Below, piece by piece: positions 1 through 37,523 of a stretch of 37,523 nucleotides of DNA. The stretch lies in the IMG/VR virus record IMGVR_UViG_3300041409_000622, positions 1-37,523 of that record; one strand, given 5' to 3'. The stretch is from a virus. A program made the translations under genes and the position numbers. The notes under the pieces are model-generated. The model worked only from the letters and a program-made list of their open reading frames with translations, was not told the origin of the DNA and made no database searches. The stretch's first letter is position 1; each line of letters begins with the position of its first letter.

Positions 1-239
1 AGGTCAACAAATTAGGCAAAGGCATCATCCTGATGCACGATTTCCAGAAGCACACCGCCGAAGCGCTGCCGACGCTGCTCAGCCGATTGAAGGCCGGCGG
101 CTACAAGGTCGTGCAGATGAAGGCGAAGATGCCGCTGCAGACGCTCGCGCAGTATGACGCGGAAGTGGTCAAGGACGCCAAGCTGCCGACGATCAGTTCG
201 CGGCCGGTGTCGAGTGTGGTGCAGACGGTGGGGAATTAG
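1..239 (+). CDS. Polysaccharide deacetylase, C-terminal part
   Basis: The frame is open from the left edge, so only about the last 78 residues are present. The text ILMHDFQKHTAEALP followed by LLSRLKAGGYKVV matches the C-terminal end of NodB-type polysaccharide deacetylases, where a L-[LM]-H-D motif supplies a late active-site histidine. These enzymes remove N- or O-acetyl groups from cell-surface or peptidoglycan sugars. It reads toward the prophage and is followed by minus-strand genes, so it ends its own transcription unit. It looks like a host gene, not phage. Confidence 0.75.
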   Translation, partial: VNKLGKGIILMHDFQKHTAEALPTLLSRLKAGGYKVVQMKAKMPLQTLAQYDAEVVKDAKLPTISSRPVSSVVQTVGN

Positions 240-288
240 GGGGCGGGAAGGCCGCCCCTGTCTCGATCTGGACCGTCGGCAGCTCCGT

Positions 289-387
289 TTATACGGAAAA
301 CGGATCGAGCAGGCGCACGCCTGCCATCGCCCTATCCGCGACGTTGCGGGTTACAAGCGTCAAGCCGTGCGCAGTGACGCGTAATAT
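289..387 (-). pseudogene. VapC-type PIN toxin, C-terminal remnant
   Basis: On the minus strand a short frame reads AHGLTLVTRNVADRAMAGVR, then LLDPF, and stops at 289. This is the usual end of VapC/PIN-domain ribonucleases (GLTLVTRN-x-x-D-F, G-V-x-x-x-x-PF). The frame closes at a stop just upstream, so the catalytic N-terminal three-quarters and any antitoxin gene are missing. The usual DF is DR here. It is probably the decayed tail of a toxin-antitoxin locus. Confidence 0.55.
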
Positions 388-393
388 AAGTAG

Positions 394-768
394 CTAATCT
401 CTGTACATCTCTACCGAGAGAATCAACCGGCAGTTACTTCCGCAATTGATCGCGGAGCCGCTCAGGTCATCCTTGTTGTAATGGATGTATATTGCTCGTC
501 TTGTCGCCACGGCGGTCGCGGCAAGGCTGAGCACACGACTGGAATCAGGATGCGTGATGCTAAGTGCGAAAAAATCGATCGCGCCATCGCCTGGATTACA
601 CCGCAGGTGGATACGCGATTCTGTATGAACGGCGACTGCTTGCGCCACACATTTGAACACATTATCCGCTGCTTGCGCCGCGGACGCCATGAAGGCGCAG
701 GCGCCGACGATGCTTCCAACCAAGGCTAGACGCGCGCGACGAATAGTATTCAGTTGTTGTCCGCTCAT
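394..768 (-). CDS. Small exported protein of unknown function
   Basis: The protein has 124 residues and a clear Sec signal peptide: a basic start (NTIRRARLAL), a hydrophobic core and a cleavage site near ASAAQA/AD around residue 33. The mature part has four cysteines (KCVAQ, LRCNP, INCGSNCR), suggesting two disulphides and a periplasmic or secreted location. The sequence GAAGGAG lies a few bases before the ATG and supports this start. I do not recognise the family. It lies downstream of the haem protein on the same strand and appears to be a host gene. Confidence 0.6.
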   Translation of the reverse strand: MSGQQLNTIRRARLALVGSIVGACAFMASAAQAADNVFKCVAQAVAVHTESRIHLRCNPGDGAIDFFALSITHPDSSRVLSLAATAVATRRAIYIHYNKDDLSGSAINCGSNCRLILSVEMYRD

Positions 769-840
769 GACTTGCTGCTCCTTCTCATCTGAATATTTGA
801 TGCTGTCGTTCTTATTTGGAGCAACAGCATCTTGCCCGGA

Positions 841-2082
841 TCAATTATTGGGAATTATATCGCCATCGCCAGTTACTATGGTGATTGTCTCGGCTGCCGG
901 GAATACCGGCGGAATAAAGGGGCTATCAGGCGCGACATCCTTCCAGGGCTCGCCCAACGGCGCAATGTCGCAACCCTGCGGCGCAGCAGTAAAATTGGAA
1001 TTGAAAAACCCGACGGCGCAATCCTGATATTTGGTCGCGGAAGCTTCCGCGAAAGCGTTGTAAAGAATTTGACCGGGTCTCATCCAGATCGGCGAAGCGG
1101 CGCTATGAGGGTTCTTTGAGCACTTCCCATCAACGCATTGGTCTGCCGCAGTCGCAACATTAGCGAAATGCGCTGCGGTGCCGTTGATCTCCCCGAATGC
1201 CTTGCGGTTTGGAACCGCCAACCGATGGCATGTCGTGCATGATAATCCTGGATCGCCCGGGGCGAGGGCAGTCTTGATCGACCAACTACGATTTGTCGCA
1301 TAGTCGAGACCCACGTAACGGGCGGGCGTATTAAGGTTGTTGAAGCCCGTGAACTCGTTAGGTAAAGCATGCGGCGGGGTTTTGAGCTGCGCCAGATACT
1401 CGGAGCGAATAAATCCGCCGTTGTCGTGGCAGCCCGTGCACCCGATGGCTTCCGTGCCCTCCGGGCTTATCCAGTGAGGCTGGCCATCTTCCCACGTGGC
1501 TTTTTCGCCGCCTTTGGGCGCAGGAATCTGGTCCCCCGGAAGGTCGGTTAGCGCCTGATAAAAGCACAACGCACCATTCTTCTTGTTATATTGGATCACT
1601 GCGATGTCGTTGTACACGTTGTTCGCGATGGGCTTTCCGACCTTCCTGCAATGCGCAACAGCGACGGCGTCAGCAGTTTTTCCGGGGAGCACCTGAAACC
1701 TGCTGCCAGGATCGCACGCGCTGTTGAGCACATTCGGACGGTCGCAACGCGTTGAGGATTGAGGTGTATCCGGAATTGTGCCTTGTCCGGGCGGCTCGAC
1801 GCCGGCGCTGCAACTGAAACTCGGCACCTGAATTCCCGTCGCAGCATCGCATTTGGCGGAATAGTCCTTCAAACTGTCGTGCGCGCCGGTGGCCGAGTCG
1901 AACGCGACAATGCGATTGCGCCACGCCTCGAAAGCACGATATTTCAGAGACTGGGCATGTGCCGGGTCAATGTCCTGTGCCGCGGCGAGATTTGGCGCCA
2001 TCGCCAACAGGCATGCGCAGGCTGTTTGCCGAAGGAAGCCCCGAAGAGAGTCGAATTCCAAACAACTGCCCATCTTCGGCAT
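841..2082 (-). CDS. Exported protein with two c-type haem motifs
   Basis: A 413-residue protein with a signal peptide ending near LAAAQ (about residue 36). It has two CxxCH haem-binding motifs, C215-x-x-C218-H219 (CTGCHDNGG) and C282-x-x-C285-H286 (CTTCHRL), so it is likely a periplasmic dihaem cytochrome or a haem-dependent oxidoreductase subunit. Extra cysteines occur in the N-terminal half. The start has a good ribosome-binding site (GGAAGGAG) 9-10 bases upstream. No partner enzyme is visible nearby. It is a host gene and the last clearly chromosomal one before the phage-like DNA. Redox partner and substrate cannot be read from the sequence. Confidence 0.7.
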   Translation of the reverse strand: MPKMGSCLEFDSLRGFLRQTACACLLAMAPNLAAAQDIDPAHAQSLKYRAFEAWRNRIVAFDSATGAHDSLKDYSAKCDAATGIQVPSFSCSAGVEPPGQGTIPDTPQSSTRCDRPNVLNSACDPGSRFQVLPGKTADAVAVAHCRKVGKPIANNVYNDIAVIQYNKKNGALCFYQALTDLPGDQIPAPKGGEKATWEDGQPHWISPEGTEAIGCTGCHDNGGFIRSEYLAQLKTPPHALPNEFTGFNNLNTPARYVGLDYATNRSWSIKTALAPGDPGLSCTTCHRLAVPNRKAFGEINGTAAHFANVATAADQCVDGKCSKNPHSAASPIWMRPGQILYNAFAEASATKYQDCAVGFFNSNFTAAPQGCDIAPLGEPWKDVAPDSPFIPPVFPAAETITIVTGDGDIIPNN

Positions 2083-2164
2083 AGTTGAACTCTCCTTCCA
2101 GTGTTAAATCTGAACATATCAACCTTAGTGTGTGGACGCCAGTAAAAAAATTACGTTTAGGCGA

Positions 2165-2320
2165 CTATGCAGCCGGCGGTCCCTCTTTAGGCATTTCGCG
2201 GAAAGCGTGCCGCCGGACGTAATCCTCAAACACTTCTGCCGGAAGCACCCAGCGAACAGGCCGAGGCAACATGTCGTACAAATCCGCGATGATCGTTTGT
2301 TTGCTTTCTTCGGACTGCAC
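2165..2320 (-). CDS. Short conserved-looking ORF at the host/prophage edge
   Basis: A 51-codon frame starting at a GTG. It reads like real protein (ADLYDMLPRPVRWVLPAEVF, then EDYVRRHAFREMP), unlike the arginine-rich overlapping frames. There is no convincing ribosome-binding site, and the frame continues upstream of the GTG for only about 18 codons to a stop. It may be the C-terminal end of a gene cut by prophage integration. Function unknown. Confidence 0.35.
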   Translation of the reverse strand: MQSEESKQTIIADLYDMLPRPVRWVLPAEVFEDYVRRHAFREMPKEGPPAA

Positions 2321-2419
2321 TACGCGTAGCCGAAGGCGAAGCGTGGTGCCCAGGGGCGGAGTGCAAGATACTCATAAGCCACTCTAAATGCAGCGGTTTT
2401 ACGGCGTGACAACGCAGAC

Positions 2420-2440
2420 TACCCCCAGAAATACCCCCAG
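2420..2440. repeat. Tandem 9-bp direct repeat at the prophage edge
   Basis: TACCCCCAG occurs twice, at 2420-2428 and 2432-2440, separated by AAA. It lies in the gap between the host-like genes and the first phage-like genes, where an attachment site or recombinase binding site would be expected. No matching copy was noticed near the right edge, so an att role is only a guess. Confidence 0.35.
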
Positions 2441-2451
2441 TCACAAGCCGT

Positions 2452-2754
2452 TCATTCGTCCCTCTTCAGTTTCCGTTTTCCCCAATGCGTCGTTTTCTTA
2501 GATGGATCCGGTTCGGGCGGCTCAGGCTGAACGCCTTTGCGCAGGCCGAACGCCACGGCGCGCTCTGCGAAGAACATGCAGCCGCCCCTTTCCCCGATGA
2601 TGGCGAGCAAGGTCGCGGCGGGTCGCCAGTGTTCGGCGTTCTGCTCGTCGCGGGGCAGGCTCGTCATGTACGTGACGGCATCCCGCAGCGTCACGAGCGG
2701 CTTGCGTTTGCCTGGCACGGGAATCGGCGCGAAGAACTTGGCATCCCAGGACAT
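2452..2754 (-). CDS. Conserved hypothetical protein, prophage-associated
   Basis: A 100-residue soluble protein beginning MSWDAKFFAPIPVPGKRKPL, a pattern I associate with short proteins in Bradyrhizobium-type prophages. The centre (LRDAVTYMTSLP) and the helix carrying ATLLAIIGERGG look like a compact helical domain. The C-terminal 25 residues are Pro/Lys rich. Its ATG overlaps the stop of the upstream gene as TGATG, so the two are translationally coupled. No catalytic motif is visible and function is unknown. Confidence 0.65.
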   Translation of the reverse strand: MSWDAKFFAPIPVPGKRKPLVTLRDAVTYMTSLPRDEQNAEHWRPAATLLAIIGERGGCMFFAERAVAFGLRKGVQPEPPEPDPSKKTTHWGKRKLKRDE

Positions 2755-3011
2755 CAGCGCCCTATGCTTGCGGGCTTGGCGTGAAGCGCCGTGCGGTCGC
2801 CCGTTATCTCGCCGGCGTAGTCGTCAATCGCGACCCTGAGACGTTCGTGGGCGAAGCCTCGATTCTTGGCCTCGAAAATCAGATAGTGCCGAATGACCCG
2901 AAGCGCTTCCAGATCGGCCGCGCGGCCGGCGCGTTCCCGCTCCTCTTGAAACCGGCGCTCTTTCTCTGCGGCATAGGCGCGGGCGGCGGCCCGATTCTCA
3001 GTCTTGGTCAT
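2754..3011 (-). CDS. Helical hypothetical protein coupled to its neighbour
   Basis: An 85-residue, very charged protein. Residues 1-45 are rich in Ala, Arg and Glu (AYAAEKERRFQEERERAGRA), typical of a long helix or coiled coil. It ends at the TGATG overlap with the next gene downstream, so the pair forms a small operon. Function not recognised. Confidence 0.55.
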   Translation of the reverse strand: MTKTENRAAARAYAAEKERRFQEERERAGRAADLEALRVIRHYLIFEAKNRGFAHERLRVAIDDYAGEITGDRTALHAKPASIGR

Positions 3012-3215
3012 GCCACATCAAAGCGAATCCGCTACGGCTAGGCAAATCGTCCCATTAGTAGGGAGCGGAACTGGGGCAAGATACCGCCGGTCGCGGGCGG
3101 AACAGTCCCGCCGCGAAGAGGGGATGGAGGGAGGGAGCTTCTGGCGTCGCCGCACCCCGGATGGCACTGTCCGGCTGGGGGAACTGTGAAGAGGGAATGT
3201 GAGAAGGAACACGAT

Positions 3216-3560
3216 ATGTGCCAGCAGTGGTTGTCGGTGTTAGGTTTGGTGTCTGATGTCGTCGGGTTTCTGATGATCTTGTACGAGTGGCGCGTCATGT
3301 TTGAGCGGCACATGGGGGAAAAGAAGATTGAGATCGAAGCATTCTTCGAGCGTCGGGCGCGGCATGCAATGGGTGAGCCAGAACCGCCGGAAGAAGAGGT
3401 GAACTGGTCGATGGGCAAGCACATGGCGATGGGACTTGAAGAAGATGTGAAGTTTCGGGGGCGCATGGTGATGGTGGGGACAGGGCTGGTCGTTATTGGT
3501 TTTCTGCTTCAAGTCGCCGGGACATGGCCCGGTGGGATATTCGGCATTAAGATCTGTTGA
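3216..3560 (+). CDS. Two-pass membrane protein
   Basis: Starting at the ATG at 3216 gives 114 residues. AAGGAA lies about 10 bases before this ATG, and the N-terminus MCQQWLSVLGLVSDVVGF is the usual start of a family of short bacterial membrane proteins. A GTG at 3186 would add 10 charged residues and is less likely. TM1 spans about residues 5-24 and TM2 about 86-107 (VMVGTGLVVIGFLLQVAGTW). The loop between is strongly charged (EKKIEIEAFFERRARHAM). It runs opposite to its neighbours on both sides. Confidence 0.6.
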   Translation: MCQQWLSVLGLVSDVVGFLMILYEWRVMFERHMGEKKIEIEAFFERRARHAMGEPEPPEEEVNWSMGKHMAMGLEEDVKFRGRMVMVGTGLVVIGFLLQVAGTWPGGIFGIKIC

Positions 3561-3564
3561 GCGA

Positions 3565-3843
3565 TTAAGCGGTCATCGATAATGCCAACTGCTTCGCCTG
3601 CTCGCTGACTTCGACCGGCTTCGGAGCGGGCTTCGGTAGTTCTATTTCGTACATCTTGAACGGATTGCCGTTCCCTAATTTTTTGTGTCCGACAACCTTG
3701 AAGACGATACCGTGATGGTTGCGCATTTCACTCATGCGGGCTCTTGCGTCGATGAGGGTCGCGTTGGTGATTTCTCGTGCGGTAGAGCCGGGGTGGGCAA
3801 GCATATAATCGTAGACGCGCTGCTGTTGATTGTTGAGGTTCAT
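3565..3843 (-). CDS. Winged-helix DNA-binding protein
   Basis: A 92-residue protein. The N-terminus QQQRVYDYMLAHPGSTAREI, followed by the helix DARARMSEMRN and GIVFKVV, has the form of a winged helix-turn-helix used by small phage regulators (end-of-chain helix, GS-T turn, recognition helix, wing). The last 30 residues are Pro/Ala rich. It is the last gene of the minus-strand early cluster. Likely a transcriptional regulator; target unknown. Confidence 0.6.
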   Translation of the reverse strand: MNLNNQQQRVYDYMLAHPGSTAREITNATLIDARARMSEMRNHHGIVFKVVGHKKLGNGNPFKMYEIELPKPAPKPVEVSEQAKQLALSMTA

Positions 3844-3849
3844 ATCCTT

Positions 3850-4131
3850 CTATTCTTTTGAGCGGATAATGAGAGCCGCTTTCTTGATTGCGGAGTTGAA
3901 ACCCATAACATGATTTTTTGTTCGGCAAGCGTATAGACGACCATCTTCTGTGCGGGACTTCTCATCAATATCGCTACCCGGCTTTGTTAAATTCTCCACC
4001 TCCACCGCCTTCTCTTCAAGATACGTGTCTATGGCGGTCATACATTCCTGCATTGCCTCAAGAGAGGATAAGCTGTGGCCATAGTTGCGAACTGAAACAC
4101 GTATCTCCTCTCTCAATTGGGAATAGGTCAT
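3850..4131 (-). CDS. Hypothetical phage protein
   Basis: A 93-residue soluble protein, largely helical (LSSLEAMQECMTAIDTYLEE) with two cysteines. The start overlaps the upstream stop by four bases (positions 4128-4131). It sits 6 bases ahead of the winged-helix gene, in the same operon. No family recognised. Confidence 0.55.
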   Translation of the reverse strand: MTYSQLREEIRVSVRNYGHSLSSLEAMQECMTAIDTYLEEKAVEVENLTKPGSDIDEKSRTEDGRLYACRTKNHVMGFNSAIKKAALIIRSKE

Positions 4132-4376
4132 AGCGCGGCGAAGAAACTCTCAGCGTCTTTTCCATCGGCCAGATGGCGAATGAAATCTATTTGCACACTT
4201 AACCATTGACCATGTGCCCCAGGACGGTCTGGTGCTGCTTCCCACCACCCCCTCGCCCGTCCCAAGGACTGCCAGAAGAGAGGGTCAAGAAGCGTCTGAG
4301 CCGCACTCTCAAATATGTGTCGAGAGTATCCCCCGTTCTCGACCGCCTCCAGGATACAGGTTTCTTGTGAGGTCAT
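4128..4376 (-). CDS. Hypothetical phage protein
   Basis: An 82-residue protein with a Trp-rich centre (LFWQSLGRARGWWEAA) ending DAESFFAAL. The text resembles helical phage proteins that sit beside early operon genes, but no motif identifies it. It overlaps the next gene by 4 bases and follows its upstream neighbour by one base, so it is part of a coupled chain. Confidence 0.5.
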   Translation of the reverse strand: MTSQETCILEAVENGGYSRHIFESAAQTLLDPLFWQSLGRARGWWEAAPDRPGAHGQWLSVQIDFIRHLADGKDAESFFAAL

Positions 4377-4377
4377 A

Positions 4378-4674
4378 TCAGAAGGGGATTTTGTCTAGGT
4401 CCGGCTCATCTATCGGATTCGGCGCTTCGTCACGATGTGAGCGGTGGTGGTAATCGTCGGCAGGGCGGCTGTACTGGTTCAGTTCGCAGTACAGCTTCCC
4501 TCCCTTGCTTTCCTTGATGTCGATGTTGCACCAACCTTCAGGCTTCGTGTGGTCTATGAGGAATTTCGTAAACTCTTCCGTCTTGATGGAGAGCGAGCCT
4601 TTTACGAAGTCAGGCGCGCCCTCTCGCGGTGCTTTGTAGATCAGACCTAGAGCGAATATTTTGTCGTCGGACAT
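4378..4674 (-). CDS. Possible SSB-like phage protein
   Basis: A 98-residue protein. Residues 1-65 alternate strand-like segments (FALGLIYKA, SLSIKTEEFTKFL, WCNIDIKES, KLYCELNQY), and it ends with an acidic tail DEPDLDKIPF. This tail resembles the D-D-x-I-P-F tip by which single-strand binding proteins recruit partners. The arrangement beside a candidate annealing protein is consistent with ssDNA work. This is inference from tail and context; the OB fold is not proven. Confidence 0.4.
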   Translation of the reverse strand: MSDDKIFALGLIYKAPREGAPDFVKGSLSIKTEEFTKFLIDHTKPEGWCNIDIKESKGGKLYCELNQYSRPADDYHHRSHRDEAPNPIDEPDLDKIPF

Positions 4675-4677
4675 AAT

Positions 4678-5046
4678 TTATTTGTTGGTGAGTAATTCTG
4701 GATTCTCGTGGATGTTGCCGATGACTTCGATTTGCGCGTCATCTTGGTTGCCCCAAATTTCCTGATAGACGAGCGGGATTGAGATGACGTGGTGGCGGTA
4801 GACAACTTCGCCGCTCTTGGAATAGCAAATCGTTAAGTCTCCCTCGTACACCTCTTTCCCGTTCTTGTCGTGCAGGCCGGTGAATTGGCAGAGGTTCACG
4901 AAGTTGATTCCCTGATAATCCTGACCTTCGCTGTCTTTCCAAAGAACGCCGTAGCAGTGCCCTGACTCGTCAATCATGAGCCGCTGCACCTTGTGGAATT
5001 TGTCATGTAACCTATCCCATCCCCTGAATTTGATTTCTCGTTGCAT
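4678..5046 (-). CDS. YopX-family protein
   Basis: A 122-residue protein with the YopX pattern: an N-terminal REIKFRGWD, a central CQFTGLHDKNGKEVYEGD, and a C-terminal VIGNIHENPELL. The family is common in phages and forms small beta-rich proteins whose function is not established. It is 3 bases from both neighbours, indicating one transcript. Confidence 0.85.
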   Translation of the reverse strand: MQREIKFRGWDRLHDKFHKVQRLMIDESGHCYGVLWKDSEGQDYQGINFVNLCQFTGLHDKNGKEVYEGDLTICYSKSGEVVYRHHVISIPLVYQEIWGNQDDAQIEVIGNIHENPELLTNK

Positions 5047-5049
5047 ACG

Positions 5050-5688
5050 CTATTGGTCGCCTACAGCTTCTAATTGCTCCACCTTGGCCGAGAGGATTTC
5101 CGCAATCGCTTCGAGGTCGTCGTCAATGAGTACAGAATGGGCGTGCTTTTTGACAGCCTCCTCGACCTCTGCCCGCTTCTCTGCGACGGTCTTTCCTACA
5201 GGCTTGAAGCCGAGCTGTTTGAGGAGGGACACAACGCGGTCTTTTTGGGCGAGAAGTTCTACTGCCGGGTCTTTCCTAGGGTCGGTCGGTTTCGTGCGCT
5301 GCGGGGCAGCCTGGCGCGGTTCTGAGGCTTTGTGCAGCTCGTCCGCCGAGGCCACGCTGTCGATGACGCCGATGCCCATTAATGCGAGGGCGCGGCCGAC
5401 GGCGGATGTCTCGGCGTTTTCCAGTGCGGATGTTTTGTTGATGTAGCCGTCGCCTATCAGAGCCTGCGAATGGCCAGTGAATTGTTTGAAGAGTATCGAG
5501 GAATCGCCCATCGGAAATTTGACTGTGGCCTTGACCACGACACGGGGATCTTCGGGTTTGGATAGAAGCTCTGTGGTTATAGAGCCATCCTTGTACGTTT
5601 CATTGAAGTAAAGGACACGGTCGGACACGAGAACGTACTGCTTGCCCTTGATGTCTACCGCTTTGTTTCTGAGTGATTTGTCGTCCAT
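5050..5688 (-). CDS. Candidate phage single-strand annealing/recombination protein
   Basis: A 212-residue protein. The N-terminal half (about residues 15-125) contains strands around YVLVSDRVLYFNE, and the motif NKTSALENAETSAVGRALAL followed by IDSVASADEL. I associate this ETSA-x-GRAL signature with phage proteins of the Rad52/Erf-like annealing group or near relatives, often annotated hypothetical. The C-terminal third is a charged linker and helix (AEKRAEVEEAVKKHAH). Genes next to it (YopX, SSB-like) fit an early recombination module. A fold comparison would be needed to settle the assignment. Confidence 0.45.
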   Translation of the reverse strand: MDDKSLRNKAVDIKGKQYVLVSDRVLYFNETYKDGSITTELLSKPEDPRVVVKATVKFPMGDSSILFKQFTGHSQALIGDGYINKTSALENAETSAVGRALALMGIGVIDSVASADELHKASEPRQAAPQRTKPTDPRKDPAVELLAQKDRVVSLLKQLGFKPVGKTVAEKRAEVEEAVKKHAHSVLIDDDLEAIAEILSAKVEQLEAVGDQ

Positions 5689-5706
5689 ACATGATGTGAT
5701 TAATTT

Positions 5707-5892
5707 CTAAGATTGTTCTGCTCCTTTCGGCGGCTCCCCAGCATCTTCGTCTCTATAATCAGTGAGGTCATAGCGCGGGTTTCCTCCGATGAGCCGGGCA
5801 ATCGCGCCCCACGCTCCTCGTGCGGTGTAGTCGCGGACGATCTGATTGAGGCGTTGGTTGCGGCCTTCCTCGGTGCCTGTGTCGTAGCTCAT
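5707..5892 (-). CDS. Small hypothetical phage protein
   Basis: A 61-residue protein (RNQRLNQIVRDYTARGAWGA then IARLIGG). It starts inside an ATGA overlap with the gene upstream, so it is translationally coupled. Function unknown. Confidence 0.5.
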   Translation of the reverse strand: MSYDTGTEEGRNQRLNQIVRDYTARGAWGAIARLIGGNPRYDLTDYRDEDAGEPPKGAEQS

Positions 5893-6059
5893 AGTTTTAT
5901 TTCGGTTAGCTTGTACCAGTGTGGGGCGATGATGCCGCGTACGGGTATGTAGACTTTTAGGAGTGTTTCGCCCTGGCCGTTCTTGTCGAACTCGGCGACC
6001 TGCCCGAGTCCGTCGGGCGTTTGTACCCAGTCGGTAATTCTGATTTTTGTTTCAGGCAT
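5889..6059 (-). CDS. Small beta-rich phage protein (56 aa)
   Basis: The frame encodes 56 residues starting MPETKIRITDWVQTPDGLGQ and including TLLKVYIPVRG and a terminal HWYKLTEIKL. The alternating pattern suggests a small SH3-like barrel, as in many phage proteins of this size. It overlaps the downstream gene by four bases (ATGA), and its ATG lies within the last codons of the upstream gene. The coupling supports it being real. Confidence 0.55.
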   Translation of the reverse strand: MPETKIRITDWVQTPDGLGQVAEFDKNGQGETLLKVYIPVRGIIAPHWYKLTEIKL

Positions 6060-6219
6060 ACGCGGCGTTGCTGAGTGCTAATCCCACCGTGAGCATGATG
6101 CTGATGGGGACGCTCGTTCTGTTGCGCTTCTCGCGCAGCATTTCTCTCTTCACTTGCTTGCCGCGAGGCGAATAGGCGCTGTAGCGGATGCCGTCGCGGA
6201 TGATGTCGGGGTGTTTCAT
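6052..6219 (-). CDS. Small protein with C-terminal hydrophobic helix (55 aa)
   Basis: The frame reads MKHPDIIRDGIRYSAYSPRG, then a basic stretch (KQVKREMLREKRNRTS) and a hydrophobic tail PISIMLTVGLALSNAAYA. The basic-then-hydrophobic end suggests a tail-anchored membrane protein. The start overlaps the upstream stop as ATGA, and the gene overlaps the downstream start by 8 bases. Confidence 0.5.
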   Translation of the reverse strand: MKHPDIIRDGIRYSAYSPRGKQVKREMLREKRNRTSVPISIMLTVGLALSNAAYA

Positions 6220-6353
6220 ACGCGGATTTGCTCTTCTAGCTGTTGGATGGTCTCAATGACGCGCTCGATGCCCTCTACTTCCCTACTGTCCAAACCGGGC
6301 TTGAATTGTAGTTTGCGTAAAATCGCAATTGCTTTATCGATCTTTTTTTCCAT
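6216..6353 (-). CDS. Small helical protein (45 aa)
   Basis: It encodes MEKKIDKAIAILRKLQFKPG followed by a second helix (VEGIERVIETIQQLEEQI). Heptad-like spacing suggests a helical hairpin that may dimerise. It is the first gene of the four overlapping small genes 5707-6353. No good Shine-Dalgarno sequence is seen before the ATG. Confidence 0.5.
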   Translation of the reverse strand: MEKKIDKAIAILRKLQFKPGLDSREVEGIERVIETIQQLEEQIRV

Positions 6354-6378
6354 AGGTGGTTGATTTTAATTTCCCTCT

Positions 6379-6407
6379 AAGCCGCCCGCTTCATCAGTGA
6401 GCGGCTT
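6379..6407. terminator. Hairpin between small genes and tRNA-like element
   Basis: AAGCCGC at 6379-6385 pairs with GCGGCTT at 6401-6407 across a 15-base loop. There is no proper T-run on either side, so it may be a weak terminator or an RNA end-stabilising hairpin just 3' of the tRNA-like element. Confidence 0.35.
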
Positions 6408-6473
6408 GGAAGGGATGAAGCTTGTAAATTGATAATGTCGTGTCGGGATATTTAGCTGTCAGAGAGCAATAGA

Positions 6474-6588
6474 TGGAGGAAGCGGGCGAGGATTTGAACC
6501 TCGCAGGTGGGCATCTAAAGCCGACCTACTACACGCGATTTCGGAAGTGTGCCTACGTCTTTCACTGCGCCCCTTGCGCCACCGCTTC
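6474..6588 (-). tRNA. tRNA-like element with UAG loop, oversized
   Basis: On the minus strand GAAGCGG (6588-6582) pairs with CCGCTTC (6485-6479). A T-arm GCGAGG-TTCAAAT-CCTCGC (6504-6486) sits directly against it and the 3' side ends CTCCA. An arm GGTCGGC-TTTAGAT-GCCCACC (6526-6506) has a seven-base loop with UAG at 34-36, which would read CUA/CUG leucine. The bases TGGCG-CAA after the acceptor also resemble tRNA-Leu. Oddities: about 55 bases lie between acceptor and anticodon arm instead of about 19, the T-stem has 6 bp, and no long variable arm follows. It may be a diverged phage tRNA, an intron-bearing one, or a tRNA mimic. Confidence 0.5.
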
Positions 6589-6646
6589 TATCCATCTGCG
6601 GTCATTGTCTCATGCCGCAGAAAACCTGCAAGCAAGTTATCAACAG

Positions 6647-6796
6647 TTACGCTGTTCGGCGTCGTTTGCGCGCTTTTGTCAACTTGTTGCGAGGGCGACC
6701 GCCAAGCTTGCCAATGCGGCTCAATTCTTCGGGCGGGAGTTTTGCGCGCGCCTTGCCGCCCAGGCTTGCGAACTGTTTGAGGGTGAGATTCTTCAC
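6647..6796 (-). CDS. Small basic GGKAR-type phage protein (49 aa)
   Basis: A GTG-started 49-residue frame: LTLKQFASLGGKARAKLPPE then LSRIGKLGGRPRNK and a very basic tail KARKRRR. Repeated GGK/GGR-x-R motifs typify small nucleic-acid-binding proteins in phages (AT-hook-like GGRPRNK). It is separated from the tRNA-like element by about 50 bases. A TATAGT-like box lies about 16 bases before the start. Confidence 0.5.
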   Translation of the reverse strand: MKNLTLKQFASLGGKARAKLPPEELSRIGKLGGRPRNKLTKARKRRRTA

Positions 6797-6813
6797 GTTG
6801 CTACTATAACATG

Positions 6814-6848
6814 CTTGTACGTTGGGGTAGTCTTGTACGGTGGGGATA
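6814..6848. repeat. Imperfect tandem 17-bp repeat in divergent promoter region
   Basis: CTTGTACGTTGGGGTAG (6814-6830) is followed one base later by CTTGTACGGTGGGGATA (6832-6848), matching at 13 of 17 positions. It lies between the diverging genes at 6796 and 6883, so it could be a regulator binding site or part of overlapping promoters. Confidence 0.4.
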
Positions 6849-6882
6849 GCGATTTTTAGATTTTAAGTGGAGGTATTACGTG

Positions 6883-7350
6883 ATGAGAAAACTAGCTTTA
6901 GGATTATCGATCGCAGTATTGTTTTGTTCAGGCTCGCAGGCGGGGTTCTTCGAGGATGTTTTTCGAGGGGCAAGTCCGGCTGGGCAGACGGCCGACGTGT
7001 TGGGCCGGGCCGTCCAAGATATCAAACAAGCGCAGCCTCCTAATATCCAGCCAGAGCTAGAGCGTATTTACACTGAATTGGCTCAGCGGTCAGACGAGGA
7101 TTTGTATTTCTTGAAAGCCGCGACAGACGTGTGTGGTTTCAAGGCTAGGTTGGATTGTAAAATAGCGCCGAGTGCCGCCGTTAAGCCTATTGTAGAAGTG
7201 TCACTCGAACGGCGTAAGGCCGCTGTTACGAGGAAGGATACTGACCAGTCGTTTCTTATTTCGGCAGGCGGTTTTCTAGTGAGCATTCTGTCATTGTGTG
7301 TGAGTGCTGGTTCTTTTCTTCGAACGACAAAGAAAACAAAGAAACGTTAG
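6883..7350 (+). CDS. Exported/membrane-anchored hypothetical protein
   Basis: Starts at ATG 6883 with GGAGG 9 bases upstream (GTG at 6880 is an alternative). Of about 155 residues, 1-20 form a signal peptide or anchor (LALGLSIAVLFCSGSQAG). The middle is helical with two cysteines (DVCGFKARLDCK), and a second hydrophobic helix lies near the end (FLISAGGFLVSILSLCVSAG) followed by a basic tail (RTTKKTKKR). Probably an inner-membrane protein with a periplasmic domain. It may be a lysogenic-conversion or phage membrane gene; function unknown. Confidence 0.55.
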   Translation: MRKLALGLSIAVLFCSGSQAGFFEDVFRGASPAGQTADVLGRAVQDIKQAQPPNIQPELERIYTELAQRSDEDLYFLKAATDVCGFKARLDCKIAPSAAVKPIVEVSLERRKAAVTRKDTDQSFLISAGGFLVSILSLCVSAGSFLRTTKKTKKR

Positions 7351-7497
7351 GCCCGACTCGTGTGAATTAAGAGATGGTCGGAGATTTTCAAGTTGTTACA
7401 GTTCCCCCTGCCCCTTCGATGATAAAATAAACGTAGGCGCTCTTTGTTTTACGGCTGGCAGATGCAGCCTGTGTCACGATGCGCAGCTCTACAATTA

Positions 7498-7506
7498 TGG
7501 TACAAT
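7498..7506 (+). promoter_or_regulatory. Extended -10 box before zinc protein gene
   Basis: TGGTACAAT ends 7 bases before the GTG of the zinc protein gene at 7514, so a transcript from it would have essentially no leader. No -35 match is seen. A second TACAAT lies at 7490-7495. Confidence 0.35.
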
Positions 7507-7513
7507 TCTATGC

Positions 7514-7921
7514 GTGAATTCTTGTCGCTACTGTAAACAATTGCTTCCAGACGAACAGCTTCATCCGAGTGGTTCGCAGTCTCATGCTCACGGTCGCGTC
7601 CAGGTGTATTGCTGCCGTCCGTGCAAAGCGCTGTTGATGCGCAAATATCGAGCTAATGAGGCCGGACGCCGCTCGGTGATGATTCAATCTAGAAAATCGC
7701 GCGCTGAAAGACCAGAAATGGTAAGGGCGCATAGGGCGGTATATAGAGCAGTGCATGGCGGTAAACTTCAACGCGCGGCGATCTGCCAATATCGAGGTTG
7801 TGTTAAACCAGCGCGCGACGGACACCATGAGGACTACGCAAAGCCGCTCGAAGTAATTTGGTATTGTCAGTATCATCACAAGCTCATTCACCGCAAGAAA
7901 TCTGCTGTAAAATACGCTTAG
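7514..7921 (+). CDS. HNH-like Cys/His zinc protein
   Basis: A 135-residue protein from a GTG at 7514; an upstream extension in the same frame has Cys-rich but unconvincing text. Two paired cysteine motifs (CRYC near the start, CCRPC about residue 36) form a zinc knuckle. A long basic helix follows. The end has C-x4-C (CQYRGC), then GHHEDYAKPLEVIWYCQYHH and LIH. This HH-x-DY-x-KPL-x-V-x-W-x-C-x2-HH pattern is a zinc-binding HNH-like fold common in phage proteins and possibly a nuclease. A paralogue lies at 10829-11314. Confidence 0.65.
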   Translation: MNSCRYCKQLLPDEQLHPSGSQSHAHGRVQVYCCRPCKALLMRKYRANEAGRRSVMIQSRKSRAERPEMVRAHRAVYRAVHGGKLQRAAICQYRGCVKPARDGHHEDYAKPLEVIWYCQYHHKLIHRKKSAVKYA

Positions 7922-8002
7922 GGTTGTTCCGTTTACGGCGGGCGGCACGCAAGCAGCGCTGTCAACGATTCGGCCTCTACTTGCCTCGTCGCTCGCCAAT
8001 AT

Positions 8003-8797
8003 ATGAACGCATTAATCGTCGGCGCCAACAAAACACCTATCCTCGACCATGTGGAATCGTCTCATTTTTTGCTCGTCGATGACGGCTCCGTGATTGACGC
8101 ACTGGTCATTCCTCCAAGAAGGAAGGTCGTCCATTTCGATGTCAGAAAGCACCACCTCAACCCGCTGCACGAAATGGATTACAGGCGGGCGCGGGAGTTC
8201 GTTTCAATACTCGACGCGATTTTCCCTGAAGGCGACAGCACGCTGACGAAGAAGAACGCCAATTTCGTTTTGCTCAACGCCCTCCTCGAAGAACCTACGC
8301 GGCTCGACAAGCTCCTGCGTGGCGACAAGCGCGACCCTGCGAAACAGGACGCCTACCAGAAGATAGCAACGCTGCTCCTGTCCCCGGTGCTGCACTCAGT
8401 GCTGTGCAAGCCGACGAATTTTTCAATGAAAGGCATTGTGCTGGCGCGGCTCGACCGTGCGGTGCTGGGAGATTTCGATGCGTTCGTTCTCGCCAACCTG
8501 CTCATCTCGCAATTCGAGGGACAGGTGATAATCCCGGACTTCGGCTTCTACGGTCGCGAGCACCACATCTCGCTTATCAGGCAAGACAGGCTTGTGGCCG
8601 GCGTCAATACGCTGTCACAGGTGCGGTCGGATGTTCTGCGGGACGCGCTTCTGACGATACCGAAGAGGATCCCCTCGTGTGCGCTATATGATGACGCGGA
8701 GCTGTTAGCGAAGTACGCGGGTCTGCGGCCTGACCCGACAAGGGAGGACAATCCGTACAACCGGTTCGTCAACGAAGCGATGGGCGTCGCGGCATAA
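8003..8797 (+). CDS. HerA/TraG-like protein without P-loop
   Basis: A 264-residue protein. The N-terminus ALIVGANKTPILD then FLLVDDGSVIDALVIPP and VVHFDVRKHHLNPL resembles the region after Walker A in VirD4/TraG/HerA-type ATPases (x-x-FD-x-x-x-x-x-NPL). Later parts FSMKGIVLARLDRAVLGDFD and GQVIIPDFGFYGREH resemble the sensor and a Walker B-like strand. No GxxxxGK[ST] P-loop is present, so it is either truncated, non-catalytic, or a phage-specific relative. It follows the zinc protein on the same strand. Conserved phage hypothetical is the safer name. Confidence 0.4.
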   Translation: MNALIVGANKTPILDHVESSHFLLVDDGSVIDALVIPPRRKVVHFDVRKHHLNPLHEMDYRRAREFVSILDAIFPEGDSTLTKKNANFVLLNALLEEPTRLDKLLRGDKRDPAKQDAYQKIATLLLSPVLHSVLCKPTNFSMKGIVLARLDRAVLGDFDAFVLANLLISQFEGQVIIPDFGFYGREHHISLIRQDRLVAGVNTLSQVRSDVLRDALLTIPKRIPSCALYDDAELLAKYAGLRPDPTREDNPYNRFVNEAMGVAA

Positions 8798-8858
8798 AGG
8801 ACGCGCCATGCGTGTTCCTTTATGCCTTTCGTCTGTAGGAAATGGACGGCTTCGCTGT

Positions 8859-9119
8859 TCATTTCTCTCCCGTTCTGCCGTGTCCTTTAGCCAATTTTGC
8901 AAGCCTGATGCTGACGACGGTGAGCCAGGAGATGTCAAAAGCGTCGGCCAAGGTTTCGTCGGTGCTGTTTTTGAGGCTGGCATAGGCGTCGTCAATTCCA
9001 GCGTGCCAGACGTCTTCAGAGGCTTGGTAAAGGGCGTCTACAACGAGCGCGCCATCTAGTCCTTCAGCGTTGCGTCGGAAATTGGCGTACAGGCGTTTGC
9101 GGAAGCTAGAGACTGACAT
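8859..9119 (-). CDS. Hypothetical phage protein
   Basis: An 86-residue, mainly helical protein (SVSSFRKRLYANFRRNAEGL, later VSIRLAKLAKGHGR). The ATG lies 6 bases after a TACAAT box and 12 bases after the stop of its upstream neighbour. No family recognised. It closes a minus-strand group beginning with the methyltransferase. Confidence 0.5.
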   Translation of the reverse strand: MSVSSFRKRLYANFRRNAEGLDGALVVDALYQASEDVWHAGIDDAYASLKNSTDETLADAFDISWLTVVSIRLAKLAKGHGRTGEK

Positions 9120-9131
9120 AAGGACATTGTA

Positions 9132-9305
9132 CTACTTTTCCTCCCGCCTTTTATACAGCCCGCGCCCGATAACGGTGTTCACAGGCTTCGGGAGCGGCGT
9201 GTCGGGCACGTACTTGGTCTCCCGATTCGGGCACTGTCCGCGCAGGCGTTGCACTTTCCATTGATGGTCTGGGCCTGGGCGACGGCAGTTCTTGCAGGGG
9301 GGCAT
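9132..9305 (-). CDS. Small zinc-finger-like protein (57 aa)
   Basis: It encodes 57 residues starting MPPCKNCRRPGPDHQWKVQR and containing a later QCP. The CKNC pair, a His and one more Cys could bind a metal. It starts 4 bases before the methyltransferase stop (coordinates 9305 versus 9309) and is on the same strand. No family recognised; coupling to its neighbours supports it. Confidence 0.5.
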   Translation of the reverse strand: MPPCKNCRRPGPDHQWKVQRLRGQCPNRETKYVPDTPLPKPVNTVIGRGLYKRREEK

Positions 9306-9308
9306 ACG

Positions 9309-9758
9309 CTACTTGGCTGGCTGGTGCTCATTACCGCATCCAGTACATATACATCCCGGTTGAGGTTCAGCGGGTGACCGTAAGATGAAACAGGCTATGG
9401 GGGATGGGCTTCTAGACGGGTCCTTCGTGTCGCATTCGAGCCAGCGTACTCGTCCTGCTGATCGAATTTCGGCGCCAGCTTCAACGAGCAGGTTGACGTA
9501 GCTCTGCACGGGGATGAGTAGGACGACTTGCCTGCCCTTCCTATTCTGTTCGATGGCTTTGTGCACCCAGGCCGTGGGGCCGAAACCTCCGCCGTCGTGC
9601 TTGCGGAATGGTGGATTCACATAACTCGATTTACCCCAGTCCATCTGAAGGCTATCGAAGCCTTCAGGCTTCGGGAACGGGCACGGGTCGAAGTCGAATT
9701 GGAATTCCTTATCGAGCTGCTGATAAACATCGGGTGGCGTGAGCCAGTAACGCTCCAT
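9309..9758 (-). CDS. Phage Dam-type DNA N6-adenine methyltransferase
   Basis: A 149-residue protein beginning RYWLTPPDVYQQLDKEF, then DFDPCP at 22-27 and YVNPPF at 46-51, the NPP[YF] catalytic motif of adenine-N6 methyltransferases. AWVHKAIEQNRKGRQVVLL and RVRWLE complete the phage DNA N-6-adenine-methyltransferase pattern. It would transfer a methyl group from S-adenosylmethionine to adenine in DNA, perhaps to evade host restriction. The C-terminus carries an extra CICTGCG knuckle, about residues 137-143. A 9-bp inverted repeat lies just upstream (9776-9805). Confidence 0.85.
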   Translation of the reverse strand: MERYWLTPPDVYQQLDKEFQFDFDPCPFPKPEGFDSLQMDWGKSSYVNPPFRKHDGGGFGPTAWVHKAIEQNRKGRQVVLLIPVQSYVNLLVEAGAEIRSAGRVRWLECDTKDPSRSPSPIACFILRSPAEPQPGCICTGCGNEHQPAK

Positions 9759-9775
9759 ATTGTTTACGCTTGAAC

Positions 9776-9805
9776 GTACAGCCGCGCTTGGGAGAACGGC
9801 TGTAC
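9776..9805. repeat. Perfect 9-bp inverted repeat upstream of methyltransferase gene
   Basis: GTACAGCCG (9776-9784) pairs with CGGCTGTAC (9797-9805) around a 12-base loop, 18 bases before the methyltransferase ATG. It could be an operator that lets the methyltransferase gene be regulated, or an RNA hairpin. There is no T-run that would make it a terminator. Confidence 0.45.
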
Positions 9806-9912
9806 ACTCAAACGCCCAAGCTAATAATATTTCAATTCTCTCATGCCCCGTCCCGCTGTCCAGTTCCGCTCGCTGCGGAATCGTGGGGTGGTAAAAGGAC
9901 GCGGCTAAGGGA

Positions 9913-9990
9913 CACGCCTCACGGGACGCCGCGGACTATCGTGACGGCCCTTGGGCTGTTCGATAGCCCGCAAGGTGTTCGTGAGGCGTG
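9913..9990. ncRNA. Long multi-part hairpin, possible structured RNA
   Basis: CACGCCTCACG (9913-9923) pairs perfectly with CGTGAGGCGTG (9980-9990). Inside, GCGG-a-CTATCG pairs with CGATAG-c-CCGC, and CGGCCC pairs with GGGCTG over a TT loop. The result is a long stem with one large asymmetric internal loop. Strand of expression is not known. The pairing is seen directly; being an RNA gene is inference. Confidence 0.35.
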
Positions 9991-10089
9991 AGCTTCAGGC
10001 ACCAACGTGTCTCGGCTCCCACTGTGACATTCGTGCATCGGTAGGTTTCAGTGAAACAGTAACGCTTGGCGGGGCTGTCAGGTGCACTG

Positions 10090-10282
10090 TCCGCCACGGT
10101 GCCGTCGTTGGCGCTAGCCACGACCTGATTAGGTTTGCGGCCTCGCCCCCGAGCGTTAGCGAAGAGGGGCGATGGCTATGGGGCAGTCCAGCCGGTAGGC
10201 GGCGTGCGGATGCACGGGAATAAGACCATAGAGTCAAACGTAATCAGGTCGTGGCTGGATAGCCCGACGGCACAGTGGCGGA
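10090..10282. repeat. Imperfect 48-bp inverted repeat
   Basis: 10090-10137 and 10235-10282 are inverted copies with 39 of 48 matching positions. The inner block AGCCACGACCTGATTA is perfect at 16 of 16. The spacer is 97 bases and contains a further hairpin. Because of the symmetry both strands encode a similar peptide (IRSWL-x-x-x-TA-x-WR), which may be a by-product of the repeat. Confidence 0.6.
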
Positions 10283-10368
10283 AATGTAGGAATTGCAGGC
10301 ATTGTCAGGGTGGACACAGTTGTAGGTACAGTGAGTAGGACTGTGGGAAGGGGTGTAGGTAGGTTGTT

Positions 10369-10770
10369 CTAGAGGAAAAAGACGGCAGTCATGATAAGGA
10401 TGGTGCCGAGGAGCCAAATGCCTAGGGAAATTGCTGCCCAGATGCCAGTGATGAGGTAGGTTCGGTTAATGTCCTTCAGCCAGCGCTCCTCTCGGTCGCC
10501 GGCGAGGTAGAAATCTACGGTGTGCATGTAAGCGTGAAGGTAGGTGTATGCGATGACGAAGGCCACCAGACCAAGGGAATAGGTTCCAGCGGCGGTTTTT
10601 AAGAAACGTATGACTGGGAATGGGCGTGAGGCGAAGTAGTACAGGGCGACACCTGCAGCAAATAATCCCGCACTATTGCCGGCGCCGATAAGTTTTATGC
10701 CGTCTGCCCATCGGTCAATAATGAACTCGATTTTGAGCGGCTCGGTACGTTTAGGATCGCCTCGGAGCAT
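10369..10770 (-). CDS. Four-helix membrane protein
   Basis: A 133-residue protein with hydrophobic helices at about 31-50 (AGLFAAGVALYYFA), 60-80 (GTYSLGLVAFVIAYTYLH) and 106-132 (ITGIWAAISLGIWLLGTILI). GAGAGGGG stands a few bases before the ATG. Function unknown; a phage inner-membrane protein such as a superinfection-exclusion factor is possible but not shown. The gene divides the hairpin-rich DNA from the plus-strand accessory genes. Confidence 0.6.
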   Translation of the reverse strand: MLRGDPKRTEPLKIEFIIDRWADGIKLIGAGNSAGLFAAGVALYYFASRPFPVIRFLKTAAGTYSLGLVAFVIAYTYLHAYMHTVDFYLAGDREERWLKDINRTYLITGIWAAISLGIWLLGTILIMTAVFFL

Positions 10771-10790
10771 GTTTATCCCCTCTCTATATT

Positions 10791-10818
10791 TTGGCGTTTT
10801 TCATGCGTGTTGTACAAT
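10791..10818 (+). promoter_or_regulatory. Candidate promoter for interrupted zinc gene
   Basis: TTGGCG at 10791-10796 and TACAAT at 10813-10818 are 16 bases apart, in the gap between diverging genes. The gene start follows the -10 box by 10 bases, with AAGGA between. Confidence 0.4.
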
Positions 10819-10828
10819 GTAAGGACGT

Positions 10829-11314
10829 ATGAAGAAATGCCTGAACTGCGAGGGCAATTGTTTAGAGAGCGAATTTTCGGCTAGTTGGAAGGGAAGATGT
10901 AAGCCGTGTTGGGCTGCGCGGATGCGCATTTATAGGAAAACTGGGAGGGGATGAGAGGTCGGCCAGCTCTGTCGGCGGAACTATCAAGATCGTCATCCAG
11001 AGAGAGTTCGGGCGAGCAGGGCAAAGCTGAGACAGACGGAAAAGTACAGGGAGTACCATCGGGCATATGCGCGGCGGTATCGGGCGGAACACCCGGAAGA
11101 GCTGATAAAGGAAAATGCGCGGCGGAAGCTAAGCGTGGCGGTCGAACTGGGCTTCGTGGTCAAAAAGCCTTGCGAGGTTTGTGGTGATAAAAAAGTCCAG
11201 GCGCACCATCACGATTATTCCAAACCGGTCAGCGTGGTTTGGCTGTGCGCAAGGCACCATAAGCAGTACCACGTTCAGCTATCCACAGCTGGGCTGCCTT
11301 CATACGAAATTTAG
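10829..11314 (+). pseudogene. HNH-like zinc protein interrupted by an in-frame TGA
   Basis: From ATG 10829 (AAGGA before it) the frame gives KKCLNCEGNC and CKPCWAARMRIYRKTGRG, then TGA at 10952-10954, and continues in the same frame for 119 more codons to 11314. The second part ends with CEVCGDKKVQAHHHDYSKPV, then VVWLCARHHKQYH, the same C-x2-C ... HHxDYxKP-x-x-V-x-W-x-C-x2-HH signature as the gene at 7514-7921. The upstream zinc knuckle and the downstream HNH-like end are thus parts of one ancestral gene split by a nonsense codon. Readthrough, two proteins made separately, or decay cannot be told apart here. Confidence 0.6.
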
Positions 11315-11330
11315 GTGATACACTCTGTGT

Positions 11331-11429
11331 ATGCCTGTTTATTTCGGAACTGTCACTGTGCGAGAGCAGCGGAATCTCCGCTCTTCCCGCTCCGTAATAG
11401 GAGGCATCGACAAAAGCCCTCGCTCGTAA
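11331..11429 (+). CDS. Very small ORF after zinc gene
   Basis: 32 residues, MPVYFGTVTVREQRNLRSSR then SVIGGIDKSPRS, starting 6 bases after TGATACACT (an extended -10 box) and stopping inside the hairpin at 11417-11438. Small size and lack of a ribosome-binding site make it uncertain; a leaderless transcript would explain it. Confidence 0.3.
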   Translation: MPVYFGTVTVREQRNLRSSRSVIGGIDKSPRS

Positions 11430-11438
11430 GAGCGGGGG
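11417..11438 (+). terminator. GC-rich hairpin, possible terminator
   Basis: CCCTCGCTC (11417-11425) pairs with GAGCGGGGG (11430-11438), with one T-G pair, over a GTAA tetraloop. TTGCGTCGTTATT follows, a poor T-tract, so termination may be weak. Confidence 0.45.
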
Positions 11439-11490
11439 TTGCGTCGTTATTGAGGTTGGTTTGGAGCGGAGCGGATAATCACGTTAAACA

Positions 11491-11622
11491 ATGTACGAGA
11501 TTCGTGTGTATCGGCTTGAAGGAAAAACTCGTGTCCGCACGGCGAAGCTAAGAAGTCCCATCGGGTTCTTCGCATGGTGCCGGTTGTGGAAAACGCTCAA
11601 AGCATATTCGGTGAAGAATTAG
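11491..11622 (+). CDS. Small conserved-looking protein (43 aa)
   Basis: The frame gives MYEIRVYRLEGKTRVRTAKL, then FFAWCRLWKTLKAYS. The text reads like a compact, basic, natural protein with a Trp-rich second half. No clear Shine-Dalgarno is seen before the ATG. No function can be assigned. It lies alone between hairpins. Confidence 0.45.
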   Translation: MYEIRVYRLEGKTRVRTAKLRSPIGFFAWCRLWKTLKAYSVKN

Positions 11623-11866
11623 AAGCAAATGCCGCTTCGCTCCCAGCCAGTCTCAAATCCGCAGACCACAAGTCTTCCCACGGGGAAGCACAAAAGCTTG
11701 GTCGGCGCATTTAGATTTGGTTTTTCCCACGGGGGCTTTTTCTTTTCTCTTCCTTTGCTTCTTCTTGGACTTGTTGCTTTCGTTCTGTTTTCTTTTAAGG
11801 CAACGGGTGAAACTGGTTCTCACCACTGCTATTCAGGGATAGAGTATCGTTTGGGGAGAGAGGGAA

Positions 11867-12418
11867 ATGGTGGTTGGAGATCTTATTGGCCCGATTGCAC
11901 CGATTCTTGGCGGGCTGGGAGCGGTTATTGGCGCATGCATTGGTGCGGCGGTCACCTTCATATATGTGGTGAAAAGAAAGCGGGTGCTTTTCACAATAGA
12001 GGAAACAGAGGATTTGCTCCAAGCTCTGCGCGCTGAAGACGATTCGATAACAATAAATATAAGTGGATCGCCGGTGTCGAGTTTTAACCGATGCAGGATC
12101 AATGTAAAAAACGTCGGCAATACAGCAATTCAGAATTTCCAATTTGATGTAACTACAGGGGTGCATCGCGGCTACTTTGCCATTGGTCCATTAGGCAACG
12201 ATGAATCAATTAGAAGTGCGATCGATCTTGGTTTGATCCTGGGGCCGACTGGTGGCCGCGTGATGCTGCCATTCTTTAATAAGGGTGAGGAATTCGGTGT
12301 AGTTCTCCAATTTGATGGCCCCGCAATTGATTGTGAGGTCAGCTGTCGGATGGAAGATGTGGTGGTGAAGGTGAAAAAAATAAAGGGGATCAACGCAAAC
12401 GAGATTGGGGTGCCGTGA
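11867..12418 (+). CDS. Membrane-anchored protein, unknown function
   Basis: A 183-residue protein with a start well placed after GAGAGAGGGAA. An N-terminal helix (about residues 5-35, PIAPILGGLGAVIGACIGAA then VTFIYVV) followed by KRKR would anchor it with the rest in the cytoplasm. The remainder is beta-rich (SITINISGSPVSSFNRCRIN, VGNTAIQNFQFDV). No catalytic motif. It may be a phage or host membrane protein carried in the accessory zone. Confidence 0.6.
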   Translation: MVVGDLIGPIAPILGGLGAVIGACIGAAVTFIYVVKRKRVLFTIEETEDLLQALRAEDDSITINISGSPVSSFNRCRINVKNVGNTAIQNFQFDVTTGVHRGYFAIGPLGNDESIRSAIDLGLILGPTGGRVMLPFFNKGEEFGVVLQFDGPAIDCEVSCRMEDVVVKVKKIKGINANEIGVP

Positions 12419-12437
12419 GAAGGGTTAAGATAAGTGG

Positions 12438-12539
12438 GTGGATTTCAATACCGAACGTGAACGCCAGAACATCGCGTGTTTCTTTTTAGGACTGGTCTGT
12501 GGTCTGTTTATCTGGGCGCTGCACGCTCTACTGATTTAA
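12438..12539 (+). CDS. Single-span micro-membrane protein (33 aa)
   Basis: Begins with GTG, VDFNTERERQNIACFFLGLV, then CGLFIWALHALLI before a TAA. The charged head with a hydrophobic tail is a typical single-pass membrane protein. It starts 19 bases after the preceding gene. Because it is short and GTG-started it may be chance, but the hydrophobic composition is persuasive. Confidence 0.4.
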   Translation: MDFNTERERQNIACFFLGLVCGLFIWALHALLI

Positions 12540-12694
12540 ATGTCTCCCTTTGGTAGCGGTGGGTGAGCCCCAGAAGGACGGCAAATGTCGGGTCCGCGAT
12601 GTGAAACAAATAGGTTGCAGGTTCGGTTCTCGTATTGTGCCTAGTACGGGAAAGTGAGTACAATGACAGCCTAGAGTGTAATTAGGGGGCAGCC

Positions 12695-13147
12695 ATGCTT
12701 GCGATACGGGCGGCGCAAATTGTTGGCTTGATGATTGGAGCGATGCCGACAACGGTTCTCGGGCAGGATTTCTATAGCAATGTGCTTAATGGAGCGGCTT
12801 CAATGGGTGGCGCGTATATGTCGAATGCGCCAATGCCGGCAGCGGTGCCGCTCTATCCACACACAACGATGGCGCCCGCGCCCACGATGGCTCCCGCCCC
12901 TTCCCAATCCTATCAAGATCCTTTCCGGCAAAATCATACGGTAGATACCGGAGGCGGTCAGTCTTCGAACGCTCATATCCAGACCATCAGTCCGCAGCAG
13001 CTGCAACACCTGCAACAAAATCAGGTGCAAATGCAGCCTAACGTACAGCACATGCAGCCGCAGGTTGAATACCAGCCGCAAGTGATGCGAGCGCCGGTAA
13101 CGGGATTCAACGCGCCCCAACCGCGGGCGCCCGTACGGCGGCATTAG
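12695..13147 (+). CDS. Exported Pro/Gln-rich low-complexity protein
   Basis: A 150-residue protein with a signal peptide (RAAQIVGLMIGAMPTTVLGQ, cleavage near residue 23-24). The mature part is low-complexity, rich in Pro, Gln, Met and Asn, with a Met-Ala-Pro-Ala-Pro repeat (TMAPAPTMAPAPSQS) and Gln-rich stretches (LQHLQQNQVQMQPN). AGGGGGC lies about 7-12 bases before the ATG. Probably secreted or periplasmic and disordered. It forms a pair with the next exported Gln-rich gene. Confidence 0.6.
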   Translation: MLAIRAAQIVGLMIGAMPTTVLGQDFYSNVLNGAASMGGAYMSNAPMPAAVPLYPHTTMAPAPTMAPAPSQSYQDPFRQNHTVDTGGGQSSNAHIQTISPQQLQHLQQNQVQMQPNVQHMQPQVEYQPQVMRAPVTGFNAPQPRAPVRRH

Positions 13148-13159
13148 GAAGGAGGGGTG

Positions 13160-13471
13160 ATGTTTCGCACTTTCGTAGTCTTAGGCGCGTCGATTGTTTG
13201 GATTTTAACGGGTGGTTCTGCACGAGCGCAGGCACCGACCTGTGAGCAGATGCTATATGCGTTAACGACGGCACCACCTGGAACATATTCGCCGGACCAA
13301 GCACAAGTCATCGCAAATGCGTACAACGCGAACTGCCTTGCTCAGCAGTATCAACCGCAATATCAACAGCCGCCTCAACAATATTACTCTCAGCAATCTG
13401 ATGAAGATCGTAACGCTGAGGCAGCCGGGGAGGCGCTAGGGGCATTTATCGGTGGCTTGATGCGGCGGTAG
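13160..13471 (+). CDS. Exported Gln-rich protein
   Basis: From ATG 13160 (GGAGG just upstream; a GTG at 13157 is an alternative) the protein has about 103 residues. The signal peptide is RTFVVLGASIVWILTGGSAR-AQA. The mature part begins PTCEQMLYALTTAPPGTYSP with two cysteines, followed by a Tyr/Gln-rich stretch (QQYQPQYQQPPQQYYSQQS) and a glycine-rich end. It follows the previous gene by about 12 bases and is followed by a terminator. Confidence 0.6.
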   Translation: MFRTFVVLGASIVWILTGGSARAQAPTCEQMLYALTTAPPGTYSPDQAQVIANAYNANCLAQQYQPQYQQPPQQYYSQQSDEDRNAEAAGEALGAFIGGLMRR

Positions 13472-13475
13472 AGCT

Positions 13476-13505
13476 GCCTCAACGAGGCTCCTGAGGCGTT
13501 TTATT
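13476..13505. terminator. Intrinsic terminator between convergent genes
   Basis: GCCTCA (13476-13481) pairs with TGAGGC (13492-13497) and is followed by GTTTTATT on the plus strand. It would stop transcription from the exported-protein genes before the oppositely oriented late operon. Confidence 0.6.
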
Positions 13506-13537
13506 GCGATTGTGAGGATGCTAGCGCCTGAATGCTC

Positions 13538-13825
13538 TTACTGGATGACCTTGTTGGTGCCGTATATCGTTGTGCCGATCTTGCGAATGAGCCCAACTGC
13601 TCCCGTGAGGGCGGCTACTAACATCAGCACATTTTGCACGATTGAAACTAAGCTATCGATGAGCTGTGTGATGATGTCGGATGGCAGGGTGATGTGTGCG
13701 AGGCCGGCGAGGATTGTCGCGTAGGTCACGACGCCCATTAGGACGGACTTAACGAATAATGAAATGCGCTCGGGGTCGGCTGACGAGAATACGAGCCAAT
13801 TCCAACCGCTCTTTAGGTACTGCAT
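13538..13825 (-). CDS. Holin-like membrane protein
   Basis: A 95-residue protein with a first hydrophobic helix at about 28-45 (SVLMGVVTYATILAGLAH) and a second at about 60-80 (LVSIVQNVLMLVAALTGAVG), and charged ends. Size, two helices and position immediately after the peptidoglycan endopeptidase are those of a holin that releases or exposes the endolysin at the end of infection. The family is not recognised by sequence, so the role rests on topology and context. Confidence 0.5.
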   Translation of the reverse strand: MQYLKSGWNWLVFSSADPERISLFVKSVLMGVVTYATILAGLAHITLPSDIITQLIDSLVSIVQNVLMLVAALTGAVGLIRKIGTTIYGTNKVIQ

Positions 13826-13889
13826 AACGAGAATTTGCTAATTGATAAGGCGAGCGTCTGCCCACCTCCCCGATCTCCGGTCGAAAGTA

Positions 13890-14564
13890 TTAAAGGGACG
13901 GAGACGGGGGAGCTGAGCGGCCAGTCCATTTGGCAAGTAGGGCGGCCATGTTGCGCAACACGATTTGAAGCCCGCTGAGATTGCCTGTCAGGTACGGCAG
14001 TGGGTCTTCGGAGTTCATCATCGGGTTGGTAAAGCGCGAGACCAGCGCACCATTCTTCCAGACGTATTCGTAGAGGCCGAAGTGGAGGTGAGCGCCCTTC
14101 TCTGACGGTGCGTTCCCCCAATAAGCGATGTTGCCGGAGACCACGAACCCAGTGTTGCCGAGGTGGCCGAGTAGGTCGCCCTGCTTTACGGCCTGTCCTT
14201 CTTTAACGACGAAGTCTTTGAGGTGGCAATAAGCGGTCCATATCTGTGAGTTGCCGGGCGTCTCTTCGTCGAGGTTGGGGCTCTGTATCCATACGCCAAT
14301 GCCACCGGGCAGCTTCGGGTCGGTAAAGATGGGGAGCACCGTGCCGTCATGGGCGGCGCGTACCTCGTCGTCATAGAATGTGAAGATGTCGATGCCGGCG
14401 TGGCCCCCGAGGTACAGGTGATAATCATCATGCTGGCCGTAGGAGGCTGAATAGAGGCCAGGGTCGGCACCCCAAAACTGCATGATATGTCCCCGGGGAT
14501 ACTTCTCGAGGATTGCGTTGGGCAGCGGGGATTTAAGAGAATGGAGGAAGTCGAGTCGCTTCAT
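13890..14564 (-). CDS. M23-family peptidoglycan endopeptidase (endolysin)
   Basis: A 224-residue protein with the LytM/M23 zinc site: H55 and D59 in GGHAGID, and H159-x-H161 in GAHLHFGLY, with H114 (AYCHLKD) likely catalytic. It would cleave peptide cross-links in peptidoglycan. No signal peptide is seen, so it needs a holin, and a holin-like gene follows. The N-terminal 50 residues and the last 45 (NMAALLAKWTG) are outside the catalytic fold. The ATG overlaps the upstream stop (ATGA at 14561-14564). Confidence 0.85.
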   Translation of the reverse strand: MKRLDFLHSLKSPLPNAILEKYPRGHIMQFWGADPGLYSASYGQHDDYHLYLGGHAGIDIFTFYDDEVRAAHDGTVLPIFTDPKLPGGIGVWIQSPNLDEETPGNSQIWTAYCHLKDFVVKEGQAVKQGDLLGHLGNTGFVVSGNIAYWGNAPSEKGAHLHFGLYEYVWKNGALVSRFTNPMMNSEDPLPYLTGNLSGLQIVLRNMAALLAKWTGRSAPPSPSL

Positions 14565-14893
14565 ACACGTTTCATTGTACCACCCTTGCGCGTACGTTGT
14601 TTGTGCAAGTGGATAATTGCCTGCCGGATTATATTGCCGTTCTCAGTGAGGTTGGTGGCGAACGTGTTGCGGATGTCGGATTGAAGCTTCTCGAAGGCCT
14701 CATCTCGTGTGTCGAGGCGACGCATCAACTCTTCCCGCTCTTTGCGATGTGAGGCGTTTTGCTCAGTACGCTCGTTCGCGTGGGCGATGTCTTTCTTTTC
14801 CATGTAGGCGGCAAATAGCTTGTAGGCCATCCACAAAATCCAGAGAGCGAGTCCCGGAACGCCTAAACTGGTTACGAGTGTCGGGTCAGGCAT
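14561..14893 (-). CDS. Single TM plus coiled-coil lysis-region protein
   Basis: A 110-residue protein with an N-terminal hydrophobic helix (VTSLGVPGLALWILWMAYKL, about residues 7-27) and then a charged helix (ERTEQNASHRKEREELMRRL) of coiled-coil type. This topology fits a spanin inner-membrane subunit or a small holin. Overlap of its stop with the endopeptidase ATG ties it to the lysis cassette. No C-terminal motif proves either. Confidence 0.5.
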   Translation of the reverse strand: MPDPTLVTSLGVPGLALWILWMAYKLFAAYMEKKDIAHANERTEQNASHRKEREELMRRLDTRDEAFEKLQSDIRNTFATNLTENGNIIRQAIIHLHKQRTRKGGTMKRV

Positions 14894-14896
14894 ATG

Positions 14897-16564
14897 TCAA
14901 TTCTGGCAGCCTGAGGGCTTAGACGTGGTGTAGGTGAAGGTAGTCGCGCCCGCAGCTATGAACCCGTACACGGGTGTGCCGGCCGTGTCGTAGTAGGTGA
15001 GGCAGGTGCCTTTATTCTGGCCGGGCTTGCCGAATTGGAGTGAGGTCGTCGCATTGGCACTGAGGTTCGTCACCTGCAACATCGCGAGTGGCGTCGTCGT
15101 GCCGATGCCGACGTTGCCGGAAGAAAATATGGTGTTGGCCGCAGGCGTGACGGTGATGTTTGCCTGGCCGCCGGTTATGACAAGCCCCCCGTCAGCGGCG
15201 CTGCGGTTGATGGATGAACCGTTGTTAAAGGAGATGCCGCTATCAACACCGAAGACCGAAATATTAGTCGGCGTCAGCGTGGCTGCCAAGATGGTATTCG
15301 CGGGGTTTGTAACAGTTATACTGTTGGCCGTCGTGTTGACCGCGCCGAGGCCAATACCGCCCGTAAAGTAGCCGTTGCCGGCGACAGAGAACGTTGTCGC
15401 AGGACTCGTGGTGCCGATACCGATGTTGCTTGCGGTCGAGATGAAAAGTGTCGAGGTCGCAAGCAAGGTGTTGGTGCCGTTGTAGTACGGGAACTGGCCG
15501 GCCACGCCGGTGACGGCTGAGACGGCAGAAGCGCCATTGCCTTGGAGGAGACCGGTGAGAGTTCCAAATATCGGAGCGGACGTGTTGAAGGTCTGCTGTC
15601 CTGTCCATGCGTTCGCGTGTGCGAGGTTGAGGGTCGCGGTGAGCGTGCCAGAGGTAGTTATTGGCGTCCCGCCGATCGTTAGTGTCGAGTTCGCATCCGA
15701 AAGGCCAACGGACGAGACGGTCGCATTGGAAGTATTGCAGGTAGGGCATCCGAACGAGCCGTTCGCACCGCCCAGTTGCGCTCCGAGCGTTCCTGAGAAT
15801 GTGATAGGTGCCGTGACGCCATGGGAGGAGGTGGCGACGCCGTAGACGCCCGACGTGCCATTAGAAACGAGAACGTTGCTGGAAGACGGTTGTGACGTGG
15901 TTGCAAGACCCAGCCATGATATCGCTCCGCCTCCCGAAAGGACGGTATGAGCAGCGCACATAAGCGGCGCGGTGCATATTTCGGAAGAGGTGGCAATGTC
16001 TGCGAACGTATTTACGCCGGTTGAGTAATGGACACGTCCAGCAGTCAGTCCAGACGAAGTCGCGATACCGGCCCAGGAGATGATTGGTGTCGTGCCGCCG
16101 GATGAGAGGATGGGCCATGTTCCTGTAACTGCTGTGAGAGTACCGGTGCTTGCCGCTGTGCACGATTCTGCATTGCCGGTCGCATCCACGCCGAGCGGAT
16201 AGTTACCCGCTGAGCAATTTGTGCCGTTCGCTGCAAGCGCAGTGGCCGTTCCGGCATTGCCGCTCCACGTTCCAGATGTTGAAAGCGACACGGCTCCATT
16301 GCTCCACGAGAGCGGAGAGCTGTAGGTAGTCGTCGCTACCCAGGTGGGTGCTGTGCCTAAATAAACGAGCTGATAGCCTTGCGTGGCGGCGGTCGTTGTG
16401 CCGAGTCGGGTCGTTCCATTTCCGAGAAGTATCGTGCCTGCCTTCAGTGCTCCCCACCCGGTGCCTCCTTGCGGGACGGTCGAGACAGCGAGCGCTGAAG
16501 CAAATTGGATAAGACTGAATATTGTTACGAACAACGCGGCGAGGAGAAGTGCGAATTTACGCAT
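14897..16564 (-). CDS. Fibre protein with GIGTTSP repeats and a signal peptide
   Basis: Start taken at ATG 16564, giving 555 residues; an upstream extension lacks support. It opens with a Sec signal peptide (MRKFALLLAALFVTIFSLIQ-FASA). The body is Thr/Ser/Gly/Ala rich and strand-like: QGGTGWGALKAGTILLGNGT near the start, and SNIGIGTTSPATTFSVAG and GNVGIGTTTPLAMLQV near the end, the pattern seen in trimeric tail-fibre and tailspike shafts. It overlaps the collagen-like gene by 8 bases, and is the second fibre of the late region. A signal peptide is unusual for a virion fibre, which assembles in the cytoplasm. Confidence 0.7.
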   Translation of the reverse strand: MRKFALLLAALFVTIFSLIQFASALAVSTVPQGGTGWGALKAGTILLGNGTTRLGTTTAATQGYQLVYLGTAPTWVATTTYSSPLSWSNGAVSLSTSGTWSGNAGTATALAANGTNCSAGNYPLGVDATGNAESCTAASTGTLTAVTGTWPILSSGGTTPIISWAGIATSSGLTAGRVHYSTGVNTFADIATSSEICTAPLMCAAHTVLSGGGAISWLGLATTSQPSSSNVLVSNGTSGVYGVATSSHGVTAPITFSGTLGAQLGGANGSFGCPTCNTSNATVSSVGLSDANSTLTIGGTPITTSGTLTATLNLAHANAWTGQQTFNTSAPIFGTLTGLLQGNGASAVSAVTGVAGQFPYYNGTNTLLATSTLFISTASNIGIGTTSPATTFSVAGNGYFTGGIGLGAVNTTANSITVTNPANTILAATLTPTNISVFGVDSGISFNNGSSINRSAADGGLVITGGQANITVTPAANTIFSSGNVGIGTTTPLAMLQVTNLSANATTSLQFGKPGQNKGTCLTYYDTAGTPVYGFIAAGATTFTYTTSKPSGCQN

Positions 16565-17429
16565 AAATAATTGTGAAGGGTAAACCTGATAATTCGGGCG
16601 GGAGTGCTGTTCCAAATGTAATTGTACTACCCGCAACTGAGTAATCGGACGGATGAATGAATTGACCGTTGATAGCAAAACTGAGGATGGTGGTGATGGT
16701 ATGCGTTGTTGTGTAGACAGTGTTCACGCCATCGACTGCGCCTGTCGGCGTCTCGGTGTAGATGGTCCCTAAGCTGGCACCGGGAATGGTGACGGCGATA
16801 ACACCTCCCCCTAAATCCGAGACGGAGACGCCCGCGCCAAGGAAGTCGAGAATTTTTACGTCTGAAGCTACCAGCGTGTTGGAGCGCTGAATTGCGAGCT
16901 GTTGAGCGCCGCCCCATTTACGGAAACTGTCGATATTGGGACGATCACTGAGTTCGTCGTAAGAAATTCTGCCTCTCACCTTCGCTACGATCTGTTCCGG
17001 CGTGTCGGGTGAGCCGTCTTTTCCTGGATCGCCCTTGTCGCCTTTTTCTCCTTTGGGACCGGGGACGCCCTGCTCTCCTTGCGGCCCGACAACTCCTTCT
17101 GCTTGTGGCCCTACGGGACCAACCTCGCCTGTATCGCCTTTTTCTCCTTGATCGCCCTTGTCGCCCTTTAATCCTTTGACGGTGACGGTGTCTGCAACGG
17201 TCTGTACGCGCTCTGTGGCTTCGGCTGCTCCTGATTTGATGGCGTCTACAATTTCCTTCTGGCCGAGTGCTATCGCTTCAAGGATGGGCTCGGGGTTGTT
17301 CTTCTCCCCCTGGTGGATGAGTGCTTCGATGCCCTTTTCGAGGTTCGCGTTGTGTTGCTCATTCTGTACGAGCAACGCCTCAAGCTCTGGCTGTGGTTGC
17401 GGGACTTGTGGCGTGTTTTCGGGAGTCAT
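16557..17429 (-). CDS. Collagen-like phage fibre protein
   Basis: A 290-residue protein. Residues about 90-145 are Gly-X-Y repeats (GLKGDKGDQGEKGDTGEVG, later GPKGEKGDKGDPGKDG), giving a collagen-type triple helix. The N-terminal part is helical (about 20-90). The C-terminal part from about residue 150 is beta-rich and ends with the pattern AVDGVNTVYTTTHTI ... LPFTIIYA, a small domain repeated in many phage structural proteins. Its 3' end overlaps the start of the next fibre gene, so the two are co-translated. Likely a rod-like tail or head fibre. Confidence 0.75.
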   Translation of the reverse strand: MTPENTPQVPQPQPELEALLVQNEQHNANLEKGIEALIHQGEKNNPEPILEAIALGQKEIVDAIKSGAAEATERVQTVADTVTVKGLKGDKGDQGEKGDTGEVGPVGPQAEGVVGPQGEQGVPGPKGEKGDKGDPGKDGSPDTPEQIVAKVRGRISYDELSDRPNIDSFRKWGGAQQLAIQRSNTLVASDVKILDFLGAGVSVSDLGGGVIAVTIPGASLGTIYTETPTGAVDGVNTVYTTTHTITTILSFAINGQFIHPSDYSVAGSTITFGTALPPELSGLPFTIIYA

Positions 17430-17479
17430 GGTAGGGTTGCGGGATGATTTTATTTATTGTGTTCGTGCTGGGAGCGCTC

Positions 17480-19045
17480 CTACTTGTTACCCGTCGGTAA
17501 TTTGGGCGAGCCGATAGTGGTGCGAAGATTTGAGCTTCCTGCTGCGGGAAGATTTATCGGTGCGCCGGATGATACTTGGGAGGGCGCGCGATTGCCGGGC
17601 GGCAATGCAAGTGTCGGCGGCTCTGTGGGAGGCTTGGTTTGACCGAGATAACCTTCGACTGCTTGGAAGGCTTTTGAAAGGTGGTCGAGCGGGTCGCGTT
17701 GTGCGCCCAGTACTTTTGACAGTACCTTCATCGCGCCGCCCTTTGCGAGGTAAAGCGCGGGGTTGTGGGCAAAAACAGCTTCAAGGATATTTATATTGCC
17801 GAAGTCGTTGATGTATTGAGGAATGCCTTTTCCAGTCTGGCGGACGGTCTTCTGGACCATGCGGACCAAGTCGGGTTCAAGCGCCTTGAGTGATGCGTAC
17901 ATATCTTTGTAAGGGCGTATGGCGGCGTCCTTGACGGTGGAGAGACCTTTGTCGAGGGCATTGTTAACGCCGTGGGCGATCTCTGCGTCTATCTGGTTGG
18001 GGATGGCATCGCTCGCACCAGAGAACGTCGCACCAAGGCGGGAATTTAGTTGTTTGAGATATGTCTGTGTTGCCTCTACGCCTTGATTTTTCAGCGCTTC
18101 CAATTCGCTCAACCGTGTTGCTGCGTGCGCGGCCGCCTGGGCTGTATTGCCGGGGCGGGTGTACTTTTCGATAGCTGAAATGACTGGCGTGAAGTCGGGC
18201 TTAACGGAAGATCCGCGCTCAAGGCCGGCCTGCACCTTGTCCCAGATTTGGTTTTTCGCTTGCACGAACGCAGAGAGTAGGTCGTGCGGTTCGGCGATCT
18301 TCGTGGGATTGAAAGTAAATGTTGTGCCATCCGAACGCGATATCGGCTGGTCTTTCGTCATGGTGTAGAGCGTTTCGAGACCGGACAGCCGTTTGGTGTC
18401 GTTTGTCAGGATTCCCGTTGCACTTTTCTTTCCAACGTTGCCAAGGCCCTTGTTGATGTTGGCAATTGCCTCGGTCTGGAGGGTTGCTTTTGATTTCAGG
18501 CCGCCTGGAGGGGGGAGCTTGTCAGCTAGAGTGCCTGCCGTATCGAGTCCGGTCCGTGCTGCGGAAACGGCTGGCTTGGATGTAGCGCCCGCGAGTGCTC
18601 CTGCGATTGTTGCGGCATTGCCGATGCCTTCGGCAGCTTTTGCCGCATATTCACCCGGCTTGCTGAGAGCAAAGTTTTGGACGGCGGGGACGTCTCCTAT
18701 CCTGTCGCCTATGGCGGTGATGGCGGTTCCGACAGGTTTGAGAACAGGGGCGGCGATCGAACCTAGAAAGTTGATAGGCGCAGCGGCCATTTTCAGCGCG
18801 CCAAATGGTAAGTTGCCTGCGGCGTCACCGGGTTTAGAGGCTTGCGCGAGACCTTCTTTGAACTGGTCTACGGCCCCGCCTGCCGCAGAACCGATGGCGT
18901 TCGCTGCATATCGGAGGGGGTGCGCGTATGGATCGTTGGCGAATTTGTCGGTGTTGTTGGCGGGTGGCACGTACGGCGTAAACCCGGCCGGCGTTCCCGG
19001 TGCGTTTTGTGGAAGAGCGGGAGGTATGTAAGGCGTGAAGGCCAT
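17480..19045 (-). CDS. Probable internal virion/ejection protein 1
   Basis: A 521-residue protein with a repeated N-terminal motif (AFTPYIPPALPQNAPGTPAG then FTPYVPP). The rest is largely Ala-rich helices (KMAAAPINFLGSIAAPVLKP, AAEGIGNAATIAGALAGATS). Low sequence complexity, long helices and position after the tail hub fit DNA-ejection proteins of podoviruses. It starts one base after the previous gene ends. No enzyme motif is seen. Confidence 0.5.
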   Translation of the reverse strand: MAFTPYIPPALPQNAPGTPAGFTPYVPPANNTDKFANDPYAHPLRYAANAIGSAAGGAVDQFKEGLAQASKPGDAAGNLPFGALKMAAAPINFLGSIAAPVLKPVGTAITAIGDRIGDVPAVQNFALSKPGEYAAKAAEGIGNAATIAGALAGATSKPAVSAARTGLDTAGTLADKLPPPGGLKSKATLQTEAIANINKGLGNVGKKSATGILTNDTKRLSGLETLYTMTKDQPISRSDGTTFTFNPTKIAEPHDLLSAFVQAKNQIWDKVQAGLERGSSVKPDFTPVISAIEKYTRPGNTAQAAAHAATRLSELEALKNQGVEATQTYLKQLNSRLGATFSGASDAIPNQIDAEIAHGVNNALDKGLSTVKDAAIRPYKDMYASLKALEPDLVRMVQKTVRQTGKGIPQYINDFGNINILEAVFAHNPALYLAKGGAMKVLSKVLGAQRDPLDHLSKAFQAVEGYLGQTKPPTEPPTLALPPGNRAPSQVSSGAPINLPAAGSSNLRTTIGSPKLPTGNK

Positions 19046-19046
19046 A

Positions 19047-20954
19047 TTACAGTTTGGTGTACGTCAGGGCACTGAACTCGCTCGGGGAGACATAGCCGAT
19101 CTGTCCTGTCTCGTTGAGTAGGACGGGGATTTGGCCAGCGGGAGCACTTGAAACGACATGGTTGTAATCAGCACCCTGTTCTGAGAGAGAGCGTTCTACG
19201 AAGTCAGCGTCGCTCGAGCTGCCCTTCGGTGAGCCGGTGCCCATGCTTGTGGCGCCGTTCGGATTCGTCTGTCCGCCTTGCGTGTAGTATTCCGAGACCT
19301 TGTTGCGCACGCGTCCGGCGAGTTGGTCGACGGTGGCGCCAAGGGTCGCGTCGTCGTATTTGATGTTTACGAGAGTAAGGCCGAGCGCGGTCGTGAAGTC
19401 GGATCCTGCGCTGCCGCCGAGAAGCTTACCTGCCTCATCGCCGGCAATGGTCGCGAGCTGTACAAGTTTGGCGGCGTTCGGGTCGCTCGTGCCGGCTGCG
19501 AGGGCGATCTGCCCGCCGTTGAGAATTGTGATGCTGCCACGCGGTACTTTCTTAGAAAGCTCCTTAATCTGGTCGAGCGTGTTGAGGACAGTGTTCGAGT
19601 TCGCGATGAACGTCTGTGTGGTCGGGCTCTTGAAGAACGCATATTGAGCAGCGGCGTTCGCCGGAGTCCATCCGGGGATGAGCGCCCTGATACGCGCGCC
19701 TGCTTGGTCGAGCTGTCCAGGGTATTTGAATTTAGATAGAGATGGCTGGCCGGTCTGCGCGTACGCAAGGTCGGACGTACTGAGCTTGTCGTAGGGGTTT
19801 GAAACCGTGCCTGTGGGCGGGATCGCAGGTGTGACTGTTTTCGTCGGAGCTGTAGTGCCTGTCCCCGAGGGAAGCCCCGTACTTGCAGGCGCAGGGGTTT
19901 TCGCTGGAGAGGCTGTACCCGCGACTTGCGGGCCGGCGCGTTGAACGATCTGTAAGGCTCCTGTGAGAGGGTCATGTGTGACCGTATCGGATACTTTCTG
20001 ATTTGCCTTTTGTGCGTTCCAGTCGGCGAGGGAGCCGGTGTAGCCATCATTCTGTACGGCGTACTGATATTCTTTGAGCGCCGAGTCAGGTGTTGCGGTT
20101 CCTTGCTGAACCTGCGTGAGCGTACCGTCTGCTCCGACCCGGTAGCTGTTGTCGGTGAGAGGAATGTTCGTGAGATTCGCCTTCTGAGTAGCGGCGGCGC
20201 TATTCTTCGCGGCGACATATGAAGAGACAAGCGCGTCCGGCGAAATCTGATAGCTGTCCGCTATGGCTTTGATGTCGTCCGGCGATGCGGTCGAGAGGTC
20301 GATACCTGCTGCAAGCGCATGCTGTGCCGCCGACGTGGTACGAGCTGTGCGGCGGTCGTCTTGTTTACTGAGAAACGTTATATAGTCGCTGGCGCTTTGC
20401 TGCTTGACCGCGTTCTTCGCGGCGATCTCTTGCTGTGCGAGAGCGTTTCCCTTGTCCGTAATACTTGCGATGGCTGCTGCCTTTTCAGCATCAATGCCGG
20501 AGTAGATACCCTGATTGTCGGTGTTCACTTTGTCGTTTGCAGCTGCTCCGAAGTCAGATCCCAAGAGGCCGCGGCGTGCGGAGATGGCAGCATTCTCGCC
20601 GAGGCGTCCCTGTCCAGCGATTTGAGCTTGTCTGAGCTTTTCAGCGTATACAGAGTTCGTCGCGTCTATCTCGGCCTGTAATTGCTTGGTGACGTTATCG
20701 CGGATGGTCTGTTCATCGACAGGCGCTTGCGAGGAGTTGCGGTATATTCCGACCGCGTCGTTAATAGCTGTGTCGTCCGGTGTGAGACCGCCGTAGAGGT
20801 CTTTTATTGTCAGCGGTGATGGCGTTCCTGGCTGTGGTGTTGGGGTCGGTGTTGCAGGAGTAGTGGGCTGGTAGGCCAAGCCCGTTTTTGCATTAAACGT
20901 CTGGCCGTTGTTGTCGTAGACCTGATCTGCCCCGATGTTGTAGATGTCAGCCAT
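19047..20954 (-). CDS. Probable internal virion/ejection protein 2
   Basis: A 635-residue protein with a Pro/Thr-rich linker near residues 30-48 (PTTPATPTPTPQPGTP), then Gln/Ala-rich helices (QLQAEIDATNSVYAEKLRQA, SARRGLLGSDFGAAANDK). The second half has a folded region around FANSNTV/LDQIKELSKKV. No catalytic motif visible. Size, helical content and place in the late operon suggest an ejection or core protein. It overlaps none of its neighbours and is separated from each by 1-3 bases, showing a single transcript. Confidence 0.5.
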   Translation of the reverse strand: MADIYNIGADQVYDNNGQTFNAKTGLAYQPTTPATPTPTPQPGTPSPLTIKDLYGGLTPDDTAINDAVGIYRNSSQAPVDEQTIRDNVTKQLQAEIDATNSVYAEKLRQAQIAGQGRLGENAAISARRGLLGSDFGAAANDKVNTDNQGIYSGIDAEKAAAIASITDKGNALAQQEIAAKNAVKQQSASDYITFLSKQDDRRTARTTSAAQHALAAGIDLSTASPDDIKAIADSYQISPDALVSSYVAAKNSAAATQKANLTNIPLTDNSYRVGADGTLTQVQQGTATPDSALKEYQYAVQNDGYTGSLADWNAQKANQKVSDTVTHDPLTGALQIVQRAGPQVAGTASPAKTPAPASTGLPSGTGTTAPTKTVTPAIPPTGTVSNPYDKLSTSDLAYAQTGQPSLSKFKYPGQLDQAGARIRALIPGWTPANAAAQYAFFKSPTTQTFIANSNTVLNTLDQIKELSKKVPRGSITILNGGQIALAAGTSDPNAAKLVQLATIAGDEAGKLLGGSAGSDFTTALGLTLVNIKYDDATLGATVDQLAGRVRNKVSEYYTQGGQTNPNGATSMGTGSPKGSSSDADFVERSLSEQGADYNHVVSSAPAGQIPVLLNETGQIGYVSPSEFSALTYTKL

Positions 20955-20957
20955 ATA

Positions 20958-22235
20958 TTACGCGATAGCTTCCCAGAGGATGGTTATTTGGTCGGTACCG
21001 TTGGTACCGCCGCGTGTGAAAGCGAGCGTGATGTTCGTTGCGTCGCATGTGACAGTGGCGTTTTGGGTGTGTGGCGATGCGCCGGACGCCGTGAACGATA
21101 TGCTTCCGGCCTGTGTCGTGCCGTCGTATGTGGCGACGCATACCGCCTGTCCCCCACCCGTGTATGAAGATGATGGCGTGAAGGCAGTGATGCGGACAAA
21201 GCGCGGAGTGCGTCCAAGCCCGTGTGCGAGTACTAGGTTGCCGGAGCCCGTTGCCATCGTCCATGAGCTGTCAGTACCGGCTGCGAACTTTGGTGCATTG
21301 GCGAGGGGAGAGATCATCCGGCAATTCGAACCGTCCACAATGACGACTTGGACGAATTGGCCTGCGGCAATGTCGCCGTTCGCAAGCGCTGACCCGTCCA
21401 CCCGGAGGATGTTGAGTGCGCCGACAGAATTTATGTTGAGCGTTGCCGGCCCGGTGTTCACAGTGTTTGCCTTGAAGCAAAAGACGGAGCCGGCAGTATA
21501 GGAGGCGAGCGCGGGTGAGAGTGTGATCGCGTAAGTATCGTTGCTGCCGGCGTCGGCCGCGTATTTTTCCGCGCCCTTCTGAAAGTCTTTTTGAGTGACG
21601 AACAGATTTGTTGTAGCTGGTGTGGTCGTAGCTGCGAGCCCGTCCTTCTGAGCGGACGTGGGGATGTAACCGACCTGAGCAGCAGTAGGCAGGCGTGCGT
21701 CATTATCGCCGACCGCGATCGGTGCGGTTGGGCTCACAGGCGCAACGGAAAGCTTCGAGATGCCCTTGACCGTCGTGGACGCATCCGCGCCGCCCGCGAT
21801 CGCTACGCCATCGACGTACGCTTTGGTGGCGAGCTGGTTCGCGGTCGAAATTGTGGCGGTGCCGTCATAACCGAGAGGGACCGATGCGTTAAGGTTCGTC
21901 GCTCCTGAAACGAGGTCATTGATGTACTTGATGTGCGCGAAGTCGGTAAGCGTGATGGATGAGCCGACACGGTGCGTGCGCACACAACCCGAAGTCTCGA
22001 CGCCCTGGCGTGAGAGTGATTTTATGTTGGTGAGCGATGTACCCGAAAGGTCGCATGAAATATGCTCTTTTTGAGCGTTGTCGCCGTCGATAGCAAAGAA
22101 GTAATGACCGGCAGGAAGCGTGATGTTGTCGTCGTCTGTTGCGCTTTGGAGGGTTACCGAAGTAGCACCGACTGCCATGCCGGTAGCAAGAGAAGTCGTA
22201 AAATCGGCGATTATTTTCCCGAGAAGAGTGGACAT
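20958..22235 (-). CDS. Tail fibre / receptor-binding protein
   Basis: A 425-residue protein. The N-terminal about 120 residues (LATGMAVGATSVTLQSATDD, FFAIDGDNAQKEHI, TDFAHIKYINDL) look like the adaptor that fixes fibres to the virion. YDGTATISTANQLATKAYVD is the usual fibre phrase with AYVDG. The rest is beta-rich and repetitive. Its promoter-like box lies upstream at 22257. I associate this N-terminal type with phages and contigs from uncultivated bacteria, but that is memory, not search. Confidence 0.65.
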   Translation of the reverse strand: MSTLLGKIIADFTTSLATGMAVGATSVTLQSATDDDNITLPAGHYFFAIDGDNAQKEHISCDLSGTSLTNIKSLSRQGVETSGCVRTHRVGSSITLTDFAHIKYINDLVSGATNLNASVPLGYDGTATISTANQLATKAYVDGVAIAGGADASTTVKGISKLSVAPVSPTAPIAVGDNDARLPTAAQVGYIPTSAQKDGLAATTTPATTNLFVTQKDFQKGAEKYAADAGSNDTYAITLSPALASYTAGSVFCFKANTVNTGPATLNINSVGALNILRVDGSALANGDIAAGQFVQVVIVDGSNCRMISPLANAPKFAAGTDSSWTMATGSGNLVLAHGLGRTPRFVRITAFTPSSSYTGGGQAVCVATYDGTTQAGSISFTASGASPHTQNATVTCDATNITLAFTRGGTNGTDQITILWEAIA

Positions 22236-22256
22236 GTAGGATGCCCCGTAGGGCGG

Positions 22257-22265
22257 ATTATATCA
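22257..22265 (-). promoter_or_regulatory. Extended -10 promoter box for fibre/late genes
   Basis: TGATATAAT on the minus strand in the 37-base gap between two late genes, 21 bases before the ATG at 22235. A consensus extended -10 element with no -35. The AT palindrome TTAATTAA lies just upstream. Confidence 0.5.
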
Positions 22266-22272
22266 TGATTAA

Positions 22273-24210
22273 TTAATATGAAGGGCCAGGCTGGTCTGTG
22301 GATTGTCCGTCGAGGGACAAGTTCTGTTTGATGCGGAATCGCTTCGGCAACTTGGTCTCGAAGCCCGTGATGTTCCTGTCGGCCATCTGCTCGATGTCGA
22401 TGTACCCGATTCCCTTGGCGATGAACTTGACTTTGCGCTTGCGGAATTTCGGTGCCTTTAATTTCAGTTCCAGAAAATACGGAAAGACGGTGCTCGTTAC
22501 GTCGCCGCCGACTTGCGGGCCGCCGATGATGCTGACGCCGATTTCTTGTGGTTGCGTGTTGTCAACATATGCGCCGTTACCGCGAACGGTCCCGACAAGC
22601 TGATAGCCGGCGTCGTCATATGACACGTAGACTTCATAGTACTGCGCGGGCTGGATGCGGCCTTTAAGACGAAGCTTACGAACCTTTTTGAGTCCGCGTG
22701 AAAGCGAGAGGATTTTTAGATTACGCGTTTTCGGAATGAGTAGCTCTGCTTTGGATGCCCAGAAGTTGCTGATGGCAAGGCCGTCGTCGTCGAAACCGCT
22801 GAATAGCTGGTAGACCGTTTGGGTGATCGAGGAGCCGATATAGAGAAGTCCGGCATCGTTCGCGAGCGTTCTTGCGTTGTATGAAGTGATATCGACCGTG
22901 CCATCCGTGAGGTCGCACAAGAGAATGGTGTCGTTACTCGTGGCTGCGACGGTCTTGCACGCAATGACGATGTAGCGTTCGTAGGTGTCTATCGTGCAGT
23001 CATCATAAACGTAGTTCGCGAACTTAAACTGCGGAAAGAGGATGAGGGGTTCGATATCTCCGCCAATAGGGTTGCGTTGGAGGATGGTCAACTCCGGTTT
23101 GGCGGGATTTGCGGTATTCATAAAGACGATGCCCTTTGACATCGAAATTGCGGCCATGTGGGACGGTACGCCCATGCTCCTGCGATAGACGGTGTTCGTT
23201 GCTGACAGGTCGGTCGGCTCAAGGACAAGCTGGTAGGAGGACTGCGATTTGAGCGAGTAGTAGTTGCCGTCCTGTCCGATGACCACACGCTGTATTGCGT
23301 CGCCGCCTTCGTCCTGGGGGAATACGAAGCCTTCTCCTGCGAGGCGAGTAGCCGATTTGCTGAAATCGGTGATGCCGAGCGCGTTCGAGTTCTCCCACTG
23401 GTACGTCGCCTTGATGTTATTCGCTGAGTTCGCCGGGGCGACGGTGAAGGTGAGCGTCCACGCACCCGTCATGTAATTGATGGTGCCCGTACCGCCTGCG
23501 GAACCGGTGAGGACACCGAGGTAGTTGTCGGTGAATGTCTCGCCGGCCGTTACTGCGATAGAGACACCGAAGCAATTTCGGACGGTCGCGCCCTTGAAGG
23601 CAAGTGTGCCGCTGAATGCAAGCGTTACGCCGTTGCCTGTGCCTATTACCTCGTTAGCGACGGCCGTGTAGATTGTCGCGTCCTGACGGTCGATGCGCGA
23701 GCCGTACAAGCCGGTTTTGTCCTCGTTCCTGTTCCAAAGGATAGTGCGCCCACGGTCGATGAATGCATAGCCCTTGAAGTTCTTGGTGCTGTCGTACATC
23801 GCCATGTAGGAAAGCGGGAAGGCGTTGTGCATTTTGTAGATGCCATCTGCGCCAAAAGCGAACGTGAACGTTCCAGCGAGAGAGGAGTAGTTAGCAAACG
23901 TGTAATCCGCCGTTGCAGTGAGCCCGGTTACAACGTCAGTCCAAACGCTCGAGCCATTGAGGTACTGGATCTTGGTACCGATCTTGCGCCAGTGGACCTT
24001 CGTACCGTCCACTTTGTAACCGAAGGCCTCTCCTTGGACCGACCCAACAGCTCCTTCTGCCCCGATGCGCAATCGGCCGGGGATAAGCTTGATGCGGCCG
24101 TCCTGGGTGTACCAGTTGTTCGCATCTGATGCTGCGTCATTCGGTATCAGCTCGTCGTTGAGAAGATTGTGCACGCCCTTCGTGAATGCATCTATCTCAT
24201 GGTCGGGCAT
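22273..24210 (-). CDS. Tail hub / DNA-stabilisation-type protein
   Basis: Start set at ATG 24210, two bases after the previous stop, giving 645 residues; the TTG at 24240 would overlap. The N-terminus MPDHEIDAFTKGVHNLLNDE and NNWYTQDGRIKLIPGRLRIG resembles the beginning of phage gp10-type tail accessory proteins, which close the portal channel and hold the packaged DNA. The body is a beta-rich series (YGSRIDRQ, VVIGQDGNYYSLKSQSSYQL). The C-terminus is basic. Position between adaptor and fibre is as in podoviruses. Confidence 0.6.
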   Translation of the reverse strand: MPDHEIDAFTKGVHNLLNDELIPNDAASDANNWYTQDGRIKLIPGRLRIGAEGAVGSVQGEAFGYKVDGTKVHWRKIGTKIQYLNGSSVWTDVVTGLTATADYTFANYSSLAGTFTFAFGADGIYKMHNAFPLSYMAMYDSTKNFKGYAFIDRGRTILWNRNEDKTGLYGSRIDRQDATIYTAVANEVIGTGNGVTLAFSGTLAFKGATVRNCFGVSIAVTAGETFTDNYLGVLTGSAGGTGTINYMTGAWTLTFTVAPANSANNIKATYQWENSNALGITDFSKSATRLAGEGFVFPQDEGGDAIQRVVIGQDGNYYSLKSQSSYQLVLEPTDLSATNTVYRRSMGVPSHMAAISMSKGIVFMNTANPAKPELTILQRNPIGGDIEPLILFPQFKFANYVYDDCTIDTYERYIVIACKTVAATSNDTILLCDLTDGTVDITSYNARTLANDAGLLYIGSSITQTVYQLFSGFDDDGLAISNFWASKAELLIPKTRNLKILSLSRGLKKVRKLRLKGRIQPAQYYEVYVSYDDAGYQLVGTVRGNGAYVDNTQPQEIGVSIIGGPQVGGDVTSTVFPYFLELKLKAPKFRKRKVKFIAKGIGYIDIEQMADRNITGFETKLPKRFRIKQNLSLDGQSTDQPGPSY

Positions 24211-24212
24211 AT

Positions 24213-24848
24213 TCAGTTTGCTTGAAGATTCGCGTTCCAAAGCCGCATGTCTGCGAGGTAAGAGATGAACTTTGCGTTGTTCTCCGCTGCATATGAGGCG
24301 GCCTTGGGGAAGCGTTGGATGATGTCATCGTCAACCGCCATGCCGTGATAGAGCATGTCGTGGAAGCGCGCGGGGAACGCGGGCGTGCTGCTCGTCGTGA
24401 GGGTGTCGGCAATGGTGAGGTAGTCGAATTCGTAGCTGTCCGCCGTGGTCGGCTGAGCGGTGAAATAGAGGCGTCCATTTACGATGTCTACGTAGGCGTA
24501 GCCGCGCTGATTGAGATATTGCCTACGGTCGCTCCAGTTGATGACCTGATACGGCGCGTAGGAGGAGCCGACGAATATCACTTTCTGCACGGCGTTGTTG
24601 TCGCCTGAGATGGTATTGTCCGTCGTCTGGTTATTCTCGGTGAGAGAAGCGAAGCTGGCGGGAAGCGTCACATACGGCACGGATGTCGAGAGCGTGCCGC
24701 TCGCCTGTGCTTTGGCGAACTCCCATGGGCGGTCCATCCAGACTTTGTTGTAGACCTTTTGCAGAAGAGCCAGCTCCTGGGCGGACGAAAGCTCTGTAGC
24801 ATCGTCAACGTAGGTCTCGAATGATGTAATGACGGCTGATGCGAGCAT
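24213..24848 (-). CDS. Head-tail adaptor / tail completion protein
   Basis: A 211-residue protein starting MLASAVITSFETYVDDATEL. A helical N-terminal half contains the phrase LLQKVYNKVWMDRPWEFAK, and a strand-rich middle (YVTLPASFASLTENN, VIFVGSSYAPYQVI) precedes FPARFHDMLYHGMAVDDDII, which I have seen in head-tail connector genes of many phages. It would bind under the portal. It lies between a small structural gene and the tail hub. Confidence 0.55.
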   Translation of the reverse strand: MLASAVITSFETYVDDATELSSAQELALLQKVYNKVWMDRPWEFAKAQASGTLSTSVPYVTLPASFASLTENNQTTDNTISGDNNAVQKVIFVGSSYAPYQVINWSDRRQYLNQRGYAYVDIVNGRLYFTAQPTTADSYEFDYLTIADTLTTSSTPAFPARFHDMLYHGMAVDDDIIQRFPKAASYAAENNAKFISYLADMRLWNANLQAN

Positions 24849-24873
24849 ATGGCGGGGTTAGTGTCCCCATCCC

Positions 24874-24893
24874 TGCCCCCATTTGAGGGGGCA
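24874..24893. terminator. Strong hairpin below the capsid block
   Basis: TGCCCCC (24874-24880) pairs perfectly with GGGGGCA (24887-24893) over ATTTGA. It lies in the 56-base gap between the capsid-associated gene and the adaptor gene. No T-run follows on the minus strand, so it may be an mRNA-stabilising or attenuating hairpin, not a full terminator. Confidence 0.45.
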
Positions 24894-24904
24894 AAGGGAG
24901 GAAG

Positions 24905-25552
24905 CTAGATCGCTACCTGAGAGTACCAAGCATAAACCTTCGCGGTTCCTGTTGCCGTTCCCGGATTGGTGATGGCTGAGGCTGTCTTGAGGTTTATGGA
25001 TGTCTCCTTCGTTATCGGGAAAGCGACCGTGGAGAGCGGGACGAACTCTTGAATGATGCTCGAAGCGTTCTGCCAGAGGGTCGTCGTGGCGATGAGACCC
25101 GTGAGAGCCGCACCGCCTGCGCCGATGTTGAAGGTCGTGTTACCGCCACCCGTATACGCGGCAACGCCGAACGTAAACGAGACGATAGCGCGGTGCAGGA
25201 CATTTACATATCCTGTGGGCGCTGCGGGTACGACTATCAAGCCGTTCGCATGGCTGAGCTTGCCTGAGGCCGTGTCGATGAGGTCGGCTGCTGCAAGTGA
25301 GACCGTTGCCAGTTGAACGACTTGCGGGTCGATTGTGGCTGTAGAGCTGCCTCGGCTCCATACAGGAACGGCGACCGTTCCGGTATTGACGTAAGCGATG
25401 CTGGTCGAGAGGTCTACAATCTTTGCGCCAACTGCAAACGTGCTAGCCGTCGTGGGAATGCCAGCGCCGATGTTGTCGATTGAACCTTCAACGAGAAGGC
25501 CAGCGGCATTGTCGATGAAGCTGAGGATGGTCGTTGCTGTGATTGAACGCAT
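24905..25552 (-). CDS. Capsid-associated structural protein
   Basis: A 215-residue beta-rich protein (TTASTFAVGAKIVDLSTSIA, GGNTTFNIGAGGAALTGLI). The text resembles small phage structural or decoration proteins that follow the coat gene. It begins 19 bases below the coat gene, and a hairpin follows its stop. Decoration of the capsid or a head-completion role is inferred from position and beta-rich sequence. Confidence 0.5.
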   Translation of the reverse strand: MRSITATTILSFIDNAAGLLVEGSIDNIGAGIPTTASTFAVGAKIVDLSTSIAYVNTGTVAVPVWSRGSSTATIDPQVVQLATVSLAAADLIDTASGKLSHANGLIVVPAAPTGYVNVLHRAIVSFTFGVAAYTGGGNTTFNIGAGGAALTGLIATTTLWQNASSIIQEFVPLSTVAFPITKETSINLKTASAITNPGTATGTAKVYAWYSQVAI

Positions 25553-25571
25553 AATGTTTCAATTTATGCGA

Positions 25572-26771
25572 TTAAGCAGCGATCCAGACATCGAGGAATT
25601 TTTTGCTGCCGTCAACGAAGGTCTTAAGACCCGCGAGGTAGGAGCTGAAGACGTTCGTGCCACGGCGATCTGTGGTCGGACGCATATCGACAGGCGACAA
25701 GTCTTGCACGACGAGATCGATCGCACCCTTCTTACCGAAGTAGGCGTGGATGTAGTTGACCGACCATGATGCGTTCGTTGCGGTCTCCGAGAGGACGAGA
25801 CGGCCCGAACCGACACCCGTGAAGGTGACCGTGTGTGACGCGTCGGTCGATGCCGTAAGGCCTGCATCATCTGTGATCTTGTACTGATCGGCCGCTGAGA
25901 GCGCTACACCCGTCGCGGTGGTCGTTCCGGGAGCGTTGATGAGCGTGACGATGTTCGCCATCGTGGCAGCTTCGGAGACGCCGCGCGTAATAGCGCCTGG
26001 GGTCGTGCCAATGGTCGTCTTGAGTGTGAAGACAACGCCATTGATGGTAAAGGTCTCGCCATCGCCGTAGTCGGCTGTAGAGAGGAGCTTCGCGGTGCTC
26101 TTCAGCTTCTCAGATACGTAGACCTGAGCGTTGCTGATGTCTCCTGTGTAGCCGTTCTGGAACACCGCTTTTACGATGTCGAACTGCTTACCCAAGAGGT
26201 ACTGCGCCACGTCGGATGCGGCGTAGGAATCGACTACCAGCGCCATGTTGGTCTGGATCTGCTGGTTGGCTCCGCGGCGGAGCTTCGCCGGCATGCGCGT
26301 TACCATCTGCGGCACGGTCGTGCTGGAGAGTGTGATCGGCGTTGTGTTCGACGCGAGTGTCGCGAGGTCGCCGTCGTTGAACGTCTGGTAGGCGTTGGTG
26401 ACTTCGGAGAAGACACGGCCGTCGAGGTCAAGTGCCACTTTGATAGCTACTTGGCCGCCGATGACTTCGCCCGGATTGAGCGGGCCGGCCTGTGTGACTT
26501 CACCGTCCGAGATGTGGAAGACGGCTTCTTTTTCGATGTTGACCGTTAGCGTTTCATTGCTGTCGGTGATGGCGTCGATGGTTGACGCAGCGCCGCGAGT
26601 GACGGTGCGGACGCGCACAGCGGAAATATCATACGCGAAGCGCGTGACGGTCCCGCCGAATTTGAGGTCGGACTGGAAACGGGTGTTGGCGATCTTTTTC
26701 GCCACGAGGACCTTCTGGAAGACTTCCTCGTACGCGTTATCAAACGCGGTTTTGTAATTTGTGAGGCTCAT
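25572..26771 (-). CDS. Major capsid protein
   Basis: A 399-residue protein. The N-terminus YKTAFDNAYEEVFQKVLVAK, then NEKEAVFHISDGEV and VALDLDGRVFSEVTNAYQTF, is the pattern of coat proteins of the P22-like/HK97-fold group. Residues about 225-350 form an extra beta domain (GDGETFTINGVVFTLKT, HTVTFTGVGSGRLVLSETAT) inserted before the C-terminal segment IHAYFGKKGAIDLVV ... TFVDGSKKFLDVW. That insertion could form a surface decoration. The gene follows a scaffold-like gene. Coat identity from position, length and pattern. Confidence 0.75.
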   Translation of the reverse strand: MSLTNYKTAFDNAYEEVFQKVLVAKKIANTRFQSDLKFGGTVTRFAYDISAVRVRTVTRGAASTIDAITDSNETLTVNIEKEAVFHISDGEVTQAGPLNPGEVIGGQVAIKVALDLDGRVFSEVTNAYQTFNDGDLATLASNTTPITLSSTTVPQMVTRMPAKLRRGANQQIQTNMALVVDSYAASDVAQYLLGKQFDIVKAVFQNGYTGDISNAQVYVSEKLKSTAKLLSTADYGDGETFTINGVVFTLKTTIGTTPGAITRGVSEAATMANIVTLINAPGTTTATGVALSAADQYKITDDAGLTASTDASHTVTFTGVGSGRLVLSETATNASWSVNYIHAYFGKKGAIDLVVQDLSPVDMRPTTDRRGTNVFSSYLAGLKTFVDGSKKFLDVWIAA

Positions 26772-26803
26772 ATGGGGTCGTTAAATGTAACCCCCGTTCG
26801 TTG

Positions 26804-27544
26804 CTAGAGATGTGCGGAGAGGCGATCAGTGAGGCCTTCGTTGTATTCCTTCTTCAGCTCGGGGTCGGCCATGATCTCTTTTAGATAGGCGGAGTCCTGG
26901 GCTGCTTTGGCAACGTCAACCTTGTCGGTCGTCTTGCCTCCCCGTGGCGTCGTCGTTTCTAGAGTGCGCTTGCCACGGATGGCGCTCCCGTACGTTTCTT
27001 CGATGAGTTGTGAGAAGGTCTTGTCCTGGTTCGCGGGGTCGAGCGAGAGGGTCTTGATGACGTCCCGGTTCACGACCTCGACGAACTCCGGCATCTCTGC
27101 CATTGCCTTGTCGAAATGTGAGCCGAAGACTTTTTCAATCCGCTCCGCACGTTCGCGAGCCTCTATCGGTCTCATCTTGGCAGCGAGTTTCTCTTCCGCT
27201 TTGCGCTCGACAGTCTTTTCGATTGCCGAGACGAGCTTATTGAGAAACTTCTTGTCGACGTTGCCCTCGTCCGCCAAGGCGTCGATGTCTTGCGACACTT
27301 CGTCTGGCGTGGCACCGTCTTCTATTGACTTCTGAAGCGCCTTCAAATCCCTCTCAGCCTGTTTCCGGGCGGTTTTCTCTTTGAGAAACGCCGCTTCGGG
27401 CACGAGCTTCGGGTCGGGCTTATCATCGGTCTCAAGAACTTTTCCGATAGTCTCCTTCTCCTCTTTCACTTCCTTGACTGGCTCGGGTTGGGTCTCGATG
27501 ACCTTCTCCGGCTCTGCCTCGGGAGCCTCTATGGGTTTATCCAT
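26804..27544 (-). CDS. Scaffold protein
   Basis: Start set at ATG 27544, giving 246 residues; an ATG at 27583 would add 13 residues. The protein is strongly charged, Glu/Lys-rich and helical: EAPEAEPEKVIETQPEPVKE, then LKEKTARKQAERDLKALQKS and MRPIEARERAERIEKVFGSH. Such composition, with position directly before the coat gene, is that of a capsid scaffolding protein that shapes the procapsid and leaves before maturation. No protease motif is seen. Confidence 0.65.
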   Translation of the reverse strand: MDKPIEAPEAEPEKVIETQPEPVKEVKEEKETIGKVLETDDKPDPKLVPEAAFLKEKTARKQAERDLKALQKSIEDGATPDEVSQDIDALADEGNVDKKFLNKLVSAIEKTVERKAEEKLAAKMRPIEARERAERIEKVFGSHFDKAMAEMPEFVEVVNRDVIKTLSLDPANQDKTFSQLIEETYGSAIRGKRTLETTTPRGGKTTDKVDVAKAAQDSAYLKEIMADPELKKEYNEGLTDRLSAHL

Positions 27545-27657
27545 ATGATTCACGTTGTTGTCGGTGTCGCACACCGCGTCCATTATTTCCCTTTCGGGCC
27601 AGCTAACGAGGCTGGAAAAAGTTTAGTAGGTCCTCCGACCTTCCCCGTTGTGGGGTA

Positions 27658-27666
27658 ATCATACCA
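27658..27666 (-). promoter_or_regulatory. Extended -10 box before scaffold/coat genes
   Basis: TGGTATGAT on the minus strand, 75-115 bases before the candidate scaffold starts, in the one large gap (27584-27764) of the morphogenesis block. It matches the extended -10 form with one change from TATAAT. No -35 is seen. Confidence 0.4.
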
Positions 27667-27715
27667 TGATGCCGCAATGAAGCTTCAGCCTCGACTGTGG
27701 ATTACCAGGGTATCT

Positions 27716-27750
27716 CCCCCGCACCAGCGAACGGGGATGCTGGCGGGGGG
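27716..27750. terminator. Strong GC hairpin above the capsid block
   Basis: CCCCCGC-A-CCAGC (27716-27728) pairs with GCTGG-C-GGGGGG (27739-27750), with one mismatch, over a 10-base loop. It sits between the small gene ending at 27765 and the promoter-like box at 27658. No T-run, so perhaps an attenuator or a transcript end. A smaller CCCC/GGGG hairpin lies at 27642-27654. Confidence 0.45.
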
Positions 27751-27764
27751 AAGACACCCTGCAA

Positions 27765-28094
27765 TCAGGATGTCAGCTCGTGAAGGTACGCTTCGGCAAG
27801 GTCGAGATTGGTCCCAGCGCGATTGAGAGAACGAAGGAACTCAAGACGTGCATCGATCTTCGCGCCCAGGCCACGCAATTCTATCTCAGGGAGGGTTCTG
27901 TACCCGGAAGCGAAGTCGTTGACCGCGCCTGCGATCTCTTTCGTGAGGGCATCTATCAGGATAGCGCCCGCCTCCGACGAAGCGAAGCCTTTGAGGGCGG
28001 CGTAGATGTCGATGTCCTGGGCTACTCCTTTCACGTCCTCGCGTACTGCGAGGTCGGGGTTATCCTTGCTGATCCTGTTGAGGCGTTTGCTCAT
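27765..28094 (-). CDS. Hypothetical phage protein between portal and scaffold
   Basis: A 109-residue, mainly helical soluble protein (LNRISKDNPDLAVREDVKGV, IYAALKGFASSEAGAILIDA). It overlaps its upstream neighbour by 35 bases. Small proteins at this place often assist scaffold or portal assembly, but no motif is recognised. Confidence 0.5.
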   Translation of the reverse strand: MSKRLNRISKDNPDLAVREDVKGVAQDIDIYAALKGFASSEAGAILIDALTKEIAGAVNDFASGYRTLPEIELRGLGAKIDARLEFLRSLNRAGTNLDLAEAYLHELTS

Positions 28095-28494
28095 TGGAGT
28101 CTGGTGAGCTAATAATCGGGTCTACTGCTTTCTCAAAGCCGAGGGTCTGCATGACTTTCTCGACCATCGTGTCGTTCTCTTCGATGGCGGCTTGAAGGGA
28201 TGCGATCGCGGGCACTGCTTTCACCTCGAAGTCCTTAGCCTCCTTGTAGAGATAGGCGGCCGTGAGGGTTTCTCCGCTCATGTCTTTCACTTCAGGATGG
28301 AAGTGCTCGATGTTGACCATTTCAGCGCGCCGGATCTTCAAATTGCCTTCGGTCTCGCGCATAGCTTTGAGGTTTCGCTCCTGCATCGCTTCGACTTCCG
28401 CGATGGTGAAGGTGGCGGTGATGCCGGCCTTCTCTATGACCGCCTGCTTGTAATCGTCCCTGTTAGGCTCCAAGAGCCGGTATTGGTACTCCAT
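28060..28494 (-). CDS. Hypothetical phage protein beside portal
   Basis: A 144-residue protein with a central coiled-coil type helix (IAEVEAMQERNLKAMRETEG, NLKIRRAEM). The end is Gln/Pro/Asp-rich. It overlaps the portal 3' end by 32 bases and the next gene by 35 bases, so translation of the three is probably coupled. Confidence 0.5.
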   Translation of the reverse strand: MEYQYRLLEPNRDDYKQAVIEKAGITATFTIAEVEAMQERNLKAMRETEGNLKIRRAEMVNIEHFHPEVKDMSGETLTAAYLYKEAKDFEVKAVPAIASLQAAIEENDTMVEKVMQTLGFEKAVDPIISSPDSNEQTPQQDQQG

Positions 28495-30460
28495 TATCTA
28501 TCGGTGCGGGTTGATCTGATAAGCCAGCAGCCGGCGCCCCGCCGCCCGGTTGTGGTTGAGGTGAAGGTGCCCCTTCTTGGGGCGGCATACTGGCCTGCTG
28601 CGCTGCTATCTTCTGATTCATCTCGCGCACAGTGTTGGTCATGATGATAGATTCAAGGGATTGGAGGTAGGTCGCGAGCCGCATGAACTGGTCGTGATCC
28701 ATGTCGTCCTCGTGGTCGATGAGGTAGTCAACAAAGCGCTGTTTGTAGGCGAGGTTGGCCGCTTTGTTGGCCTTGACCTGCTTACCCTCTAGCAAGCCTT
28801 CGATGTCTAGCTCGGCTTCGCTGATGATTTCAGCGTTGCCGTACTCGGATGTGTCGAGGAGCTGCTTGATGTCGTCCTCAGTGAAGCCGGCAATCTTAGC
28901 TCCCGATTCGTATGCCTTCTTCGGGTTCTGTATCGCTGCAAATACTGGATTGGCGGCCGCACGGTCCAAGAAGCCTATTTTGTTTTGTACGTCAATACGA
29001 GACGCCTGCTCCTCGGCGTCGGATGCCTCGACGTTGACGCCGAACTGGTCGTCCTTGTGGAAGATGTCGCGACGGGTAATTTCCTCAGTCTCAATGCCAT
29101 CGGGACCGATCATGTCGATAGCAACCTTCTTGGTGAGGTTGTCCCGTACGCCGATCTCATAGAGCTTGGCGAAGCGCTTGTAGCCGAATGAGTAGGATTT
29201 GTTCAGAAGGCCGAAGCGGTCGGCTGCGTTGGCCTGATTGCCCTCGTAGATGCCCACCTTGGCGTCCGTCTTTGCGGCACCCTCGGTACCGGCATTAACG
29301 CCCGTGGTCTTCTCCTGAATGCCCTCCAACAGCTCAAAAACGTCGATAGGCGTCTTTATCGAGGGCGGGGTGAGGACCTGTACGGCCTTGTTCACGTCGA
29401 TGTCGCCCTTGACCTTTATGTAGCCATCCCTGCGGTATTTCAGCTCAGCAAGGTTCTCGACTGCGTTCACGTTGACGACCTTCTGCGGCTTATTGATCTG
29501 CTCGGCGTTGTCGAGCATCTGGTTGACCGATACGGCCTGCGCCATGAATATCTCGCGGACGTAGTCGCAATATGAGGGCGTCCAGAACTCCGTGAGGTCC
29601 ACGAACGCGGCCCAGGTCCAGAACGGCCATGCACCGAGCGGGAAATCTTTGGTCGGAGTGAACATATCTTCCAAGTGCTCAACGCGGATTGCGGTTCCGG
29701 CTCGTTCAGTAAGCAAGAGGTAATACCGCTCGCCTTCGTACGTTGTGTACCATTCCCAGAATTTGTACTTGTCGGTGGTGATGCCGCTCTCTTTTTCCGT
29801 GCGGGTGATGTTGGTGTCGAGAGCGCGGTTGCGCTTGTTGGTTTCCTCCTGATTCAGCTCAATGGCGTTGCCGTCACCGTCGAGGAGGTTTGATACCTCA
29901 CTGCGGATGTAGAGTCCTTCCTTCAATCCGTCCTTGAGCTGCTTCTTGTCCTTCACGACGCCGTAGCGGCCCATGTAGCGGGCGCGCTCAAGGTCGAGAC
30001 CACCACCTGCCGGGTCGACGAGGAAATCGTACACATCGACGTTGTCGAGGTGCGAGCAGTAGCCGTCGTAGCTGTCGGCGTAGTAGGCGTAGATGGTGCG
30101 GCCGTAGATGACAGCCTGCTTCTTCCCCGCGATGTCCTTGATGTCCCAGTCGCCCGACTGTTGGTCGACTTGGCGCAGTGCATTAAGGCGTTTGACGCGC
30201 TTGAGCTGGCTCTCCTTGCGTTTCACGAACTTGAAGACGAGCGGGTTGTCTATTTTGGAGAGGAGTGAATGAACGAACTCCTGCATCCTGCCGAGGTCAA
30301 CGTTGGCGCGGCTTTCAAGCGGCGCATCTTTCTTACCGTAGTAGAGGTCTTCGTTCTTCTGCCAGTTCTTGACCTTACCCTGCTTGTAGCGACGCGCGAA
30401 AATCAGCTCCTCAAGTGCTTGAGAGACTATCTTGTCCCGCTTGTCTTTTGAGATCGCCAT
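28463..30460 (-). CDS. Portal protein
   Basis: A 665-residue protein between the terminase and capsid genes. The N-terminus (ALEELIFARRYKQGKVKNWQ, then KNEDLYYGKKD) and LSKIDNPLVFKFVKRKESQL resemble podovirus-type portals that form the dodecameric ring for DNA packaging and tail attachment. It contains a Trp/Tyr-rich wing (FWEWYTTYEGERYYLLL) and a helical stem region with PFWTWAAFVDLTEFWTPSY. The C-terminus is a Gln/Pro-rich tail. The assignment rests on size, position and such features. Confidence 0.75.
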   Translation of the reverse strand: MAISKDKRDKIVSQALEELIFARRYKQGKVKNWQKNEDLYYGKKDAPLESRANVDLGRMQEFVHSLLSKIDNPLVFKFVKRKESQLKRVKRLNALRQVDQQSGDWDIKDIAGKKQAVIYGRTIYAYYADSYDGYCSHLDNVDVYDFLVDPAGGGLDLERARYMGRYGVVKDKKQLKDGLKEGLYIRSEVSNLLDGDGNAIELNQEETNKRNRALDTNITRTEKESGITTDKYKFWEWYTTYEGERYYLLLTERAGTAIRVEHLEDMFTPTKDFPLGAWPFWTWAAFVDLTEFWTPSYCDYVREIFMAQAVSVNQMLDNAEQINKPQKVVNVNAVENLAELKYRRDGYIKVKGDIDVNKAVQVLTPPSIKTPIDVFELLEGIQEKTTGVNAGTEGAAKTDAKVGIYEGNQANAADRFGLLNKSYSFGYKRFAKLYEIGVRDNLTKKVAIDMIGPDGIETEEITRRDIFHKDDQFGVNVEASDAEEQASRIDVQNKIGFLDRAAANPVFAAIQNPKKAYESGAKIAGFTEDDIKQLLDTSEYGNAEIISEAELDIEGLLEGKQVKANKAANLAYKQRFVDYLIDHEDDMDHDQFMRLATYLQSLESIIMTNTVREMNQKIAAQQASMPPQEGAPSPQPQPGGGAPAAGLSDQPAPIDNGVPIPALGA

Positions 30461-30474
30461 TTAGAGCCCCCGCT

Positions 30475-30669
30475 CTATACCCGCATGTCAACTGTCCCTC
30501 CGTCCTCTGTGACCACGCGCTTGTAGCGCAGGCCGTTTTGTAGATATTCTTTGATGATGGTGCCTGGAGCCGCATCGGTCTTTTGCGATTGCGGCTTTGG
30601 AGTGGGTACGCCGTCTTTGGGCTGTGTCCCCTCGACGACTTCCTCAACTGCCTCTTTTTTTACCGCCAT
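30475..30669 (-). CDS. Small structural-region protein (64 aa)
   Basis: A 64-residue protein with a charged start (AVKKEAVEEVVEG), a Pro/Lys-rich linker and an end GLRYKRVVTEDGGTVDMRV. It is between two other small genes, 14 bases from the portal start. Function unknown. Confidence 0.45.
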   Translation of the reverse strand: MAVKKEAVEEVVEGTQPKDGVPTPKPQSQKTDAAPGTIIKEYLQNGLRYKRVVTEDGGTVDMRV

Positions 30670-30671
30670 AA

Positions 30672-30854
30672 TTAAGCAGCAGGGACGAACTTCTTTGTCG
30701 AACCATCCGAAAGGAGGATGTCTACTTCCGTGTCCTCAGGTGCAACTACCGGCGCGGGAACGGCGGCAACTGCGGCTGTTACTGCTGCATCTGTGTACGA
30801 CTGCGGGAAGAAGTCCTGCGTCGAACCGTCTTCTTGTGTGATTGTTACCTTCAT
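30672..30854 (-). CDS. Small protein with repeated acidic/strand motif (60 aa)
   Basis: A 60-residue protein: VTITQEDGSTQDFFPQSYTD at the start and VDILLSDGSTKKFVPAA at the end, a repeated x-DGST-x-x-FxP motif. An Ala/Pro-rich segment joins them. It stands two bases from the next gene and after a promoter-like box at 30883. Function unknown. Confidence 0.5.
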   Translation of the reverse strand: MKVTITQEDGSTQDFFPQSYTDAAVTAAVAAVPAPVVAPEDTEVDILLSDGSTKKFVPAA

Positions 30855-30882
30855 ATGTAAATTGCTAACGAGTAATGCGTGA

Positions 30883-30891
30883 ATTGTATCA
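30883..30891 (-). promoter_or_regulatory. Extended -10 box between terminase and portal genes
   Basis: TGATACAAT on the minus strand, 28 bases before the ATG at 30854, in the only gap of the packaging block (30855-30904). No -35. Confidence 0.45.
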
Positions 30892-30904
30892 CGCGATGCG
30901 CAAG

Positions 30905-32116
30905 TCAGATGCCGATGTCTGTGTACAACGGCTCCGGTTCGACAAATACAGGCTCCGGTGCGCGCATCTCGGGCTGAATCATCATGACGGCGTATCGCAG
31001 AGCGTCTAAAGCGTCCTCTCCCTCTTCCTCCGGCTCGTCTTTTCCGTCTTTGTAAGCGTGCGTCTCAAATTCGTTGATGAGATTCTTGCACGAATGGTGG
31101 ATGTGCAGCTTGTTCGCCTTCAGAAGTTCGCGCACCTTGTCGATGCCGTGCTTCTCGCTGTCCTTCCCCTTTACGACAGGCCGCACATTGATGTTGCGGC
31201 GTCTCATTTCCTCGATGGCTGAGGGGCTTTCAGGGTCGGGGAAGACGCGGCTAAGACCGGGAAGAGCTGCAACGTACTCGGCTATCTCGATGTCGGTGCG
31301 GCCACGCTCATAGAACTCCTGCGGAATCCATAGGTCATCAGAACGGTCAACTTTGATCGTGAGCGCCGCGGCTGGATGGATAAATCCGAAGTCCACGCCG
31401 GCGATCGTTTCTTTGAAGCCTGTCCCCTCAGGGATCTCCGAGTAGACATGCCGTGAGCGGTCGAATTCCCGGTAAACAAGCCCCTGTTGCTTGCGGAAGT
31501 CAGCCAGATATTCTTGTGCAAACGCATCCTCGGGGAGTTGTCGCTTGGCCGCGTCGATCTCATCAACGGGGATGTGCGGATTGTCATACGTAGTGAAGTG
31601 GAAGCTCTTAAAATCATCATTGGTCTCTTGCTGGTTGAACAGGTCGTAGAAGTGATTGAAGCCCTTGGGCGTTGACATAAACAACGCTTCGCCGCGTCGG
31701 TCTGTGAGCGTCGGGCGGATGATCTCGTTCCAGTTGACCCAGAAATTGCGGTAGAGCGCCACCTCGTCGGGTACGATGAAGTCGAGCGACTGGCCTCTGA
31801 GTGTTTCAATTGCTTCCCATCCGCGAAGGATGATGAAGCTCTCGCCGCCTCCCATCGCACGGGTGCGTATCTCGAGGCGCGCTTCGTTGACCGACGTTGA
31901 TACCGCCCGCAGCTCCTTCTTCAGCGGCTCCCAGGCGATGTCACGGGCTTGCTGATAGGTCGGTGCGGTGTAGGCAATGCGGGAAGGCTTGCCGAGCGCC
32001 TTGCCCTTTATCTCTTCGATGGCGAGTGAGGTTTTGCCGAAGCGGCGGCCGCAATTCAGAACACGAAAGCGATGGAGGTCAAATGCTATTGCGTTCTGTG
32101 CGGGAGTGAGGATCAC
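30905..32116 (-). CDS. terL: Terminase large subunit
   Basis: A 403-residue packaging motor. The ATPase domain has a Walker A-type CGRRFGKTSLA at about residues 22-32, a Walker B strand LDFIVPDE, and the STPKGFNHF coupling motif. The nuclease domain has GVDFGFIHPAA, with its first metal-binding Asp, and ends with EDALDALRYAV, which supplies the last acidic residues. It would use ATP to pump DNA into the procapsid through the portal and cut concatemers. It overlaps the small terminase gene by 4 bases. Confidence 0.92.
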   Translation of the reverse strand: MILTPAQNAIAFDLHRFRVLNCGRRFGKTSLAIEEIKGKALGKPSRIAYTAPTYQQARDIAWEPLKKELRAVSTSVNEARLEIRTRAMGGGESFIILRGWEAIETLRGQSLDFIVPDEVALYRNFWVNWNEIIRPTLTDRRGEALFMSTPKGFNHFYDLFNQQETNDDFKSFHFTTYDNPHIPVDEIDAAKRQLPEDAFAQEYLADFRKQQGLVYREFDRSRHVYSEIPEGTGFKETIAGVDFGFIHPAAALTIKVDRSDDLWIPQEFYERGRTDIEIAEYVAALPGLSRVFPDPESPSAIEEMRRRNINVRPVVKGKDSEKHGIDKVRELLKANKLHIHHSCKNLINEFETHAYKDGKDEPEEEGEDALDALRYAVMMIQPEMRAPEPVFVEPEPLYTDIGI

Positions 32117-32403
32117 ACATTCGATTTGAGGCCGTTCTTCTTCGCGACGGCTTCGGATATTTCAATGGCGATAGGGCCTAAACCGTCACCGCCAGTGAGC
32201 GGCTGCGGCGCTTTCCCGAAAAGCTGGTCGCCAAGCCACACGGCAAGGCGCATGTCGCCCATGTAGGAGTCCAGGATGAACTCGACGAACTTCTTGCGCT
32301 CGGCATCGCTTACGTAATTGCGGAATTGGGGGACGGTGGTACTGCCTTTCGGTCGTCCGCCCTTCTTGCCGTTCTCTCTCGCTATGTGTGCAGGAGCCGC
32401 CAT
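32113..32403 (-). CDS. terS: Terminase small subunit
   Basis: A 96-residue protein that directly precedes and overlaps the large subunit. An N-terminal GKKGGRPKGSTT segment is an AT-hook-like basic motif, followed by helices (VSDAERKKFVEFILDSYMGD). FGKAPQPLTGGDG is typical of small terminase proteins of this type. It would recognise the packaging site and guide the large subunit. Confidence 0.7.
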   Translation of the reverse strand: MAAPAHIARENGKKGGRPKGSTTVPQFRNYVSDAERKKFVEFILDSYMGDMRLAVWLGDQLFGKAPQPLTGGDGLGPIAIEISEAVAKKNGLKSNV

Positions 32404-32426
32404 AGGTTTCTATTGGATATGAACCT

Positions 32427-32435
32427 ATTGTAGCA
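32427..32435 (-). promoter_or_regulatory. Extended -10 box before terminase genes
   Basis: TGCTACAAT on the minus strand, 23 bases before the ATG at 32403, in the 69-base gap before the late operon. No -35 seen. Likely start of packaging-gene transcription. Confidence 0.45.
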
Positions 32436-32472
32436 CAGGGATGCAGCGATAGACCCTTGAACTACAAGGCTA

Positions 32473-33003
32473 TCAACATCGTGCGACAGCCGGTATGCGA
32501 AAACCCAGGCCCATATTGTCCGCACTGTCGAAATATTGGGGCGTGGTGTTGGTTTTGATAAGTAGACTGTTCCGACCGCAGAAACTTCGAAGGGGCTGAT
32601 CAAACTTGCATAGCTCGCGATTATCTTCGCCAATGCGAATGAAAGCCGTAGGGAACATATCGGCTCGCCAACCTTCATCTTGTGTTTCGCAGCTCAAATT
32701 CAAAATATAATCGAGGTCCCACGTCTCCTGCCAAATTAAGGACATGTTCATGAGCGTGATTAGTTTTTTCGTTCCTCCGCCCCACATGATTGTGAAGGGT
32801 TCTTTACGGTGGAAACGTCGCTCATGGTGAATGTCGCCGCCGTTTGGCGCCCCTGATACGGTTGGCGGCTTCCCTTTGGGTGAGAAGGGGCCACCCATAA
32901 GAACCACAAGCTGGTCGTTATCGATATCGATTTTCTCTTCCATTTCTTCCCCCAAAACAGATGAAATAACGACCCATGCTAATAGTGCGAAGGGAAGAGT
33001 CAA
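32473..33003 (-). CDS. Exported protein of unknown function
   Basis: The long frame starts at a TTG and gives 176 residues with a hydrophobic start (TLPFALLAWVVISSVLG) that may be a signal peptide. An ATG at 32943, after GGGGGAAGAA, would drop it and leave a soluble protein. The body is rich in Gly, Trp and Met (HHERRFHRKEPFTIMWGGG, LSCETQDEGWRADMFP) with four cysteines. Which start is used decides its location. Not a known phage family; it may be a lysogenic-conversion gene. Confidence 0.45.
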   Translation of the reverse strand: MTLPFALLAWVVISSVLGEEMEEKIDIDNDQLVVLMGGPFSPKGKPPTVSGAPNGGDIHHERRFHRKEPFTIMWGGGTKKLITLMNMSLIWQETWDLDYILNLSCETQDEGWRADMFPTAFIRIGEDNRELCKFDQPLRSFCGRNSLLIKTNTTPQYFDSADNMGLGFRIPAVARC

Positions 33004-33037
33004 TCTCTAAGCAATTTAGGGCCGTTGAAGGCGACCT

Positions 33038-33355
33038 TTATAGCCCAGCGGCCTGAACATCATCAATGCTGCGAGCAACCACATACATCCCGCCGTTCTC
33101 AATGATGTCGCGGCCAAGCTCCTCCTGCTCGGGCGATAACCGCCCTACTTCGCTCTTAACCTCGATGCCGTAGAACTTGCCGCCCTTGATAAGGCAGATG
33201 TCCGGCCAGCCCTTGCGCGTGTACTTCGGCAGTGCGCGGAACGCTTTGCGGCCAGTGTCGTAGATCGGAGCGTTGTTGGTTCGTGAGAAGAGATAACCCT
33301 TGAGGGCCAGGTAGTCGCAAATGGCGGCTTGTACTTCTGTCTCTTTAGCGGCCAT
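33038..33355 (-). CDS. VRR-NUC-type nuclease
   Basis: A 105-residue protein of the restriction-endonuclease-like VRR-NUC fold. The catalytic PD at 51-52 (KGWPDICLIKGG), E65-x-K67 in GIEVKSEVG, and a following Q77 (LSPEQEELG) are visible. Stand-alone VRR-NUC proteins in phages are thought to cut branched or structured DNA during recombination and packaging. It follows the preceding small gene by 3 bases. Confidence 0.85.
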   Translation of the reverse strand: MAAKETEVQAAICDYLALKGYLFSRTNNAPIYDTGRKAFRALPKYTRKGWPDICLIKGGKFYGIEVKSEVGRLSPEQEELGRDIIENGGMYVVARSIDDVQAAGL

Positions 33356-33358
33356 GCC

Positions 33359-33535
33359 TCATTTGAAATATTGCTTGATGTTTAGAACGGTCTCAGTGCG
33401 GATCGCCTCGCGGACGAAATTCTTCTTGTAGAGCGTGATGAAATCGCTCGCGTACGATGGAAAATCCACGCACTCATGAAGGTGCGTTTTGTCGTCGCGC
33501 GTCGTTATCTCTAGGATGAGTTTGGTCTTCGCCAT
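33359..33535 (-). CDS. Small phage protein (58 aa)
   Basis: The frame reads MAKTKLILEITTRDDKTHLH then PSYASDFITLYKKNFVREA, ending NIKQYFK. A beta-then-helix pattern suggests a small alpha/beta fold. It has an extended -10 box about 97 bases upstream (33632) and continues into the VRR-NUC gene. Confidence 0.5.
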   Translation of the reverse strand: MAKTKLILEITTRDDKTHLHECVDFPSYASDFITLYKKNFVREAIRTETVLNIKQYFK

Positions 33536-33543
33536 TCCGCCCG

Positions 33544-33608
33544 AGGCAACGGGGTCGTGTTGCCTACAGGCGGAGAAGTAACTGTCCGACTGGCCTTTTA
33601 TCAGTCGG
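33544..33608. repeat. Two inverted repeats in a promoter region
   Basis: AGGCAAC (33544-33550) pairs with GTTGCCT (33559-33565). CCGACTG (33586-33592) pairs with CAGTCGG (33602-33608) over a 9-base loop. Both lie between the -10 box at 33632 and the genes below it and could be operator sites for a regulator. Confidence 0.4.
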
Positions 33609-33631
33609 GCGGAATAGCGGGGACTGAGGGA

Positions 33632-33640
33632 ATTATAGCA
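33632..33640 (-). promoter_or_regulatory. Consensus extended -10 box
   Basis: TGCTATAAT on the minus strand, matching the extended -10 consensus. It would read the small gene at 33359-33535 and the VRR-NUC gene. No strong -35. Confidence 0.5.
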
Positions 33641-33677
33641 GATGGGCGAACGTTAAATGGCGCGCCGCTGTGGATAC

Positions 33678-34043
33678 TCAGCGCTCCGAGAGGTTCACCA
33701 CAAGGGCCACAAGCGATTGGCGAAGGCTCTGGTCGGTAATCTTGTCGAATGCTTCTGCAAGTCTGAACGCATCGCGCTTACCGAGAAGCAGTATGGGCGG
33801 GTTAGTCTGCGCGGTAGCCCCTTTCGCCCCCTCGTAGAACGCCGTGATGGGCACCTTGAGAAGGTTGGCGACGATGAGCAAGCGACCCGCTCCGAGCCTG
33901 TTCGTCCCCTTCTCGTATTTCTGAACTTGCTGGAAGGTGACGCCGAGGTGTTCTGCCATCTCGGTCTGCGAGACGTGAGCCGCGTTTCGATGGAGCCGGA
34001 GGTTAGCTCCAACAAGTACGTCGTTGGGATGGGGAGTCTTCAT
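33678..34043 (-). CDS. XRE-family repressor
   Basis: Start taken at ATG 34043, which has GGAGG seven bases upstream; a longer frame to 34313 is ill-supported. It gives 121 residues. The HTH is LRLHRNAAHVSQTEMAEHLG, then VTFQQVQKYEKGTNRLGA (about residues 16-55), the pattern of alphaproteobacterial XRE regulators. The C-terminal half is helical. It runs opposite to the serine recombinase and faces a shared promoter region, the usual place of a lysogeny repressor, so it may control early genes. Confidence 0.8.
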   Translation of the reverse strand: MKTPHPNDVLVGANLRLHRNAAHVSQTEMAEHLGVTFQQVQKYEKGTNRLGAGRLLIVANLLKVPITAFYEGAKGATAQTNPPILLLGKRDAFRLAEAFDKITDQSLRQSLVALVVNLSER

Positions 34044-34256
34044 GCTGCAACCTCCGTGAGAGGTTTTGCATAAAAGCATAAATCTTGATTTCTGACGGGC
34101 ATGTAAAGCACTGAAATTGCTTGGAATTTGGTAGACTACCTGTATGGGTTCCATACACGCGGCACAACCGCATTCAGAGCTAAAAAGCTCGCCATTTCGT
34201 ATTTTTTCCCCGTCACCACAACTGCCCCTTGCAGAAATCAAGATATTCGCCTGATT
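34044..34256. promoter_or_regulatory. Divergent control region of repressor and recombinase
   Basis: This 213-base gap contains the repeat GCATAAA-A-GCATAAA (34068-34082), an ACCTC/GAGGT hairpin next to the repressor start, and TTGCTT with TAGACT near 34118-34136, a possible plus-strand promoter. The direct repeats could be operator half-sites. No small gene is convincing here. Confidence 0.4.
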
Positions 34257-34820
34257 ATGAACCTTTACGGCTACGCGCGGGTCAGCACGAACGGGCAGGC
34301 GCTCGACGCTCAAGTGACGCAGCTTGAGGCGGCCGGGTGCGCTCGTATCTTTCGTGAAAAGGTGAGTGGTGCGCAGCGGGACCGTGCCGAGCTGAAGAAG
34401 CTCCTGCGCTCCCTTCGGGTGGGTGACATCGTGCTGGTGACGCGGTTAGACCGCCTCGCCCGCTCTACCCGCGACCTCCTGAATATTCTGGCACTGGTAA
34501 GCGACAAGAGCGCCGGCTTCCGCTCCCTAAGCGATGTGTGGGCAGATACGACGACGGCGCACGGCCGGCTCATGCTGACGATATTGGGCGGGCTGGCTGA
34601 GTTTGAACGGGAGCTGATTAAGTCCAGGACGGCAGAAGGTCGGGCTAGAGCTGTCGCGATGGGCGTCCGCCTCGGTCGGCGCCCTAAGCTGGATGAGGAG
34701 CAGCGCAGGGCTGCATGTGAACGCAAGCAGGCGGGTGAGGATGTGGCGTCGATCGCGCGGGACTACAAAGTATCAGACTCTACGATTTCGCGGATTCAGT
34801 GCGGAGGACGGTCAATGTAA
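34257..34820 (+). CDS. Small serine recombinase (resolvase/invertase family)
   Basis: Start at ATG 34257 gives 187 residues; a longer frame from 34128 lacks support. The N-terminal catalytic domain has the nucleophile Ser10 in YARVSTNGQ, then DRLAR (TRLDRLARSTRDLL) and HGRLMLTILGGLAEFERELI. A linker (RAVAMGVRLGRRPKLDEEQR) leads to a C-terminal HTH (EDVASIARDYKVSDSTISRI). This is the size of resolvases and DNA invertases, about 180-200 residues; phage serine integrases are larger. It could resolve multimers or invert DNA. No tyrosine integrase is seen. Confidence 0.85.
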   Translation: MNLYGYARVSTNGQALDAQVTQLEAAGCARIFREKVSGAQRDRAELKKLLRSLRVGDIVLVTRLDRLARSTRDLLNILALVSDKSAGFRSLSDVWADTTTAHGRLMLTILGGLAEFERELIKSRTAEGRARAVAMGVRLGRRPKLDEEQRRAACERKQAGEDVASIARDYKVSDSTISRIQCGGRSM

Positions 34821-35051
34821 TCGGAACAATTTATCGTAGAGCTTTTGCGTGTCTCGAAAACGGACAGGGACGATAAAGATACTCCTGCCACGGGTTCTTA
34901 GAAATAATTTCTCAACAAAGCATGATGGACATAACATTCCATTATATTGCTTTATTACGGTCATCCATACCGAACGTGGTGTGAGCCAATCTGGATAGGG
35001 ACGCTTGCACTTTTCGCACTTGTTCTCGGAATAATTCGGCTTGTTCTTCAC
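34812..35051 (-). CDS. Zinc-ribbon-like small protein
   Basis: A 79-residue protein starting with GTG. The motif CEKCKRPYPDWLTPRSVW and LCPSCFVEKLFLRT forms a C-x2-C ... C-x2-C zinc ribbon with an aromatic core. The gene ends 8 bases inside the recombinase 3' end and converges on it. No family name is certain; a nucleic-acid-binding function is likely. Confidence 0.55.
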   Translation of the reverse strand: MKNKPNYSENKCEKCKRPYPDWLTPRSVWMTVIKQYNGMLCPSCFVEKLFLRTRGRSIFIVPVRFRDTQKLYDKLFRLH

Positions 35052-35069
35052 ACTCAGATTTTACCATCC

Positions 35070-35097
35070 AAAAAGAAGCCCCGCCATGAAGACGGGG
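35070..35097 (-). terminator. Terminator-like hairpin on the minus strand
   Basis: On the minus strand CCCCG (35097-35093) pairs with CGGGG (35083-35079) and is followed by CTTCTTTTT. It would end transcription of the genes 35239-36254. Confidence 0.45.
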
Positions 35098-35238
35098 ATA
35101 TCGCACTGGTGGGAGCGCAGCATCCCATTGAAGCAAGCAATGTTGCGGCAAGGCTCCAGACGTAGCCCGTAACGGCGCTTGTGTTGCTCAAGCAGTCATC
35201 CGTTAACGTCATGATGGCTGGCGATAGGTGGGGTGACT

Positions 35239-35580
35239 TCAATACTCGTCCGCGCGCATCAGCACCCAAACCCGTTTCGTCTTCTTTGGGTCGCTCGGGT
35301 CGTCTGAGAGATAGCGTTCATCGACATCGTAGTAGTCGCATTTGCCGATGTACTTCTGCCCATCAACGTCAATGAACACCATGTCGTGCTCGCCGTGCGG
35401 GTCGTTGTCGTCGTTGAAGTCGTTGAACGAGCGGAAGGCTTCGAGCGTTTTTGCCTTCTCAACGTCCGGCAGGGCAGCGACACCGGACGTAATCATTATC
35501 CGGCCGCCGGTAAATCCTCTGCGCACTTCGTCATTCAGCTCGCGGATGCGGGCTACTTTTGAAGGTGAGTCAACGTCCAT
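35239..35580 (-). CDS. DUF3768-family protein
   Basis: A 113-residue protein with the family pattern IRELNDEVRRGFTGGRIMIT, SGVAALP, NDPHGEHDMVF and KCDYYD, seen in many Hyphomicrobiales chromosomes and prophages. GGAGG lies about 7-8 bases before the ATG. Biochemical function is not known. An adjacent divergent copy lies at 35646. Confidence 0.8.
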   Translation of the reverse strand: MDVDSPSKVARIRELNDEVRRGFTGGRIMITSGVAALPDVEKAKTLEAFRSFNDFNDDNDPHGEHDMVFIDVDGQKYIGKCDYYDVDERYLSDDPSDPKKTKRVWVLMRADEY

Positions 35581-35645
35581 ATATGCCTCCGTTGTGCAAG
35601 CGGCGCGCTAAGAGTGCGTCGCAGAACAAAACGGAGGTGCCTAGC

Positions 35646-35915
35646 TCAGTATAACGCCTCGCAGCCGATGCTGAGCGTAATACAGCGTTCTCCCGCGAAC
35701 ATGCCGATGTACCAATGGAAGAGGATGTCGGCGTAGGCAAAGACCCCTTCGCTGTGGTCATCCATCGTGAAGTGCGCCGCCTGGCTCATGCGGTACAGTG
35801 CACGGCCGCGCATTTGCGGCGGCAGCGCGTAGACCGATGGCGACATGAGCACGATGCCGCCGATGAATTCGGTGCGCAGCAGGTCGTTGACGCGGATGGC
35901 TGTTGCTTGGTCCAT
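35646..35915 (-). CDS. Divergent DUF3768-like paralogue
   Basis: Start taken at ATG 35915, giving 89 residues; a TTG at 35960 would add 15. Against the neighbour: IRVNDLLRTEFIGGIVLMSP with SVYALP corresponds to the first block, and FTMDDHSEGVFAYADI to the NDPHGEHD block, but the terminal KIDYYD segment is replaced. It looks like a tandem duplicate that has diverged. A promoter is not evident. Confidence 0.55.
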   Translation of the reverse strand: MDQATAIRVNDLLRTEFIGGIVLMSPSVYALPPQMRGRALYRMSQAAHFTMDDHSEGVFAYADILFHWYIGMFAGERCITLSIGCEALY

Positions 35916-35996
35916 CCCGGATTTGTAGCGGGAGGATGAGGGGCTGTAACCGTTCGCCAAGACGCGGGATGGTGTGCGGTGTGATGCTATGAAGAG

Positions 35997-36254
35997 CTAT
36001 GCAGGTTCGTAGGTCGCCTCAAAAATATCAGGCTTGCAGGGGTAGTACTCGCCCTGAATGCCGCGAATAATCCAATCGCCTACTTGTGCCGTCATTTCAC
36101 CTTCTAAGGTTGGAATATTGAGACAGATTTTTCCTTCATCGTTGTGCGAGATTTTGAATCCACCAACCTCTCGCAAAGAGAAAATGTCTAGAGAACGGAT
36201 ATTCCCATCAAACTGCACAGCGTTTACTTCAACGGGCCTCTTGAGAAATTTCAC
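35997..36254 (-). CDS. Common prophage protein with GDWIIRG motif
   Basis: An 85-residue protein started by GTG: FLKRPVEVNAVQFDGN at the N-terminus and TLEGEMTAQVGDWIIRGIQG with YYPCKPDIFEATYEP at the C-terminus. This is a widespread small phage protein family of unknown role. The sequence is complete from start to stop. Confidence 0.75.
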   Translation of the reverse strand: MKFLKRPVEVNAVQFDGNIRSLDIFSLREVGGFKISHNDEGKICLNIPTLEGEMTAQVGDWIIRGIQGEYYPCKPDIFEATYEPA

Positions 36255-36272
36255 AGAACTTCAGTTTATCAT

Positions 36273-36304
36273 CCAAAAGAAAGAGCCGCCACAAAGGACG
36301 GCTC
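36273..36304 (-). terminator. Intrinsic terminator after primase-type gene
   Basis: On the minus strand GAGCCG (36304-36299) pairs with CGGCTC (36288-36283) and is followed by TTTCTTTT. It lies 13 bases after the stop at 36318 and separates the primase/HNH pair from the downstream genes. Confidence 0.65.
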
Positions 36305-36317
36305 AGTTGGGGAGAAC

Positions 36318-36911
36318 TCAGGCGGTTCGCTTCGGTATCGGCACGACGTTGTTGACTGGCAGTTGCCATTTCGACGGCATCTTTTCGATTTCCGTCACGC
36401 CGATGTAGCCGGCCAACGTTCCGTCTTCGAGACGAATCGGAACGGCGATGGTGCCGCGCATCAGTCCTTTGCCCGCATAGCCGATTCCGAGAGCTTGTGC
36501 GGTTTCTGCATCGAAGCCGAGCACTTGTACGGCTTCATGGGAATGCTCCAAGTAATCGAGAGCGGCCATTCCACCCGAAGACGGCTTTGGAGTTGCTGCG
36601 GCGGCTTTCGCTGGCTGTGGCTGACCGACTTTGAAGTGCTCGGCAATTTCCGCGGCTGCTTCTCGTTGGCTGCATCCGCGAATGTGGGCGACGCAGGCTA
36701 TCAAATCGCCGCCTTTATTATCCGAAAAGCAGAAAAAACTTTGCTTGTCGGTATTCACTGCCAACGCTCGTTCACCGCCAGCTCCGCATTGTGGGCAAGC
36801 TGAACGCCATTGGGGACCGTTTTGTTTCATCCGCAGGCCAAGCATATCCGCGACCTGGGCAATCGTTACCGCCTCTTTCAAGGCTGCAAAGTCAATGTAC
36901 TGGGTGGCCAT
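36318..36911 (-). CDS. CHC2-type primase zinc-finger protein
   Basis: Start set at ATG 36911, with AAGGAGG just upstream, giving 197 residues. The zinc module has C39-x2-C42 (CPQCGAGG), then FFCFSDNKGGDLI with C61; the usual fourth ligand position holds Asp64. GGERALAVN and GCSQREAAAEIAEHF complete the DnaG zinc-binding pattern. After a Pro/Ala linker the C-terminal part (LGFDAETAQALGIGYAGKGL, TLAGYIG) resembles the region before a TOPRIM domain, but no TOPRIM active site is present. It may help priming with a partner. Confidence 0.75.
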   Translation of the reverse strand: MATQYIDFAALKEAVTIAQVADMLGLRMKQNGPQWRSACPQCGAGGERALAVNTDKQSFFCFSDNKGGDLIACVAHIRGCSQREAAAEIAEHFKVGQPQPAKAAAATPKPSSGGMAALDYLEHSHEAVQVLGFDAETAQALGIGYAGKGLMRGTIAVPIRLEDGTLAGYIGVTEIEKMPSKWQLPVNNVVPIPKRTA

Positions 36912-37443
36912 CTGAACCTCCTTGTTCGATATCGACCACTCCCAATTGTACCTTACGTCCATGGTTTGGATGGAACCGATACAACTTCTCGGCCTGCTTC
37001 CGAGCTGCAACAGCCGCATCCTTTTCGGTGAAATATCCGATGTGTTTGCGTTTTCCGTTCATGCCGATGCCCACATGCCATCTGTTGAAGTGCTTGTCCC
37101 AATATACGCCCATCGTTCCCGACTTGTTGCGTCTCGACATCTTCATATTTCGCTGGTTGCCGGAACGGGTCGTCATGCGAAGGTTTTCGATGCGGTTATC
37201 TTGATGGTTCCCGTTCATGTGGTCGATTACCATGCCTTCGGGGATGTCGCCGTTGAAGAGGCACCAGATGAGACGGTGGATAAGATGGCACTTTTCTAAG
37301 TAGCGTATCAGCCAGTAGCCCTTTCGTCCTTTCTGACCGACAGGCTTTCCTGCCTTCCAAAGCCCGCGTGTTGTTTTGCTTATGAGCAATCCGCGAGGGT
37401 CGTAACTGAACAGGTCTAGTATTTCGTCCCGCTTTAATAACAT
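36892..37443 (-). CDS. HNH endonuclease with AP2 domain (homing type)
   Basis: A 183-residue protein. Around residues 55-90 is the HNH part, IHRLIWCLFNGDIPEGMVID with HMNGN, QDNRIENLR (H56, D74-H75 and the N in DNR as likely active residues). Residues about 107-150 form an AP2-type DNA-binding domain (SGTMGVYWDKHFNRWHVGIG). This matches phage homing endonucleases that cut intronless or unoccupied sites. Its end overlaps the primase gene start by 20 bases. The upstream N-terminal region (EILDLFSYDPRGLL) is the usual leader. Confidence 0.85.
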   Translation of the reverse strand: MLLKRDEILDLFSYDPRGLLISKTTRGLWKAGKPVGQKGRKGYWLIRYLEKCHLIHRLIWCLFNGDIPEGMVIDHMNGNHQDNRIENLRMTTRSGNQRNMKMSRRNKSGTMGVYWDKHFNRWHVGIGMNGKRKHIGYFTEKDAAVAARKQAEKLYRFHPNHGRKVQLGVVDIEQGGSDGHPVH

Positions 37444-37523
37444 CGTATTTGCGCGATACGGACGCCCGCTTGCCAGAAGGCGTCCACATCGAGCGGCAAG
37501 CTAGTAAGTCTCTATGATATCAT

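Follow-up and report, generated by a model that had tools for sequence, protein, structure and literature searches.

A tRNA-like element at a predicted phage transcript start is probably a diverged member of a family of tRNA-mimicking phage RNAs

The window analysed here (the whole stretch of 37,523 nucleotides, positions 1 to 37,523 of the IMG/VR virus record IMGVR_UViG_3300041409_000622) holds on its minus strand an oversized tRNA-like fold with a UAG loop, for which a first-pass annotation, made from the letters alone, had offered three readings: an intron-bearing phage tRNA-Leu, a decayed tRNA, or a tRNA mimic. Which of these is it, and has the fold been kept in other phages? The parts of the element and the signals on either side of it are listed in the order of the minus strand; R is a syntenic relative, and L127 and L126 are two further relatives.

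6604..6612 (-): extended -10 element TGAGACAAT, a conserved sequence 7 nt upstream of the outer stem
6471..6597 (-): whole element (tRNA-like core enclosed by the outer stem), seen in the fold, with the same shell in R
6591..6597 (-): outer stem, 5' arm AGATGGA, 7 bp, pairing with 6471-6477; same pairing in R and L127
6582..6588 (-): acceptor 5' strand GAAGCGG, where the family-model match starts
6567..6581 (-): TG plus degenerate D-arm GCGC AAGGG GCGC; the model aligns these bases to the D-stem
6505..6566 (-): segment in place of the anticodon domain, from the fold, holding both interior hairpins
6531-6550 (-): ACAC/GTGT hairpin, from the fold, inside the anticodon-replacing segment
6506-6526 (-): UAG-loop hairpin, loop TTTAGAT, one C-C mismatch, from the fold, inside the same segment
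6486..6504 (-): T-arm, 6-bp stem GCGAGG/CCTCGC with loop TTCAAAT; the 6-bp T-stem and its GG/CC top recur across the family
6479..6485 (-): acceptor 3' strand CCGCTTC, where the family-model match ends
6471..6477 (-): outer stem, 3' arm TCCATCT, pairing with 6591-6597 as for the 5' arm
6457..6468 (-): boxA-like motif TGCTCTCTGACA, one mismatch to TGYTCTTTRACA, just after the outer stem

On the minus strand the order is AGATGGA-TA-GAAGCGG-TGGCGCAAGGGGCGC...GCGAGG-TTCAAAT-CCTCGC-CCGCTTC-C-TCCATCT, with the internal loop TA/C separating the outer stem from the acceptor. The minimum-energy fold of 6465-6600 (-52.2 kcal/mol) contains all named stems, and the outer 7-bp repeat with its 1/2-nt internal loop, the 7-bp acceptor, the 6-bp T-stem and the ACAC/GTGT hairpin all lie where the annotation had placed them. 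The folding energy alone is only modestly beyond chance (z -2.4, equalled by 4 of 200 shuffles). That the element is beyond chance follows from the syntenic homologue R with the same shell, from the compensated outer stem of L127, and from a covarying RNA family whose model finds the window element. The tRNA and tmRNA finders that had been proposed as a check came back negative: ARAGORN called no tRNA or tmRNA in the window with the intron search on or off, and Rfam 15 gave no match to the element at gathering thresholds; at E 10 it returned just two chance matches, one the size of a T-arm and one to a CRISPR repeat, and no tRNA, tRNA-Sec or Y-RNA match for the window. The D region of the window retains only TGGCG and a 4-bp D-like stem of the D-arm TGGCGGAATAGGTAGACGC, the discriminator base is not A, and CCA is not encoded where a tRNA gene would have it. 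An alternative 10-bp pairing of CGCCCGCTTC with the downstream GAAGCGGGCG was discarded (8 of 200 shuffles were as good in the window, and it is absent from R and L127).

R (contig IMGVR_UViG_3300044691_000847), found via the neighbouring 212-aa protein, has the same outer stem and acceptor at the syntenic site, beside the same genes. It agrees with the window at 91% of 68 bases spanning the 5' flank and the element start and at 97% of 29 bases at the element 3' end, and the comparison shows homology, with fold and position conserved. Between the shared stems R carries a textbook tRNA-Leu D-arm, TGGCGGAATAGGTAGACGC; its interior has a short hairpin, ATGG-GTCTAGA-CCAT, its T-loop is interrupted by an insertion of ~28 nt, and its fold is equalled by 0 of 200 shuffles (z -4.4). 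A motif, CAGTGAAANACGT (window 6555-6568, minus strand), is common to the window D region and the T-loop insertion of R (L101, minus strand), at different places in the fold. In the second relative, L127, the 2/1 internal loop is kept and the outer stem reads AGGACAG/CTGTCCT; relative to the window both bases are changed in five of its seven pairs, so that pairing is restored. Inside it lie a 4-bp GCGG/CCGC inner stem, a GCGAG/CTCGC hairpin and an unrelated interior; the family model gives no full match in L127, where only the outer shell is kept. The third relative, L126, has the promoter region as in the window and lacks the element. An outer extension of at least 7 pairs was reached by 1.4% of shuffled flanks (any small internal loop allowed) and the best extension in other family members is 6 pairs, which makes the outer stem a feature of the window clade. 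Pattern matches in L103-L106 and L188 were set aside as unrelated, apparently coding sequence.

R and L126 have the extended -10 element TGAGACAAT with identical spacing, and L127 has TGAGAAGAT; in the window, R and L127 the outer stem starts with an A 7 nt downstream of this element. A consensus promoter scan called no promoter for the element, so that promoter and start are predictions, the promoter call resting on the conserved extended -10; on this prediction the outer stem begins at the transcription start in three phages. The boxA-like motif has counterparts at the same place in R (TGTTCTTTGACA) and L127 (CGATCTTTGACA), with a similar one in L126. Across the whole window boxA-like matches are no commoner than chance, and only the fixed position speaks for this putative boxA.

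A search of phage records with the element of R (its D-arm) retrieved 51 records, mostly of Bacillota phages; among the matches listed, none overlaps an annotated feature and all fall in the D-arm region. The hosts of member phages belong to Bacillus, Listeria, Enterococcus, Lactobacillus, Leuconostoc and Weissella, metagenomic phages also have members, and SPP1 and phi3T carry unannotated ones. Six of the first eight regions examined and most later ones (bounds set by script) share one layout: a 7-bp acceptor of variable sequence, the D-arm TGGCGGAATAGGTAGACGC, a variable 28-152 nt in place of an anticodon arm, usually ending CAT or AT, and then a 6-bp T-stem, the loop TGCAAAT and the acceptor 3' strand; CCA is not encoded at its usual place. 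This architecture is common to 20 extracted members; T-loop position 55 is G in most members, and acceptor and T-stem form a 7+6 stack of 13 bp family-wide. In an alignment of 20 members (A3; window, R and L127 not included, and the tRNA-Leu-like look-alikes L200 and L207 excluded from the family), 97.5% of cells are paired, against about 35-43% in slid-structure controls; 11 of the 16 pairs changed on both sides, with 86 doubly changed cells, and the covariation of 0.715 (shuffled, 0.174 +/- 0.023) was reached in 0 of 500 shuffles. The annotation had named a lack of homologues with conserved stems as refuting; such homologues exist. Genes 9 and 11 of SPP1 flank the element of that phage, and several Bacillota siphophages carry theirs just 3' of an ArpU-type late regulator and 5' of packaging/terminase genes. 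One record, G042 (IMGVR_UViG_3300021255_001778), holds two members, at 57107-57251 and 65746-65859. Neither ARAGORN nor Rfam 15 recognises the members, and the family is absent from Rfam 15; in the open-access literature the signature sequences gave only unrelated matches, and a search by topic found no description. A phage RNA family with the elbow and acceptor of tRNA-Leu and a replaced anticodon part is apparently undescribed.

Does the window copy belong to this family? A covariance model (R1) built from A3 without the window matched it at exactly 6588-6479 with 42.3 bits (E 5e-10 over 273 kb). R scored 53.1 bits, three phages chosen by T-arm only (L002, L003, L006) scored 55.9-64.5 bits, and L114, a canonical member whose terminase is 61% identical to that of the window, scored 66.8 bits. 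Since genuine tRNA-Leu genes attain up to 41.6 bits with this model, the window score of 42.3 is by itself indecisive, and membership rests on orthology with R, a clear member, through synteny and flanking identity. The window has the 7-bp acceptor adjoining a 6-bp T-stem with the GG/CC top; its T-loop is TTCAAAT, not TGCAAAT. The same TTCAAAT loop is found in L002, L003 and L006, which nevertheless score well, so TGCAAAT is common in the family and not defining. The D-arm of the window has diverged from the canonical one, which R retains. The window element has a real, conserved fold and, by orthology with R, is probably a diverged member of the family.

In most members the segment replacing the anticodon domain is able to fold as an H-type pseudoknot, with the second stem ending 1-3 bases before the T-stem; the pieces in SPP1 are CCTC, TACGGG, GAGG and CCCGTA. 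Under positional constraints the pseudoknot scores of 24 members added up to 485 against 309 +/- 42, above all 300 shuffles; the constraints were picked after a first, looser run had been seen, so this result is suggestive and not independent. L114, L002 and L006, which were outside the first run, also give a pseudoknot, and L003 does not; the window copy and several other members have no significant pseudoknot under the family constraints. The pseudoknot is a tendency of the family and does not define it. The UAG loop that the annotation had placed on an arm with one mismatch is present in the window; nothing in R or in the family corresponds to it, and it is therefore unlikely to be an anticodon.

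These comparisons bear differently on the readings first proposed and on two further ones. A functional tRNA-Leu with anticodon UAG and an intron in the D-arm region would account for the TTTAGAT hairpin loop, the canonical TTCAAAT T-loop and the tRNA-Leu-like D-arm of R, and the family does resemble tRNA-Leu in its D-arm sequence, its 7-bp acceptor and a T-arm able to form an elbow. We nevertheless regard it as highly improbable. R lacks the TTTAGAT loop (its candidate is GTCTAGA) and has its insertion in the T-loop instead, and the family, unlike tRNA-Leu, has neither a conserved anticodon arm nor a class II variable arm. A normal anticodon arm interrupted by an intron is seen in none of the relatives; the anticodon domain is swapped for unrelated segments of 28-152 nt. 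A T-stem of 6 bp, G55 in most members, a discriminator that is not A in the window, the missing CCA at the normal position and the ARAGORN and Rfam results given above argue in the same direction. The 13-bp stack, which the annotation had compared with tRNA-Sec, is real and a hallmark of the family, but bacterial tRNA-Sec has an 8+5 stack and a UCA anticodon and the window has 7+6 and no UCA loop. A suppressor tRNA of a recoded phage (the R loop reads CUA) was considered and dropped: TAG read as sense joins no structural gene convincingly. A decaying tRNA gene or an old integration scar without present function fits the survival of different tRNA parts in the window, R and L127, and an element lost from, or never in, L126. 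This is unlikely for the locus, where five compensated pairs rebuild the outer stem in L127 and three phages have the element at the predicted transcript start, and it is a poor fit to the family, in which covariation conserves the canonical members and compensating changes keep acceptor and T-stem; decay of the window copy alone, with its diverged D-arm, is possible.

The main alternative is a cis-acting leader that would recruit an antitermination complex through structured RNA and boxA, the tRNA likeness being only ancestral. HK022 put, lambda nut and the boxA leaders of rRNA place structured RNA near the transcript start together with boxA, and in the window, R and L127 the element likewise lies between the predicted promoter and the boxA-like motif; large hairpins follow in R, L126 and L127, and the divergent gene at 8003 has a boxA-like leader as well. 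Against this, the window contains no more boxA matches than chance would give, and in L126 the boxA-like motif is present although the element is missing; the window fold is tRNA-like, unlike those leaders, with antitermination here putative. Members elsewhere, which are not known to be promoter-proximal, are intergenic and away from early promoters, as in SPP1 between genes 9 and 11. We consider this reading unlikely. YrlA RNAs pair their 5' and 3' ends into a stem and have a domain that looks like the D, T and acceptor arms of a tRNA (PMC8394870), and the tRNA-like domain has been suggested to be a competitive inhibitor of an anticodon nuclease (PMC7790460). The family shares such an anticodon-less domain of D, T and acceptor arms with YrlA (PDB 6CU1, as described in PMC8394870), and the terminal stem is shared by the window clade only, a layout that would suit a tether for an Rsr/Ro-type protein. 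Such a tether is quite improbable: no TROVE/Ro-type protein and no Ro/Rsr gene was found among the window proteins scanned, the Rfam Y-RNA models were unmatched, most family members lack the outer stem, and the family differs from YrlA in the internal pseudoknot of most members and in a D-arm sequence fixed as that of tRNA-Leu.

The tRNA mimic is the option of the original three that the covarying family with its replaced anticodon domain supports, and we put at roughly 0.6 the probability that the element belongs, as a diverged member, to a family of noncoding phage RNAs that mimic tRNA without being tRNA. The leucine-type acceptor stem, D-arm and T-arm would build a tRNA elbow, and a variable segment, apparently a pseudoknot in most members, would take the place of the anticodon domain. 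In tmRNA the anticodon arm is replaced by a long insert with one or more pseudoknots, enclosed by acceptor and T-arm, and the family resembles it in a long pseudoknotted insert within acceptor and T-arm; unlike tmRNA, it has an intact D-stem, no tag reading frame that we could see, no fixed acceptor identity pair, no encoded CCA and no ARAGORN or Rfam call. In the window clade a promoter directed at the leftward small-gene operon would transcribe this RNA first; the extra outer stem would close the 5' end of the RNA, and the boxA-like motif follows. Mistaken for a tRNA, it may dock onto a host tRNA-handling protein, candidates being RNase P, RNase Z, a tRNA-modifying enzyme, PNPase or a tRNA nuclease; freed as a stable tRNA-like RNA, or capping the 5' end of the transcript, it could act as a decoy or as a processing or protection element. 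A role through tRNA-handling host proteins is likely, as an inference. We would give even odds to the broader proposal of a widespread class of pseudoknotted tRNA mimics in tailed phages, in which the elbow captures a host protein that handles or attacks tRNA and the replaced domain is the effector. The elements escape tRNA finders and Rfam despite their presence in the laboratory phages SPP1 and phi3T, in phages of many Bacillota and in metagenomic phages, and a natural RNA with a tRNA elbow and a swapped anticodon domain would reveal which parts of tRNA are recognised by host enzymes and defences.

Several other features were seen near the element and in its relatives. The palindrome AACTCGCTTGCGAGTT (L126 4790-4820 and 5000-5050; window ~6600-6640) adjoins the promoters of the small basic-protein gene and the leader and looks like a shared operator. 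Large leader hairpins with the arms GTGAGTTTGGAGG...CTCCCAGCTCAC (L126 4400-4790, L127 4990-5320, L100 4560-4830) form tandem repeats 3' of the boxA-like motif and are mostly gone from the window. The gene at 8003-8797 (plus strand) has a structured 5' leader (window 7930-8010, plus strand), which also lies upstream of its homologues in L100, L113, L126, L127, L128, L130, L131 and L132; in R, L126 and L127 this leader has a boxA-like GCTCTTTGTTT and then a long hairpin with a conserved ...TCTAC..., and counterparts of the hairpin persist even at 43-48% protein identity. The product (264 aa) has no Pfam or PHROG match; it is 44-81% identical to proteins in five viral contigs, occurs also in Bradyrhizobium and Sphingomonas assemblies, and in its C-terminal half resembles, by eye, the Walker-B regions of TraG/VirD4-type ATPases, with no Walker A. 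Very long imperfect intergenic hairpins, starting with CTGTTCGTC and ending with GACGAACAG, are found in two distant relatives (L128 1580-1800, L130 4490-4720).
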